A stretch of DNA of 64,000 nucleotides, from positions 3,844,001-3,908,000 of the forward strand of contig NZ_CP009520.1 of assembly GCF_000969905.1 (NCBI RefSeq). The letters are read 5' to 3'. Made by a program: the position numbers and the translations under genes. Below, piece after piece: positions 1 through 64,000 of the stretch. The notes under the pieces are model-generated. The model had not been told where the DNA came from. It was given only the letters and a program-made list of their open reading frames with translations, and made no database searches. Positions within the stretch are counted from its first letter, which is position 1, and every line of letters starts with the position of its first letter. This DNA comes from Methanosarcina vacuolata Z-761. Lineage in GTDB: Archaea; Halobacteriota; Methanosarcinia; Methanosarcinales; Methanosarcinaceae.

Positions 1-1128
1 TTCTATATTTTCCCATGAGTAATTTTGCAAAACGAACTCCATCCCATTTTTACCCATAGCATTCCTCATATCATCACTTGCCAGGAGAATGTCCAGGCAC
101 GCCTTAAATTCCTCATAGTTTTCATAGTACAGGCCGGCATTGCCTCTGATACATTGACCTTTTAACACGTCACACTTCCCATTTACAAGTACAGGAGTTT
201 TACAGAGCCAGGATTCCAGCAGGACCATGGACAAACTTTCGTACTTTGAGGGCATTACTAACAGTTTTGCCGCTTTGATTCCTTCAAACTTGTCCTGCTC
301 AGAGACAAAACCTAAGGAAAGGATATCAGGGTTTTGAGGGATCTCCATAGTTTGTTTTCCCAGCAATACGAGTTTAACAGAAGATTTCTTTTCCTTATTA
401 TATCGAAGAAAATACTCAAATAGTTCATGGCAACCTTTAGACTCGTCTACTCTGCCGACAAAGATAATGAAATTATCCAGGTTATATTTTCGGGCAAACA
501 AAGCTGCAGTAGTTCTATCCGGAATATCTATACCTACACCCACAACATCAGAAGGTATATTAGAAACTCTGAATTTTGAAGTGACAAAATTCTTCTCTTC
601 TTCGGTATTAAAAATAAACCGGCTGGGGGATTTGAAGAGCGAATCAAATATCGACAAATAGATCGGAGGTTCGTCATGTGCCGTAGGAACAAGCAGAGCT
701 TTTTCTTTCACCTGTGGGAGGCCGAAAAAGGTAGTACAGTAAAGATAGGTAAAAAAGATAAAGCAAGTATAATCATCTTTAGCATTTTTTATATAATTTA
801 AAAGATGGGTTGAGTACGGGCCCTGCATTTTCATCCATTTAATTTCATCTTCGTAGGTGTGAGTATCCCCAAAAATTTTCTCCGAGAATTTATTAAATGC
901 CAGTAAATCTCTTTCATAATCAACACGAAATCTCCTGACCCGCACTCCATTTAAGGTTTCGATCCCTGCAGGGTATTCATTCTTCCAGGTTGTGTAATCT
1001 ACTGCACAGGTAGTTAACACTTCTACCTTAAAGTATTTTGATAAATGTTCAGCAACGAGCCTGCAGTGGAATTCGGCACCTCCGTTAACTTCCAGGCCAT
1101 ATCGCTGGACGACTAAGGCGATTTTCAT
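1..1128 (-). CDS. Glycosyltransferase family 4-like protein, 3' end cut by window edge
   Basis: The frame is open on the minus strand from an ATG at 1128 to the left edge (376 codons, no stop). The product would transfer an activated sugar onto a surface glycan or lipid carrier in the cytoplasm. It starts MKIALVVQRYG, then has a GGAE loop typical of GT-B enzymes, and in the C-terminal half FVGRVDESKG and a YESLSMVLLESW segment, the usual donor-binding region of GT4 enzymes. It is clearly related to the gene at 61675-62844 (same TCxxDY/KEFLSDW region, SLSMVLLESWLCKTPVLV versus SFSIVIMESWLCKSPVLV). Its ATG overlaps the upstream stop by 4 bases (ATGA), so it is translationally coupled to the preceding glycosyltransferase. 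The family is secure; the sugar and acceptor cannot be read from the sequence. Confidence 0.85.
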   Translation of the reverse strand, partial: MKIALVVQRYGLEVNGGAEFHCRLVAEHLSKYFKVEVLTTCAVDYTTWKNEYPAGIETLNGVRVRRFRVDYERDLLAFNKFSEKIFGDTHTYEDEIKWMKMQGPYSTHLLNYIKNAKDDYTCFIFFTYLYCTTFFGLPQVKEKALLVPTAHDEPPIYLSIFDSLFKSPSRFIFNTEEEKNFVTSKFRVSNIPSDVVGVGIDIPDRTTAALFARKYNLDNFIIFVGRVDESKGCHELFEYFLRYNKEKKSSVKLVLLGKQTMEIPQNPDILSLGFVSEQDKFEGIKAAKLLVMPSKYESLSMVLLESWLCKTPVLVNGKCDVLKGQCIRGNAGLYYENYEEFKACLDILLASDDMRNAMGKNGMEFVLQNYSWENIE

Positions 1129-2180
1129 TCGATCACCTTTTGAATATACTCTTTTAGTAAATTTTCCATAGTCGGTCTTTCAAAATATTTTAGTCTTTCT
1201 CTTTGTTTCCGGATGATTTTATTTCTGAAAACTTCATCCTGTACTACAAGATTAATCATTTCTGCAATCTCATCACTTTTAAGTTTGTTAATCAGAATTC
1301 CCGAGTTTCCGAGAGTATCCGGGATTGCAGTACAATTATAAGCAAGAATAGGCGTGTCAAAGTACATGCTCTCAACAAGAGGAACACAAAAGGTTTCCCA
1401 TTCGCTCACGCACAGGAACACATCAGCCAGTTTATAGTAAGAAATTAGATCATCCATTGAGACTTTGCCAGGAATATAAACGTCTTTTAACTTTAGCTTC
1501 CGAATGATCTCCTGCAATTGATCAAGATAACTTTCGCAACCTTCATAATTCCCTATCAAAAACAAACGCGATTTTGGATTTATAAGCTTATAATATGAGA
1601 AAATTTTGAGAATAAGATGCTGATTCTTTTGAGGAATAATTCTTCCAACAAAAAGAAGATTCACGTAATCATCATCAAATCTCGACAAGATACTTTTATT
1701 CGGACTCTTATTGTAAATATTGAGGTCCAGTAAAAGTGGAAAAATCTCAGTATTTTTAAATCCCAGGTTATTCAACTCTAGCTGGGTATATCGAGAATTT
1801 GCCAGTGCCAGGTTTGTTATCTCTGGGTATGAATTGAGCTCTTCTCTTCCCCATGCCAGTAAATACTGGATGTAATTATTTATTCCATAAAGATATTTTT
1901 CGGGCACAATCCCATGAAACCTTATTATTTTCTTGTCTGGCAACGTTCTTACATAATGAGATACATTGGAGCCTATTGAGAAATGAAATATTAACACGTT
2001 GTCTTTTGAAGAGACTTTGTTATATTCAAGATGTCTTTTAGCATCCATTTCGGGGTGGATATTTTCAGCGTATATATTTGAGTTATAACCCCATTTTTTA
2101 AGAGTTTTGTTAATCTCAATAACCTCATTGCCTATTGCATCACCAGGACTAAAGGTTGGCAATATTTGATGAATTTCCAT
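1125..2180 (-). CDS. Glycosyltransferase family 4 protein
   Basis: A 351-residue GT-B glycosyltransferase, probably in surface polysaccharide assembly. It begins MEIHQILPTFSPGDAIGNE. The C-terminal Rossmann half carries LLFVGRIIPQKNQHLI and the donor-binding segment SEWETFCVPLVESMYF, with an E-x7-E spacing like that of GT4 retaining enzymes. A TTG two codons upstream would add two residues. I chose the ATG at 2180 because the paralogue at 60623-61672 has the same TTG-x-ATG arrangement and similarity begins at MEIHQ. The next gene starts inside its stop codon (1125-1128 overlap). Upstream lies a broken glycosyltransferase whose stop codon is 2 bases from this ATG, so the original operon was methyltransferase, GT, GT, GT. 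Confidence 0.85.
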   Translation of the reverse strand: MEIHQILPTFSPGDAIGNEVIEINKTLKKWGYNSNIYAENIHPEMDAKRHLEYNKVSSKDNVLIFHFSIGSNVSHYVRTLPDKKIIRFHGIVPEKYLYGINNYIQYLLAWGREELNSYPEITNLALANSRYTQLELNNLGFKNTEIFPLLLDLNIYNKSPNKSILSRFDDDYVNLLFVGRIIPQKNQHLILKIFSYYKLINPKSRLFLIGNYEGCESYLDQLQEIIRKLKLKDVYIPGKVSMDDLISYYKLADVFLCVSEWETFCVPLVESMYFDTPILAYNCTAIPDTLGNSGILINKLKSDEIAEMINLVVQDEVFRNKIIRKQRERLKYFERPTMENLLKEYIQKVIE

Positions 2181-2182
2181 AT

Positions 2183-2633
2183 TCAAGCCTCTTCAAGAAA
2201 CCGTACATATTTTTCAACAATCCGGTCCCAGTTAAAATCCTCATCTACATATTTCTTCCCATTTATAGACGTTTTTCTTCTTAAATGAGGGTTCTGTAAG
2301 TAATAATTAATGCATCCTTCAAATTCCTCATAATTCTCAAAATACAATCCATATCTACTTTAATACTTTTGAACTTTCGCTACACTGCCGTTACAGTACA
2401 TCCTAATGAACCAGAAATGGGATAAGATATAACCACAATTCGAGGATCACTATTGAAAAACTTTCATTTACTGAAGGTTGACAAAGAAGACTTGTAGCAG
2501 CAAATGCATCATATTTATCCTGTTTCTGAACAAAACCCATCAAGTATTTCTTTTTTAAACTTTTACGGGATAATGATCTCTCTGCTTCTATCAAGACGAG
2601 CTTAAGCTCATTCTGATTCTCGTTCACGTTCAT
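2183..2633 (-). pseudogene. Decayed glycosyltransferase (internally deleted, frameshifted)
   Basis: Two pieces of one GT4 gene remain. The 5'-most piece (2403-2633) reads NELKLVLI...DKYDAFAATSLLCQPSVNESFSIVI and matches the middle of the intact gene at 61675-62844 (NELKLVLI...DKYDAYSAATFLCQPSLNESFSIVI). After a LVH the frame meets TAG and TAA stops and shifts. Similarity resumes at about 2355 with FENYEEFEGC and runs to FNWDRIVEKYVRFLEEA and a TGA at 2183-2185, matching FSWDKIVEKYIEFLGSL. Roughly the first 230 codons are missing; that junction lies beside an IS200/IS605-like end hairpin (2662-2695). The assignment rests on direct comparison within this window. Confidence 0.85.
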
Positions 2634-2661
2634 GGAGATGCCAATTGTCGTCTATGAGTGA

Positions 2662-2695
2662 GAAGCCGCTAAATCTTTAGTTTAGCAGTGTTCAC
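2662..2695 (+). repeat. Solo IS200/IS605-type end hairpin (relic)
   Basis: GAAGCC, an imperfect AT-rich stem (GCTAAA-TCTTTAG-TTTAGC) and then GTGTTCAC. The same GAAGCC-stem-GTTCAC layout ends the decayed tnpB at 28224-28264 and stands alone at 58693-58727. It overlaps the stop codon of the methyltransferase gene and borders the deleted part of the glycosyltransferase. Reading it as the right end of a lost IS605-family element is an inference from shape and the shared terminal words. Confidence 0.4.
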
Positions 2696-5600
2696 TTTTT
2701 CCCGATTATTGCATAATCCTGGGCCCCATATAAGGCTTCGTTTATCATGTCTATGTTCTGGTTAGAGATCTCAATCATTGATTTATTCTGGTCCGTGTCC
2801 TCGAGACTCGGAAGCTTTTTCAATTTCATATCAGGAGGTATAGGGGATGAAAATTTCGTTTCGATATCACGGAAACCTGCGGTACTAACCAAAAATTTTA
2901 GAGTTTCCGGATGCACAGGTTTTACGTGGGAGAGGTCTACATAAAAGTTCGCGAAAGAGAACAAGGAGAGAGGGTTAACGGTCTCGAGAATTATGTAAAA
3001 ACCGTATTTCATTTTTTTATTGCAAAGGTTCAACATATTAACAAGATACCTGGGATTGAGGTGTTCAACCACCTGACTTATGAAAATTCCATCGAGGCTT
3101 TTATCCTTGATTTCTTCAAGAGCTTTTATGGCATCTTTTAGTTCGACATTTAGACCCTTAGATTTACAGAAGTTTATCATATCCTCATCGACATCAATTC
3201 CTCTAGCATTGATGTTTTGCTGTTTTGCCAGTTCCAGAAACTCTCCCCGTCCACACCCAATATCAAGCACATTGGTGCAATTCTCAAAATAGCCTATAAA
3301 GTTTTTATGATGCTGCAAAATATTTTCTCTCGAACCGCGGAACCTTTCTTCAAACACATAATAGTTAAGCTGAGGGTCAGTGTTTACAGAGGCAGTAACC
3401 GGAGTATTAGTGTTTCCAGAGGCAGTAATCTGGGTGTTAGCCTTTCCGGATGAATTATTCTGAGCGTTAGCCTTTCCGAAGGAATTATTCTGGGCATTAG
3501 TTCTTCCAGAAGAATTAATCTGGGCATTAGTCTTTCCAGGGGCATTTGTCTGGGTGTTAGCCTTTCCAGAGGTATCTGTTTCCTGGTTTCCGAGTCCTTT
3601 CTGTATTTTGGACTCAAGTACTCTGTTAAGCCAGGCTTTGTTTTCAAGGTCCAGATTAACAGTAGAAACTATAGATTCGACTTCTTTCTTTATACTGCCG
3701 ACAACTTCAGATTTTAACTTTTCAGTTTCACTACTTAATTGCTCAACCTTGGATTTTAGTAGTTTGTTTTCGTCCTCAAGTTGTTCAATTTCTAATTTTA
3801 ACTTTTCTACTTTATTAGAGCAGGAGTCTGCTGTTTCCTTTGCATCACTGAGAACTCCGGCAAGGTTATAATTAAGTTGGCTTTGCTTCTGGAATACGGG
3901 ATCGACATAACGTCTGATTTCTCCGTGCACTAATTTTCGACCTTTTGTCAAAAATGTGCCAAAAAATGGACGATGAGAACTGATAGAATAGTTGTCGTTA
4001 CGAATATCATAATCCGAATTAATTACTTCGGATTCCTGGGGACATCTTACATTTGAGGAGGCCTCTGAAAATACATGTTCTACTTCTTCGATATTTTTTG
4101 GATCGTCTTTTTCTTTTCTTTCCCTTATGTTCTCACGAATTTTTTCCATAATCTCTTCAACATTTATTTCATCGTCTTTAATCTCGAACGTATTCACTTT
4201 TGATTCCTCTGACCTGCATTCATCCGGGTTTTGCTCAACTTTTGCACTAATGTTAAGTAAAGGCTTATTAGTAATTTCCTGAAGCCAGAAACAGCCTTCT
4301 TGCACGAGGTCAATTTGCAACTTATATTCCCCATGCTCTTGAGGAGCGACGATATCTACTTGAAGATCCCGCTGTTCATTAGGATTTAAAGCAGGCAGTA
4401 TTTCAGTCCTGAGTCCGTCAAAAACTTCATATGTACCGTCAGTTTTCAGCCAGTGATACGAGATATTCACAGGACAAGGAGGTAGAGATACAAGCCGCTC
4501 TTTTCCGTTATTCTTAAGAGTTATATGCAACTTGAATTTTTTATTTGAAAAAGTATTAATTGAATCTTTTTCCGACAGAGCTTCTATATTTACTCCATTG
4601 CGGTCAAGTTTTCTGGGAGATAATAATTGAACAATCCTGTCCCTGTCTAGATCTTCAAAAGAGCTTACAGCAAGGATAGTTCTGGCATTATTGTACTCTT
4701 CCGAACTAAAAGAGTGAGTGAGCGAGCCTGCTAAATCTTGAGAATCGTTTACCCATGTAAGTATATGTGAAAAATATTTATTTAAATTAAGGAACAGGCT
4801 TTGAGGAGTTTGCTCATTGATATGTCTCAGATCTTCATAAAACGTCCTGGGATTTTCAGGAATATAAAGTCCGATTGACTTTGCGATTTTTCGCTTTTCC
4901 TCGTAAGTATATTGGTAGTACAACTTATTGGGATAAATGTACGTAATAAATAAACCGTCTTCTTTAAGGAGTTCTGCGATTTTTAGAATAACTAATTCAA
5001 GTTTATCTTTTGGAACGCGCTCAATCAGATCTGTTGCAATAATTCTATCATATTTTTTATTAAACTTATGATTTAAAAAATTGTCTTGAATAAATTCCAG
5101 ATTCTTCATCGAGGTATTGGCTAAATATTTGGCTTTAGCTGTCTTAATCGCTGAAGAAGAATCGTCAATTCCGGTCACATGAGCTCCGGATTTTGATAAG
5201 GTATAGGAGATCTCCCCTCGACCACAACCCACCTCCAGTATATTCATGTCTTTATTCGGATTAGCAAGACAGGATATGGAAATTAAACGAGAATCTTCAA
5301 ATTCTCTACCCTTATACCTTTTATAAGAGTCAATAATATCTTCTAAATTTGAATTTTCCTTGCTCAGGCCGTCTACAAACATATGCTTAGCCGAGCTTTT
5401 GGTTTTAATCAGCAGTTCACCTGCATAGGAAGGTATTGTTACAGCAAATTCGATAAAGTCTTTATATTTATTTAGAAAATACGTTGCACTCAATAAATGT
5501 TCATCAGATTTGAAATAACCGTCAACAAGAATCCATTTACTTTTTTCCAGTGCAAGTTTTAAATCATGGAATATACCGTCTCCGTCCTGATGATCATCAA

Positions 5601-5979
5601 TATGAATAAGGTCATAGAAATCTCCAGGTAATGTAGTCATTGACTGACTATTGGCCAGCAAAAATTCTGCCTTGTAATTTTGTGTGATTCTTTTGGCCCA
5701 GTTACCTTCCCCTTTGTTTTCTCCAAAAGTTTCCGAATCGTTGTCTATCCCCAAATAAGTTGCATTTTCTGAAGCCTTAAGAAAAGTTATCGCACTATAA
5801 CCGTACCGGACCCCGATTTCCAGTATAGACGTTGGACGGATCATTTTTGCAATTGCATATTTCATGCGATAATAATCAATCCACTCATTGAATAGATCTG
5901 ATAATTTATCCCCAGGAAATGCATAATTCCTGAAATCGTAGTTAGTACGGTTATAAGTAGAGATTAACTCATCCAGCAT
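2692..5979 (-). CDS. Three-domain SAM methyltransferase with Wzt-like domain, coiled coil and degenerate decapeptide repeats
   Basis: A very long (1095 residue) cytoplasmic protein, probably modifying or terminating a surface polysaccharide. In order it shows: a class I methyltransferase (ILEIGVRYGYSA near residue 55, IDDHQDGDGIFHD near 125); a second methyltransferase (ILEVGCGRGEISY near 245); a beta-rich region near 460-580 resembling the carbohydrate-binding Wzt C-terminal domain; a charged linker; a coiled coil (about 690-770); about eight degenerate repeats of the form SGKxNxQxN (codons at 3370-3590); and a third methyltransferase (VLDIGCGRGEFLEL near 905, then QVVEHLNPRYL). The third domain and coiled coil are paralogous to the gene at 62910-64000. 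The ATG at 5979 is preferred over a TTG at 6000 because a GGAG lies 8 bases upstream of it. O-antigen terminators of the WbdD type also join methyltransferase and coiled coil, but a direct equivalence is inference. Confidence 0.8.
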   Translation of the reverse strand: MLDELISTYNRTNYDFRNYAFPGDKLSDLFNEWIDYYRMKYAIAKMIRPTSILEIGVRYGYSAITFLKASENATYLGIDNDSETFGENKGEGNWAKRITQNYKAEFLLANSQSMTTLPGDFYDLIHIDDHQDGDGIFHDLKLALEKSKWILVDGYFKSDEHLLSATYFLNKYKDFIEFAVTIPSYAGELLIKTKSSAKHMFVDGLSKENSNLEDIIDSYKRYKGREFEDSRLISISCLANPNKDMNILEVGCGRGEISYTLSKSGAHVTGIDDSSSAIKTAKAKYLANTSMKNLEFIQDNFLNHKFNKKYDRIIATDLIERVPKDKLELVILKIAELLKEDGLFITYIYPNKLYYQYTYEEKRKIAKSIGLYIPENPRTFYEDLRHINEQTPQSLFLNLNKYFSHILTWVNDSQDLAGSLTHSFSSEEYNNARTILAVSSFEDLDRDRIVQLLSPRKLDRNGVNIEALSEKDSINTFSNKKFKLHITLKNNGKERLVSLPPCPVNISYHWLKTDGTYEVFDGLRTEILPALNPNEQRDLQVDIVAPQEHGEYKLQIDLVQEGCFWLQEITNKPLLNISAKVEQNPDECRSEESKVNTFEIKDDEINVEEIMEKIRENIRERKEKDDPKNIEEVEHVFSEASSNVRCPQESEVINSDYDIRNDNYSISSHRPFFGTFLTKGRKLVHGEIRRYVDPVFQKQSQLNYNLAGVLSDAKETADSCSNKVEKLKLEIEQLEDENKLLKSKVEQLSSETEKLKSEVVGSIKKEVESIVSTVNLDLENKAWLNRVLESKIQKGLGNQETDTSGKANTQTNAPGKTNAQINSSGRTNAQNNSFGKANAQNNSSGKANTQITASGNTNTPVTASVNTDPQLNYYVFEERFRGSRENILQHHKNFIGYFENCTNVLDIGCGRGEFLELAKQQNINARGIDVDEDMINFCKSKGLNVELKDAIKALEEIKDKSLDGIFISQVVEHLNPRYLVNMLNLCNKKMKYGFYIILETVNPLSLFSFANFYVDLSHVKPVHPETLKFLVSTAGFRDIETKFSSPIPPDMKLKKLPSLEDTDQNKSMIEISNQNIDMINEALYGAQDYAIIGKK

Positions 5980-6051
5980 ACTCCGTTCTCCACAAAGCAA
6001 TTTATTAACACAAGCGATTAACAGTTTATATGATTATTTTTCATAATAAGT

Positions 6052-6163
6052 ACTGGTGTCATGGCAAGTTAATTATTGGGCATAATCCTTGGTACCTTCT
6101 CATCAGTTTACAACGATTCAAAGTTTACTAGATGATCAATAACTAAGTTTTCTTGACACTAGT
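6052..6163. repeat. MITE-like element with ACTAGTGTCA-type terminal inverted repeats
   Basis: A 112-bp non-coding segment with ends ACTGGTGTCATGGCAAGTTA and TAACTAAGTTTTCTTGACACTAGT, which are imperfect inverted repeats. The right 34 bases align with the right end of the element at 40351-40487 (AGGTGATTCATAACTTAAT... versus AGATGATCAATAACTAAGT...). It sits just upstream of the methyltransferase gene and its right end abuts the tandem array that follows. Confidence 0.55.
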
Positions 6164-6454
6164 GGACTAACAATTAGTGGACTAACAATTAGTTAGACTA
6201 AATAATTAGTGGACTAAATTAGTGGACTAACAATTAGTGGACTAACAATTAGTGGACTAACAATTAGTGGACTAAATTAGTGGACTAAATTAGTGGGTTA
6301 AATTAGTGGGTTAAATTAGTGGACTAAATTAGTGGACTAAATTAGTGGACTAACAATTAGTGGACTAAATTAGTGGACTAACAATTAGTGGACTAACAAT
6401 TAGTGGGCTAAATTAGTGGGTTAAATTAGTGGACTAAGTTAGTGGACTAACAAT
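6160..6454. repeat. Tandem array, about 21 units of TAGTGGACTAA(CA)AT
   Basis: Units of 13 or 15 bp (TAGTGGACTAAAT and TAGTGGACTAACAAT) are repeated about 21 times with few substitutions (GGGTTA, GGGCTA, TTAGAC variants). Each unit contains the imperfect palindrome TTAGT-GG-ACTAA. No reading frame is maintained. The first unit overlaps the ACTAGTGG end of the neighbouring MITE-like element, from which the array may have grown. Confidence 0.9.
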
Positions 6455-6603
6455 TTGATTTAGTTTGGATATATTATAAGTGAATAATAGTAGACTAACA
6501 ATTTGATTTAGTTTGGATATTTTATAAGTGAATAATAGTAGAATAATAACTTGATTTAGATTGAATATTTCATATAAGTAATAGTTGAATAATAATTTGA
6601 TTC
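6452..6603. repeat. Three direct repeats of about 48 bp
   Basis: The unit AATTTGATTTAGTTTGGATA...TAATAGTAGACTAAC occurs at 6452-6499, 6500-6547 and, more diverged, 6548-6594. It directly follows the 13/15-bp array. AT-rich and non-coding. Confidence 0.8.
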
Positions 6604-6666
6604 TTTTAATACATCACACTTTCCATTTTAGTTCAAGAAAGCATTCTTAAAAATTTCAATATAAAG

Positions 6667-6828
6667 AGACCTATAGGAATGCCTGTTAATAAGCCTTCCA
6701 AAGTAACAGATGATGCAATGTATGATACAGCTAAAATTAATAAATATAACAGGGGAAGAAAGATAAAGTCCAATATGGCAGTAAATAAAAAAATTGGAAG
6801 ATACAGTACAGATTTAATCTCCTTTTAG
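6667..6828 (+). pseudogene. Transposase C-terminal fragment (IS5/IS1182-like)
   Basis: A 53-codon open stretch without a start reads RPIGMPVNKPSKVTDDAMYDT...INKYNRGRKIKSNMAVNKK and ends at TAG 6826-6828. The D-AMYDT...YNRxRxIKSNxxVNKK pattern is typical of the DDE transposases of IS5- or IS1182-like elements. The rest of the gene and its terminal repeats are not visible. Family level is uncertain; a relic is the best reading. Confidence 0.45.
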
Positions 6829-6907
6829 ACACAGTTATCTTTGAAAAACTGCATATATCAAATGCCATTTGGATGAAATAAATGAAAGAGTTGAAAAATC
6901 CAGAAAA

Positions 6908-6983
6908 CAAACATGATATTCTTTGAATAATATATACAACCAATGAAAATGCTTGCGGATGGCTGCATTTTCATGTCAAATTC
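6908..6983. repeat. Dispersed hairpin repeat (ATGAAAATGC...GCATTTTCAT), copy 1
   Basis: Perfect 10-bp arms at 6943-6952 and 6965-6974, preceded by AACATGATATTCTTTGAATAA. The same leader and hairpin recur at 26391-26466, so this is a dispersed non-coding repeat rather than a gene-specific terminator. Confidence 0.7.
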
Positions 6984-7067
6984 GTTTTAGAGTTTAGGTA
7001 AAATTTCGTATAAGTAGGGTTAAAACATAAGAATCCTGTTTATTAGTAGTAAACATTATTTATATAT

Positions 7068-7253
7068 TTATTTATTGTCGTTTAAAGCTACTCCTCGTAT
7101 CTCTAATAATTCAGATAATCTATTCAAAGCGTATTTTTTTTCGTTTATCGTAATCTGTAATTTGTTAATCTCGGCTTCTAATTGCGCGATCTCGATTTTT
7201 AACTGTAGTATCTGCTCTTTAATAAGATCATTACTTTGCATTATATCGCCCAA
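7068..7253 (-). CDS. Small coiled-coil protein, function unknown
   Basis: A 61-residue frame beginning MGDIMQSNDLIKEQ. Residues about 8-52 form a continuous heptad pattern (IKEQILQLKIEIAQLEAEI), so the product should be a short dimeric or trimeric coiled coil. No signal peptide, no membrane segment and no catalytic motif. ATG at 7241 (MQSNDL) is an alternative start. It stands alone between repeats and the permease gene. I do not recognise it; the sustained heptads, unlikely by chance, are the main support for a real gene. Confidence 0.5.
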   Translation of the reverse strand: MGDIMQSNDLIKEQILQLKIEIAQLEAEINKLQITINEKKYALNRLSELLEIRGVALNDNK

Positions 7254-8057
7254 TAACTATGCATTAACCCCTTAATTCAATAATATTGGTTATGTAAACG
7301 CTATTATAAATCGATCCTATGTATAAAATCAATACTATATATAGATCAATGTTATGTATAAATCAATGTGTTTTAACTTTTTGATATTCACTTTATCATA
7401 CTGCACCGATGTTAACAAACTCTCATTATCCGTTTCTCTGCCTGGGGTTGCTGCAATTCAAAAGTCTTTTTAGTTAATATACTCACAGATAGAACTCTCT
7501 GAACAGAAACTGAAACACTTACCTATTAATTTCCAGATTTTCCTATACTGTTCTCTTTATTCCCTTATTCCTTTTAATACCACTTTTAGCAAATGCTAAC
7601 CGCAGGCTAAGAAATATACCTCCCGACGGATAGATATATGTACTATTCGAAAACAAAATTCACTAAAATATGAATTGAAATGCCTTAATCAAGAGCAGGA
7701 TACATTATTTTTTAAAATAATCAAAAAGAAAGCTTAATTAAGAAGACACATTGAAGCCGTTTAGCTAAAAATACATTGAAGCCGTTTAGCTAAAAAATAC
7801 ATTGAAGCCTTTTAGCTAAAAAGACATTGGAGCCGTTCAACTAAAAAGACATTGGAGCCGTACTGCAGAAGAAATCACTTGCTTTGAAGTTATTCCATTC
7901 AAAAGGCAGATCCAGTGCAACAGGATTGAAAAACCTGCTACATGCCTGACGTATGATGTGAAATGTACGTTCAGTATTGTCAAAGTAAAGGCAATACAAA
8001 GATTTAAATAAGATGGATTTACCGTTTTGAAATCCCTGTGACATACGGAGTAAAAAA
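7254..8057. other. AT-rich intergenic stretch without a supported gene
   Basis: It holds short TATGTATAAATCAAT-type repeats near 7318-7370, the five-copy array at 7747-7862, and about 190 bp before the permease gene with no convincing frame. Two antisense frames at 7837-8251 overlap the permease start and look like shadows. Confidence 0.5.
7747..7862. repeat. Five tandem repeats of 23-27 bp (ACATTGAAGCCGTTTAGCTAAAAA)
   Basis: Five consecutive copies, the last two with ATTGGAGCCGTTCAACTAAAAAG variants. They end 196 bp before the permease start and could lie in its leader or promoter; no protein is encoded. Confidence 0.85.
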
Positions 8058-10286
8058 ATGGCATCAGTTGAAACGACTGAAAGGTTGGGATGTAGCCTTG
8101 GCTTTTTCTCAACTTTTGCAATCGGCACCGGCACTATGATTGGAGCCGGCATATTCGTACTTCCGGGAATTGCGTTAGCAGATGCAGGTTCTGGAGCAAT
8201 AATCTCTTTTTTGCTTGGTGGGCTTATTTCAATAGCCACAGCCATCAGCATGTCAGAACTGGCAACCGGAATGCCTCTGGCAGGCGGCAGCTACTACTAT
8301 ATCAGCCGGACGATGGGAGCTGCGCTTGGTGCAGTAATCGGCCTTGGTTCCTGGCTGGCCTTAATCTTCAAAGGCACATTTGCACTCATCGGGCTTGCAG
8401 AATACGCTCAGATCTTCTATCCCTTGCCCATATATGTCGTAGCAGCTGCAACCGGCATGATCTTGTTAGTGATTAACTACCGTGGGGCAAAAAGTAGCGG
8501 TTCACTGCAGAACTTTATTGTGGTCTTTTTGCTGGTAATTCTGGCTATCTTCATAGCCCGAGTATCTTTTATGGTTAATCCAGCTAACTTTTCACCTGCA
8601 ACATCTCATGGTATAACCTCGATAATCACGACAGCAGGAGTTATTTTTATATCCTATCTCGGGCTCGCAGAAGCTGCTGCAGTATCCGAGGAAGTAAAAA
8701 ACCCATCAAAGAACCTGCCCCTGGCATTTATTGCTTCAGCCGTTGTAGTAACCATCTTCTACGTTGGCATAATGGCTGTAGTTGTAGGGTTCCCTAACCT
8801 TCAAGGAGCCGAGAAATCGATTACTCCCCTGGCCGATATTGCAGGTCTGATAGCAGGAGAATCCGGGAGAATAGCAATAGCCCTGGGTGCGCTGCTTGCT
8901 ACACTTTCCACAGCCAACGGCGCTATATTATCGTCTTCCAGGTTTCCTTTTGCAATGAGCAGGGATGCACTTATGCCTGAATGGTTTGTCCTTATCCATC
9001 AAAAATTTGAAACTCCCCATAACGCTATACTTGTAACAGGAATATTAATGGTCTTGCTTTTATTCCTGTTCGACATAGAGGAGCTCGCAAGACTGGGGGG
9101 AGCTTTTAATATTTTGATATTTATCCTGTTAAATATGGCAGTGATAATCCTCAGAAAAAGAAACCTGCCAGGATACGAACCCACTTTTCGCGACCCGTTT
9201 TTCCCCTATACACAAATCTTCGGGATAGTTGGGAGCATAGTACTGCTTCCCCTGCTTGGTGGGTTACCTCTTCTTTTCACCGTAATGATGATTTTTGCTG
9301 GAATTGGCTGGTACTCATTCTATGGAAGGGGTAAAGCTATTCCAGAGTACAACTTATTCGACCTGCTGGAGAATACTGTCGAAAAGAAGGAAATAAAACC
9401 TGTTCCTCTGGTTAAAGTTCTCGTGCCGATCTCCAACCCGAAACATGAAAGTGCTCTTTTGAAACTGGCAGATTTTATGGGAAGCGAGATAATTTGTCTC
9501 CATGTTATCGAGGTTCCGGATCAAACAAACTTAAAATTAGCTCAGGAAGCCTACCATGAGAAAAAAATAGCAATGGACTGCCATTTCAAAGAAGAATTCG
9601 AGAGTTATCCTACAATTCTCGGGCATAAAAGAGAATACATTGCTGCGTTTGACCACAGCATATCAAACTCAATTCTGGAGCAGGCTGAAATTGAGCACGC
9701 AGATATGATTATTATGGGATGGCACGAGCCAAAGAGATTCGAGTACTCACATGGGGTTACAAACCAGGTTCTTCTGTCCTCAAAAAGACCAATCGCGTTA
9801 TTAAAGGGGCATCTGCCTGACAGCATCAACAAAATCCTAGTAGGGTATAATGGTAAAGAAAACTCGGTCTATGGCCTCTATCTCGCAGAAAAACTGGCTG
9901 TAAACACAGGCGCTGGAATAGAAGTTATCAGTATCATTAGCCCGGATGAAGTTCAGGAAAACAGGCAGAAAATTACTGATGAACTCGAGAGCCTCGTTGA
10001 GAAAATAACTTCCATACCTGTTAATTATAAAATACTGGAGAAATATTCCATAGAAGATGCTCTACTGGAGGCCTCAAACAACAACGACCTGATAATCATT
10101 GGCGACTCAAGTGAAAGATTTAAGATTTCTTTACTTGGGAATCTATCACAGAGGATTGCCAGACATTCTAAGAAACCTATAGTGATAGTCAAGAAATCAA
10201 AACCGATCTCAAAAGAAAGTTTTAATTATCTGGTTAAAAAGCACGCCCATAGAATATATGCAAGTCTCAGGGAAAAAAGGTCGTAA
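8058..10286 (+). CDS. APC-superfamily amino-acid permease fused to two UspA domains
   Basis: A 742-residue membrane transporter. Residues about 8-430 form the APC permease core with around twelve hydrophobic segments; GTMIGAGIFVLPG near residue 26 is the substrate-binding unwound part of helix 1. Residues about 450-590 and 600-725 are two universal-stress-protein domains (VKVLVPISNPKHESALL start, IIIGDSSERFKISLLG near the end), cytoplasmic and likely nucleotide-sensing. The layout is common in archaeal amino-acid permeases. GGAG lies 8 bases before the ATG, which supports this start. No partner gene is adjacent. The substrate is not predictable; a cationic or neutral amino acid is the usual case. 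Confidence 0.9.
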   Translation: MASVETTERLGCSLGFFSTFAIGTGTMIGAGIFVLPGIALADAGSGAIISFLLGGLISIATAISMSELATGMPLAGGSYYYISRTMGAALGAVIGLGSWLALIFKGTFALIGLAEYAQIFYPLPIYVVAAATGMILLVINYRGAKSSGSLQNFIVVFLLVILAIFIARVSFMVNPANFSPATSHGITSIITTAGVIFISYLGLAEAAAVSEEVKNPSKNLPLAFIASAVVVTIFYVGIMAVVVGFPNLQGAEKSITPLADIAGLIAGESGRIAIALGALLATLSTANGAILSSSRFPFAMSRDALMPEWFVLIHQKFETPHNAILVTGILMVLLLFLFDIEELARLGGAFNILIFILLNMAVIILRKRNLPGYEPTFRDPFFPYTQIFGIVGSIVLLPLLGGLPLLFTVMMIFAGIGWYSFYGRGKAIPEYNLFDLLENTVEKKEIKPVPLVKVLVPISNPKHESALLKLADFMGSEIICLHVIEVPDQTNLKLAQEAYHEKKIAMDCHFKEEFESYPTILGHKREYIAAFDHSISNSILEQAEIEHADMIIMGWHEPKRFEYSHGVTNQVLLSSKRPIALLKGHLPDSINKILVGYNGKENSVYGLYLAEKLAVNTGAGIEVISIISPDEVQENRQKITDELESLVEKITSIPVNYKILEKYSIEDALLEASNNNDLIIIGDSSERFKISLLGNLSQRIARHSKKPIVIVKKSKPISKESFNYLVKKHAHRIYASLREKRS

Positions 10287-10409
10287 TAAACTCAGATAAA
10301 TCAAACAAGCAGTTTTGAGTTAAATGAATTCCGTTCATATCGTCGCATAAGGTGAAATAAACCGACGAAATTGTTTTGATAACAAAATAGAAGTTTCAGT
10401 TGAAATAAG

Positions 10410-10428
10410 AGTCTTTTGAGACTTTTTA
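10410..10428 (+). terminator. Stem-loop plus T-run after the permease gene
   Basis: AGTCT-TTTG-AGACT followed by TTTTTATTATTTT, about 125 bp after the permease stop. The stem is only 5 bp, so it is a weak intrinsic-type terminator candidate. Confidence 0.35.
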
Positions 10429-10541
10429 TTATTTTCTGGTTTTTTGAAAGATGGCAGTCAACTGTCATCGGAATCAATGTTAAATTTTGAAGGTTCCAGA
10501 AGATATTAAAAAGTCTCTTGTTTTTCAATTCAGGTTTTTAT

Positions 10542-12335
10542 TCATTCTTGAGAGTATATTCCTGGTCTTGTATTTGTTGTCACTTTTATGAAATTTGTCT
10601 TCGTTATAGTACTGCTGCCTGCAGCATTGCTTACAGTAAGTGTAATCTTATAGTTTCCTTCCTGTAAATACTGATGCTTTGGATTCCTTTCTCTTGAAGT
10701 TGCTCCATCTCCAAAACTCCATTTCCATTTAGTGGGGTTTCCTGAACTCTTGTCAGTAAAGGCAACTGTTAATGGTGCTTTTCCTGAGGTGGGAGATGCA
10801 GAGAGTGAAGCCGCAGGTTTTGAGAATACTATTATGTAATTTTTCTTTGTTACCGTGCTACTGCCGGCGGCATTTGCTGCTGTTAAAGCCACCGTATAAT
10901 TACCTGCTTTGGAATACTTATGGATTGGATTCTGTTTGGTTGAAGTTGCTCCGTCTCCAAAAGTCCATTTCCATTTAGTAGGTTTTCCTTTGCTGGTGTC
11001 AGTAAAGGCGACATTTATTGGTGCTTTTCCTGAGGTAGGTTTCGCAGAAAAGCTTGCTACAGGAAGGGTACTTATCCAAGTATTTGTTACCTCGTTAGAA
11101 GTTATTTTACTTTCTTGGCTGTTTATAAAGCTTGCTACAATAGTATCAGTACCTGCAGTCTTTCCAGTGTATGAAAATGTTGCTGTACCGTTTGCATCTG
11201 TTGTTGCTGTACTGCTTTTCCCTTTATTTGGGCCGTCAGTTATCTCAAATGTCACGGTCGTCCCTATAACAGGATTTCCAGAGTTGTCCTGGACTGTTGC
11301 GGTAAGTTTGTGCGTAGCTCCCACGTAGGTAGTAGCACTCAATGGTGAGAGAACAATTCCTTCTCCAACTACTGCTCCGGTAGACTTAAAATCAAAATAT
11401 CCAAAGAAAATATTATCATCCGTAGAGGGGTTTTGTGTATAAACAGAGATTTGTGTATCACCTTGAGAGACAAATGGGAGGAGGTTGTACAGTTCATCAT
11501 CTGAGCGTGGGTCTGTAGGTGTTGCATTAGGATCGGAGGGGTTATTATTACTGTCACCTATACCCCCTACCGTCAGAAGTGCACCATTTCCATGGTCTCC
11601 GTCATCTTCCCCACCAGCAGAGGTTGTCAGACGCTTATTATTAACATCAATTAAGCTGTACTGATCCCCTCCATATTCCTGGTAACCATATGAAATTCCA
11701 AGACCCATGTCAATAGCCAGTTTTGGATCGGTTAAATCGATAGGTTGAGACGTTTTAATGTTGAATGTGTCACCTTCAGTAGCTTGAGCTCCAAAGAGTA
11801 ATACTATCGTGTTGTCGGTTTTCTGGTTAGGGTCATCAAAAATCACTGCTAGAATTTCTCCATCATCGTCATATGTTTTCGTCTCTGTTATGTCTAGATT
11901 AACTAGCCCTGCCGGAGCCGAGTCAACAATTGGTTTTACGATAGATGTTACGTCTGCCCAATAGCTATACGAACTAATAGCACTGGGAGTCTTATCTGTC
12001 CAGCTAACATCCTGATTGTTGATTTTGACATCTCCATCGACAAGAGTATCACCACCAAAACCAGTAGAAGCAGCTATTAAATATGCTTCTTTTACTGTTG
12101 CACCTTGCGGTTTTTGTACTTGAATGGTCCCGGTATCAGAGAATGTACCGAGTCCATCTACAGATAAGCTAATTTTACCTGTTTCTGTTACAGTTGGAGT
12201 AATTGCCCCTGTTATTGTTACTTGTTTGTTGAGACCTTGGGCAGTCCCAGGATCTGCGCTTACTGTATCACTTATCAATAGTATTAGAAAGAGTACTCCG
12301 ATAAATGTTAATATTTTTGTATTTATCTTTTTCAT
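10542..12335 (-). CDS. Secreted DUF3344 protein with Ig-like and two PKD domains
   Basis: A 597-residue extracellular protein. An N-terminal signal peptide (MKKINTKILTFIGVLFLILL, cleavage near SADPG) is followed by a DUF3344-type beta domain (about 60-330; GTFSDTGTIQVQKPQGATV, FFGYFDF), an invasin/Big-type Ig domain (about 335-430; LSPLSATTYVGATHKLTATV) and two PKD domains (about 440-525 and 525-590), each with W-x-FGDGATS. No membrane anchor or sorting tail is visible, so it may be released or held by other surface proteins. Such proteins are common on Methanosarcina cells and are thought to serve adhesion or envelope structure. A second secreted protein gene lies upstream on the same strand. 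Confidence 0.85.
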   Translation of the reverse strand: MKKINTKILTFIGVLFLILLISDTVSADPGTAQGLNKQVTITGAITPTVTETGKISLSVDGLGTFSDTGTIQVQKPQGATVKEAYLIAASTGFGGDTLVDGDVKINNQDVSWTDKTPSAISSYSYWADVTSIVKPIVDSAPAGLVNLDITETKTYDDDGEILAVIFDDPNQKTDNTIVLLFGAQATEGDTFNIKTSQPIDLTDPKLAIDMGLGISYGYQEYGGDQYSLIDVNNKRLTTSAGGEDDGDHGNGALLTVGGIGDSNNNPSDPNATPTDPRSDDELYNLLPFVSQGDTQISVYTQNPSTDDNIFFGYFDFKSTGAVVGEGIVLSPLSATTYVGATHKLTATVQDNSGNPVIGTTVTFEITDGPNKGKSSTATTDANGTATFSYTGKTAGTDTIVASFINSQESKITSNEVTNTWISTLPVASFSAKPTSGKAPINVAFTDTSKGKPTKWKWTFGDGATSTKQNPIHKYSKAGNYTVALTAANAAGSSTVTKKNYIIVFSKPAASLSASPTSGKAPLTVAFTDKSSGNPTKWKWSFGDGATSRERNPKHQYLQEGNYKITLTVSNAAGSSTITKTNFIKVTTNTRPGIYSQE

Positions 12336-12639
12336 AAATTATCCCCTATTGAAATTTATGATTTTACAGAAAAATTGACACACTACCGTTAAATCCACAT
12401 TCTGCAGTATTTTTTGAGAATCAATACTATTATGATAACATTTTTGGAACAGATCCAAGTAATTTGGACATTTTATAAAATTTGGTGAAAATTGAATGAT
12501 ATTGTTTTTGGTCTCGAATACGCCGCATATTTACTTTATCTCCCGCTAAAAGTCTAAAAAAATGCACGTTAAATTAAAAACAGATAGCACGGAGATCTAT
12601 GAAATACGAGATTTTACTGCGGAAGGTGGATGTATGGGA

Positions 12640-13044
12640 TTATTTAGTATTTACTACTAATCCGACAATCTTGTTTCCACAGTACCAGACCTTAACCTGG
12701 AAGATGTCAGGGTTAGCAAATGCCTGTTGTACAGAGGTTTCAATATTTACGGATGGACTGGGTAAATATCTCCAATCATTACCTGCATAGAGCCACAAAG
12801 CTCTGGTGTTGGAGGAAGGATAAGCCTTCAGTTCAAGCCAGTACTTGGTTGCTATGTTGCTGGTCACAGCTGCGGTATCGACTGGGGAGTCTGATACTGA
12901 GACTGGGACTGAGGTTGGGGCTGTTTTCATACTGCTGGTTATCGGAACTATTCCCTGATTATCAGCAGCACTCAAAACCGATGGAATCGCTGCCAGGATT
13001 AAACACGCCATTAAACCTGCTATTATAAGCCGATTTTTTAACAT
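12640..13044 (-). CDS. Small secreted protein, function unknown
   Basis: A 134-residue frame with a clear signal peptide (MLKNRLIIAGLMACLILAAI, cleavage near LSAAD). After a Thr/Ser/Pro/Val-rich linker (about 35-60) comes a short folded-looking domain (KYWLELKAYPSSNTRALWLYAG ending KVWYCGNKIVGLVVNTK). GAGGTG lies shortly upstream of the ATG at 13044. It has the same strand as the DUF3344 gene, with 300 bp between. The pattern fits a surface or extracellular protein; I recognise no family. Confidence 0.7.
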   Translation of the reverse strand: MLKNRLIIAGLMACLILAAIPSVLSAADNQGIVPITSSMKTAPTSVPVSVSDSPVDTAAVTSNIATKYWLELKAYPSSNTRALWLYAGNDWRYLPSPSVNIETSVQQAFANPDIFQVKVWYCGNKIVGLVVNTK

Positions 13045-14191
13045 ATATTCACCTCATTTCGTTCCCTACTATTGTATTTTTCATACTCACCATGTTTTGT
13101 AATTTTAAGCTCTTTCTTGAGAATCTTCAGATACTAAGAAAGAAATTTATAAAGATGACCCTCGAAAAAGAGGTCAACTATTTTGCAACATGTGGTAAAC
13201 ACCTATATCGCGTCCTTCTATATGATACTTTTGGCGAACTCTATATTTATGCAATTAAGTGTCAAAATCAAGTATTGTAGCTTCAGTTTATAACTCCATA
13301 TTTAACAGTCATTTTAGACTTGTGACCATAGGATTATCCTTGCTGATGTGCCTTTATTAAGCCTGCATGAGTGCGTTCTACAATCAATTTTCTTACTATT
13401 TGTGCCAAACTTGAAAGTCGATAATGATTAAGATACGGCTTTGCTAAAACATATTTCCTATATTATATGTCAATTTATCAATTTTCAAGATCACTCTAAT
13501 TTTAAATAACGGCAAGTTTTCATTAATGAAAAATAACAACGCCTAATTATTAGATGAAATTATATATTAAAATTCAAATAACTTATAAAATTGGATAATT
13601 TGTAACATTAAATTGAAATCTGGGTAGTAATTTTTCCGAAATTCAGGTACATGTTGACCTTAAAAATAGTACTTTACCTATAAGATCTAAGTGCTTAAAA
13701 CATAAAATTAAGTACAGTAAAAACTACGGTTTAAATATACGTCTTAACCATTTAACAGATATACTTGCCCCAAAACCAATTCTACCCTCACTCTATAAGA
13801 TTTTCAAGACAATATTTCAGAATCATAAACTACATTGCTTATTTATGGTAGGCTTGACTAATGCTGTCGTTTTTCGGTTAAATTCATAAGTTAGGTCTCA
13901 CTTGCGAGATCAAGTTTAATTTTAAAACACGTTTTAGGCTCACTAAAACTGAGTTTTGAATCTGCAAAATTGGAAGTTTTTAAAAGGGAAAATGCTTTCT
14001 GCCTTTCGATTCCACCTCAATAGTTTGGATTTTTAGTTAGAAAGTCGAGCTATATATAGAAGGTCAATATAAGAGTAATATAACATTATAAGCAAAAGCT
14101 TATAAAAATAATTAAATTTGATAATTAATAGCTTTTGTTTTTTTAAGTGCACAGTCCAAATGGGCAATGCACATTTGATAGGGGGAGCACT
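13045..14191. other. Long AT-rich intergenic stretch
   Basis: About 1.1 kb with no supportable gene. A 62-codon plus frame at 13092-13280 has no ribosome binding site and no family features. No strong hairpin pair, array or transposase remnant was seen. Confidence 0.5.
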
Positions 14192-14452
14192 ATGTCAGTT
14201 AAAATCGAATGGCAAATTTTTAAAGCCGAAACCCAGAGCGATGGTACGTGGAGCTCGAACAGTCCTGCCCTTGCAGAGCTGCTCAACGCCATAGCAAGCC
14301 CGGACAAAATAAAGGAACCTGCTCTGGATATTGAAGATGCTATGGCTCATCTGGCTATCAAAGGATTGCCATATTTTAAAATAACTGAAATAAATTCAGG
14401 GAATAACAGAGAGAATAACAGCATCAATAAGTCCTCAATGGCCATATGCTAG
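14192..14452 (+). CDS. Small hypothetical protein (86 aa)
   Basis: The frame MSVKIEWQIFKAETQSDGTW...SPALAELLNAI continues to an Asn/Ser-rich tail. The start is the ATG at 14192, because GGGGGAG lies 5 bases upstream; an upstream GTG at 14147 in the same frame has no such site. Mixed alpha/beta composition, no signal peptide, no membrane segment. The N-terminal half looks structured, the last 20 residues (NSGNNRENNSINKSS) disordered. No neighbours within 1 kb. I do not recognise the family. Confidence 0.6.
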   Translation: MSVKIEWQIFKAETQSDGTWSSNSPALAELLNAIASPDKIKEPALDIEDAMAHLAIKGLPYFKITEINSGNNRENNSINKSSMAIC

Positions 14453-14600
14453 CATGAACTTGCAGGTAAAAACCAGTAAAAACAAGTAAATTGTATCCGG
14501 TCAAAACACAATCTGAAAGAAATGTATTATTTTCATTGCATTTTATAAATCTTTAGTATGGGAAAAAATAGAACATTATAATCTTTATATTAAATATAAT

Positions 14601-14637
14601 ATTTTTATTTTATTTTATTTTATTTTATTTTATTTTA
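14601..14637. repeat. TTTTA microsatellite
   Basis: About seven TTTTA pentamers in a row. Low-complexity, non-coding. Confidence 0.9.
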
Positions 14638-14792
14638 GTTAATTGTACAATATCTGTTGTACATATTCTGGTTTTTTCGTAATTCTATGTCTATGCTGTT
14701 TGAGTGAAAGACACATGAGAGACAAGTGAGCTACAGTCAGGTTTTATACAAAATCCTTTTAAAATAATTTCCTATATTTAAATGGGGGATAA

Positions 14793-15008
14793 ACACCGTA
14801 TAAAACTAATTCTGAACTACCGAAAACGAGTGGGGAAAAACTGCCGGAGCACGGACAGGATATTTCTAGGAAACGTTCAACAGCGCCTGGAAAGGATAAA
14901 AGACCTTCCGAAAGATGGGTAGGTAATAAAATAGAAGAGACTGACCACAAGGTTGCCTTGAACGCGGTGAGGAAATATATGAAAAGAATTCTAAAAGAAA
15001 CTGGATAA
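14793..15008 (+). pseudogene. Decayed ChaB-like gene
   Basis: An open frame of 71 codons lacks a start codon: the position of the expected ATG is ACA. It begins TPYKTNSELPKTSGEKLPEH, matching the MPYxxNxELPExVxxxLPxHAQDIY start of ChaB-family proteins, and ends IEETDHKVALNAVRKYMK, matching the REETAHxVAWxAVKxKY end. The middle (about 14868-14935) is out of frame: the alternative frame reads GNVQQRLERIKDLPKDG, like the family's FNSAWEQYKDPEERRG. Two compensating frameshifts plus start loss make this a pseudogene. Family recognition is from memory. Confidence 0.6.
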
Positions 15009-15553
15009 AAAACATATTTTTGATTTTTGAGACTCTGCCGGTTTATTTTTTAAATTTCTTAAAGTTTTTGGGATTTATCAGCAAGACGACTAGTGCATCG
15101 ATTCCAAAGTATGTCAGAAATGAATTTTTTGAAAACCACTGAAAGCACGGAAGACACGGAAATCAGTAGTAAAGGCGTGTTTCTTCCGTGCTTTCCGTGT
15201 TTTCCGTGGTTGTAATATCCAGATCGAATAACTATGCGACAGGCTATGTTTTCCGTGTTACAGAATTCCATGTGACTTGAAAATAATATTTGCGTTATAA
15301 ACTGTATTTATTTTCTTATTATATATATTTGAGAATCGATATACTAGCTTGAAGATAGCTGTGATGCTCTCCGTGAAAAGGGTAGCAGGAGCTTTCCTAC
15401 CCGCAAGATAACCAGTTTGGAGATAACTGTAGTGATACTTAATTGTTAAAGGCCTGAAAAGTGAGGCAACATTTTTGGGATAGAGAAAAATCAGAGCAAC
15501 TTTACACTTTAAATATTTAGACAATGTAGTTATTATAGGGGGAGGGTGTAAAA
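15009..15553. other. Intergenic stretch with one large imperfect hairpin
   Basis: Apart from the 15134-15211 inverted repeat I see no supported gene. Antisense frames at 15059-15524 lack start signals and family features. Confidence 0.4.
15134..15211. repeat. Imperfect inverted repeat built of CACGGAAA words
   Basis: The left arm AACCACTGAAAGCACGGAAG runs on to 15162; the right arm at 15181-15211 is the near-complement (TTCTTCCGTGCTTTCCGTGT, then TTTCCGTGGTT). About 30 bp of each arm pair, with an 18-bp loop. It could fold into a long hairpin RNA or be a small mobile repeat. Confidence 0.7.
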
Positions 15554-15694
15554 ATGAATATACTATCCTTTGTAATAAACACTAAATGCAAATACTGTAC
15601 TTCATGTCCACATTTCCAGAAAGGAGGCAAATATTGCGAAGGATTGGACTACTGTAAATGCGGGATATTTTTGAAAAGGAAAAGAGAAAGATAA
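15554..15694 (+). CDS. 46-residue Cys-rich miniprotein, possible metal-binding knuckle
   Basis: ATG at 15554, preceded by GGGGGAGGG 6-7 bases upstream, among the strongest ribosome binding sites in the window. The product has six cysteines: C12-x2-C15-x2-C18, then C28, C34-x-C36, with a basic tail (FLKRKRER). This spacing suits a zinc or iron-sulfur knuckle. No neighbour suggests a role; the nearest gene is the IS1634-type element about 190 bp away. I cannot assign a family. The combination of a strong site and patterned cysteines is the evidence for a real small gene. Confidence 0.6.
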   Translation: MNILSFVINTKCKYCTSCPHFQKGGKYCEGLDYCKCGIFLKRKRER

Positions 15695-16300
15695 ACTTTT
15701 TCGGTTTTCGCTGTTGAAGTACTTGTTATTAGTCCTTATGCTAGAGTCTCAAACATTTTAAGTTTAAAGAGCTTGAGCGCATAAGTTCGGACTTATAAGC
15801 TATTTACAAATTATAATTTAGAAGTTTATACTTCAAGGCTTTTTCAAAAAATTAAATAGCTTACAACCTGACTTCCGCTTTTTTAAGCGCATAAATTCAA
15901 TTTTTCCATAATTTCTTTTTGCTTTCTTGTGAGTTCTGTAACTATTACCTCTCCATTTTGCAGTTCTACTTTTCTGATCTTCTCAAGCTCTAAAAGTAAA
16001 CTCTCTACTGTATAATCCTCAATAATTTTTGTTTCCTTCATCATACTCAGTAGCTTCATTCTAATAATTAGTCCGATAAAGCAGACAAAAATGAATCCCT
16101 TTGTTGTTGAATCTTTGTTTGTGTTTAGTGGAAGCGACTGAATATCATTTTTCATTACTTTGAATCCTTTCTCAACAATATCTCTTTCTCTGTAGTAAGT
16201 GAGACATTCTACCCAATCACGTTCTCCATAATAAAAAAGGAAAAACTTCCCCATTCTGTTCATTCTCTGCGATACTGCATTTTTCTTGATATTGATTTTG

Positions 16301-17498
16301 GGTCGTGTCCCTAAATCATTGACTTAGTTTTATATAATCTTGAATCTATTATTATTTGGGGGCATCTTAATTACTTCTGAAATAGATTTTTCACAATTTT
16401 TTTGCTGGAACAAAGACTGCACTGATTATGGAATTAAAAATCAAGGGAATATAGTTCTTAAAGAAAGATATGGTAAAAATAACCATTTGCTTCTTAAATG
16501 TAAAACTTGTAAAAAATGTTTTAGTGAAACTAGAGGTACAATATTTTTCGAACTCAACACTTCTGATGAAGAAGTTCTAAGGACAATAGCTATGATTCCT
16601 GAAAAAGGAAGTATCCGTGGAGTTGCAAGAGCTACTGGACATAGTAAAGATACAATTTGCAGATGGCTTGAGATTGCAGGAAGGCATGCAGAAGAAGTTA
16701 CAACTTATTTCCTCAAAAATCTTAATCTTACGAGAGTAGAGGTTGATGAGATCTGGTCATATATAAAAAAAGCAAAAAAATGTTACTGAAGAAGATTCTG
16801 AAGAGTATGGTGACGTATATTCACTTACAGCAATCAAAAGTGACACAAGATTGCTTCTTTCTCATCATGAAGGAAAACGTAGTACAGAGGATGCTATAGA
16901 GTTATTTAAAGAAGTTGAGAATATGCGTTCCCCATCTTCTCCTATCCCTGTATTTACCTCAGATGATTGGGATGCCTTTGAAGAAGCACTTATAAACGTT
17001 TATGGTAAAATCGAGTTGCCACAGTACAAAGGCATCGGAAGAAAACCGCTACCTAAAATAGTTCCACTTGACGATTTAAAATATGTCAAAGTATTGAAAA
17101 AAAAGGTAAAAAATTATATAGTTGAAACAGTTCAACGTATCATCTTTGGAGATCCTGAAGAGATATTCGAAATGCTTGGAGCTGATTCGGATGGTTATAT
17201 TGGAACTTCTTATGTAGAAAGGATAAACCTTACGATAAGGACATCTCTTGCAAGATTTATAAGAAAAGGAATGAATTTCAGTAAAACCAAAAGGATGCAT
17301 CAGAAAGCATTTGACTTATTCCAAGCATGGTATAACTTTGTAAAACCTCATAAGTCTCTAAGGTTAAAAATAGATTCTGGAAATAGAAAATGGTTTCAAA
17401 GGACTCCAGCTATGGCAGAAGGAATAACTGATCACATATGGAGTTTAAAGGAACTATTAACATTTAGAGTTCCTGTTCAATAATTTGAGGACACGACC
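16301..17498 (+). mobile_element. IS1-family-like insertion sequence with 8-bp target duplication
   Basis: Ends are GGTCGTGTCCCTAAAT at 16301 and its near-inverse ATTTGAGGACACGACC ending at 17498. The 8-bp TGATTTTG occurs directly on both sides (16293-16300 and 17499-17506) and is present once in the restored IS1634 transposase. The length of 1198 bp is larger than classical bacterial IS1 but in line with archaeal members. Confidence 0.9.
16340..17483 (+). pseudogene. IS1-type transposase in two frames joined at an A7 run
   Basis: The first frame carries a zinc-ribbon-like N-terminus (CWNKDC...LKCKTCKKCF), an HTH (VARATGHSKDTICRWLEIAG) and the start of the catalytic core (VEVDEIWSYIKK), and ends at TGA 16787. 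The second frame, +1 relative to it, continues NVTEEDSEEYGDVYSLTAIK and includes DDWDAFEEAL and YVERINLTIRTSLARF..K, to a stop at 17483. The switch lies at AAAAAAA (16774-16780), with a second A7 at 16765-16771. One A fewer would restore a single gene, so this is either a homopolymer indel or expression by slippage. The start codon is uncertain (TTG at 16340). Confidence 0.75.
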
Positions 17499-18673
17499 TG
17501 ATTTTGAAATGGTCATCTATCTTTTTCCACGAATAGAAACTTGCCATTTCCCTTGCTCTCTCTTTGAACACCTCTGCCGCATTTCTCCATCCTGGTATTG
17601 CTGTTTCTTCCAGTTTTTCCTTCACATCATAAAGACGGGAGTAAAATGTACTTTTTTCGTCCATTTCTCTCTTTGGATCATAGAAACAGTATCCATTGAT
17701 CTTGAACTCCTTTTGCTCAAGAGTCACTGGCTTTACAAATATTGGTTTTTTGTGAAACTTATGAAGATATTCCGGACTTTCGATGTCTTTTTGTACTGAA
17801 CTCATAAGCTCTTTGACACTTTTAAGTGCCATTGTAGCTGGCATAATAAAAGGAATCTTTTCCCTTACTAATTCCTCGATGTTTCCCTTGCTGAAAAATC
17901 CTCTATCCATTACCAGTGTATAGTTTTCCATTCCATGAGCTTCTATCTTTTTTATAGTATTTTTAAGAGTTGTAACGTCTACAATACTTCCAGGATAGAT
18001 GTCATACATCACCGGAATTCCTTTTTCCTTATCCACAATCATGGAGAGATTTATTTGAGGGAGATCGCAATTGTCTCTATTGTATCCGTATTCAAGAAGA
18101 TTAATTAGTTGTGAGTAGCTCGATAAACTGGTAAGATCGTACATTAATGTGCGTTTTGTCCCAAGATTTCTAAACATTTTACCCATAAACATGGATGGAA
18201 TGTCGCTATTACCTACTTTTGCAAGTAGATTACTGATGTTTTGACTTTTCAAGGGCAACTCAGGACACTGGAGAGAAAGAACAGAATTCTCATACCAGGT
18301 TTTAAGGTTATACATAGCTGTAGGACGAATTACACGATTAAGTGCCATTGAAAGTATCATGTTTCTGTCTTTCTCATTGAACAGATCACCAAGATACTCT
18401 TCAATTTTGAGTTCTTCTACGATTTTTTGCAATGGAAGGAACTCACCATAGTTATAAGCATTTATAGGTTTGCTGGAAACGAAAGAAGTCTCATCTTGCA
18501 CGATTTCATCGGAAGAGTTTAATGCGTCACGAACTCTAACAGGTTTACCGTTTATGTTTCTGCCAACATATTTGGATTTATGGCGAATTTGTTTCTTTTC
18601 CTTATCGTAATAAGGAATATCTTCGTACCAGTACTCAATTCCATTTATTTTCTTGATGCGGAGGATAGACTTC

Positions 18674-18696
18674 ATGCGCTTATATAATAAGCGCAT
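18674..18696. promoter_or_regulatory. Perfect 10-bp palindrome over the IS1634 transposase start
   Basis: ATGCGCTTAT-ATA-ATAAGCGCAT overlaps the start codon at 18675. Its ATGCGCTTA half-site is also the inner part of both terminal inverted repeats, so transposase binding here could repress its own gene. The regulatory role is inference. Confidence 0.4.
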
Positions 18697-18863
18697 AATA
18701 GTATAGATAGTTTTTGAATTGTTGTTTGGAAATGAGTAAGTTAGTATGCATCTGCACACGAATTAAATGAGCAAAATAGGGATACAAAAAGTATGCGCTT
18801 AAAATTTGGGAATTAAGGTTATAAACCAGAAAACAATATCAATCGATTTTCATAATTTTCTAC

Positions 18864-20391
18864 GTAACTATTCAGGTAGCCTTGTCAAGGCTACACAATT
18901 TTTCCTGTTTCCTAGGAAAAATTGGATATAAAATGAGTTCTTTTTCTCCTTGATGAAACGCGAAGAGATTCTTGCTCTATGTGCTTCAAGCCCTGAAGTT
19001 ATTGCTTACATTATAAGTCTTGAGTCTCAAATAAAAGAACTCACTGAAAGATTGACAGCCTTAGAATCTCGCTTAAATCAAAACAGTAGAAACAGCAGTA
19101 AACCTCCTTCTACTGACTATTTTTCCAAAGGAAAACCTAATCCCAAGAGTCTGCGTAAAAAGAGTGGCAAGAAGCCTGGAGGTCAAGAAGGTCATTCAGG
19201 AACAACTCTTGAAATGGTTGATAATCCTGAGTAGATAATTGAACATTCTTTGAGTTGCTGCAAAGAGTGTGGACATATTCTTGAGGATATTGAAGCTGAA
19301 GCTTATGAGAAAAGACAGATTTTTGATATTCCACCTGTAAATCTTACTGTTACGGAACACCGAAGTCAGATAAAGACCTGTCCTTACTGTGGAAGATTAA
19401 ATAAAGCTGATTTTCCAGAATCCGTAAAATATCCATTTCAATATGGCCCTAATATTTTGTCCTCTGCAATTTACTTTAAAAATCACCATTTTATTCCTTA
19501 CGAAAGGATTTCTGAATTGTTTAATGATGTAATGGGGATAAAAATCTGTTCTGCTACTATTATTAAAGCAGAAAGAGATTGTTTCCAGAATCTTGAAGAA
19601 TTTGAAAACATAATTCGAGAAAAAGTAATAGCTTCTCCTGTTATCCATTGTGATGAAACTGGAATGAAAGTTCAAGGAAAAAGACATTGGCTTCATGTAG
19701 CTTCTACTGACAAATACACATGTTATTTTTCTCATCCAAAAAGAGGCTCAGAAGCTATTGATGCTATGGGAATTCTTCCCGAGTTTAAAGGGGTAGCAGT
19801 TCATGATGGATGGAAACCTTACAACGGTTATAATTGTGATCATGCTCTTTGCAATGCTCATCTCCAAAGAGAACTTATTGGAATTGAGGAGAATTATAAA
19901 CAGCAGTGGGTTAAAGATATGAATGAGCTGTTATCTGAAATGAAAAAGTATACTGATGAGTGTAAAGAGCAGGTTAAAGATCTTGATTTTGAACAAGTTA
20001 AGGCATTAGAAAAAAGGTTCAATGCTGTAATCGCAAAAGGAATTGAAGAAAATCCACCTTCTCTAAATCCTGAAAAACAAGGAAAACGTGGTAAGAATCC
20101 AAAAACCAAAGCAAGAAATCTGCTTGATAGGTTTATAGGACATAAAGAAAAGATTCTGAGATTCCTGACAGACTTGAAAGTTCCGTTTGAGAATAATCAA
20201 GCAGAAAGAGATGTCAGGATGATGAAGCTACAGCAGAAAATATCAGGAACTTTCAGAACTGAACGAGGAGCGGAAGCTTTCTGCAGAATTAGGGCATATA
20301 TTTCGACAATAAGAAAGAATGGTTTACCTGTTTTAGAGGGTATTCTCGCGGCGCTCAAAGGAGCGCCGCTAAATATACCCTGAATAGTTAC
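18864..20391 (+). mobile_element. IS66-type (ISBst12-like) element, copy 1
   Basis: Terminal repeats GTAACTATTCAGG at 18864-18876 and its inverse at 20379-20391. The 8-bp TTTTCTAC flanks both sides (18856-18863, 20392-20399), the target size expected for IS66. The length is 1528 bp, identical to copy 2 at 38608-40135. A subterminal palindrome (GTAGCCTTGTCAAGGCTAC) follows the left end and a GGCGCTCAAAGGAGCGCC hairpin precedes the right end. One gene only, no tnpA/tnpB accessory genes. Confidence 0.92.
18953..20383 (+). CDS. IS66-type transposase with in-frame TAG codon (possible pyrrolysine)
   Basis: One continuous frame of 476 sense codons broken by a single TAG at 19232-19234, right after MVDNPE. 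Before it are the coiled-coil leader (MKREEILALCASSPEVIAYI) and the NSRNSSKPPS/GKKPGGQEGH segment; after it a CxxCG zinc finger (CCKECGH...CPYCG), the DDE core (VIHCDETGMKV, VHDGWKPY, NNQAERDVRMMK) and the IS66 C-terminus. Copy 2 has TAG at the same place. The next stop is TGA at 20381. In an organism that decodes UAG as pyrrolysine or reads through it, the full protein would be made; otherwise both copies are split. ATG at 18953 is used rather than TTG at 18950. Confidence 0.8.
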
Positions 20392-20901
20392 TTTTCTACA
20401 ATAGTTTAAATGAATAAATCTATCCAAAAATGCTATCAAGTAAATTGTTTATTTTCGAAAAAATACTTTGGAAAATGGAATTTTACAAAATTCTTCATCT
20501 TCAAATAATTCCTCTCCAAAATCAGAATATCCCTGTAAAAAACCTCTTCGTTCACCCTCACCTTTTCAATCACCCTTGACGCCGTTTAAAAGCCCAATTC
20601 CCCGGCTGGCAAGCGCAATAACCGCCGATTTTCCCTACAAGCAAACCATGTTTGCGTGTCTGTAGACTCTCCGTATCCTCTTTTTTTCTTAGGAGGAGAC
20701 TTTGACCTTTTTTACCCTGTTTTTTAACAAGCTTGATTTCCTCTTCTTCCCAGGGTTTGAAGACTGCAACCATTTAGAGTTTTAGAGTAGCCAATGAATC
20801 CAAATCACACTGTACTTTTGTTTTATTTTTGATACTAACATCTTTAAATTCTGTTCTTTTGTAATTTATTATTACTAAAATTATATAGGGAGCGCATTAT
20901 T
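20392..20901. other. Intergenic stretch between IS66 copy 1 and the PLD gene
   Basis: About 500 bp. A minus frame at 20570-20773 (MVAVFKPWEEEEIKL...KKQGKKGQSLLLRKK) looks lysine-rich and may be a scrap of a longer gene, but no family is recognisable. I would not call a gene here. Confidence 0.4.
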
Positions 20902-22587
20902 ATGCCTTTGAGCAAATTGTCTAAGAATGAAGGGTTGGCAGTCACTGCTTATGATGGAGACGGTACTGTTCTTCTGGCATTTGATATTGACGAGGAGAAG
21001 ACGAAAAACCTTGCTGGCTTTGCGGTGAAGGTTATTACTCCGAACAAAGGTCCTTACAGGTCGAACAAGTACTGGTTGAAGAACAGGCTTAGTTTTAAGA
21101 GAGAGCTTTCAAGTGAAACTGAACTTACTCCTGAAATGTGGGAAGATTCGAACAAAGCTCCTTTTCAGATATTCCACTGGGTTCATTTTCCAAGCGCAGG
21201 CCCTGGGAAGTACGTTTACACTGTTTATGCGTGTTATTTCAATAGCAATGGATCTGTTGATTTAGGTCCCAGCGTTCAAACTGAAGCAGACCTGAGTTAT
21301 CGTGCTTTTCCCAATCTTGAGCTGGGTTTTACTAGGGGGTATATCTCATCCCAGGCTTATGCTGACAGGTTTGATAATAAGGCTATCAGGCCGAAGACCA
21401 AGTCCATTGATTTCGATACTGCTCCATACCAGGCACAATATACATGGCTGGGTGCTCACGCAAGGAAAATGGTTTTCGATTTTCTTGAAGAGTGCTTGAA
21501 TGATGATTCGATTAGTGTAGACGTATTCGCTTACGACTTCGATGAACCTGACATTATTCGAAAACTTGCTGCTATGGGGCCTCGTGTTCGTGTATTTCAG
21601 GACGATGCCACGCTGCACACTAAATCCACGGCGGTTGAACCTGAGGTAGTTGACAAGTTGAAGCAGGCAGGAGCGGCTGTAAAAACCGGTCATTTCTCCC
21701 GTTTTGCGCATAACAAAGTAATGATTCAAAAGAAAAATGGCAAAGCTGTAAAAGTGCTAACAGGCTCAGCCAACTTCTCATTAAGAGGATTCTACGTCCA
21801 GGCTAACAGTGTTCTGATCTTTAATGACCCCACAACCGCTGAACTCTATGAGCAGGCATTCGAACAGGCTTTCAATGATCAAAAAAAGTTTAAATCCTCA
21901 GCCATCGCATCACAATGGTTTGAAGCAACAACGAATCACAACCCTTCGGTCTCAATCAGCTATGCTCCGCATAAAACAGCATTTTCCCTGGAAACAGTGT
22001 CTCAAACCATAGATTCGGCAAAAAGTTCGGTCTTCTTTGCGGTTATGGAGACTTCTGGAGGAGGACCTGTGATGCCAGCCCTTGAGAACCTGTCAAACAG
22101 AGAGACTATTCTCTCTCTTGGAACTATTGAAAAAAATAGCCAGCTAAGTTTGTTCAAGCAAGGAAAGAATAGTGGAGTGACAAGTTTTGAGTTCCTGGAA
22201 AAGGACATTCCAGAGCCGTTCAAGGAAGAATATAGCGGGGGGACGGGACAGGTTATCCACCACAAATTCGTTGTCTGCGACTTTAATGGCGATAATCCGG
22301 TAGTGTACTGCGGCTCTTCCAATCTCTCCCAGGGTGGCGAAAAAAGCAATGGTGATAATTTGATCGAAATCCGGGATGTAGATATAGCTTACTATTACGC
22401 CATTGAAGCTATCCGGCTATTCGACCACTACAGGTTCAGAAGCCTGCATGAAAACAGTACGTCAAACAAACCATTGCAACTCGATACAACAGATAACTGG
22501 GTAAAACCTTTCTACAACTCAAGTGATCTAAGGTGCCAAACAAGAAAATTATTCATCGGCACACAACAATCTCAAGGGCCGAAGTAA
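20902..22587 (+). CDS. Phospholipase D-like protein with two PLDc domains
   Basis: A 561-residue protein with an N-terminal beta-rich region (about 1-130) of unknown function and two phospholipase D-type catalytic halves. The first has H270-N-K272 followed by GSANFSLRG; the second has H453-H-K455 followed by GSSNLSQGG. The paired HxK and GSxN motifs form one active site that acts on phosphodiester bonds by a phosphohistidine intermediate. There is no signal peptide, so it probably acts in the cytoplasm on a phospholipid or nucleic acid. A GGAG lies 7 bases before the ATG. Nearest relatives in such genomes are annotated only as PLD-like. No operon partner. Confidence 0.85.
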   Translation: MPLSKLSKNEGLAVTAYDGDGTVLLAFDIDEEKTKNLAGFAVKVITPNKGPYRSNKYWLKNRLSFKRELSSETELTPEMWEDSNKAPFQIFHWVHFPSAGPGKYVYTVYACYFNSNGSVDLGPSVQTEADLSYRAFPNLELGFTRGYISSQAYADRFDNKAIRPKTKSIDFDTAPYQAQYTWLGAHARKMVFDFLEECLNDDSISVDVFAYDFDEPDIIRKLAAMGPRVRVFQDDATLHTKSTAVEPEVVDKLKQAGAAVKTGHFSRFAHNKVMIQKKNGKAVKVLTGSANFSLRGFYVQANSVLIFNDPTTAELYEQAFEQAFNDQKKFKSSAIASQWFEATTNHNPSVSISYAPHKTAFSLETVSQTIDSAKSSVFFAVMETSGGGPVMPALENLSNRETILSLGTIEKNSQLSLFKQGKNSGVTSFEFLEKDIPEPFKEEYSGGTGQVIHHKFVVCDFNGDNPVVYCGSSNLSQGGEKSNGDNLIEIRDVDIAYYYAIEAIRLFDHYRFRSLHENSTSNKPLQLDTTDNWVKPFYNSSDLRCQTRKLFIGTQQSQGPK

Positions 22588-22604
22588 CAGCAACTCATAA
22601 AAAG

Positions 22605-22705
22605 GGCTCTTCTTTTTTTGTGTGGATATCCTCATAATGTCCTCATAAAAACCAATGCGGCCTTGAATTGAAAATCATCTTATCCATCGGAAATGACGAA
22701 GAGCC
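22605..22705. repeat. MITE-like repeat family M, copy 1 (GGCTCTTC ends)
   Basis: 101 bp bounded by GGCTCTTC and GAAGAGCC inverted ends. Inside: GTGTGGATATCCTCATAATG, ACCAATGCGGCCTTGAATTG and ATCATCTTATCCAT blocks that recur at 26467-26623 and 36514-36612. It starts 17 bp after the PLD stop; the T-run at 22611-22619 may also help terminate that gene. Confidence 0.75.
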
Positions 22706-23051
22706 TTATGAAAAAACAGCGCTCGGTTCTGTGGGTTTTGTAAAGCCAAGAGTTTTGAGGGCTTCCTGGGTCTTTGGGTGAAAAGTGTTAAAGATGTTAT
22801 GAAATGACATGTTTTTTACAATCAATTTTTGGTTAAATTGTTCAATTGTTGTGTTAGTTGGCATCAGTGTAAATGTTTCTATGAAAGTGCAGAAATAAAG
22901 TGAATAAGACAAATAGAAAAGCAAGAAGAAGAGTGTAAGAAAACGCTTAATTTTATTCCGCTTAATTTTATTCCTTTTATATTTTTGTATCTATCGTAAC
23001 CGATCTTTTTTCACAGTTATTCGGTTTTAACATCCGATATCCTTTACACAT
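22706..23051. other. Intergenic stretch without a supported gene
   Basis: A 72-codon minus frame at 22706-22924 begins in a hydrophobic run and has no ribosome binding site. I see nothing else. Confidence 0.4.
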
Positions 23052-23309
23052 TTAATATTCGTCAGTTTCTTCGGGGTACGCAGTGAAAGGGAGCGCTTCA
23101 GCCCATCCAAACTCTCCAGGAATAAGGACATGGAACGTTTCCCTTCTTTCCCCTTTCTCTACTTCCAGCTTTTCAATATGGCTCAGATTTGTTTCAAAAC
23201 CCTCTTTAGGTTCCTTGAAATCCTTGATATCTTCAAGGTCAAGTACTCCACTGGAGCAGTACAACATTTGAACGTTATCTAAAATCCATCTCTTACTCAC
23301 TAATACCAT
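23052..23309 (-). CDS. Small hypothetical protein (85 aa)
   Basis: The frame MVLVSKRWILDNVQMLYCSS...ELPFTAYPEETDEY type is acidic and probably cytoplasmic, with a compact alpha/beta pattern (VLDLEDIKDFKEPKEGFETN, then ETFHVLIPGEFGWAEALPF). GGTGGGAT lies just before the ATG. No membrane or signal segment. It stands alone between the family M repeat and a GNAT gene on the other strand. I recognise no family; the ribosome-binding site and balanced composition favour a real gene. Confidence 0.6.
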   Translation of the reverse strand: MVLVSKRWILDNVQMLYCSSGVLDLEDIKDFKEPKEGFETNLSHIEKLEVEKGERRETFHVLIPGEFGWAEALPFTAYPEETDEY

Positions 23310-23590
23310 AATCCCACCACTCTACTATTTAACTTTTGAACCGTTAAAACACCCCCTGGTTTTCTCAAATACCGAGAATGGCTCACTTCGGTAATGATAA
23401 ATTGTTTATCTGGATCTCTATTTAACGTTTAAGGATCTAAAAATATAATAGAATTCAACTCTTGCATATACACACAGTTACCAGATTCTTCAATAAAACT
23501 CAGGCGTTTAATCCGGATTTGTTGCAAAAATTTTAGAAAATAAGGGCAATACAAAAATTTTTATATATGTCGTAATCAATGTCCGAATGA

Positions 23591-24133
23591 ATGTCAGAGA
23601 AGTACTTTATGGATGACCTCGAATTAATAAAACCGACTACAACGCTTGAAGAGGCTGCCTTAGAATATAAAAAAGAACACTTTGATATCGGAGAATATGA
23701 ATTACATGGTAGCGCTCTGCTTGACAAAATAGATCTTTACTCGGATTGGCTCAAAATTATCGAAGAAAACTCCAATGAAAAAACCGTACATAGTGATTGG
23801 GTAGTCGCAAGTACATTTTTTGTTGTTCGTAAGTCTGATCAAAAAATTATAGGTATGATTGATATTCGGCACAGCCTAAACGACTTTTTACGTAATTACG
23901 GACACATTGGTTACGGTGTACGTCCCTCCGAACGCAAAAAAGGTTATGCCACACAAATGCTGAAAATGGCACTTGATTACGCGAGACAAATTAGATTGTC
24001 AAAAGTGATGCTGGCATGTTATAAAGGCAATCAAGCTTCAAGTAAAATAATTCAAAAATGCAATGGTATCTTTGAAAAAGAGATTTTACATCCCAATGGA
24101 AAAATTGTACAGGTATACTGGGTAACTTTATGA
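23591..24133 (+). CDS. GNAT-family N-acetyltransferase
   Basis: A 180-residue acetyltransferase using acetyl-CoA. Motif A is visible as GYGVRPSERKKGYATQML (about residues 104-121), the R/Q-x-x-G-x-A pyrophosphate-binding loop, after a FFVVRKSDQKIIGMIDIRH beta pair. The C-terminus has the usual acetyl-CoA splay (LACYKGNQASSKIIQKCNG). It resembles the RimJ/RimL-like or YkkB-type GNATs that act on small molecules or antibiotics; the substrate is unknown. The first ATG is at 23591, but ATG at 23609 (MDDLELIKP) also fits the family's usual length. Confidence 0.85.
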   Translation: MSEKYFMDDLELIKPTTTLEEAALEYKKEHFDIGEYELHGSALLDKIDLYSDWLKIIEENSNEKTVHSDWVVASTFFVVRKSDQKIIGMIDIRHSLNDFLRNYGHIGYGVRPSERKKGYATQMLKMALDYARQIRLSKVMLACYKGNQASSKIIQKCNGIFEKEILHPNGKIVQVYWVTL

Positions 24134-24271
24134 GATTTGTGTAGTTGATGGAGATGGATACGTACCAGCCTAATTACGCAGTTTTTTGAGAAGCGACCAG
24201 ATGAAAAACGAGGTTTGTTGTTTCATAGTAACTTTCTGTCCTGTATCATTTTCTCTCATTATTTTCTCTCA

Positions 24272-25951
24272 TTATTTTCTCTTGAGTTTCCATCCTCCAT
24301 AAAGGCAGGTTAAGCTTGCCAATAATCCAAAACCTGGAGTAGAGTTATTTTTGCTTTGTTTACCCCCAACATCAGATTCAGAATCACTATTATTGCTTGA
24401 ATTGTCAGGTTCTGTCATGGATTCTTCTTCCGGTGTTATAAAAACAACCGGGACGTCGGTAATATTTTGTTTTCTTGCTTCTTCATCAATTATCTGGTAA
24501 ACCTCTTTAACTACAGTGTTCTGTTCTTCGGAAGACAAATTTTCGTTAATTTCTATTTCCAGTCTTATCCTTGCCCCATAGGTTATTATCTGGCCCTTTT
24601 CCATATATGGCGTCATTTTTTTCTGTATTTGACAAGTAATCGTATACAGTTTTTCTTGCCATAAGTTTATCTCATTCGGGTCTTTTAACAAAGGAATGAT
24701 TCCATAAGCTGCAATTGTTTTATTCAGAGGCATGGTCGGTTTGTGCTCCATAACCTCTTCAAGAGTATTAATATCTGATTTGGATAGATTCTCTGTACTT
24801 TTTCCAAACCAGTACCAGCCGTTAATACCTTCCAGGTAAATTTCCTCCCAATAGGTTCCGTAACCAAATTCTACCGGAACGTCCTGTATACCCATCTCTT
24901 TTGCAGAGTCGTCTATTAGAGTGTACATCTCATTCATCAAAGGCTCGTCAACATTGCCATACTTGAATAAAATTACAAAGTATCCCCTGTCATTAATTCC
25001 GCATGACATTACCTCTCCATGGGGATACATATATTTTGAAGCAACCGGATCTTCTATCCTGTTACTGAGTTCTTCAAGAGTAGAGTTCCAGTTTTCTTTT
25101 TGTTCTTCATTTTCCAGTACAGGAAGTTTGCCGTATCTGCTAATTACAGTATTTCCCAGTGAATAAAGTCCAAAAAAGTAATTATAGTACTCATAATTCA
25201 CATTAGTTGCTTCGGAATTCAGGTAATCATTCAATGTTACTGGCACACTGATACAAATTCCTTTACTAGCCGCTTCTTGTTCTATAGATTTAGTAAGCTG
25301 ATCGCTTGCCTGCCAGCTCTTTAAATTCTCCTCCACCCCATTCTGTAATCTCCTATCAAAAATTGACCAAATTCCGGGCTCCGTTTCAGTTGCATGTCTA
25401 TCCGGTATCACTTCAAGAGTATATGCATCTACAAATATCCGATGCTCATCTCCTGAGGCTTTGTCTTTTATTACGGTCATTGCCCCAATACTGGGATAGC
25501 AATATACAACCACCTCGGTTGATTTTATTTCACCGTCTGGATATTCATTTCTGGCAGTTTCAATTGATTTATTCACTGCTTCAGTTATATTATACAGAAC
25601 CGGAGTTTGTTCGATAACCTGAATTGACTGCCCAAGGGTCTTATTGGCCCCTACGTCGACTCTACCTATCAGGCTATTATTTTTATATACAGAAAATTGA
25701 TGATACAGTTTCTGCCCGTTTGGATCATAGAGTTCTAATGGCTTGGGATCGATAGCTGCTCCTTTCCACTCTTCAAATTCAGCATCGTTTGCAATAAAAT
25801 CTATTATTTGCGCATTTGCATGTTCAAAAGCTACCTCTTCAGTTACAGAATAATCATTCTCATTTTGAGCATTAACAGCCGGCACCAATGCGACAGCAGC
25901 CAGAAACACTGCCAAAAGCAGTACTCTTGTTCCAATTTTGTTCCTGATCAT
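24272..25951 (-). CDS. Surface protein with signal peptide and PGF-CTERM tail
   Basis: A 559-residue exported protein. A signal peptide (MIRNKIGTRVLLLAVFLAAV, cleavage near VNAQN) leads into a large domain of mixed structure with paired Cys (CISVPV, SCGIND, TCQIQ). Residues about 510-535 are a Ser/Asn/Asp-rich stalk, then STPGFGLLASL, hydrophobic residues and a KLKRK end: the PGF-CTERM signal recognised by archaeosortase A, which cleaves it and attaches the protein to a membrane lipid. So the protein should be anchored on the outer face. Repeated segments (YGKLPVLENEEQKENW and YGIIPLLKDPNEINLW) suggest internal duplication. Function unknown. Confidence 0.85.
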   Translation of the reverse strand: MIRNKIGTRVLLLAVFLAAVALVPAVNAQNENDYSVTEEVAFEHANAQIIDFIANDAEFEEWKGAAIDPKPLELYDPNGQKLYHQFSVYKNNSLIGRVDVGANKTLGQSIQVIEQTPVLYNITEAVNKSIETARNEYPDGEIKSTEVVVYCYPSIGAMTVIKDKASGDEHRIFVDAYTLEVIPDRHATETEPGIWSIFDRRLQNGVEENLKSWQASDQLTKSIEQEAASKGICISVPVTLNDYLNSEATNVNYEYYNYFFGLYSLGNTVISRYGKLPVLENEEQKENWNSTLEELSNRIEDPVASKYMYPHGEVMSCGINDRGYFVILFKYGNVDEPLMNEMYTLIDDSAKEMGIQDVPVEFGYGTYWEEIYLEGINGWYWFGKSTENLSKSDINTLEEVMEHKPTMPLNKTIAAYGIIPLLKDPNEINLWQEKLYTITCQIQKKMTPYMEKGQIITYGARIRLEIEINENLSSEEQNTVVKEVYQIIDEEARKQNITDVPVVFITPEEESMTEPDNSSNNSDSESDVGGKQSKNNSTPGFGLLASLTCLYGGWKLKRK

Positions 25952-26350
25952 TTACTTCATTCCGAAGAGTCTATTTTCCTTAGGAGGCAGAATAACGCAA
26001 GTTTAAAACACTCAAAGTTAACTCAATAATGCCTCTTAGAGCGTATCTTATGAAGTCTTTGGTGGTCTAGAAGACTACATTTGAACTTCATAACTCCCTC
26101 TTTGCTGACTCTTTATAAGTTTTCCGTATAAAGTGTTACATTATGCAATTTTCGTGAGAATTTGGACGTGAAGCCGTTTTCTTATCTTTGATTGTTCAAA
26201 GATTCGCACAGAAAAAATATATATGACCCGATTGCCGCAAGTAAATTCATATGCTGTCAACAAAAAGGGAATAGCTCTTATTTTAAAGTCTGACTTTGTT
26301 AGCTGGTTGCAACCTAGTTGTAAATTTTGGCACTGAGTTAAATATTTATT

Positions 26351-26466
26351 TAAAAAATGCTTGCAGATCGCGGCATTTTCATGTTAAACGAACATGATAT
26401 TCTTTGAATAACATGCACAACCTATGAAAATGCTTGCACATGGACAGCATTTTCATGTTGAATTAG
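26351..26466. repeat. Dispersed hairpin repeat, copies 2 and partial copy 3
   Basis: 26391-26466 repeats the leader AACATGATATTCTTTGAATAA and the hairpin ATGAAAATGC...GCATTTTCAT found at 6908-6983. 26351-26384 is a second, leaderless hairpin of the same type. The block abuts MITE family M copy 2. Confidence 0.7.
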
Positions 26467-26623
26467 CTCTTCGTTGTTTTGTGGATATCCTCACAATGTC
26501 CTCATAATGTCCTCATAATGTCCTCATAATGTCCTCATAATGTCTTCATAATGTCTTCATAATGTCTTCATAAAAACCAATGCGGCTTTGAATTGGAAAT
26601 CGTCTTATCCATAGAAAATGACT
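26467..26623. repeat. MITE-like repeat family M, copy 2, with expanded 11-bp array
   Basis: Starts GCTCTTCGTTGTTTTGTGG and ends in the shared block ACCAATGCGGCTTTGAATTG, TCGTCTTATCCAT. Between them an 11-bp unit (ATAATGTCCTC, later ATAATGTCTTC) occurs about eight times, against about two in the other copies. The right inverted end is worn. Confidence 0.75.
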
Positions 26624-27007
26624 AAAAACTAAAAAATTTAATATACTACTAAAATTTAATTTGAAAATGTCAAATTTCCAGATTTTAAATTTGAACCTGT
26701 ACTTCTCTCCACGCCCGATATCTGCTCACAAACTGATAGGGCCCTTCCTCCAGAATCGTTCTGATAGGGTTCGCCCTCCAGAATCGTTCCCAGTTACTCG
26801 TAATTAGAAAAGAGTTTTATTCATCCGTTATTCTGCCCAACCGCTAATAGGAACATTTAACCCAGTAACATTTGACCCAGTAACATTTAACCCCTCAATG
26901 TTCAAGCCCTTGTATTCAACATGGAATTCCCTGGAGAAGAAAAGTGGCCATTGGAAAATATCGGATATCAGGAGAAAATAATTAAATGAAGTAATATGGA
27001 GATAAAA

Positions 27008-27781
27008 ATGAAAACAGAGTGGAAATTATTTATAATCTTACTAATTGCATGTATCTTTGGAGTTATATTTGTACTTCCTTATACTCTCACTCTTCAAGGA
27101 GAATTACTTCAAAATTTACCCGTGCCTTTATACGTCTTCCTGGCTGCTCAGATTATCCAAAGTATGATCCTGTTTGCGGTTGCCATCATTATTGGCCTTC
27201 ATCTTGCCAAAAAAGTCGGACTTGGCCTTCCAATCCTTGAAGGATGGATTGAAGGCAGAGAGGTTAAAAGTTATTTAAAATCCATACTTGGAATATCCAT
27301 TGGGCTTGGAATATTAGCTGGTATCCTGATAATTGGACTTGATTACCTGTTTTCCTTTGCGGGTGTAACAATTAATGTAGCTCAGACAGGTCAGCTAAAT
27401 CCTCCGGCATGGCAGGGCTTCCTTTCATCGTTTTATGGTGGAATAAACGAAGAGATCCTTTTAAGATTATTTTTGATGACTCTACTTGTTTGGATATTTT
27501 TTAAAATTAAAAAAACAGAGGATGGAAAGCCAACAAACGCAGATATGTGGTTAGCTATTATTCTGGCAGCCGTTATTTTTGGTATTGGCCATCTACCAAC
27601 TTTGTTAGCAATAACAACACCCAGCCCGTTGTTAATTGTCCGTACCATTGTTATAAATTGTGTTGCTGGAATTATATTTGGATGGCTTTACTGGAAAAAA
27701 GGTTTAGAATCAGCTATGATATCGCATTTCTCTGCTGATATAGTATTGCATGTGATTTTACCATTGATCGTAGTGATTTGA
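27008..27781 (+). CDS. CPBP-family intramembrane protease
   Basis: A multi-pass membrane protein (about seven segments, 257 residues) with the three CPBP/CAAX-protease motifs: EEILLR (EExxxR), FGIGH (FxxxH) and HFSAD (HxxxD), which bind the catalytic metal or activate water within the membrane. Archaeal members may process exported or prenylated peptides; some bacterial members serve bacteriocin immunity. I chose the ATG at 27008 (MKTEWK) because GGAG sits 6 bases upstream; the ATG at 26996 overlaps that site. It is a single gene between repeats, with no partner that would reveal the substrate. Confidence 0.85.
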   Translation: MKTEWKLFIILLIACIFGVIFVLPYTLTLQGELLQNLPVPLYVFLAAQIIQSMILFAVAIIIGLHLAKKVGLGLPILEGWIEGREVKSYLKSILGISIGLGILAGILIIGLDYLFSFAGVTINVAQTGQLNPPAWQGFLSSFYGGINEEILLRLFLMTLLVWIFFKIKKTEDGKPTNADMWLAIILAAVIFGIGHLPTLLAITTPSPLLIVRTIVINCVAGIIFGWLYWKKGLESAMISHFSADIVLHVILPLIVVI

Positions 27782-27893
27782 AGAATTAGTTTACATAAAC
27801 AGGACTTACGCGCGTATGATGCAAAATCAAGTGCATTCGGCGTCATAAAGCAAATTCGGCGTCATAAAGCAAATTCCACATCATTACACGGTA

Positions 27894-28245
27894 GACTTTG
27901 ATAAAAATATTATCAAACTTCCAAATATTGGAAAAGTTGAAGCGGTTTTTCATAGAAAGTTTGAGCCTTCTTCAAAAACCTGGGCTCTTCGTTGTTTTGT
28001 GTGGATATTCTAATTCAAATTTGACCTTGAGAGACAGAGGATGGATATGTCCTGATTGCAAAACCAAACACGAGCAAAACCAAACGCGATAGAGATGTAA
28101 ATGCTGCAATCAATATAAAAAAAATTCTTTCTTCAAGATCAAAACCTAATAGTTATCTGACACCTGCGGAACGTAGGGGATGGGCTTGTGGATTTGCGAG
28201 CAGTGGTTCGAGGAATGAAGCAAGAAGCCCCTTCCTCGCCATCAG
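27894..28245 (+). pseudogene. Decayed TnpB (IS200/IS605 OrfB)
   Basis: Two TnpB segments remain. 27894-27980 reads DFDKNIIKLPNIGKVEAVFH then RKFE, a mid-protein TnpB signature. After a deletion of roughly half the gene, another frame reads CGYSNSNLTLRDRGWICPDC then KTKHEQ (the zinc-finger end), and after one more shift RDVNAAINIKKIL and the RRGWACGFASSGSRNEA tail. TnpB is an RNA-guided nuclease; this copy cannot make it. At the deletion junction lies GGCTCTTCGTTGTTTTGTGT, the end of repeat family M. Confidence 0.85.
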
Positions 28246-28264
28246 GCAGGGAGGAATAGTTCAC
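28224..28264 (+). ncRNA. IS605-type right end / omega-RNA 3' hairpin of the decayed tnpB
   Basis: GAAGCCCC, a stem (CTTCCTCGCC...GGCAGGGAGGA) and AGTTCAC. In TnpB systems the 3' end of the gene and this end hairpin form the guide-RNA scaffold, with the guide just outside. Whether it is still transcribed is unknown; the nuclease partner here is dead. Confidence 0.45.
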
Positions 28265-31037
<2,773 letters not shown>

Positions 31038-31067
31038 TCACGTATAAATGTCTTCAAGGGCTTGAAG

Positions 31068-31308
31068 ATCTTCAAAACAAATTACTTTGCTCAGGCTGGA
31101 AAACGATATCGGTAACCTGACAGGGCAGGTCAGGAACATGTGATGGTAAACTTGTGGACGACCTGAGCCACGTCACCATTCCAGCTGTTCAAAAACGTGA
31201 AAACGAAAAATTACGGCAGGTTGATAATTACGGCAGGCTGATGAGACTTTGCAGATCAGTAGAGCCAGAAGGAATTAGAGGATATCTCAAGATAAAGAAG
31301 ACTATCTA
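31068..31308 (+). pseudogene. C-terminal relic of a monofunctional heme catalase
   Basis: Three frames in succession read FKTNYFAQAGKRYR, DRAGQEHVMVNLW and DGKLVDDLSHVTIPAVQKRE then NYGRLM. Joined, they match the end of clade-type catalases (DNFxQAGxxYRxxSxxEQxxLVxNLxxDLSxVxxxIQxRxxxxFxxxDxEYGxRV). At least two frameshifts and loss of everything upstream make it dead. It starts 30 bp after katG stops. Recognition is from memory of the family pattern; the YxQAG...LSxVT...QKR order is distinctive. Confidence 0.7.
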
Positions 31309-31448
31309 AAGAAGACTATCCTCGAATTTTCTATTTTTTATCGCGGAATCGCTCATTTATTGCTTTCACTCTGGCTTTTGGATTGCCTGATTGTATGCGA
31401 GATTACTATTTCCGCAAGTTAAGAATCTCTATAAATCAACGAACTCAC

Positions 31449-32168
31449 TCATTCCAGGCCCCATTTCTTCCTGAACTCGAGCTTCTGCTGGCTATTCATC
31501 CAGTGGCTGCCGTCACAGTAGGGCTTGTTTTCTGACTTCCCGCAGCGGCAGAGGGTTACTCTGTTCCGGGATTCGTACATGCTGCCATCAGCAGATTCGA
31601 TGGGGACACCGCCTCTAACCCAAAGGGGGCCTTCACAACCTTTTTGTTTGTCGTGAACCAGTACAATAGATGGTTCAAATTCTTTTTCAAAGGGTTTGCC
31701 TGTCTTCTTGTCCCACAGGACCAGCCGTCCCGACGGGCAGATCATGGCTTCCTCTATGGCGGTTTGTCTGGCTTCCGGGTCGTCTGATTTTTGTATGAGA
31801 TTCCTTATTCCGCCAGACCGCTGGCAGAAACGGGAATGATCGCAGAGCTCGTAGGCATCGGTGAGTTTTAGATCAGGACCTTCAAAAGCTTCCGCTTTTT
31901 CCAGGTAAGGCTTTCTGCTGGCTGTTTCGCTACCGTTAAAACCGATCTTGCGGTGGGTCCCATCACAGAAGGGCTTGTTTTCGGATGAGCCACAGCGGCA
32001 TAAAATATAGGCTTCCCGCTGAGGGTATTCCTTTATATCAATTAATTCTCTTGTGTGGCCGGCGTCATCGGTGACAATTACCTGTTCTAAAAGCGGCACT
32101 CCACCTGTAACCCGATATGGCCCGTCTTTGATTATCTTAATCCTCATTTCTTTCTCATTGGCTGCCAT
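31449..32168 (-). CDS. Double CDGSH iron-sulfur protein
   Basis: A 239-residue cytoplasmic protein with two CDGSH motifs, each binding a 2Fe-2S cluster by three Cys and one His: C57-x-C59...C68-D-G-x-H72 and C207-x-C209...C218-D-G-S-H222. Between them is a divergent Cys-rich domain (CDHSRFCQRSGG...CPSGRLV) like the small iron-sulfur modules found beside CDGSH domains. Such clusters are redox- and peroxide-sensitive, which suits the neighbouring katG on the opposite strand, though a shared role is inference. The ATG at 32168 is preceded by GAGGTAATGGGG. Confidence 0.88.
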   Translation of the reverse strand: MAANEKEMRIKIIKDGPYRVTGGVPLLEQVIVTDDAGHTRELIDIKEYPQREAYILCRCGSSENKPFCDGTHRKIGFNGSETASRKPYLEKAEAFEGPDLKLTDAYELCDHSRFCQRSGGIRNLIQKSDDPEARQTAIEEAMICPSGRLVLWDKKTGKPFEKEFEPSIVLVHDKQKGCEGPLWVRGGVPIESADGSMYESRNRVTLCRCGKSENKPYCDGSHWMNSQQKLEFRKKWGLE

Positions 32169-32519
32169 AATTATAATTCCCCATTACCTCTTATAATGCA
32201 GTACTGGATGTTTAGTTTGACTATTCGTCTCTTTGATTATTTCTATTGTTTTCCGATTCATACTGTCTCCAATAAGAGGGCCTGTAATAGGATTGATCAA
32301 ATCCTCAACCAGGCAATAAGATGGTTACTGCTGCGGACATATTCGATAGCTATCAGCTCAACTGAGGGTTTCAAGACTAAGAGAGAGGGATCAGAGACAA
32401 ACGATGATTACGGATTTCTAAATCTCATTTCTCCACTGGAGATAAAATAAAGTTTATCAAGTCCAAGGGTGCTGGGTGAAATAAAAAATCTTTTAACTTT
32501 TTAAAACATATATAGAAAT
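32169..32519. other. Intergenic stretch
   Basis: An 84-codon plus frame at 32196-32450 has no ribosome binding site and no recognisable domain; I do not call it. Nothing else is evident. Confidence 0.35.
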
Positions 32520-32960
32520 GTGAACAATGAAAGTGCAATCATTGGCTCTGGCACAGGAGAAGTAGTAGTAGGAAAAGCAGTAGTAGTTTCGAGTCATGTT
32601 GTAACATTATATGGGATACCGGTTGTTTACATTGTCATTGTAGCATTATTTGTATTATTTGGTTTATATTTATACTGTAGGATGACAAGAAAAGAAAGAC
32701 ACTGTATGAGTAAATCGAGTTACTTAAAATTGTTTTTTGCTTTGTTTATCCCGCTATTCTTATATAATTTGTACAATATTTATAATAGTTCATGGTTTTT
32801 CAATCCCTATACCAAATCATGGTGTAATAATTTCTGGTTTACTAATCCTATTTTTTTTATTATAAGTGCAAGTGTTGCATCTATATGGGAATCTATCTTT
32901 CCGTATTTATTCATAACTCTGAGTATATTAGTAATAAACTGCTATCGTAAACCAGATTAG
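32520..32960 (+). CDS. Small membrane protein, function unknown
   Basis: A 146-residue frame with a GTG start, a Gly/Val-rich N-terminus (MNNESAIIGSGTGEVVVGKA) and three or so hydrophobic segments (about 30-52, 70-88, 105-135), rich in Tyr, Phe and Asn in the outer loop. No catalytic motif. The start is uncertain: no clear ribosome binding site, and the transcript may be leaderless since TTTTAAAACATATATAG lies just upstream. The next feature is a family R repeat 170 bp after its stop. Confidence 0.55.
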   Translation: MNNESAIIGSGTGEVVVGKAVVVSSHVVTLYGIPVVYIVIVALFVLFGLYLYCRMTRKERHCMSKSSYLKLFFALFIPLFLYNLYNIYNSSWFFNPYTKSWCNNFWFTNPIFFIISASVASIWESIFPYLFITLSILVINCYRKPD

Positions 32961-33130
32961 AGAGAGTCTTGAAATTAAACTTTTATTGCAAAAACATTTG
33001 TTTAGTCTGTCATACACGGATATAACGCTAATAATTTCAACGGTGAAAAATAGGAGAGTTTTAGGTGTAAAGACCCCGCAGTGCCTTATTTACTCTGAAG
33101 AAGTTATCAAATCTCTGTTTAATTAACTAT

Positions 33131-33215
33131 CTTAAACTTCCCTCCACGTCCGCATGCTCACGAAGGGAGTAGATATCGGACGGTCACTGGCAAAAAAGAA
33201 GAAAAAGCAGTAGAG
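33131..33215. repeat. Palindromic repeat family R, copy A
   Basis: AACTTCCCTCCACGTCCGCA...GATATCGGACGGTCACTGGC. Outer stem GTCCG/CGGAC, inner stem GCTC/GAGT with a loop of about 8. Copies B, C and D have GCCCG/CGGGC outer stems, so the pair changes together. It lies between a plus gene and a minus gene. Confidence 0.7.
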
Positions 33216-33418
33216 AAGGGAAAAATGCAAAAATCCTTTAAAAAACAGCATCAAAAGACACAATCCTCGAATTGGTTTATTCCCTACACGAGGGAGAGTT
33301 AAGGTAATTAAAAAAGCGTTATTCGCGGTGTAGCCAGAGTGTTCGTGCTGATTCAAAAGAGCACTCTGAGAAAAAATACATGTTGGAGTTTTGATAAAAA
33401 GTTTAAAAGAGGATGACT

Positions 33419-34474
33419 TCACCATTTTTTACATCTAAATATTACTGTTAAAACAAGCATTGCAGCAACAGGTACAATAATTGAAGGGAAATCTGAGAAA
33501 TTAGTGGTAGATTTACTGATATTTGGAGCAAACTTCTGAATGCATAATATACTATAATCGGCAACATAAACATTACCCGAAGAATCTAAAGCAACACCAA
33601 ATGGTTCATTAAATTGTCCGTTGCCGGTGCCATACGAACCCCATTGGGTAATATAGTTACCACTGCTATCAAACTTCTGAATACGATTATTGCTTGAATC
33701 GGCAACATATACATTGTCCGAAGAATCTACAGCAACACCAGATGGATTTTTAAATTGTCCGTTGCCGCTTCCCGAAGAACCCCATTGAGTAAGGTATCCA
33801 CCGTTGCTGTCAAACTTCTGAATTCGATTATTATATTGATCGGCAACATAAACATTGCCCGAAGAATCTACAGCAACACCTATTGAACCATTAAATTGTC
33901 CGTTGCCGGTGCCTAAAGAGCCCCATTGTGTAAGGTATCCGCCGTTGCTGTTAAATTTCTGAATGAGAGAATTGTGAGGATTGTCAGCATAAACATTGCC
34001 CAGAGAATCTACAGCGATACCGGATGTACAAGAATAGTGTCCATATATATGTTCATAGCCGCTGCCATTACAAACCCATTGTGTAAGATATCCGCCAGTG
34101 CTGTTAAATTTCTCAATGCGATTGTTGCTTGGATCGACTACATAAACATTGCCCGAAGAATCTACAGCAACACCAGATGGTTCTTCAAATTGTCCGTTGC
34201 CGGTGCCATACGAACCCCATTTTGTAAGGAAAGTTCCGTTGCTATCGAACTTCTCAATTCGATCTTTATGCAAAAAGGCAACATAAACATAGCCAGAAGA
34301 ATCTACAGCAATACTTCTTGGATAACTAAAAACGTTGCCGGTGCCATACGAACCCCATTTAGTAACAAAATTATAAGTCTCAGCATGCGCAACCGAAGCG
34401 CTCATCAATCCAAGAAATAATAAAACCAAACAAAACAATATTTTCCCAGAAACATTAACTCGTTGATATTTCAT
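33419..34474 (-). CDS. Secreted NHL-repeat beta-propeller with C-terminal membrane tail
   Basis: A 351-residue surface protein. A signal peptide (start MKYQRVNVSGKILFCLVLLF) precedes six or so NHL repeats of about 47 residues, each with GVAVDSSGNVYVADxxNNRIQKF and a WGSxGTGNGQF spacer; together they should close a beta-propeller used for binding. After FAPNISKSTTNFSDFPSIIV comes a hydrophobic stretch and an RCKK end, which resembles the PEF-type archaeosortase tail, so the protein is probably anchored outside. Ligand unknown. The high similarity of the repeats at DNA level suggests recent expansion or ongoing gene conversion. Confidence 0.85.
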   Translation of the reverse strand: MKYQRVNVSGKILFCLVLLFLGLMSASVAHAETYNFVTKWGSYGTGNVFSYPRSIAVDSSGYVYVAFLHKDRIEKFDSNGTFLTKWGSYGTGNGQFEEPSGVAVDSSGNVYVVDPSNNRIEKFNSTGGYLTQWVCNGSGYEHIYGHYSCTSGIAVDSLGNVYADNPHNSLIQKFNSNGGYLTQWGSLGTGNGQFNGSIGVAVDSSGNVYVADQYNNRIQKFDSNGGYLTQWGSSGSGNGQFKNPSGVAVDSSDNVYVADSSNNRIQKFDSSGNYITQWGSYGTGNGQFNEPFGVALDSSGNVYVADYSILCIQKFAPNISKSTTNFSDFPSIIVPVAAMLVLTVIFRCKKW

Positions 34475-34645
34475 TTTTGAAATCCTTCCTTGTTTTTTTT
34501 CATCTACGACCTTTAAAAGTCCAAGCTATGATTAGATATTAAAACTTTCCTTGCTTAATGTGCAATTATATTAAATATTCAAACGGTTGAATATATATAA
34601 AAATAATCTAATAGAAAAACAATTGTATAGAGACAGTAAGCTATT

Positions 34646-34784
34646 TCAATCCACATTTCGACCCCCTGCCAATAGGGGCAAATAATTCCTGTATATTGGC
34701 CATTTAATTAATAGGACCTCAACAAAATGGCATATTTGTACCATGAATTTGTACAAAAATGCCAGAATTCGAAATGTGAGTTGA
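34646..34784. repeat. Cloverleaf-like palindromic unit
   Basis: Outer arms TCAATCCACATTTCGA (34646-34661) and TCGAAATGTGAGTTGA (34769-34784) pair at 14 of 16 positions. Inside are CCCCT/AGGGG (34663-34667, 34674-34678) and TGGCATATTTGTAC / GTACAAAAATGCCA (34728-34741, 34751-34764). Could be a structured RNA or a small mobile element; no reading frame. Confidence 0.55.
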
Positions 34785-34859
34785 AGGCTATACATATTGA
34801 ATCTTAATTCTAATTAGAGACTGAATCTTTTTTACGAATTCAGATTTTCAATCAAGAAA

Positions 34860-35138
34860 CCTAGATTCGGCAGGTCGACATAAGGAATTTGAACATTTTT
34901 ATTGATATCGTTTTTTGAACATTTGATAAATATACATTAGATTTAAAGTTGGTTAACGTGTGGTTCAACTCCCACGACACATATAAATACTGAATCATTT
35001 TTCCATTAAAGTTTAGTATGAGAGATTATGTTTGGATCATATGTAAACCGCACAACTGCACATAATAAGGGACCCTCATTTCAAAACCGCAATCAGTAAA
35101 AATGATCAGAAATGAAATGTCGACCTGCCTAATCTAGG
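34860..35138. mobile_element. 279-bp MITE with 22-bp TIRs and 6-bp target duplication
   Basis: Ends CCTAGATTCGGCAGGTCGAC(AT) and the inverse with one mismatch (C to A), 22 bp each, at 34860-34881 and 35117-35138. AAGAAA flanks both sides (34854-34859, 35139-35144). The interior is AT-rich, without a frame longer than a few dozen codons, so it needs a transposase in trans. No matching autonomous element is in the window. Confidence 0.85.
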
Positions 35139-35213
35139 AAGAAATGCAAAAATCACTATATTTTGGAACAGAGTCGATTAAAAACCCATCAAATTTGAAG
35201 AGGATACAATTAA

Positions 35214-35375
35214 TCTGAAACTTCCCTCCACGCCCGCATGCTCATGAAGGGAGCAGGTATCGGGCGGTCACTGGCAAGAAATAAGTAAAAATAGAATAGA
35301 CGGTTGCCATAAAAAGAATGTTATAACTGACACACTGTTAGCATCATCTATGAGAGCCAGTCTTGACCAGAATAA
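35214..35375. repeat. Palindromic repeat family R, copy B (longest form)
   Basis: AACTTCCCTCCACGCCCGCA, inner stem GCTC/GAGC, ATCGGGCGGTCACTGGC, then a tail with GTTGCCATAAAAAG and CTATGAGAGCCAGTCT. The tail also occurs, inverted, in copy D (40488-40628), so the full unit is about 150 bp. Confidence 0.75.
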
Positions 35376-35659
35376 CCGAAAATATTACGACAGGCGGCCT
35401 GATAGTCACATGATAGCTACATGATAGCCACATGTAGCCACTGCTGTAGTAATAAATTTGCTGCAGACCGGGCGTATAGCTGTTCAATCATACAGTATTC
35501 CATAAAATTATTATGTTAAATCGAGGTCAGGAAATATTAAGAGCCTGTCTTAAAATTAAATTTAATTTTACAGGGACAGGACTTTCGCATTTAACTGAAT
35601 GATAAATTCCAATGGAAATCTGTTATAGATTATATAAGCAAAACGAGGAGCAAAACGTT

Positions 35660-36226
35660 ATGGAATGGCCTATAACTTCCGGTAACTACGTAATAGGAGA
35701 CACAAATTCGAGTGTAGCTGTGGTAACTCTTGCCTCTGACTACAAGGAATGGGGACTTAAGAACTATGCAATCTGCGGGACATGTTTTACTGCAAACTTT
35801 GGGATTGAAAAGATAATAACCAATGTTCTTGCAAACCCAAACATAAACTACCTGGTCGTCTGCGGAGCAGAAAGCGCCCACTGGGCAGGTCAGTCCTTGG
35901 TCTCACTTTCCGAAAACGGAGTTTCCACAATGGCAGGTTCAAGAAAAATAATCGGCTCAAAATCCCCTCTGTCCTACTTAAATGAAATTCCCATGACTGC
36001 AATTTCCCGTTTTATCAAGGAACTAAAAATCATAGACCTGATCGGAAATAAAGACCCTGCCACCATCCAGAAGGCAATCGATTCCTGCACCGGCCAGAAA
36101 AGAAGCGAAGCTCTCATCGTCTCAATGCCCGAAATAGATGGAAATAGCTGGAAAAAATACGAGCATATAGTAAAAAATAATATGATGTCAAAAATAAAGA
36201 AAGGGCAAACAGAGGGTTGCTTTTAA
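35660..36226 (+). CDS. MtrA-like soluble corrinoid protein
   Basis: A 188-residue relative of MtrA, the corrinoid subunit of tetrahydromethanopterin S-methyltransferase. It keeps the MtrA core: SVAVVTLAS near the start, NFGIEKIITNVLANPNINYL, CGAESAHWAGQSL with the His expected to ligate cobalt, and RKIIGSKSPLSYLNEIP. It lacks the C-terminal membrane helix, so it should be soluble and probably carries methyl groups in another methyltransferase. The rest of an mtr operon is absent here. Start: ATG at 35660, because GAGGAG lies 9 bases upstream; the ATG at 35612 has none. Similar stand-alone genes in Methanosarcina have been called mtxA; I did not assign that name. Confidence 0.85.
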   Translation: MEWPITSGNYVIGDTNSSVAVVTLASDYKEWGLKNYAICGTCFTANFGIEKIITNVLANPNINYLVVCGAESAHWAGQSLVSLSENGVSTMAGSRKIIGSKSPLSYLNEIPMTAISRFIKELKIIDLIGNKDPATIQKAIDSCTGQKRSEALIVSMPEIDGNSWKKYEHIVKNNMMSKIKKGQTEGCF

Positions 36227-36250
36227 TTCTTCAATCTCTTTTTTAAATTT

Positions 36251-36345
36251 ATCTTAAAACTTCTCTCAACGCCCGCATGCTGCAAAGCAGCAGATATCGG
36301 GCGGTCGCTGACAAAAAAAGAAATAAGTAGAGAAGCAAAAATCAG
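36251..36345. repeat. Palindromic repeat family R, copy C
   Basis: AACTTCTCTCAACGCCCGCA, inner stem GCTGC-AAA-GCAGC, outer stem CGCCCG/CGGGCG. It begins 25 bp after the MtrA-like stop, where it could serve as a transcript end or mRNA-stabilising structure. Confidence 0.7.
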
Positions 36346-36513
36346 AGAAATGTTTTCATTTGCCAGCAAGGAACATTTTGATACACAAATTAACCAATTA
36401 TGAATTTCCAAATGATGAGATAAAGTTAATTGATATTGATTTTTGTTATTTTTCTATCAAGTTATTGTTTTTCTCTACATCAATCTGATATTGTTTTTCT
36501 ATCAATTTAATAT

Positions 36514-36612
36514 GATCTTCGTTGTTTTTGTGGATACCCTCATAATATTCTCATAAAAACCAATGTGTTCTTGAATTGAAAATCATCTTATCCATAGGGA
36601 ATGACGGAAAAC
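36514..36612. repeat. MITE-like repeat family M, copy 3
   Basis: GATCTTCGTTGTTTTTGTGG, ACCCTCATAATATTCTCATA, ACCAATGTGTTCTTGAATTG and ATCATCTTATCCAT in the same order as copies 1 and 2, with worn inverted ends. Lies just after the SIR2-linked frame. Confidence 0.7.
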
Positions 36613-36761
36613 CATTAATATTGTTCTGCAACACTATTTTTGCTTTTTTGGGTACTTTGTAGTCTATGGGGTAAGAGTTCTTTCCAGCTACGGTTGAGTT
36701 TAGGAAGTGTCCATCTAAGTTACTCATTATCTCAATCTGCCTTCTCTATACAATACCGGTA

Positions 36762-37700
36762 TTAAAAATCTTTAAAAGGATTTTCAAATGGAAAATGACC
36801 ATAACCCCTACTAAGATTTTGCTCAAAATGATCTTTTGCATTAACGAGTTGAGCAATTAGTCCATTATAATCAGTTTCAAATAATTCTTCAGCAATCTTG
36901 TTTCCAAATTCCTCATCATATTTTATTTGTTTAAATGTATCTGAACATCCATACCTTAGATAAACGATAGATTGAGGATACCAAAAATCAAAATATTTTC
37001 CTAAAGGGTTAGCCAAAGAATATACATAGTACAATAAATCAACGTCAAGTACTTTGGGTATTATATTAAATTCAAACGGAGTTTCGAAGGTGTCTATTAA
37101 TTTAAGAAAATATCCCATTCTTGGAACTACAAGCCCTCTTTTTTGATTTATATTTGCTTCTCTTTCGTTTTTCTCTTCAATAAATTTAGCTTGGATATTC
37201 CAATCTAAAAGATTTTCAGTTCCATCTCTTTTGAGGTTTAATTTCTTAATTTTCAGCAAAGTGTTTAGACACTTGAATGATTTTCTTGCCAGTAAAAGTG
37301 CTCCAACTATTTCCAGCAAAGAAAAATGCAAATAATTTATCATTCCCTCTTTTTTATATCTGTTTTGCGTAACATTCAATGAATGTACTTCTTCAAAAAT
37401 CGGAATAATATATTTCCAGTATGTATCTTTGTACATAACAATCTGATCAATTAAAAATAAGAAATTCATAAAATAATTTAAGATTTTTACATATCCCTCC
37501 CACAAATAATTAAAGTCATTTTCATCCACTTCTTCTAGAGTTGTTTTGATAAACTTGATGAGTTTATTCTTTTCTTCGTCAATAGTTTGTTTGATTCTGA
37601 CATCTGAATCACTGGCAATCACATTTTTAAATCTTATTTGAGAAACTCTCCCAGAAGTTAGTTCTTTTTCATTTCTTACTAGTTCTACTCTGTCTAACAC
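36762..37700 (-). CDS. Helical protein downstream of and in frame with the SIR2-like protein
   Basis: A 312-residue, mainly alpha-helical protein without a recognisable domain, signal peptide or membrane anchor. Its GTG start is 3 bases after the stop of the SIR2-like gene and in the same frame: the two are separated only by TAA and one GAA codon. No ribosome binding site lies before the GTG. Either the two form one protein of about 590 residues split by a nonsense mutation, or this is a translationally coupled partner. SIR2 domains with long helical C-terminal regions are frequent in antiphage systems, so I favour a split gene, but the sequence alone does not decide. Confidence 0.65.
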   Translation of the reverse strand: MLDRVELVRNEKELTSGRVSQIRFKNVIASDSDVRIKQTIDEEKNKLIKFIKTTLEEVDENDFNYLWEGYVKILNYFMNFLFLIDQIVMYKDTYWKYIIPIFEEVHSLNVTQNRYKKEGMINYLHFSLLEIVGALLLARKSFKCLNTLLKIKKLNLKRDGTENLLDWNIQAKFIEEKNEREANINQKRGLVVPRMGYFLKLIDTFETPFEFNIIPKVLDVDLLYYVYSLANPLGKYFDFWYPQSIVYLRYGCSDTFKQIKYDEEFGNKIAEELFETDYNGLIAQLVNAKDHFEQNLSRGYGHFPFENPFKDF

Positions 37701-37703
37701 TTC

Positions 37704-38543
37704 TTATAAAAAGTCTGATGCACTTGTTATTTCAATAAAACGACCTTCTTGCTTCTCGTTAACTAACTCTTTTATTCCATCACTACATGTGTTATGAATA
37801 CACCAGTACAGAGTATAACCTTTGAATTTTCTTTTATTGAAAGTGTCTATTACTGCTTTATCCTCTTTATTTCCTGCATACCCTACTACTATTACACCGT
37901 GTCTCTCAATAATATCTGAAAAATCTCTTTGGAGATCTTCGTCTAACTGCGACAAGTCTTTTTCAGTATTTCTGATTCTGCCTTGATCTATAGTTCCATG
38001 TATTTTATACACGCGACAATATTCTACATTATTCCAAGGTTTACTTGTTAAAACTTCATCCCCATTAGAGATTATAGTGTATTGCCCCTTTAAGCCCACT
38101 TCATCCAAAGCTTGTTCTAAGAGAGTATCAAAATTTGTAGTGATTATGAATCTGACAAGTCCTTCTTTTACCCATCTGGCAATCAATTTATGAGATTCAC
38201 CGAAGGTTTTTCCATTAAACTGTTCTTTCAAAAAAGCTCTTTGTTCTTCAGGTGATGGAAATAAAGATCCAATTATTTCTGAATAAGTTTTATTCTTGTA
38301 ATTATCCTCATAGTACTTTTCCATTTCCTTATTTGAGTATTCATTAATACCAACTGAGTGTTCTCCATTTTCAAATTCATTTTGAGCTCGTATTTTTCTT
38401 AAAGTCTCAATCAGTATATCCCAGCCAGTAGGTATTCCGGCATCTTTAGAGATTCCAGCTCCGCAAAAGAGAACATATCTCTTTTTTTCATCGGCTATAT
38501 TGTAAGAAAGAGGAATAATATTGTTAATATTCAATAAGTACAC
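37704..38543 (-). CDS. SIR2-like NAD-binding protein, candidate defence effector
   Basis: A 279-residue protein with a SIR2-type Rossmann fold: VLFCGAGISKDAGIP (about residues 24-38), ITTNFDTLLEQAL, YKIHGTID with the catalytic His position, and VVGYAGNKED near the end. It lacks the four-Cys zinc module of true deacetylase sirtuins and so matches the SIR2 family of defence proteins (for example in Thoeris or DSR systems) that deplete NAD on infection. It starts at GTG 38543, with a TATA box 22 bp upstream and no ribosome binding site, so the mRNA may be leaderless. IS66 copy 2 ends 65 bp upstream. It ends in TAA directly before the in-frame 312-codon segment. Confidence 0.8.
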   Translation of the reverse strand: MYLLNINNIIPLSYNIADEKKRYVLFCGAGISKDAGIPTGWDILIETLRKIRAQNEFENGEHSVGINEYSNKEMEKYYEDNYKNKTYSEIIGSLFPSPEEQRAFLKEQFNGKTFGESHKLIARWVKEGLVRFIITTNFDTLLEQALDEVGLKGQYTIISNGDEVLTSKPWNNVEYCRVYKIHGTIDQGRIRNTEKDLSQLDEDLQRDFSDIIERHGVIVVGYAGNKEDKAVIDTFNKRKFKGYTLYWCIHNTCSDGIKELVNEKQEGRFIEITSASDFL

Positions 38544-38560
38544 CCGTTGAAAGTTCGCTA

Positions 38561-38570
38561 CTATATAACA
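38561..38570 (-). promoter_or_regulatory. TATA box for the SIR2-like gene
   Basis: Minus-strand TGTTATATAG centred about 22 bp before the GTG start, the spacing expected for a leaderless archaeal transcript. It lies 37 bp from the IS66 end, so the insertion left the core promoter in place. Confidence 0.45.
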
Positions 38571-38607
38571 GTCGTTAAGTTTTAAAGCTAAGTATATTTA
38601 TTTTTTC

Positions 38608-40135
38608 GTAACTATTCAGGGTATAGCTAGCGGCGCTCCTTTGAGCGCCGCGAGAATACCCTCTAAAACAGGTAAACCATTCTTTCTTATTGTGGAAATA
38701 TATGCTCTAATTCTGCAGAAAGCTTCCGCTCCCCGTGTAGTTCTGAAAGTTCCTGATATTTTCTGCTGTAGTTTCATCATCCTGACATCTCTTTCTGCTT
38801 GATTATTCTCAAACGGAACTTTCAAGTCTTTCAGGAATCTCAGAATCTTTTCTTTATGTTCTATAAACCTATCAAGCAGATTCCTTGCTTTGGTTTTTGG
38901 ATACATACCACGTTTTCCTTGTCTTTCAGGATTTAGAGAAGGTGGATTTTCTTCAATTCCTTTCGCGACTACAGTATCGAACCTTTTTTCTAATGCCTTA
39001 ACTTGTTCAAAATCCAGATATTTGCCCTGCTCTTTGCACTCATCAGTATACTTTTTCATTTCAGATAACAGCTCATTCATATCTTTAGCCCATTGCTGTT
39101 TATAACTCTCCTCAATTCCAATAAGTTCTCTTTGGAGATGGGCATTGCAAAGAGCATGATCACAATTATAACCGTTGTAAGGTTTCCATCCATCATGAAC
39201 TGCTACCCATTTAAACTCTGGAAGAATTCCCATAGCATCAATAGCTTCTGATCCTCTTTTCGGATGAGCAAAATAACAAGTGTATTTGTCAGTAGAAGCT
39301 ACATGAAGCCAATGTCTTTTTCCGTGAACTTTCATTCCAGTTTCATCACAATGGATAACAGGAGAAGAGAGTAACTTTTCTCGAATTACGTTTTCAAATT
39401 CTTCAAGGTTCTGGAAACATTCTCTTTCTGCTTCAATAATGGTAGCAGAACTGATTTTTATCCCCATTACATCATGAAACAATTCAGAAATCCTTTTATA
39501 AGGAATGAAATGGTGATTTTTAAAGTAAATTGCTGAAGCTACGATATTAGGACCATATTGAACTGGGGAATTTACTGATTCTGGAAATTCAGCTTTATTT
39601 AACCTTCCACAGCAAGGACAGATCTTAATCTGACTTTGATGTTCTGTAACAATAAGATTTACAGGCGGAATATCAAAAACCTGTCTTACCTCATAAGCTT
39701 CAACTTCAACATCCTCAAGATTCTGGCCGCATTCTTCGCAACAGTTCAAAGAATGCTCTATTACCTAATCAGGATTATCTACCATTTCGAGAGTTGTTCC
39801 TGGATGACCTTCTTGACCTCCAGGTTTCTTGCCACTCTGTTTACGGAGACTTTTTGGATTAGGTTTTCCTTTGGAAATATAGTCACTAGAAGGAGGTTTA
39901 CTGCTGTTTCGGCTGTTTTGATTTAAGCGAAATTCTAAAACTTGCAATCTTTCAGTGAGGTCTTTAATTTGAGATTCAAGACTTATAATATAAGCAATAA
40001 CTTCAGGGTTTGAAGCACACAAAGCAAGAATCTCTTCACGTTTCATCAAGGAAGAAAATGGTTCATTTTATATCCAATTTTTCCTCGGAACGAGGAAAAA
40101 TTGTGTAGCCTTAACAAGGCTACCTGAATAGTTAC
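38608..40135 (-). mobile_element. IS66-type (ISBst12-like) element, copy 2
   Basis: Terminal repeats GTAACTATTCAGG (38608-38620) and inverse (40123-40135), 8-bp target duplication ATTTTTTC (38600-38607 and 40136-40143), length 1528 bp, the same as copy 1. The subterminal palindrome is GTAGCCTTAACAAGGCTAC. The two copies differ at many positions, so they were not copied from each other very recently. Confidence 0.92.
38616..40046 (-). CDS. IS66-type transposase with in-frame TAG codon, copy 2
   Basis: Same architecture as copy 1: leader (MKREEILALCASNPEVIAYI), GKKPGGQEGHPGTTLEMVDN, then P-D-TAG (39765-39767), VIEHSLNCCEECGQN and the full catalytic part to the stop at 38616. The codon before TAG is GAT here and GAG in copy 1, and the codons after it differ (GTA versus ATA), while TAG itself is conserved. 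No other stop or frameshift disturbs 476 codons. Persistence of both halves in frame favours a readable TAG. ATG at 40046 is used as start. Confidence 0.8.
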
Positions 40136-40267
40136 ATTTTTTCTTATAATATATTCTATAAAGTCTACATTAAATAGATAGTACTTTTTTCGGAATCGAG
40201 TATCTACTCCGACTATGCATATTAAAATCTTAAAGTCATTGTGGATCGCGATATTTTTCAGAAGGTT

Positions 40268-40487
40268 CTAGTGTCGAGTCAACAGCAAAATGTCGTATAA
40301 AATCGATTGCAATTATTCGGAATTATTAAATCCTTGATGATTCACTCGGCACTAGTATCATGAAAATTTAATTGTGAAACATTAAAAGGTATAGGTACTC
40401 ATAGCAAACCTATATTAGCAAGTTCCTTGAGTGAAGAAGTTCTGCGTTTATTTAGGTGATTCATAACTTAATTTTCACGACACTAGT
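40268..40487. repeat. Two adjacent small TIR elements sharing CACTAGT
   Basis: 40268-40356 is bounded by CTAGTGTCGAGTCAA and an inverse with few mismatches. 40351-40487 is bounded by ACTAGTATCATGAAAATTTA and TTAATTTTCACGACACTAGT. The second is related to 6052-6163. Non-coding, apparently non-autonomous. Confidence 0.55.
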
Positions 40488-40628
40488 CCAGACTGGCTCT
40501 CATAGATCCCACTATCAATGTGCAATCTATAACATGCTTTTTATGGCAACTGCCGATCCTACTTTTCTGCCAGCGACCGCCCGATATCTGCTGCTTTGCA
40601 GCATGCGGTCGTGGAGGAAGTTTTTAGA
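40488..40628. repeat. Palindromic repeat family R, copy D (inverted)
   Basis: Read on the minus strand: CTTCCTCCACGACCGCATGC, TGCAAAGCAGC, ATATCGGGCGGTCGCTGGC, then GTTGCCATAAAAAGCATG and CTATGAGAGCCAGTCT, the same order as copy B. Here GACCG pairs with CGGTC. Confidence 0.75.
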
Positions 40629-40896
40629 TATTATTAAAAAGGATTACAAATATTTATTAAGAATTGGGAACTCTTTATTAGAGTAATACTTTTATAAATT
40701 TAAATGTGACCTACGATAATTATAAATTCTAAAAAAATCATAAAAAATAAAATTATTACTATACAATGAAAATAAATCATCATTTTATGATAAATTTAGC
40801 CATCTTTGAATACAGAAATTTTGTAATTTTTTCTGACATTTCGGGTTTTAAGAAAGACATCTCCTGCAAAATAATGAGAAATCAGAGGTTTTTAAA

Positions 40897-41823
40897 ATGA
40901 GTAAATCCCTCGAAGTTTTGAAATATTTGCTATTGGCAATTGCAGGTCTGGCTGTGCTTTTCTTTGTGGGCTTCCTTGGATTTCTTACGTTAATGACTAT
41001 TAATGACCAGGCTTCTTATTCTGGAGATACTGTTGATGTCGGACCAATTGATTACAATTCCATTGTCACAAAAGCAGAAAAAGCCGGATATGATCTCAGT
41101 GGACCTTATACCAGGCTGGATGAAGCAAATTTAATAGACCCGGGAAATGTTGAATCTCTTGAAGACAGGTTTAAAACAGACTACAGGGTATCAAGAATCG
41201 CTCTCTACTACAACTTAAATACATACCTCGAATTTACAAAAGATGAGAAAAATCAAACGCTTGTAACACTCTACAATTATTCTCATCATGATGACGCCGG
41301 TGATATTACACCACAGATGCCTTCCATGTTTCCGGACGACCCCTGGATGCTTAAGATGCTTGGAGTGAGTTTAGAGCTTAACGAAACTGAGTCTGGAGAA
41401 TTTCTTAAAAAGCTAAAGAATGAGGCATCAACCCAGAAAGGGGTTCAGAAAGGAGTTGTGAGTCTGACTACAAAAGAAAATGTGGATTTTCCGGCAGTCT
41501 ATGCTTATCTTAACCAGAGCAAAACAACAACTTTCATAGGGTCTGAAGACAAATTTTACAGAAACGATACAAAACTTGGGTGCGTAGAATTTGTTATCCC
41601 TGAAACTACCATCACTCGGAAACATCATTTCAATAAATACGAGATCTATGTGAGCAGTTCGGGACTTATACGTGTAGATATCGATATGCCCACAGGCAGC
41701 GCCGGAAAAGAAATCCCTGAAGAGGAGTACAGAACAGTGTTCAGGGAAATGTTCGAAAACGTCGGCCTACCTGTCGAGAAACTGGATGAAATCGAATTCA
41801 ATTACACTCCAAGTATCTGGTGA
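40897..41823 (+). CDS. Membrane-anchored protein, function unknown
   Basis: A 308-residue protein with one N-terminal membrane helix (about residues 9-34, YLLLAIAGLAVLFFVGFLGF) and a long extracytoplasmic domain with several N-x-S/T sites. The domain is of mixed alpha/beta type (SIVTKAEKAGYDLSGPYTRL; RTVFREMFENVGLPVEKLDE) and has no Cys pair or catalytic motif. Start: first ATG at 40897. The pattern is common among Methanosarcina envelope proteins of unknown role. No operon partner. Confidence 0.75.
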   Translation: MSKSLEVLKYLLLAIAGLAVLFFVGFLGFLTLMTINDQASYSGDTVDVGPIDYNSIVTKAEKAGYDLSGPYTRLDEANLIDPGNVESLEDRFKTDYRVSRIALYYNLNTYLEFTKDEKNQTLVTLYNYSHHDDAGDITPQMPSMFPDDPWMLKMLGVSLELNETESGEFLKKLKNEASTQKGVQKGVVSLTTKENVDFPAVYAYLNQSKTTTFIGSEDKFYRNDTKLGCVEFVIPETTITRKHHFNKYEIYVSSSGLIRVDIDMPTGSAGKEIPEEEYRTVFREMFENVGLPVEKLDEIEFNYTPSIW

Positions 41824-41939
41824 GACTTTTCCCCTTTATTTATCCCCATTTATTGAGGTTACAGGCACGAAAGCTGCAAAGAGGAATTTTCTATCTCAGA
41901 AAAGATCTTGACAATTTTTGTGAAGAAGGGAAATAAATT

Positions 41940-42164
41940 TCAGTCAACAGGAAACAGTGATGAGCCTTCTACGTCATTCGGGTCTCCATGATATTCCCGA
42001 TAAACTACATACTTGCCGTTTGTCTTTTTTATGCACCTGGCTCCAAGCCCATTCATCTTCCACATAGCTTTGCGCTTTTCTGCATCTGATTTACAAATGC
42101 CTGAATAGCTGAATTCGTCGAGCATGAAGGTTTTGCCACTAAATTTTCTGAAGGTCTTTTGCAT
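41940..42164 (-). CDS. Small basic hypothetical protein (74 aa)
   Basis: The frame MQKTFRKFSGKTFMLDEFSY then CKSDAEKRKAMWKMNGLGAR has a basic N-terminal two-thirds and an acidic end. The pattern KTFMLDEFSYSG...KxxAEKRKAMWKxxGxxARxIKKxNGKYVVY is that of small conserved archaeal proteins of unknown role. It lies upstream of the TPR gene in no common operon (70 bp, same strand, this gene being downstream). No family name recognised. Confidence 0.65.
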   Translation of the reverse strand: MQKTFRKFSGKTFMLDEFSYSGICKSDAEKRKAMWKMNGLGARCIKKTNGKYVVYREYHGDPNDVEGSSLFPVD

Positions 42165-42236
42165 TGTAATCAGTCCTGGAAATCCACCCCAAACCCGCAG
42201 ACTACATAGAGCCGTTCAATAGATACAATGATACAA

Positions 42237-43436
42237 TTATACATCGTCATAACTGGCTTCCAAAGCAAGAAGATACTGCATTGCAGCTTCTTCCTTACGG
42301 CCCAATTCTTCGAGGAGAACTCCATAATTCCAGTGTGTATCTGTATCTTCGGGATCAGCTTCTAGAGCAAGTTTATACTGTACCTCCGCTTCCTCCATGC
42401 GGTTCATATCGTGCAGGAGAAGCCCGTAATTACAATGTGCCTCTGTACTTTTAGGATCGTTTTCAAGAGATAGCTTATACTGTACCTCCGCTTCCTCCAT
42501 GCGATTCATATTGTGCAGGAGAAGCCCGTAATTATAATGTGCATCTGCGCTATTAGGATCTTTTTCAAGAGATAGCTGATACTGCTTTTCAGCTTCATCA
42601 AATCGTCCCATTTCGTTTAAGATATTTCCGTAGTTATAGTAAGCCGCCGCATAATTTGGGTTTGCTTCAACTGCAAGCTTATACTGTTTTTCAGCTTTGG
42701 CCTGATTTCCCATCATCTCAAGCAAAACACCGTAATTATTGTGTGCAGCTGCAAAATTGGGATCGATTTTCAAAGCAAGCTTATACTGTTTTTCAGCTTC
42801 TTTCTCGCGCCCCATCCGCTGCAGGAAATTCCCATAGTCACAATATATGGTTGCAATTTTTATATCGGTTTTCAAAGCAAGTTTATACTGTACCTCCGCT
42901 TCCTCCATACGATTCATTTTGCTCAGAAGACGTCCGTAATTATAATGTATTAATGGCTCATCTTTATCGATTTCCAGTCCGAGTTTGTACTGTATTTCAG
43001 CTTCCTTCACGCGACCTAATTTGCTCAGAAGAAGTCCATAGTTTGCATGTGTAGCTACATCTTTTGGATCGATTTTCAGAGCAAGTTTATAATGCTTTTC
43101 AGCGTCTCCCATACGTCCCAAACTTTCGAGAAGAAGTCCGTAATTTATGTGTATGGATACGTTTTTAGGATCGATTTTCAGAACAAGTTTATAATGTTTT
43201 TCAGCTTCTTCCATGCGACTCATTTCGTACAGGAGAAGTCCGTAGTTTGAATGTACTGATACATCTTTTGGATCTATTTTCAGTCCAAGTTTATACTGTA
43301 CCTCCGCTTCCTTCATGCGACCCATTTCATATAGGAAAACCCCGTAATTAAAGTGAGAATCAATATCATTGGGATCAGCTTCCAGAGCAAGCTTATACTG
43401 CTTTTCTGTCTCTTCGTTTCGATCTCTTTCTTTCAT
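42237..43436 (-). CDS. Tetratricopeptide-repeat protein
   Basis: A 399-residue soluble protein of about eleven TPR units of 34 residues with no other domain. The consensus unit is YGLLLxxMGRMEEAEVQYKL-ALKIDPKD; the helix-packing residues (W/Y4, G8, Y11, A20, A27, P32) are kept. TPR solenoids hold partner proteins together; the partner is not visible here. Neighbouring units are alike even at the DNA level (102-bp period), pointing to expansion by unequal exchange. No signal peptide. The N-terminal capping is short (MKERDRNEETEKQYKLAL), so the start may be internal to a longer ancestral array. Confidence 0.9.
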   Translation of the reverse strand: MKERDRNEETEKQYKLALEADPNDIDSHFNYGVFLYEMGRMKEAEVQYKLGLKIDPKDVSVHSNYGLLLYEMSRMEEAEKHYKLVLKIDPKNVSIHINYGLLLESLGRMGDAEKHYKLALKIDPKDVATHANYGLLLSKLGRVKEAEIQYKLGLEIDKDEPLIHYNYGRLLSKMNRMEEAEVQYKLALKTDIKIATIYCDYGNFLQRMGREKEAEKQYKLALKIDPNFAAAHNNYGVLLEMMGNQAKAEKQYKLAVEANPNYAAAYYNYGNILNEMGRFDEAEKQYQLSLEKDPNSADAHYNYGLLLHNMNRMEEAEVQYKLSLENDPKSTEAHCNYGLLLHDMNRMEEAEVQYKLALEADPEDTDTHWNYGVLLEELGRKEEAAMQYLLALEASYDDV

Positions 43437-44014
43437 AAGCAGAGTCCGTCCATCAAAATATAATTCTTATACATCCTGTATGCAATGAATATCTTCCTGT
43501 TTGAATGGTTAAAATTAGTGATCATCTCTTGATTTTTAGAATTTGTCAGTTTATGGCAGCCCGATGCTTTTGGTTGCTATTTGACAAAATAATAGGAGAG
43601 AAGGTGCTGTATACTGCATAGTCTCAGACCGATGGACACTTATAAGCTCAACCGCAGGCTGGAAAGAATACTTGTCCTTCCAATAGACTACACAGTGACT
43701 GCGATTTGGTAGTTTAAATACCCGACAATCATCAGGCAAGCTACGAATATTTAAATAAAAAATCCATAATAATTATCGTAGAAGTAATTACCCGGAGCTC
43801 TTATTTAATGATTCAAGGTTAAATTGTAAGCGTCGCACAATGGGGGATGGTGCTAAGCGCTGAGACAATAACCAGAACCAGTTCAATGATTGCGGGAGCA
43901 TTGAAAAGATTAAGAGATTCTAAAAATCCAGCTAAAAAGATAGCTGATACTAAAAAGATAGCTGATACTAAAAAGATGGTTACTGATTTTGCAAACTTAA
44001 AGGAGATGATTATC
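43437..44014. other. Intergenic stretch before the OYE gene
   Basis: A scrap at 43600-43690 (AVYCIVSDRWTLISSTAGWK) is open but unrecognised. 43935-43978 holds a tandem AAAGATAGCTGATACTAA duplication. The frame from 43847 to 44014 is open into the OYE gene but lacks family similarity. Confidence 0.4.
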
Positions 44015-45106
44015 ATGGCAGGAGACACAGATTTATTTTCACATTATCAGATGGGCGATCTCACGCTGCCAAACCGCATAGTGATGGCACCAATGACCCG
44101 AAACCGTGCAGGGGATGCCGACGTCCCGGTCTCACTGACGGCCACTTATTATGTACAGCGAGCCTCAGCCGGAATGATTATCACCGAGGGCTCACAGGTT
44201 AGCCCGCAGGGAGTAGGTTACGTGCATACGCCGGGCATATACTCTGCAGCACAGGTCGCCGGCTGGAAGAAGGTGACAGACGCTGTCCACCAGGCTGGCG
44301 GCAGGATTTTCATCCAGCTCTGGCACGTAGGACGGATTTCCCACCCCGACTTGCTGGGAGGCGCTATGCCGGTTGCACCATCCGTACTACCCGTCGAAGG
44401 CTTTACCCACACACCCGATGGAAAAAAGTCAATTCCCGTGCCCAGAGCCCTGAATACCGAAGAGGTGCCGGATATTGTCAAGCAGTTCCGGCAGGCGGCA
44501 GAGAACGCCAGAAACGCCGGGTTCGATGGCGTTGAAATCCATGGAGCCAATGGCTACCTGCTGGACCAATTCCTGCGGAGCGGGTCCAACAAGCGAAGCG
44601 ATAAGTACGGCGGCAGTCTTGAAAACCGAGTCCGTCTACCGCTTGAAGTCACAAAAGCCGTCATTGAAGTGTGGGGAGGCAACCGTGTTGGCTACCGAAT
44701 CTCCCCGCACAATACCGAGCATTCTATGTCAGATGCCAATCCCCAGGAGACCTTTTCCTATTTCACCAGAGAGCTGAACAAAACGGGCCTGGGATACCTT
44801 CATTTAATCGAGCCCATAGGAGGCCGAATGGGGTTCGTGCCACTCGAAGCACGGATTGGGCCTATCCTGCGCAGCATTTTCAAAAGGACGTTAATACTGA
44901 ACGGCGGCTATGGTCTCCACAGCGGGAATGAGATCATTGCCAGCGGCGAGGCCGACCTTATCGCCTTTGGAGTGCCATTCCTGGCCAATCCTGACCTGCC
45001 AGAGCGTTTCAGGCAGAATGCACCGCTGAACGAGCCGGATGTGGCCACCTTCTATATGGGCGGCGCGAAAGGCTACACGGACTATCCGGCCCTGGTCCAT
45101 AGATAA
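44015..45106 (+). CDS. Old-yellow-enzyme family flavin oxidoreductase
   Basis: A 363-residue FMN-dependent NAD(P)H oxidoreductase that reduces activated C=C bonds of small electrophiles. Visible are LPNRIVMAPMTRNRA near the N-terminus, the substrate-gripping His/Asn site in EIHGANGYLLDQFL, the YGGSLENR loop, and the FMN phosphate-binding GGY/FGVPFLANPDLPERF end. The ATG at 44015 is chosen because GGAG sits 9 bases upstream and the family begins here; 56 upstream in-frame codons are repetitive and unlike the family. GC content is above that of the neighbours, which suggests acquisition from bacteria. Its physiological substrate is unknown. Confidence 0.9.
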   Translation: MAGDTDLFSHYQMGDLTLPNRIVMAPMTRNRAGDADVPVSLTATYYVQRASAGMIITEGSQVSPQGVGYVHTPGIYSAAQVAGWKKVTDAVHQAGGRIFIQLWHVGRISHPDLLGGAMPVAPSVLPVEGFTHTPDGKKSIPVPRALNTEEVPDIVKQFRQAAENARNAGFDGVEIHGANGYLLDQFLRSGSNKRSDKYGGSLENRVRLPLEVTKAVIEVWGGNRVGYRISPHNTEHSMSDANPQETFSYFTRELNKTGLGYLHLIEPIGGRMGFVPLEARIGPILRSIFKRTLILNGGYGLHSGNEIIASGEADLIAFGVPFLANPDLPERFRQNAPLNEPDVATFYMGGAKGYTDYPALVHR

Positions 45107-45151
45107 TAATGGCTCAAAGAATTGGTCCATAGATGATATGGCTCAAAGAAT
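45094..45151 (+). repeat. Direct duplication of about 29 bp at the OYE 3' end
   Basis: GGTCCATAGATAATAATGGC-TCAAAGAATT is followed at once by GGTCCATAGATGATATGGCT-CAAAGAAT. The first copy contains the OYE stop. A recent local duplication. Confidence 0.75.
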
Positions 45152-45360
45152 AGTACTGTCAAATCTTCTGGGGATGAGTAAATTTATAGGTTCTACTAGG
45201 CATCGATTCCACACCAGTGCTTCGATTCCAAAATCGATTTCTTATTTCCTGGAAAAATCCGTGATCGTCGGATCTATTCAAAAAGCAAGTTTCATGACCT
45301 ATTTCGGAATCGCAATATTAGTGTGTAAATGGGGAGTAGTGTGTAAATGGGGGGGATTGC

Positions 45361-47655
45361 TTGACTAATGGAGATGAAAAGACAATCAAACTGAAAGTTG
45401 CAGAAGCTAACCATCGTGACGTCGGAAAAGGTATAGTTCGTATCGATGAAGCCTTCAGGGAAAAGCTTGGTTTAAACCCCTTTGACGTAGTGGAGATCAG
45501 AGGGGGAAAGGTGACCTCAGCTCTTATAGGGAGACCTTATCCTGACGATGAGGGTCTTGACATTATCCGTATGGACGGGCTCATCCGCACGAATGCGAAG
45601 ACCAGCATAGGAGAATACGTGGAAATCTGCAAAGCAGAATGGAAAGAAGCAAAACATGTGACCCTCTCTCCCGTAAAAAGGGGAATAAAGATTTATGCTC
45701 CCAGTGAGACTCTTAGTGCTGTTTTCATGAACCGTACGGTTTCAAAAGGGGATTTTATCTCCACCACCAGTTTAAGTAGCTCCCGAGATATGGATACTTA
45801 TGGCAAAGGACTCATGCTGGATGAATTTTTCCAGGACTTTTTCAGGCAGGGCTTCGGCTCCTCTTTCGGGCTCGGGGAAATCAAGCTTCAGGTTGTTTCT
45901 ACCTCTCCGTCGGGGATAGTAAAGATCACTGACATGACCGAAATTGAACTCCTGCCAGAAGCCAGGGAAATTACTCCTGAGCAGGCCATTCCAACTGTTA
46001 TGTATGAAGATCTGGGTGGACTCCAGGATGCAATTTTAAAGGTCAGGGAAATGGTAGAAATCCCTCTGAAATACCCTGAACTTTTTGATCGGTTAGGGAT
46101 TGAAGCCCCAAAAGGAGTGTTGCTCCATGGCCCTCCCGGTACTGGCAAGACTATGCTTGCAAGGGCTGTTGCAAGTGAGTCTGATGCTTATTTTATCTCT
46201 ATCAACGGCCCGGAAATAATGTCCAAATATTACGGAGAGTCCGAAAAAGCTATCCGCGATATATTCGATGAGGCTGAAAAGAATGCACCAGCAATCATCT
46301 TTCTGGACGAGATCGATTCCATTGCCCCGAAAAGAGCTGAGGTAACAGGAGAAGTTGAGAGGAGAGTGGTCGCACAGCTCCTTTCCCTGATGGATGGGCT
46401 GAAAAGCCGCAAGAATGTAATCGTGATAGGTGCAACGAACCGCCCTGAAGCTCTGGATCTGGCACTGCGCCGTCCGGGCAGGTTTGACAGGGAAATTGAG
46501 CTCAGGGTCCCGAGTACCGAAGGCAGGCTCGAAATTTTCCATATTCATACGAGAGGAATGCCCCTTACAGAGGACGTAAACCTCATGGATCTTGCTCAAA
46601 TTACCTATGGGTTTGTGGGGTCTGATATTGCAGCACTCTGCCGGGAAGCTGCCATGAGAGCTCTTAGGCGTGTCTTCCCGAGGATTGATCTAAAAGAACC
46701 TCATATCCCAAAAGAAATCCTGGATTCATTACAGGTCACAAGAGCAGACTTCGAAGAGGCCATGAAAGACGTGCAGCCCTCAGCCATCCGGGAAATACTT
46801 ATTGAGATTCCCAATATCAGTTGGAATGATGTTGGCGGCCTGGAAGACGTAAAATGTCTCCTGAAAGAAGCTGTAGAATGGCCACTTAAAAACCCTGAGT
46901 CTTATCGGCATATAGGTGTGGAAGCTCCAAAAGGCGTACTCCTATATGGTCCTCCGGGCACTGGAAAGACCCTTCTGGCAAAAGCCATTGCCCATGAGTC
47001 AGATGCCAATTTTATCACTGCCAAAGGAAGCGACCTCCTTTCCAAGTGGTATGGAGAATCCGAAAAGAGGATTGCTGAGGTCTTCACCAGGGCGAGACAG
47101 GTTGCCCCTTCAATTGTTTTTCTGGACGAACTTGATTCACTTGCTCCCATCCGTGGGATCTCAGCAGGTGAGCCTCAGGTTACAGCCAGAATCCTTAATC
47201 AGCTTCTTTCTGAAATGGATGGTCTTGAAGAACTCATGGGAGTTGTAGTGATCGGTGCAACTAACCGCCCTGATATCATAGACCCAGCTTTGATTCGTCC
47301 AGGGCGTTTTGATGAGCTTATTCTCGTCCCGGTCCCTGATAAAGGAGCTAGAAGGGAAATTCTCAAGGTTCACACAAAGAAGATGGCCCTTGCAGAAGAT
47401 GTGGATATCGAGGAACTCGTTGCACGTACCGATAATTACACAGGCGCAGATCTTGCAGCAATATGTAAAAAGGCAGGAAGATACGCCCTGCGTGAAGAAC
47501 TTCATGCAGACAATGTTAAACAGAAACATTTCCTTAAAGCAGTTTCAGAGACACGACCTTCAGTTACCCCTGATACTATGAAATACTATGAAGCAATAAA
47601 AGGAGAAATCATAACCAGGAAATCAAAGGAAATAGAAAATCCCTTATATATATGA
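45361..47655 (+). CDS. CDC48/VCP-type AAA ATPase
   Basis: A 764-residue hexameric unfoldase of the p97 type that extracts or unfolds proteins for the proteasome. An N-domain ([20 protein letters not shown], about 1-185) is followed by two AAA modules, D1 and D2, each with Walker A GPPGTGKT and Walker B ([14 protein letters not shown] and [12 protein letters not shown]), sensor-1 [10 protein letters not shown] / [10 protein letters not shown] and an arginine-finger RPGRFD. A C-terminal HbYX-like end is absent (ends IENPLYI). The start is TTG at 45361: GGGGGG lies 4 bases upstream and no ATG exists until after the conserved N-domain begins. Archaea often carry two CDC48 genes; this may be one of them. 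Confidence 0.92.
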
Positions 47656-47838
47656 TTAAGAGTGCAATTTGCATTCAACTATTTTTCCTGTTTGCGTTCT
47701 ACTATTTTTCCTGTTATTTTTCTTCTACATTTTACTTTTTATGTCATTTTTTCTTCAATTCAGAACCTATCTGGAAAGTCGACATCTGTGTTTTGTAAAA
47801 GTTTCAATAAACGACATTCCATATCAAAAAAAAGAAAT

Positions 47839-47861
47839 TTCCGTGTCCTTTTGACACGGAA
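47839..47861 (-). terminator. Intrinsic-type terminator of the cdh operon
   Basis: On the minus strand TTCCGTGTC-AAAAG-GACACGGAA, a perfect 9-bp stem, followed by ATTTCTTTTTTTTGA. It lies 27 bp after the cdhE stop. Confidence 0.8.
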
Positions 47862-47887
47862 TATTAATATTCAAATTTATTTTCTGA

Positions 47888-49297
47888 TTATTTTGGAGGC
47901 CAGTTCTTTTCCATAAATCCAGGGAGCCTTCCTGAGTCCATTGGTCCCACAAGAACCTTTGCACCGAGTTTGTCCTCAATGTCACCCTGTAGACGGGCAG
48001 CAAGACCCGGAGTAATTACCGTGTTGTGGGTAACATCTTTCTTGAGGTCAAAGCCTGACTTCTCAAAAGCTTCCTTCACTTTATCAGCAGTCAGCTGCCC
48101 ACCGGCAACAGATGCTTCCACACCGATACCGTCTGTGTTAACTGCAAGCAGCCAGCAGTTGATGCCGTTTGAGGCAAGATCGCTCTCTACTGTGTAGTAG
48201 GTAAGAGCAAAGTTTGTTGTGAAGAGAACTGGGGAGTTCTCGTCTGGGGTTCCTACCTTGTACATCTTCGAGTCCACAGCGACAGGAGACCTCGGGTCGG
48301 TGTAAATTGTCTCGGCCAGGTGCACTTCGGGCATGGTGGCATATGGTTCCATGCTGTGGAGAAGCATAATGTCTCCGTACCTGATGGTAAAGACCGAGGA
48401 AAGAACTGTTTCCCAGTAGGAGGCACTGACAGGGTCCGAAATTCCAGACATCCAGGCAGTAAGCGGCATAGCCATGATTGGATATGCTATCTCGGTATCG
48501 CCCATAATGCCTGCTCTCCTAATCTTCAGGAAGTTGGTAAAGGTGTCTTTCAGGCCTTTGCCACTTGGGTAGGTTCCTGGGTCGAGAACAATGTCCTTGA
48601 TACCTGCTTCTGCAAAGGTTTTTGCGAGGCTCTTAAGGGTATCAAGGTCATTGAAAGCTGAGACTACGACAGGCACCTTATATTCAAGGGCCAGTTCTCC
48701 TACTTCCTTCCAATTGTCTTTGTTTGCAGCATAAAGCAGAGGGTTCTTGTCCTTTGCAACCTCAAGTCCTGCCTTCAGGACTGCAGGGTTAAAGGAACAG
48801 AGAATCACTGGCAATTCTGTGTTTTCTATAACTTTCTTGACAGCTGCTGCAAACTTTGCAGGGTCATTGGATGCAGCTCTTATTGCTACACCGTCAAGGA
48901 GCAGGTTGCGTCCGACGTAGAACTTTTTGTAGTCAGTAATTTTCTTAACTCTTTCAACAAGGGCAGCTTCCTCCATTGTATCAGTAACATCGAAGAACAT
49001 CTTTGTCTTGTTGAAGAAGGTCAGCTTGTGACGGTAAAGCACATCGTCGCCACCAATCTTGGCTACTCTGTCGCCTACACCTATTGCAACTTCACGAATT
49101 TCCGGGGCAAGGAGCTTGTCAAGCTCTGCGAGTTTCTTTGCAAACTTCTTCTCCTTTACAAGGGGTGGGCAGTCTGTTGTCTTCCCGGATCTGTCGATCA
49201 GCTTGGAGGCAAATGCCATACAGGTAGGCTCACCACATTCTCCACAGTTGGTCTGAGGAAGGTATTTGTAAGCTTCTAATGGGCTGTTTATTTTCAT
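47888..49297 (-). CDS. cdhE: CODH/ACS corrinoid iron-sulfur protein, large (gamma) subunit
   Basis: A 469-residue subunit that, with CdhD, carries the methyl group between tetrahydrosarcinapterin and the ACS A-cluster on a corrinoid cobalt. The N-terminal 4Fe-4S motif C18-x2-C21-x4-C26-x16-C43 supplies electrons to reactivate the cobalt. A TIM-barrel domain follows (LLDGVAIRAASND, DIVLDPGTYPSGKGL), then a C-terminal corrinoid-binding domain (NTVITPGLAARLQGDIEDKL, GPMDSGRLPGF). It is the last gene of the operon, starting 3 bases after the cdhD stop, and is followed by a strong terminator. Confidence 0.97.
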   Translation of the reverse strand: MKINSPLEAYKYLPQTNCGECGEPTCMAFASKLIDRSGKTTDCPPLVKEKKFAKKLAELDKLLAPEIREVAIGVGDRVAKIGGDDVLYRHKLTFFNKTKMFFDVTDTMEEAALVERVKKITDYKKFYVGRNLLLDGVAIRAASNDPAKFAAAVKKVIENTELPVILCSFNPAVLKAGLEVAKDKNPLLYAANKDNWKEVGELALEYKVPVVVSAFNDLDTLKSLAKTFAEAGIKDIVLDPGTYPSGKGLKDTFTNFLKIRRAGIMGDTEIAYPIMAMPLTAWMSGISDPVSASYWETVLSSVFTIRYGDIMLLHSMEPYATMPEVHLAETIYTDPRSPVAVDSKMYKVGTPDENSPVLFTTNFALTYYTVESDLASNGINCWLLAVNTDGIGVEASVAGGQLTADKVKEAFEKSGFDLKKDVTHNTVITPGLAARLQGDIEDKLGAKVLVGPMDSGRLPGFMEKNWPPK

Positions 49298-49300
49298 GTT

Positions 49301-50626
49301 TTACACCCCCGATCCGATCCAGTTAGCAAGGTCAATAGGCTCTGCCTCAATTGAACCAAATAAAGTCTGGGTAATGTGCTTCAGGACAGCAACCGAGGTT
49401 GGGTGCATCATCATGAAGAGGTCGTTTCCTGCAATAGCAAGAGAGAGACCTGTAACGATTTCCCAGATTGGTCCTCTGTATTCTCTGGGGCCCCAATCCG
49501 AGTCTTCCTTCAGTGGTGAGCTAACCATCCAGGACTCACGGGCACCCCATGCATTGGTGGTACCGGATGACATTGGGAAGGTCAGTTCTTCGTCACCCAT
49601 AAGGGCTGCGAGGCGGATACGCTCCATGTTGGTGTAAGCGTAGTCGAGACCATAGCCGAGTGCTGCAGTGGTTGGGTCCATGATGATCCTGTCTCTTGGG
49701 ACGTTGCACTGCTTCATGAGCTTCCTGTTAAGCTCCTTCTGGGAGTTCATATCCAGCTGAGTCCATGAAAGGACATCATGGTCGTACTTTAATGCAGCCT
49801 CTGCAATCTTTGCGTAGTCAAGGTTCAGGCTTGCAGATGCAATCAGGCAGCGCTCGCCTTCTGCAACTTCTGCAGCTCTTGCAAGTACTTCAGGGTCTTT
49901 CTGTGGGTTCCCGGAACCGCCAATTGCGATTGGGACATCAACAGCCTGAAGTACTTCTTCCACAGTCTTTGCTGCTTCCTTGGCAGGTGTGTCTTTAACC
50001 AGTGGGTCGGTTGAAATCAGGTGGATTGTGATCATGTCTGCGTTGAACTTTTCAACGTTCTTCTTTGCCCATTCTCCTGGGCTGTCCATGACCTCATCAT
50101 AGTTCTCCTTGACAGCTTTTGCAAGACCGATTCTCATATCGAATACGTCAATGGTAACCTGGTTCCTGTTGGGCATTACGGCGTCAGGGAAGAATGGGAG
50201 GGCTTTTTCGCCACCAACCAACACTCTCTTTCCACGGCTTCCACCATCTGCAGAGGTGTTACCTATTGGGACTTCCTGAATAGGGGTTGCCCATTCTGCA
50301 AAGTTTTCAAAACTGAATTTGGCAGGAATGAGATCCTTAAACTTAGGAGCTGCCAGAGCAGGGGAAATAGCAGGGGCAGCAGGGGCACCAGCCGCAGGGG
50401 CACCAATGCCTACAGGGACGCCGAATATGCCAGCAAGTCTTGCGAAGTGCTGTGCAAGTACTGCATTCTCCTGTCCGAGGATAGCAGCAAGCATCGGGTC
50501 AAAGCCGCCTCCAAGTCCATCGAGTTCAATCTCAATGTCCCCTTCTATAGTTACACCTTCAAGGGAGAGTATATCTACATCCTTGAACATGTCTGTCATT
50601 TCTGATAACTTAGCTTTCTTTGCCAT
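49301..50626 (-). CDS. cdhD: CODH/ACS corrinoid iron-sulfur protein, small (delta) subunit
   Basis: A 441-residue partner of CdhE with a TIM-barrel fold ([40 protein letters not shown]) that helps hold the corrinoid and accept the methyl group. An N-terminal arm ([20 protein letters not shown]) and a Gly/Ala/Pro-rich hinge near residue 80-100 precede the barrel. The ATG at 50626 has AGGTGAGG 7 bases upstream; an open extension to 50767 has neither a site nor family similarity. 245 bp separate it from the CooC-like gene, longer than other gaps in the operon, so an internal promoter or processing site is possible there. Confidence 0.96.
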
Positions 50627-50871
50627 GTAAACCTCACCTTTTCCGTAAGTTTTCCGTTTTGATGAGTGACTGTATAAATAAAGAAATAATACAGATTTTA
50701 CTTCCAGATTCTTCCCTGATATGGAAAGAAAAATTGAAGTTGAAGTAAACTCTGCCCCATATTTCACATGATTTTGAATATTGTTTTAAGCTATTAAAAC
50801 GGGCAAAAGGATTTGTATCTTATTTCCGGCACGTTTTTCTGCAATATTACAAATTCAAAAGAAAACCGGGA

Positions 50872-51633
50872 TTAGAATCCCAGTTTTTTCACAATACTTT
50901 CGATTTCTATTGCAGCAATTGAGTCGTCCGAAATTTCGAAGAGAGGTATGCCTTTTATATCCATTTCCTCGATTTTAGGGTCGAGTGGAATCATACCTAT
51001 CATGTTAAGTTTCAGGTCCTCTGCCAGTTTGACAAGCTTGTCGCGGTTAGCATCTGTAACCTTGTTTGCAATAACGTGAATTCTACCAATGTTTGAGTCC
51101 AGTTCACCCACAAGTTCATGAATTCTCTCAGCAGTCCGAAAACCCCTTCGAGAAGCGTCTGTTACGACAATAAGGTCATCTATGTCCCGTATAATCTTCC
51201 TGCTGAAATGTTCAAGCCCGGCCTCTGCATCAATGATAACTACATCATAATTCATGATCAGTTTATCCATGATGCCACGGAGAAGGTTGTTTACATAACA
51301 GTAGCATCCTGAACCTTCGGGCCGGCCCATGACCAGGAGGTCATAGCCAGGCATTTCTTCGATGATCTCATAAACCTTGCTTTTAAGTACTGACTCTTTA
51401 TTCATATCGGGGTTGTCAGGCCTTGGTTTTGTGATCTCAGCCTGTAAATACTCCTTTGCATCCCCGATGGTTTTTACGTTCTCACAGCCAAGAGTCTCAG
51501 GCAGGTTAGTGTCTGCATCTGCATCAACTGCCAGGAGAAACTGACCTTTTTTGGAAAGGGAGCGGATCAGAAGAGCCGCTACCGCTGTTTTACCAGTCCC
51601 ACCTTTTCCCGTTATTGCAATTACTTTTGTCAC
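50872..51633 (-). CDS. CooC-like nickel-insertion ATPase of the cdh operon
   Basis: A 253-residue MinD/CooC-type P-loop ATPase thought to load nickel into CODH/ACS. The deviant Walker A GKGGTGKT is at residues 8-15, with DADADTNLPETLG after it, a metal-binding CYC motif (GSGCYCYVNN), and VVTDASRRGFRTAERI. The start: GTG at 51633 gives MTKVIAITGKGG, the usual beginning, with GGGG 6 bases upstream; ATG at 51645 would add four residues but has no site. Its place between cdhC and cdhD is the typical archaeal arrangement. Confidence 0.93.
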   Translation of the reverse strand: MTKVIAITGKGGTGKTAVAALLIRSLSKKGQFLLAVDADADTNLPETLGCENVKTIGDAKEYLQAEITKPRPDNPDMNKESVLKSKVYEIIEEMPGYDLLVMGRPEGSGCYCYVNNLLRGIMDKLIMNYDVVIIDAEAGLEHFSRKIIRDIDDLIVVTDASRRGFRTAERIHELVGELDSNIGRIHVIANKVTDANRDKLVKLAEDLKLNMIGMIPLDPKIEEMDIKGIPLFEISDDSIAAIEIESIVKKLGF

Positions 51634-51691
51634 AGAATACCCCATTGGATTGTTTTTCGTCTTAGGCGATTACTTAGTCACCCAACTACGT

Positions 51692-53104
51692 TTAGTCCTT
51701 CTTCTCGCTGATGACCATTCTTTCAATGGAGATCTTTGCCTTCTTGAAGGTGATCTTAATTCCACCAGCCTTACCAGCAGGCATCATTGGCATTGAAGCC
51801 ATTGCAGGCATCTGGAATCCGGCTGCAGGCATCATCATTGGAGCGGCTGCAACAGCTACTTCCTCTTCTTCTTCCTCTTCCTCTTCTTCCTCTTCTGCAG
51901 CTGCCCAGCTAGCAACGACCGGGTGGTTCTTCTCCTGCAGGAAAGCCTTCAAGGAATCAATGTCAGTTGCATCGTTCTCAGTTGCGATCTTATCTTTGAT
52001 GTCTTCTGGAATAGTTTCGGCAATCTTTTCCTTGAGCATGGATGGGAGCCAGACAACTCTGTTCCAGCCACCATCAGCCTGGATAAACTTGGGGGAATAG
52101 AAGTAGGCGACACCGATACCGAGGAAACCTACGATCTGCTTTCCACCGCCTGTCTGACCTGCCATAGAGGAGAAACCAAGGCCGTTAGGGGCCATTCCCT
52201 GGTATTCTCTGCTAACCCAGCCAATACCGTCAACCTCAGGGATGTAGAATCCGACTACTTCAAAGCAGCCACAGGAGGTGTGTGGGGAGTCGAAGAAGGA
52301 GTGGAGTTTAATCTTGCTAAATTCGCCACTTGAAAGCTTTACAGCAATGTCATTGACACCGGAGTATTCACCGGTGTTGGAATCGAGGAGTTCACCCTTC
52401 TCGATTGCAAACTGAGGTCCTTCTGGGTCTACTTTTGCTGCTGCACGGCCGTCGAACCAGTTGATTGCACCACAAAGAGAGACTCTGTCAGGGGAAACTA
52501 CACAGACGTTGGTTGGAGCAAAAGCCTGACAGAGGGTACATCCATAGAAGACGTCAACATCTTCGTCATGGAGGTTCTTTGTCCTGGCATCTCTTGTCTT
52601 GAAGATCTCCTTTGCTTCTACCAGCTTGTTCTCAACTTCAGCCTTGTCGGTGTAGAAGGTCACCTGCATCTTCTCAATAAAGGGAAGCTCGGTCTTGAAG
52701 AGCATCATGACAGCTTTTCCGAAAGAATCAAGGGAGTCCATCTTTGCAGCTGTATCCTTGGAGATTCTCATCCATACATCATATCTCTGGTTCAGGTGCA
52801 TAATGCCCTGGCAGTAGTTGATGAAATCGTGGATACGCCTCTCGATGACAGATTCAAGGTCAGCCTCTATGAGTTCTCCACCGATGTTGAAGACCATTGC
52901 CCAGGGGTAGGTTTTACCCTCTTCCATTTCCTTGAGATCAGGGCCGATAATCGTAACTTTGTCATCTTCGATCTCGTCCATGGGTTTTGCACGGACAAGT
53001 TCCAGACCCAGGGACTTTGGGCCGCCTAGTTCAACAAACATTCCTTCCTTTCTTACTCTTTCTCCTTCAAACATTGGAGAAATCTCAAATGGGAATTCTG
53101 CCAT
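51692..53104 (-). CDS. cdhC: Acetyl-CoA synthase (beta) subunit
   Basis: A 470-residue subunit that joins CO, a methyl group and CoA at the nickel A-cluster. The A-cluster ligands are present: C189 and C192 (YGCTLCQAF) and C278 and C280 (HTSCGCFE). As in other archaea it lacks the N-terminal CODH-binding domain of bacterial AcsB. The C-terminal tail has a run of about 14 Glu followed by an Ala/Met/Pro-rich hinge and a KITFKKAKISIERMVI end, thought to tether it in the complex. AGGAGG precedes the ATG. The gene lies 24 bp after cdhB. Confidence 0.97.
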   Translation of the reverse strand: MAEFPFEISPMFEGERVRKEGMFVELGGPKSLGLELVRAKPMDEIEDDKVTIIGPDLKEMEEGKTYPWAMVFNIGGELIEADLESVIERRIHDFINYCQGIMHLNQRYDVWMRISKDTAAKMDSLDSFGKAVMMLFKTELPFIEKMQVTFYTDKAEVENKLVEAKEIFKTRDARTKNLHDEDVDVFYGCTLCQAFAPTNVCVVSPDRVSLCGAINWFDGRAAAKVDPEGPQFAIEKGELLDSNTGEYSGVNDIAVKLSSGEFSKIKLHSFFDSPHTSCGCFEVVGFYIPEVDGIGWVSREYQGMAPNGLGFSSMAGQTGGGKQIVGFLGIGVAYFYSPKFIQADGGWNRVVWLPSMLKEKIAETIPEDIKDKIATENDATDIDSLKAFLQEKNHPVVASWAAAEEEEEEEEEEEEVAVAAAPMMMPAAGFQMPAMASMPMMPAGKAGGIKITFKKAKISIERMVISEKKD

Positions 53105-53128
53105 TATATTTCGCCTCCTAAATTAAAC

Positions 53129-53641
53129 TTATAATGCGTTAATAAGTTCATCCAGTGCTGCGATGTGATCTGCTTTGCTAAGGTTTCCAAAGGACATCGT
53201 TGAGTTCTGGATATAGCCTCTTTCAATCGCAATTGTTTTCAAGTTACTGAAGTTCTTTGCTGCGGACAGTACCTGGTTGATGTAGTATTTCTTGAATCCT
53301 ATGACTATGACCATGTCGTAGTTTCCGTTTCCATCAAGGCCAGGCCAGCTGGGATCAGTCAGGTAGAAGCCAAGCATATGTGCATTGATATACTTTGCAT
53401 CTACATCTTTATCAGCAAGGACTGCCATGGAACTCCCGGTTGCAGCAATAGGGAGATTTGCAGCCTTTGAAATTTTTACTACACGATCAAGCATCTCTGG
53501 CTCAAGAGTCAGGGTTCCTACCATAAGGAGCGGTCTCTTTGCTTTTGAGATAAGCTTTGCAGCCATTTCAGGAGTTAAGGTTTTTGAGGTATTCACCCCG
53601 TAGCTGGTAAAGACCTTTGTGTTCTTGGTAGTGTCAACCAT
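53129..53641 (-). CDS. cdhB: CODH/ACS epsilon subunit
   Basis: A 170-residue, DHS-fold partner of CdhA in the alpha2-epsilon2 CODH component; it may bind FAD or help electron transfer. Typical segments are KAKRPLLMVGTLTLEPEMLD, LPIAATGSSMAVL and YDMVIVIGFKKYYINQVLSA. It starts 5 bases after the cdhA stop (53647), so it is likely translationally coupled. Length is normal for the family. Confidence 0.96.
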   Translation of the reverse strand: MVDTTKNTKVFTSYGVNTSKTLTPEMAAKLISKAKRPLLMVGTLTLEPEMLDRVVKISKAANLPIAATGSSMAVLADKDVDAKYINAHMLGFYLTDPSWPGLDGNGNYDMVIVIGFKKYYINQVLSAAKNFSNLKTIAIERGYIQNSTMSFGNLSKADHIAALDELINAL

Positions 53642-53646
53642 TTAAT

Positions 53647-56067
53647 TCAGGCCTCCTTGCAAAGTCTTTTGAGGTTAGTGGGCTGTGCCGATACGTCGAA
53701 CTTGATCTTTGGACCGGAGATGACTTTCCTCCTCTTCCAGTCAATTTCCCAACCATGTTCTGTTTCAAGCTTCTTGAGGAGTGCCTCACGGGTAGCCAGC
53801 GGGAGGTCAGCTTCGTTTCTGACGAACTTCCACCAGTCTTCTGGTTCTGCTCCAAGGTACTTCCTGTGGAGTTCCATCCAGTGAGTCAATTTTATGGATC
53901 TACCCATGCTATTATCGGATACACGGATGCATGCCTTTGCCATCATCGGGATTGCTTCCTGCCAGGTCTCTGCTGTGGTCAAGAGGAATTCTGGTGCTGG
54001 TGGGATCGCCATTTCCTGTCCATTCCTTGCATCGTAGACTTTCCACTTGTCCTCTTCATAGGTCTTGGCAATCAGTGCTCTCCTGTACTTAGAGGAGTGG
54101 GGACCGAGTACTGCAGGGATACCAAGTATGTTACAGCCGGTACCGATTGATGAAGCCTTCTGTGAGAATGCACCCCAGGCAAGCCCGCAGGCACCTACAC
54201 GGTTAAGGATATAGTCTGCGATCTCGGCGAGGTTTCCTTCAAGTGTCCTCTGGGCAAAGATAGCTGCGACTTTTTCAGCTGCTCCTGTAATGTGAGCGTT
54301 AGAAACACAGGACCCAATGTTGGCAAGTCCTCCACACTCAAATCCTCCTGGGAACCTCTCATAGAGAGTCTTGCCATCCTCATCCTTGAACATACCAATA
54401 TCCATTGCTCCACAGCCTGTCGTCACTACAATGAAGTTTCTCTTCAGGAACTCTTCTGCGATGTAGTAAACGTCCTTTGTGCCTTCTGGATAGTTCGGGC
54501 ATCCGATAATTGCGATAATACCTGGTGTGGTACCCATAACCAGGTTAAGGCCTTCTGCACGGATTTCGGCGTCAGATACCTGACCTCTGCCAGCTCTCAT
54601 CAAGCCTTTCTCTTCAGAAATCTGTTTCTGGGATGCCTTTTCGATTATGTTGAGAATTGGTATTTCCTTCTTACAGACCTGTTCGCAGCGGCGGCAGCCA
54701 ATACACTGGTCGTGTAATTTTTCTAAATATGAGTAGTCTCCTTCTTTTGCAAATCCCATGGCTTCGGGGATATCCAGTTCTTCTGGGCAAGCAATCATGC
54801 AGGCTCCACAGTCTGCACATTTTGTAACCCAGTTTTTGAATTCTTCGTCTGTAGGAATTGCAGTGATACCGGAGGCATCGCGGATCGGACCCATTTCCAT
54901 TGTGAGCCTGATGCAGAGTTCTCCGAGCTTGTCATAGTCAAGCATTACACAGCCTGGAATCTTTCCGGACTTGAGTTCCTCAATGGTCTCATCAACGTCG
55001 GCATCTGTCCTGTTCGGAAGCCCATACATGATCTTGGGATTTGATGCTATTACCGGAATCATGAGTTTCTGAGCTTCAGGTACAATATCGCCGCGGACGC
55101 ACTGTTCATCTACAACAATGACATCTGGCATTCCGGAACGGATTACTTTTAGCTCTTTAGCCATTGAACCGATGACCTTTGCATATGGAGGTCTTCTATC
55201 GGCTTCCTTATACCTTGTAAGGTCTATTGCAGTGCAGCAGAGCCCAGCTATCTCCATCTTGTCAGTCAGGTTGTTGTCTTCCATGTAGTCCATCATGTAG
55301 GTGACGCCGGCGACATTATGTCCAATAACACAGAGGAAAGGTTTGGACTTGTCAATTGTTCCCATTCCGATTTCAACTAATGGAGCTTCTGGGTCAGCTC
55401 TCGGGAAATCATAGGCTGTAACCTGTACAATATCGGAAATTTCCATGCCTACGTGGTCAAGACTGCCGCTGAAGAGGGCTTTGGAGTCGTAATCAATCTC
55501 TGCGGATTCCTGGCCGGCGTGAACTGTTGCAAGCAACTGGGTCAGCTGGTCTTCAACGTATTCCATTGCCGGTTTAACTTCTCCAAGGGTTTTGGGGCTA
55601 AGTCCGGTACTGATTGTAATGTTTGGGGTAAGCACGTTGGACTGCCCCAGGTTGAGAGGCAGGTCTTCTCCAAAGGTTTCGATCAAATGGTCGAGTAGGT
55701 GGCGACCGTGAGCTGCATGACAGGCAGTACCTGTGATCACGCGGAGGAAGAATTCTCTTCCATTGTGGCCCATCATGTCAATACCACATGCACCTCTCTT
55801 GTTCCCTGAGAGATCACAGGGTCCATAGGTACAGTAGCAGCACTGGTCACACATTGGGGTGATAACAGGCTCGTAACGGTCAAGCAGTTTGAAGTTCCAG
55901 TCATCCCTATAAGACTCAAGTCCTGGGAGAAGTGTGGGACCTGCTTTAACGAGCTCCTTTCCTTTTTCTTCAGCAGCCTCCTTTGCTGCCCCTACAATAT
56001 TATTGATAGTGATCTGAACGGATTCTAGATCTTCTATAGAAAAACTCCCGGTAGTTAATTTACTCAT
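53647..56067 (-). CDS. cdhA: CO dehydrogenase alpha subunit
   Basis: An 806-residue nickel-iron CODH subunit that reversibly reduces CO2 to CO. N-terminal cluster ligands appear as C73, C76, C77, C79, C84 and C94 ([12 protein letters not shown]...GAC). Two 4Fe-4S ferredoxin motifs in the middle ([14 protein letters not shown] and [14 protein letters not shown]) are the extra electron-transfer domain of archaeal enzymes. The C-cluster region has [21 protein letters not shown] and [20 protein letters not shown] lies 9 bases before the ATG. It is the first gene of the operon, and three promoter-hairpin modules lie upstream. Confidence 0.97.
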
Positions 56068-56270
56068 TTTAGCTTTACCTCCTAAATACGCTTAATGTCG
56101 CTTCATCAGACGATTGTATTTTATGATATGTGGCATACCGATAATGATTGTCCAATCTATATTGACGTCTGCTTGAAAGTTTCAGCTATTTAAATGACAT
56201 TTTCAGTAGGTCGTTTTTAATTTTTTATAGAATTTACACACTTACAATACAAAATCAAGTACAGTAAATT

Positions 56271-56590
56271 AAGCAGTTAAAACTTGAATTTTTAAAAAGT
56301 TTGAAGTTCACTGCTTTTGTTTTAGACATCAAGTGGGTAAGTTCTATAATGGTAAACCTTGAGATCTCAAAATACAAGAGATCCTGGAGACTATCCGAAA
56401 AGTTCTATGAATGTTGTAAAATTTACAATTAGACAACTAGTGTTTATTATCCGGAATCCGTTCATTTATGATCTGCCGATTGTAGAAGTTACAGTAGGTC
56501 ACAGCACTTTTCAGATAAACTCTTAAATTACACATAAGCGACGTGTTATAAATAACTTCCATTTTTGTTTGGTATAAATATAAAAATAAA
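56271..56590 (-). promoter_or_regulatory. cdh upstream module 1 (promoter-proximal)
   Basis: First of three tandem imperfect repeats. On the cdh-sense strand it reads TATA box (TATTTATAAC, 56545-56554), then AAGAGTTTATCTGAAAAGTG, CATAAATGAACGGATTCCGG, GAACTTTTCGGATAGTC and a hairpin closed by AAGCAGT/ACTGCTT (56271-56277, 56310-56316). The outer arms 56389-56403 and 56506-56520 pair with two G-U wobbles on this strand. It ends about 200 bp before cdhA. Confidence 0.65.
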
Positions 56591-56594
56591 AATT

Positions 56595-56830
56595 AAGCAG
56601 TTAAAACGTGAATTTATAGAGAGTTCAAAGTTCACAGTTTTTGTTTTAGATACCAAATGGAAGTCATGTCACTGAGCAATTGGTGTTTCCTATCCGGAAT
56701 CCGGTCATTTATGACCTGCTGATTGTAGAAATTACAGCAGGTCACAGCATTTTTTAGATAAACACTTAAATTACTCATACGCGCGTAATATAAATAGCTT
56801 CCATTTTAGTTCGGCTAAAATATAAAATAG
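56595..56830 (-). promoter_or_regulatory. cdh upstream module 2
   Basis: Same order as module 1 but shorter: TATA box CTATTTATATTAC (56785-56797), then AAGTGTTTATCTAAAAAATG and a perfect 10-bp hairpin TGACCTGCTG/CAGCAGGTCA (56712-56721, 56735-56744), CGGATTCCGG, and a T-rich end near 56575-56597. The downstream outer arm is missing. Confidence 0.65.
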
Positions 56831-56836
56831 AAAAGT

Positions 56837-57145
56837 AAGCAGTTAAATCTTAGATTGTTACATAATTTGGATTTCACTGCCTTATTTAGACTTCAAGTGG
56901 GTGTACTATAAGTAAATGTTGTGATCCCAGAATAAAAGAGATCTAGAGACTATCCGAAAAGTTCTACGCATGTTGTATAATTACATCTGGACAATTAGTG
57001 TTTATTATCCGGAATCCGTTCATTTGTGATCGCTGATTATAAAAGTTCCAGTAGGTCACAACACTTTTCGGATAGTCCTTAAATTACACATAAGCGATGT
57101 GATATAAATAGTTTTCAGTTCTGTTTGGATTAAATATAAAAATAG
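56837..57145 (-). promoter_or_regulatory. cdh upstream module 3 (distal)
   Basis: TATA box CTATTTATATC (57101-57111), then about 25 bp on the first arm GACTATCCGAAAAGT (57063-57077), which pairs perfectly over 15 bp with 56948-56962 across a 100-nt loop holding the shared GACCTACTGG and CGGATTCCGG words. So a transcript started here would fold from its very 5' end. A TAAGGCAGTG...TTAACTGCTT hairpin with a following T-run closes the module. Confidence 0.65.
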
Positions 57146-57159
57146 AAGAATTTAGATAT

Positions 57160-58140
57160 ATAAATGTAATATGAACTCTTATGAATCATGGATCCGTGAG
57201 GAGTCATGAAAAACGGCAGTAGATGCTTATTTTATTTATAGAAGAAGAAAATAAAAAATTATCCGAATAAGAGGTAAAACGAAAGTATATTGATTAACAG
57301 AACTTTTACGTTAAATCAGGTGTAAAAGGCAGAAAATAGCTGCAGGACTAAAAGATGTATGATACAAAAATATTGAGTAAATGTTATAGTTATAATCTCA
57401 TTTGGCTCAAACATGAGTTTATTGTTATTGATTTTGTATCTAATATGCAGAACTCTAAAATAAATTTATAAATTATTAATGTATCAATAGTTAAGTGATG
57501 CAGCGTTAGCTATATATATTATTACACATTTGCGTAATTTGAATTTCAATTGAATTAAGCAGCCTATCAAGAATCCCAAAAGATACTTATTACAAACTCA
57601 GCGAAAATTCCACAAGTGTTCTCGTAATTATTAACGTATCCCTGGAAGAGCTTGAAGCATTCGACAGAATGAGGTATCCCTGAAAACTTTCTAAAATGTT
57701 GTATCCTGAAATGATTTCGTAGACTCAAAACCATTTTGAAGTCTGATTCATAATACAATAGCAGGAGACGCAAAAGGTTAACTGTTGAATAAATTCCAAT
57801 TTCATTTTGGTATTGTGAAATGATTACGTAAAATGAAACAAATTCAAAGTTGAAGTAAAATAACGTGTCATCTGTATACGATATGCAACTGTAATAAAAT
57901 ATGTTTAAAAAGCGAAATAATTTTGGGATAAAACAAATATGTGCATAATTTATTCTGTGACTATTTTTTAAGAAACAATTTTGAAAGTATGTTGCCATCG
58001 ATGATAGTAGTTTATGTTTGATAGTAGCTTGTGTCTACTCTAATCCTTAATGACGATGTTAGGATCAAACTTTATAAACGCTTTAAGTAAAATATATTGA
58101 TCGATAGATATTTATTACGTGTCACATTAAGTGTAATTTG
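57160..58140. other. Intergenic stretch between cdh modules and the DUF134 gene
   Basis: About 1 kb, AT-rich. Apart from the DUF134 relic at 57585-57700 I see no gene; a 143-codon antisense frame at 57567-57998 is rich in Phe/Tyr/Ile and looks like a chance frame over the relic. Confidence 0.5.
57585..57700 (+). pseudogene. Relic of a second DUF134 gene
   Basis: TYYKLSENSTSVLVIINVSL then EELEAFDRM aligns with TYYKPREIPLCCLEIINLSI then EEIEAVRL...DRM of the intact gene 550 bp downstream, and AAAACTTT after the stop corresponds to its RKTF. A deletion between EAF and DRM and stops thereafter show decay. A tandem duplication of the regulator is implied. Confidence 0.7.
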
Positions 58141-58647
58141 ATGGTCAATAAAGTTAAGCGCAGGGTATCTTGCTTTCCAAAGGCCACTTATTATAAGCCT
58201 AGAGAAATCCCTCTTTGCTGTTTAGAAATCATTAACCTATCCATAGAAGAGATTGAAGCTGTTCGTCTTTGTGACCTTCTCAAGATAGAGCAGAATGAGG
58301 CTGCTGACAGGATGGGAGTATCCCGAAAAACTTTTTGGAGTGACCTCCAAAGGGCACGGGAGAAGATTGCTGATGCTCTTGTTAACGGAAAAGCAATCGA
58401 GATCTCTGGAGGAGAGTATGTTAACACCGGTGAATGCAAGGTCCATTTTCTCTGCAAAGAATGTGATCATATGTGGGAAGCAAAGGACAACCAGTCTCGC
58501 CCCACAAGCTGTCCGAACTGTGGCTCCACTCTAATTTTCCGAATTGGCGGAGATGGACGAGGAAGGAGATTTATTGAGAATAATTACTGTTGCCCTAAAA
58601 AAAGGGAAAGCAGTAGGGATACTGATGAAGTAAGCAAAAAAAAGTGA
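58141..58647 (+). CDS. DUF134/UPF0251 DNA-binding protein
   Basis: A 168-residue predicted regulator. The N-terminal half is the UPF0251 domain (RRVSCFPKATYYKPREIPL, INLSIEEIEAVRLCDLLKIE) with a sigma-70 region 4-like HTH (QNEAADRMGVSRKTFWSDLQ, RAREKIADALVNGKAI). The C-terminal part has a zinc ribbon (CKECDHMW...CPNCGSTLIF). ATG at 58141 is used; a TTG one codon upstream is possible. It is the nearest gene to the cdh promoters, divergently oriented with 2 kb between, so control of cdh is conceivable but not shown. Confidence 0.85.
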   Translation: MVNKVKRRVSCFPKATYYKPREIPLCCLEIINLSIEEIEAVRLCDLLKIEQNEAADRMGVSRKTFWSDLQRAREKIADALVNGKAIEISGGEYVNTGECKVHFLCKECDHMWEAKDNQSRPTSCPNCGSTLIFRIGGDGRGRRFIENNYCCPKKRESSRDTDEVSKKK

Positions 58648-58692
58648 CAATAAAACTGGACTTCAAAATCAACATTGATCAATTAGTTATCC

Positions 58693-58727
58693 GTGAACTA
58701 CCACTCAGCTAAAGACTGAGTGGCTTC
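58693..58727 (-). repeat. Solo IS200/IS605-type end hairpin (relic)
   Basis: On the minus strand GAAGCCACTCAGTCTTTAGC-TGAGTGGTAGTTCAC: a CCACTCAG/CTGAGTGG stem between GAAG and GTTCAC. The same layout as the end of the decayed tnpB at 28224-28264. No tnpA or tnpB is nearby. Confidence 0.5.
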
Positions 58728-58881
58728 TCATTGGTCATCGGTTAAGGAATTTTCTTGCCCGAAAGCTATCGATTTTGCATTAGGAGACGTCCTTAAATTT
58801 TGGCCTGTTTACTTGAAATCGATGCCCTGTTACAACTTATAACTTATTTAACTATTTTATAATCTTTGAGCTCGACAGCTT

Positions 58882-59094
58882 GTGGGATCGGTGAAATTTG
58901 TCACGATTCCTCCCTTAACCGAAGATGCAGTCATATGTTTATATTATGGGAAAAGAGGAAGACCAAAGAAACCAGAAATTGTTCTCCCTGATTATTTGAA
59001 TTATGCACAGGTAGTCAAAATAAGAACAAATGGGGTACTTAAGAAAGTCGAGAAGATGAACCATCAACATTTTCCGTCTCCACTGTATTTTTGA
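58882..59094 (+). pseudogene. Possible transposase fragment
   Basis: A 70-codon frame with VICLYYGKRGRPKKPEIVLP-DYLNYAQVVKIRTNGVLKKVEK. The GKRGRPKKPEI element recalls the C-terminal part of some archaeal IS transposases, but the match is short and I am unsure. It has no ribosome binding site and is surrounded by repeats, so a fragment is likelier than a gene. Confidence 0.3.
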
Positions 59095-59160
59095 TGGGGA
59101 AATTAATGTTAACCATTTTTCCAAGAATAAAGCGTTTAAACAACTGTTATCTCCAACAAT

Positions 59161-59254
59161 TTTTAAGATCTTTTTTTTAAGATCCCTTTTTTAAGATCCC
59201 TTTTTTAAGATCCCTTTTTTAAGATCCCTTTTTTAAGTCCCTTTTTTAAGATCT
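59161..59254. repeat. Tandem 15-bp repeat AAGATCCCTTTTTTA, about six copies
   Basis: Consecutive units with minor variation, ending in AAGATCTAAAAC. The T6 runs on the plus strand could act in termination; more likely a simple satellite. It lies 73 bp before the membrane protein gene. Confidence 0.85.
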
Positions 59255-59326
59255 AAAACTACAAGCCTTCTCTGAATAACGAAACAAACAGGGAACTATA
59301 TAAATGTGAAAATTTTATTATAAAGC

Positions 59327-60298
59327 ATGAGTTCTGTTCTTAAAAAGCAATATGAAACAAGAAATGAACCATCAAATGAACCATCAAATGAACCATCAAA
59401 TGAACCATCAAATAAACCATCAAATGAGTACTTAATTCCCTGGTACATAATTGGAGTAACTGCAATCATTTGTGCAGCGACTCTGGTTTTAATTGCTTTT
59501 CTTGGACCCATTGGTCAGGAAATAATACAGTATAGAACATCTCAATCTGGCATATGGCAGATCGCAGGTCAGGACCTTGCAAATCTGGTATTGATCGCGC
59601 CGATATCGCTAATTGGTGGTATTCTATGTCTGGCCAGAAGGGCCGGCTCAAAATACTTGTTAATACTTACACCGATAACGTTAATGTACACAGGGCTCTC
59701 TATGGGGATTGGTCAGGAATGGAGCAATTCGGCTTACAGCGGCAATGTTGAGGACTACTGGTGGCTTTTCGGAATCCTTGTAATAGGCGGGCTTATCCTG
59801 CTTTTAGGCAGCCTGTCTATGTTTACCGAAGCAGATGCTCCTGACTTCAAACCCAGAGGTCTGCAAATCTACGTGGGCCTGATGATCGTATTCTTCCTGC
59901 TCTTTGCAGTAATGTGGATATCCCAAATCCAGCAAGTTACAAGTACTGGCGACCTTCCAGACGGCTCATACAAAGCAGCTCCAACTGCATTCTGGGCTAT
60001 AAGGTATCTTGACCTTGGAGTAAGTATTCCATTAGGCTTTCTAGCATTATCCCTGATGCTTTCAAAGCCAAAAAAAGCATATTCAATACTGCTCCTGTTC
60101 TTTGGGTTCTTCATTACTATTGGAACCTCTGTAGACATGATGGCCATAGTTCAGGTCCTGAATGGGGATACGGAGACTGCTAAAAATGGACTCGTTATAT
60201 TCTCGATACTCACATTCTTCTCCTATGGAGGCCTCTTCTATCTTGTTAAAGATAAACTTCATCGAGGTGTAGTTAAAAGCTCAGATAACCAGAACTAA
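59327..60298 (+). CDS. Polytopic membrane protein with NEPS repeats
   Basis: A 323-residue protein. Residues about 13-34 are five to six copies of N-E/K-P-S, encoded by a 12-bp microsatellite (AATGAACCATCA), likely variable in length between strains. Then follow about eight membrane segments (IPWYIIGVTAIICAATLVLI; WWLFGILVIGGLILLLGSLS; GLQIYVGLMIVFFLLFAVMW). No transport or catalytic motif is visible. The ATG at 59327 comes soon after a TATATAAATG region with little leader. Function unknown. Confidence 0.8.
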   Translation: MSSVLKKQYETRNEPSNEPSNEPSNEPSNKPSNEYLIPWYIIGVTAIICAATLVLIAFLGPIGQEIIQYRTSQSGIWQIAGQDLANLVLIAPISLIGGILCLARRAGSKYLLILTPITLMYTGLSMGIGQEWSNSAYSGNVEDYWWLFGILVIGGLILLLGSLSMFTEADAPDFKPRGLQIYVGLMIVFFLLFAVMWISQIQQVTSTGDLPDGSYKAAPTAFWAIRYLDLGVSIPLGFLALSLMLSKPKKAYSILLLFFGFFITIGTSVDMMAIVQVLNGDTETAKNGLVIFSILTFFSYGGLFYLVKDKLHRGVVKSSDNQN

Positions 60299-60622
60299 CT
60301 ATTGTAGAGATAACTTATCGAGTTTATATTTCGACCCACAACGTAAAACTCAAAGTTGAGCTGGCGCACCCTGCTGCAAGCAACGGGATATGTTCGCGCC
60401 ACCACTCAAAATTCCTTTAAAAGAAATAATCACCCTAAACAGTTTAGTTTGAGCAGAAGTTAACAACCGAAAAATGGGATTGAGATATAATATAATCATC
60501 AACGGTTACCTGGGAAGTTTCAAGCCCCACAGCAAGGCTAGCGGGGTATTCGACTGAAATAACGCAATTCATAGTATAGCTTCTTGTCGCACTGCTGAAA
60601 GCGGGATAACTTATTTGCAGCA
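60299..60622. other. Intergenic stretch with a GC-rich hairpin
   Basis: 60521-60554 reads CAAGCCCCACAGCAAGGCTA-GCGGGGTATTCGAC, a CCCC..GC/GC..GGGG stem resembling the IS605-type ends seen elsewhere (GAAGCC-stem-GTTCAC), but less closely. Otherwise nothing is seen. Confidence 0.4.
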
Positions 60623-61672
60623 TTATTTCATTCTGGACAAAATACTTTCTAAGTGATAAATTATTTTTTCTCTTTTGAAAGCCTCCAATCTATCTTTCTG
60701 TTTCTTGACAATAATTGATCGCAATCTTTCATCCTCTACCAATATATTTACCATCTCAGCAATTTCACAGTAATTCTTTTCATTAACCAGAATTCCTGTA
60801 TTCTCAAGAGTGAAGGGGATAGCTGTAGATTTGTACGCTATAATTGGAACTTCAAAGTACATGCTTTCCAGTATAGGAACACAAAAACCTTCATGTTCAC
60901 TCATACAGATAAAAACATCAGCTAATTTATAGTAAGAGATCAGGTCGTTAAATTCGATCGTACCTAATAAATGAACATCTTTCAGATTTAAGTCCTGGAT
61001 CATCTTTTTCAAATAGTCTGAATAAATTTCACAGCCTTCATAGCTGCCGGCCAGGAAAAGCCTTGATTTTTGGTTAATACGTTTATAATAATAAAATATT
61101 TTTATTATATCTTCCTGTCTTTTATGCGGGGTTACTCTTCCCACAAATAAGAGATTCACAAAATCATCATTATATTTCGACAGCAATTTTTCGTTTGGAT
61201 TTTTGTAATCATTAAAGTCCACTATTATAGGCAAAACATCGGTATTTTTAAATCCCATTTCTTGAAGTTCCAGTCTGTTGAACTCGGAAACTCCAACAGC
61301 AAGGTCTATGTGGTCAACAAGTAACCTGAGTTCCTTTTTTCCATTTTCCAGTAAGTTTACAAGAGTCTCGTTGACACCAATAAAATATTCAGGGGGGGTG
61401 ATATTATGGTAAATCATTATTTTTTTGTCTGGAAGTTTTGCAACAAACTCCGAAACTTCGGAACCGATGGAAAAGTGAAAGATTAATATGTTTTCTTTTG
61501 AAGAAACCTTCTTATATTCGGTATATTTTTTTGCGTTAATTTCGGGATGTATATTTTGAGCGTAGATTTCGGATTTGTATCCCCATTCATTCAAAACGCT
61601 TTTAATTTCCCGGACTTCATTGCCTATGGCATCTCCTGGAGAAATTGTTGGTAAGATCTGGTGAATCTCCAT
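60623..61672 (-). CDS. Glycosyltransferase family 4 protein (paralogue of 1125-2180)
   Basis: A 349-residue GT-B enzyme: MEIHQILPTISPGDAIGNEV at the start, LLFVGRVTPHKRQEDIIKIF mid-protein and MSEHEGFCVPILESMYFEVP in the donor-binding region, all shared with the left cassette's gene. The ATG at 61672 is chosen over the TTG at 61678; it follows the upstream stop by 2 bases. It is the last gene of the right-hand cassette within view. Role: a sugar transfer step in surface polysaccharide synthesis; donor and acceptor unknown. Confidence 0.87.
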   Translation of the reverse strand: MEIHQILPTISPGDAIGNEVREIKSVLNEWGYKSEIYAQNIHPEINAKKYTEYKKVSSKENILIFHFSIGSEVSEFVAKLPDKKIMIYHNITPPEYFIGVNETLVNLLENGKKELRLLVDHIDLAVGVSEFNRLELQEMGFKNTDVLPIIVDFNDYKNPNEKLLSKYNDDFVNLLFVGRVTPHKRQEDIIKIFYYYKRINQKSRLFLAGSYEGCEIYSDYLKKMIQDLNLKDVHLLGTIEFNDLISYYKLADVFICMSEHEGFCVPILESMYFEVPIIAYKSTAIPFTLENTGILVNEKNYCEIAEMVNILVEDERLRSIIVKKQKDRLEAFKREKIIYHLESILSRMK

Positions 61673-61674
61673 CT

Positions 61675-62844
61675 TCAAAGGCTCCCTAAAAATTCAATAT
61701 ATTTTTCTACAATTTTATCCCAGCTAAAATTTTCAATAACATAAGACATTCCGTTCTCAGCCATAATTTTTCTGGCGGCAGGGTGTTCTATATAGAAATC
61801 GAGGCATCCTTCAAATTCATAGTAGTCATTAAAATAAAGTCCACCATTACATTTGATACAGTGGTCTTTAGTTACTGGGCAATCTCCATGTACCAGTACC
61901 GGAGATTTACATAACCATGACTCCATTATTACAATAGAAAAACTTTCATTCAATGAAGGTTGACACAAAAAAGTAGCTGCTGAATATGCATCATACTTAT
62001 CCTGAAGTGGTACAAAGCCCAGATCGATAATATCATTTCTATTTTCAGAGGGTATTTCTATTGTTCCACTACCAATAAGAACGAGCTTTAATTCATTATT
62101 TCTATGCTTTTTATATCTGGCAAAAAAATCAATTAGAAGAGGGACATTTTTCCCGGCTTCCTTCCTGCCTGCATAAAGAATGAAGTCGTTTTTTATACCA
62201 TATTTTTCCCTGAATCGATCTGGATTATACACAAAATCCATATCAATTCCCTCTCCTAAAACAGTCTGCCTGTTATTTAGATTATAAAGCTGATTTGCTA
62301 ATATTTTTTCAGGAAACGCATGAAAAATAACGCCTTTGACATTTTCAAACATAGTCTTATAAATATTCAGGTAAGCATAGCTTTCGTCATGAAGGCATGG
62401 AATTAGAACTGATTTTTCAGGGTATATACAAGATCCATAGTAAGTCGTACCGAACATATATGGAATAAATAAAAAGTAATCATAATCTACACCATGTTCA
62501 GCAATATAAGAATAGAGACCGGGACTGTTAACCATTTCCCGCATAAACGTCTTCTCTTCTTCGGGAGAGATCTTAAGACCATGCATAAGTTTGTAGTTTA
62601 TTTTATCAAAACGGACAGTATCTCTTTTCCTGACTGAAAACCTGCGTATATTGACCCCATTTAAATTATAAATACCCTCTTCATAAAAATCAGTGTTCCA
62701 ATCACTCAAGAATTCTTTGATGCAAGTAGTAAGTATTTCAACCTCAATACCATGTTTTTGCAGGTTTTCAACTGTTCTTCTGCATTCACTTTCTGCTCCA
62801 CCAGGAATGTTCCCGTACCAAGGAGTTACAAATGCTAGTTTCAT
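61675..62844 (-). CDS. Glycosyltransferase family 4 protein
   Basis: A 389-residue GT-B enzyme starting MKLAFVTPWYGNIPGGAESE, with GGAE near the N-terminus, ILYAGRKEAGKNVPLLIDFF and the donor-binding SLNESFSIVIMESWLCKSPV. It is intact, whereas its counterpart in the left cassette (2183-2633) has decayed; it is also related to the gene at 1-1128. GGGGAT lies 8 bases before the ATG. Upstream, 65 bp away, is the methyltransferase gene on the same strand, giving the order methyltransferase-GT-GT. Confidence 0.88.
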   Translation of the reverse strand: MKLAFVTPWYGNIPGGAESECRRTVENLQKHGIEVEILTTCIKEFLSDWNTDFYEEGIYNLNGVNIRRFSVRKRDTVRFDKINYKLMHGLKISPEEEKTFMREMVNSPGLYSYIAEHGVDYDYFLFIPYMFGTTYYGSCIYPEKSVLIPCLHDESYAYLNIYKTMFENVKGVIFHAFPEKILANQLYNLNNRQTVLGEGIDMDFVYNPDRFREKYGIKNDFILYAGRKEAGKNVPLLIDFFARYKKHRNNELKLVLIGSGTIEIPSENRNDIIDLGFVPLQDKYDAYSAATFLCQPSLNESFSIVIMESWLCKSPVLVHGDCPVTKDHCIKCNGGLYFNDYYEFEGCLDFYIEHPAARKIMAENGMSYVIENFSWDKIVEKYIEFLGSL

Positions 62845-62909
62845 ATTAATTTATCCCCGGGTCTCTCAAAATATCAAATTATGATAATAATCCAACATTA
62901 TTTAGTCCC

Positions 62910-64000
62910 TCATTTTTTTCCGATGACCGCATAGTCCTGCTCTCCGTATAAAGTATTGTTTAACATATTGATGTTTTGATTAAAAGTTTCAAACAGGACT
63001 TTCTCTCTGTCTTTCAGGTCACCAAATTCTGGCAACTTCTTCAATTTCATGCTGTCCGGAACGGGAGAAATAAATTTTGTTTCAATTTCACGGAAATTAA
63101 CTGCACTTAATAAAAACTTGAGTGTCTCGGGATGTACTGGTTTTATATGAGTAAAATCAATGTAAAAGTTGGTAAAAGAAAAGAATGACAGGGGATTTAC
63201 AGTCTCTACTATTAAATAAAAACCATATTTAAGTTTTTTGTTACAAAGGTGTAGCATTTTGATAAGGTAATTAGGAGCCAGATGTTCAACTACCTGACTG
63301 ATGAAAATCCCATCCAGGCTTTTGTCTTCCATACTTTGAAGGGCTTCTATTGCATCTTTTAACTCTACATTAAAACCTTTTGATTTGCAGAAATTAACCA
63401 TATCTTCATCGACGTCTATTCCCTTTGCACCGATATCTTTCTGCCTGGCCAGTTCCAGAAATTCCCCTCTTCCACAACCGATATCCAACACATTTTTACA
63501 ATCCTTGAAGTAGTCTAAAAACACTTTTTGATGTTGTTGAATATGATCCCTTGAGCCTCTGAACTGTTCTTCAAATGCATAATAATTTATTTCAGACTCA
63601 TTGTTTTCAGGTTTCTGTACCTTATGATTCTGCAAGTTTTTTTTAAAACGATTCTCAAGCACACTGTTAAGCCAGCTTTTGTTATTCAGGTCCAGATCAA
63701 TTGCAGAAATGAAGCTATTAACTTCAGATTTGATATTTTGGGGGGAATCTACTTTTAAATGTTCAAGCTCGGTTTTTAAATATCCGGCGTCTGTTTTCAA
63801 AGATTTAACATCAATTTTTAAACTTTTTGAGTTATCATTTAGACGTTCAAGACCAGTGTTCAAATTTTCTACATTAGTTTTTAAGTATTGGGACTCAGTT
63901 TTTAAATCTTTTACAACATCTGCAACGCCAAAATTAAACTCTTTTTGTTTTTGGAAAACTGGATCAACATATCTCCGGACCTCTCCGTGAACCATTTTTC
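62910..64000 (-). CDS. Coiled-coil SAM methyltransferase, 5' end beyond window
   Basis: At least 363 codons, open at the right edge. The visible part starts in KMVHGEVRRYVDPVFQKQ, which corresponds to KLVHGEIRRYVDPVFQKQ in the middle of the 1095-residue protein at 2692-5979, so the ATG at 63995 is probably internal and more domains may lie outside. Then come a coiled coil with heptads repeated at 11-14 residues (LKTNVENLNTGLERLNDNSK) and a class I methyltransferase (NVLDIGCGRGEFLELARQKD, QVVEHLAPNYLIKML), ending AVIGKK. The decapeptide-repeat linker of the left copy is missing here. Likely a glycan methyltransferase; substrate unknown. Confidence 0.82.
   Translation of the reverse strand, partial: KMVHGEVRRYVDPVFQKQKEFNFGVADVVKDLKTESQYLKTNVENLNTGLERLNDNSKSLKIDVKSLKTDAGYLKTELEHLKVDSPQNIKSEVNSFISAIDLDLNNKSWLNSVLENRFKKNLQNHKVQKPENNESEINYYAFEEQFRGSRDHIQQHQKVFLDYFKDCKNVLDIGCGRGEFLELARQKDIGAKGIDVDEDMVNFCKSKGFNVELKDAIEALQSMEDKSLDGIFISQVVEHLAPNYLIKMLHLCNKKLKYGFYLIVETVNPLSFFSFTNFYIDFTHIKPVHPETLKFLLSAVNFREIETKFISPVPDSMKLKKLPEFGDLKDREKVLFETFNQNINMLNNTLYGEQDYAVIGKK

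Follow-up and report, generated by a model that had tools for sequence, protein, structure and literature searches.

A 279-bp MITE with IS1634-type ends in the genome of Methanosarcina vacuolata Z-761

The stretch of the Methanosarcina vacuolata Z-761 genome analysed here (64,000 nucleotides, hereafter the window) contains a 279-bp element, which we regard with high confidence as a non-autonomous MITE mobilised by an IS1634-family transposase encoded by IS copies elsewhere in the genome. The element has IS1634-type ends and a target duplication, its copies are differently flanked, a paralogous empty site exists, and an IS with matching outer ends is present in the same genome. It is an ordinary IS1634-type MITE, of a kind well known in methanogens.

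The left terminal inverted repeat begins with CCTAGATTCGGCAGGTCGACAT, and the right one is its reverse complement with a single mismatch at position 9 (Table 1). A longer inverted repeat covers 56 nt at 77% complementarity. Both ends read CCTAGATT, as expected from the IS1634 terminal consensus C-----YT. When up to three mismatches are allowed, the window holds two occurrences of the 20-nt end pattern, compared with none in 100 shuffles. No open reading frame of at least 60 aa overlaps the element, which is thus free of a transposase gene. These observations agree with the preliminary description, which had proposed a 279-bp MITE with 22-bp terminal repeats differing at one base, a 6-bp AAGAAA duplicated on both sides and an interior lacking a transposase.

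Table 1 Features of the MITE and its insertion site. Positions are those of the window; the coordinates of the element are exact in the window sequence.
Feature	Coordinates	Strand	Remark
MITE, IS1634-type ends, 279 bp	34860..35138	.	ends, copies, duplications
Left 22-bp terminal inverted repeat	34860..34881	+	
Right 22-bp terminal inverted repeat	35117..35138	-	1 mismatch to left
AAGAAA target site duplication, left copy	34854..34859	+	abuts the element; single in paralogous empty site
AAGAAA target site duplication, right copy	35139..35144	+	abuts the element
Target, left part	34778..34859	+	remnant of another dispersed repeat, ~200 bp
Target, right part	35145..35175	+	same dispersed repeat, end GATTTTGGAACAGAGTC-like

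The M. vacuolata genome (4.56 Mb, two contigs) holds 28 matches to the MITE. Eight of them span nearly the whole element (271-279 bp, 82-100% identity, the element itself counted in), and the remainder are fragments, single ends or second matches to one copy. In the search of relatives, matches were found in 13 of 29 genomes, own genome included, all within one of ten genera. Across the order, 18 of 149 genomes, representing 2 of 24 genera, contain the exact 16-mer TTCGGCAGGTCGACAT. Related copies are present in many Methanosarcina genomes, and their flanks are unrelated, contrary to the shared flanks that the preliminary description had named as grounds for rejecting a MITE.

We surveyed flanks and ends in 77 MITE copies, a subset of those listed by the searches, and obtained an end pair for 72 of them and none for five. 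Exact direct repeats of 5-7 bp abut 46 of the 72 copies (5 bp in 8 copies, 6 bp in 35 and 7 bp in 3), compared with 1.2 copies on average and never more than 5 when the right flanks were reshuffled 1000 times. The duplication has the IS1634-like length of exactly 5 or 6 bp in 43 of the 72, and among the eight own-genome copies an exact 6-bp duplication flanks five, including the one studied here. An alignment of 67 copies of 265-285 bp revealed an interior about as conserved as the ends; therefore, the whole MITE behaves as a unit. The subterminal motif GTCGACAT is strongly conserved across this alignment.

Left and right end hexamers match exactly within 23 of the 72 copies. The mean within-copy distance is 1.14, against 1.26 in within-genome shuffles, of which 84 in 2000 were as low. 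We do not consider this a striking signal, as the effect is modest and is explained by subfamilies with fixed unlike ends. One such subfamily, of 237 bp, was found in genome G013 (L241, L258 and L054): its ends, GGCAGGTCGACAT and GGCAGGTAACTT, are unlike, one of them being TTCGGCAGGTCGACAT, and 5-6 bp duplications flank all three copies read. Since it combines one GTCGACAT end with one GTAACTT end, both types can serve a single element. Some MITE ends elsewhere are expanded into arrays resembling foldback elements: in G034 (L268, 850-990), five 31-bp units stand in tandem at the right end, and in G004 (L269, 480-985) the left end has three units of ~75 bp and the right end two of ~82 bp.

The MITE lies between genes, inside the remnant of a dispersed repeat of ~200 bp that has about ten related copies in the same genome. 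When the flanks were joined without the MITE and compared with all the loci collected, eight loci crossed the junction. The best match, L225 from Methanosarcina sp. ERenArc_MAG2, is identical at 97 of 111 positions without gaps and reads TCAAGAAATGC, with AAGAAA present once; it is a paralogous uninterrupted site of the MITE target. At the orthologous position, homology to the left flank ends at window position 34649 in G015 and G040, and homology to the right flank starts near 35270 in G030; consequently, no searched genome was seen to span the site. The empty site that the preliminary description had suggested looking for was therefore found as a paralogue, whereas the genomes searched yielded no orthologous one. 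A short way to the left of the MITE, window positions 34644-34785 form a second short dispersed repeat, with an 86% copy at G000:C2:2024431-2024574 (own genome) and weaker ones. The neighbouring genes encode an MtrA-domain protein (PF04208, 35612-36226), 473 bp downstream, and, on the opposite side and oriented away, an NHL-repeat protein (33419-34474).

The preliminary description had placed the mobilising transposase outside the window and had suggested searching the genome for matching ends around a transposase gene. Such a search identified a 1720-bp IS1634-family IS, the best candidate, in three copies (L157-L159) flanked by 6-bp duplications (ATACAG, ATTAAA and ATGAAA). The three copies are 100% identical, and recent activity of this IS is thereby visible. 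The 542-aa transposase, taken from a 96.6%-identical copy, matches NF033559 with 401 bits (cut-off 100 bits), which assigns it to the IS1634 family, and carries the Pfam domains DUF4277 and DDE_Tnp_1. The traits given for IS1634 in PMC2266710 are C-----YT termini, a length of 1500-2000 bp and direct repeats of 5-6 bp; with its transposase, length and 6-bp repeats, the 1720-bp IS conforms to the family. The MITE, at 279 bp and without a transposase, differs from an autonomous member, and yet it shares the published ends and duplication length, which supports its link to IS1634.

The two elements agree in their outermost bases. Compared with either end of the 1720-bp IS (CCTAGATTCGGCAGGTAAAC and CCTAGATTCGGCAGGTTAAC), the left end of the MITE is identical over the outer 16 of 16 nt, and the right end over 15 of 16. 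In blastn, MITE positions 1-16 align with IS positions 1720-1705 at 100%, and positions 1-23 with IS positions 1-23 at 91%. After the common 16 bases the MITE continues with CGAC and the IS with AAAC or TAAC, and blastn between the MITE interior and this IS gave nothing in common at a meaningful E-value. The named loci that carry the partner IS, among them ones from M. spelaei and Methanosarcina sp. ERenArc_MAG2, indicate Methanosarcina as its genus.

When the window was searched with the matching IS1634-type transposase, no IS with MITE-like ends was found, as the preliminary description had stated. Apart from two chance-level matches, the search gave a weak match (E = 0.003) at 16132-16263, inside a different, broken IS1634-family IS (15867-18818) that is 98.7-99.5% identical to an intact copy in the genome and is split by an IS1-like element, which occupies ~16300-17499 and has two open reading frames. 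Its genomic copies elsewhere end in CCTTAATTCCC / CCTGACTTCCG, which do not match the MITE. The abundant IS1634-family IS with these ends and a 557-aa frame was accordingly rejected as a partner; the end that it seemed to share belongs to a second MITE, which one copy carries in the 3' part of its gene. A group of ~50%-identical IS1634 elements was also rejected, since their ends mostly read TTCCGCAG instead of TTCGGCAG. One member of the ~50%-identical group, in G013 (L144, G013:C1:4119000-4123500), has TTTCCGCA-type ends and is nested in a MITE copy.

We also observed a sibling MITE of ~260 bp in the M. vacuolata genome, with ends CCTGCTTTCGGCAGGTCGACAT / CCTACATTCGGCAGCAAGCAC (from ~1979 in L057 and from ~2038 in L058); one copy of it is inserted into an IS1634-family transposase gene (L056, L067), in the 3' part. 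In G015, a MITE copy with a TTAGTA duplication (L041, 1471-1808) lies between flanks that, on visual inspection, correspond to transposase sequence of the abundant IS1634-family IS. Thus, a MITE can disrupt elements related to the one that moves it.

Our model suggests that full-length copies of an IS at other genomic sites would supply an IS1634-family DDE transposase, which would act on the terminal inverted repeats of the MITE; the element would then insert into A+T-rich target DNA and create a 6-bp duplication. In this instance it landed intergenically within the repeat remnant. Judging from the shared outer ends, the transposase of the 1720-bp IS may bind the MITE and mobilise it in trans, although the mover could instead be a close sublineage carrying GTCGAC subterminal bases.

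The identity of the mover is where the main alternative arises. The MITE may be of the same kind, with its true partner being not the 1720-bp IS but another IS1634 sublineage, now lost or unsampled, whose ends read GTCGACAT; we hold this to be a serious but clearly less probable reading. The strong conservation of GTCGACAT in the aligned copies points towards it, because the close IS relatives mostly carry GTAAAC or GTTAAC. A fragment in G004 (L358) points the same way: it was the only locus seen with a GTCGACAT IS-like end beside a transposase start, which lies 57 bp inside the TTCGGCAGGTCGACATTAAA end. The 237-bp subfamily of G013 argues against it by joining a GTCGACAT end to a GTAACTT end. 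Moreover, MITE ends follow the IS ends present today: in G033, a 68%-identical IS carries a CTTACT end, as do some MITEs of that genome. Across ten genomes, MITE end hexamers are nearer to the IS ends of their own genome (mean 1.01 differences) than when permuted (1.44; fraction 0.0054), in a comparison that ignores kinship among the ten genomes, uses hand-compiled IS hexamers and leaves out both the G004 fragment end GCTAAA and several end variants from decayed or distant IS copies, among them those of L163, L166 and L169 in the M. vacuolata genome.

It appears very improbable that the element is, instead of a transposon, a structured repeat that does not move and has a regulatory or RNA-coding role. 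Its evenly conserved interior would suit such a role, as would the predicted single-strand DNA fold (z = -5.7), which surpasses all 200 shuffles; however, the fold results mostly from the paired inverted ends, and the target duplications and the empty-site paralogue are those of a mobile element. A tRNA-like interior, prompted by GGTTCAACTCCCAC, was likewise discarded: ARAGORN and Rfam gave no match, with Rfam searched at E up to 1 and no tRNA found. A larger segmental duplication as the source of the copies has a negligible probability, as nothing in support of it was found and it is refuted by the unlike flanks and by the duplication that each of the 46 copies has of its own.

The mobilised MITE thus remains our favoured reading, and its age can be considered separately. 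The preliminary description had read the intact ends as a sign of recent mobility, a view that our data do not support for this copy, the closest copy found being 91.8% identical. Pairwise identities among the eight own-genome copies reach 95.7% at most, with 83.5% as the median. In contrast, 100% identical pairs are present in G015, G029 and G039, and the family has therefore moved recently elsewhere.

Related elements have been described in the genus. PMC3852290 (2013) lists IS1634-linked MITEs of ~250 bp for Methanosarcina, and its Table 4 assigns one from M. barkeri to ISMba11 (IS1634; 247 bp, 23 copies, IR 20, DR 6) and one from M. acetivorans to ISMac10 (IS1634; 249 bp, 15 copies, IR 18, DR 0). 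Compared by these listed descriptions, the ISMba11-linked MITE resembles ours in genus, IS family, 6-bp duplication, terminal repeats of ~20 bp and a similarity to the IS confined to the ends, and differs in length (247 versus 279 bp). The ISMac10-linked MITE, compared in the same manner, shares genus and IS family and differs in length and in its direct repeat (249 bp and DR 0 versus 279 bp and DR 6). The same source notes that archaeal MITEs often match their IS at the borders only.

We tentatively speculate, as an idea more likely wrong than right, that the terminal hexamers of MITEs and IS1634 elements co-evolve within each genome under the choice of the transposase, and that some MITE ends expand into arrays, giving foldback-like prokaryotic elements. 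The element described here offers a clean case in which a family of archaeal MITEs can be tied to one of IS elements through ends, duplication length and an empty-site paralogue. The link between this MITE and IS1634 helps to annotate Methanosarcina genomes and leaves the general view unchanged.
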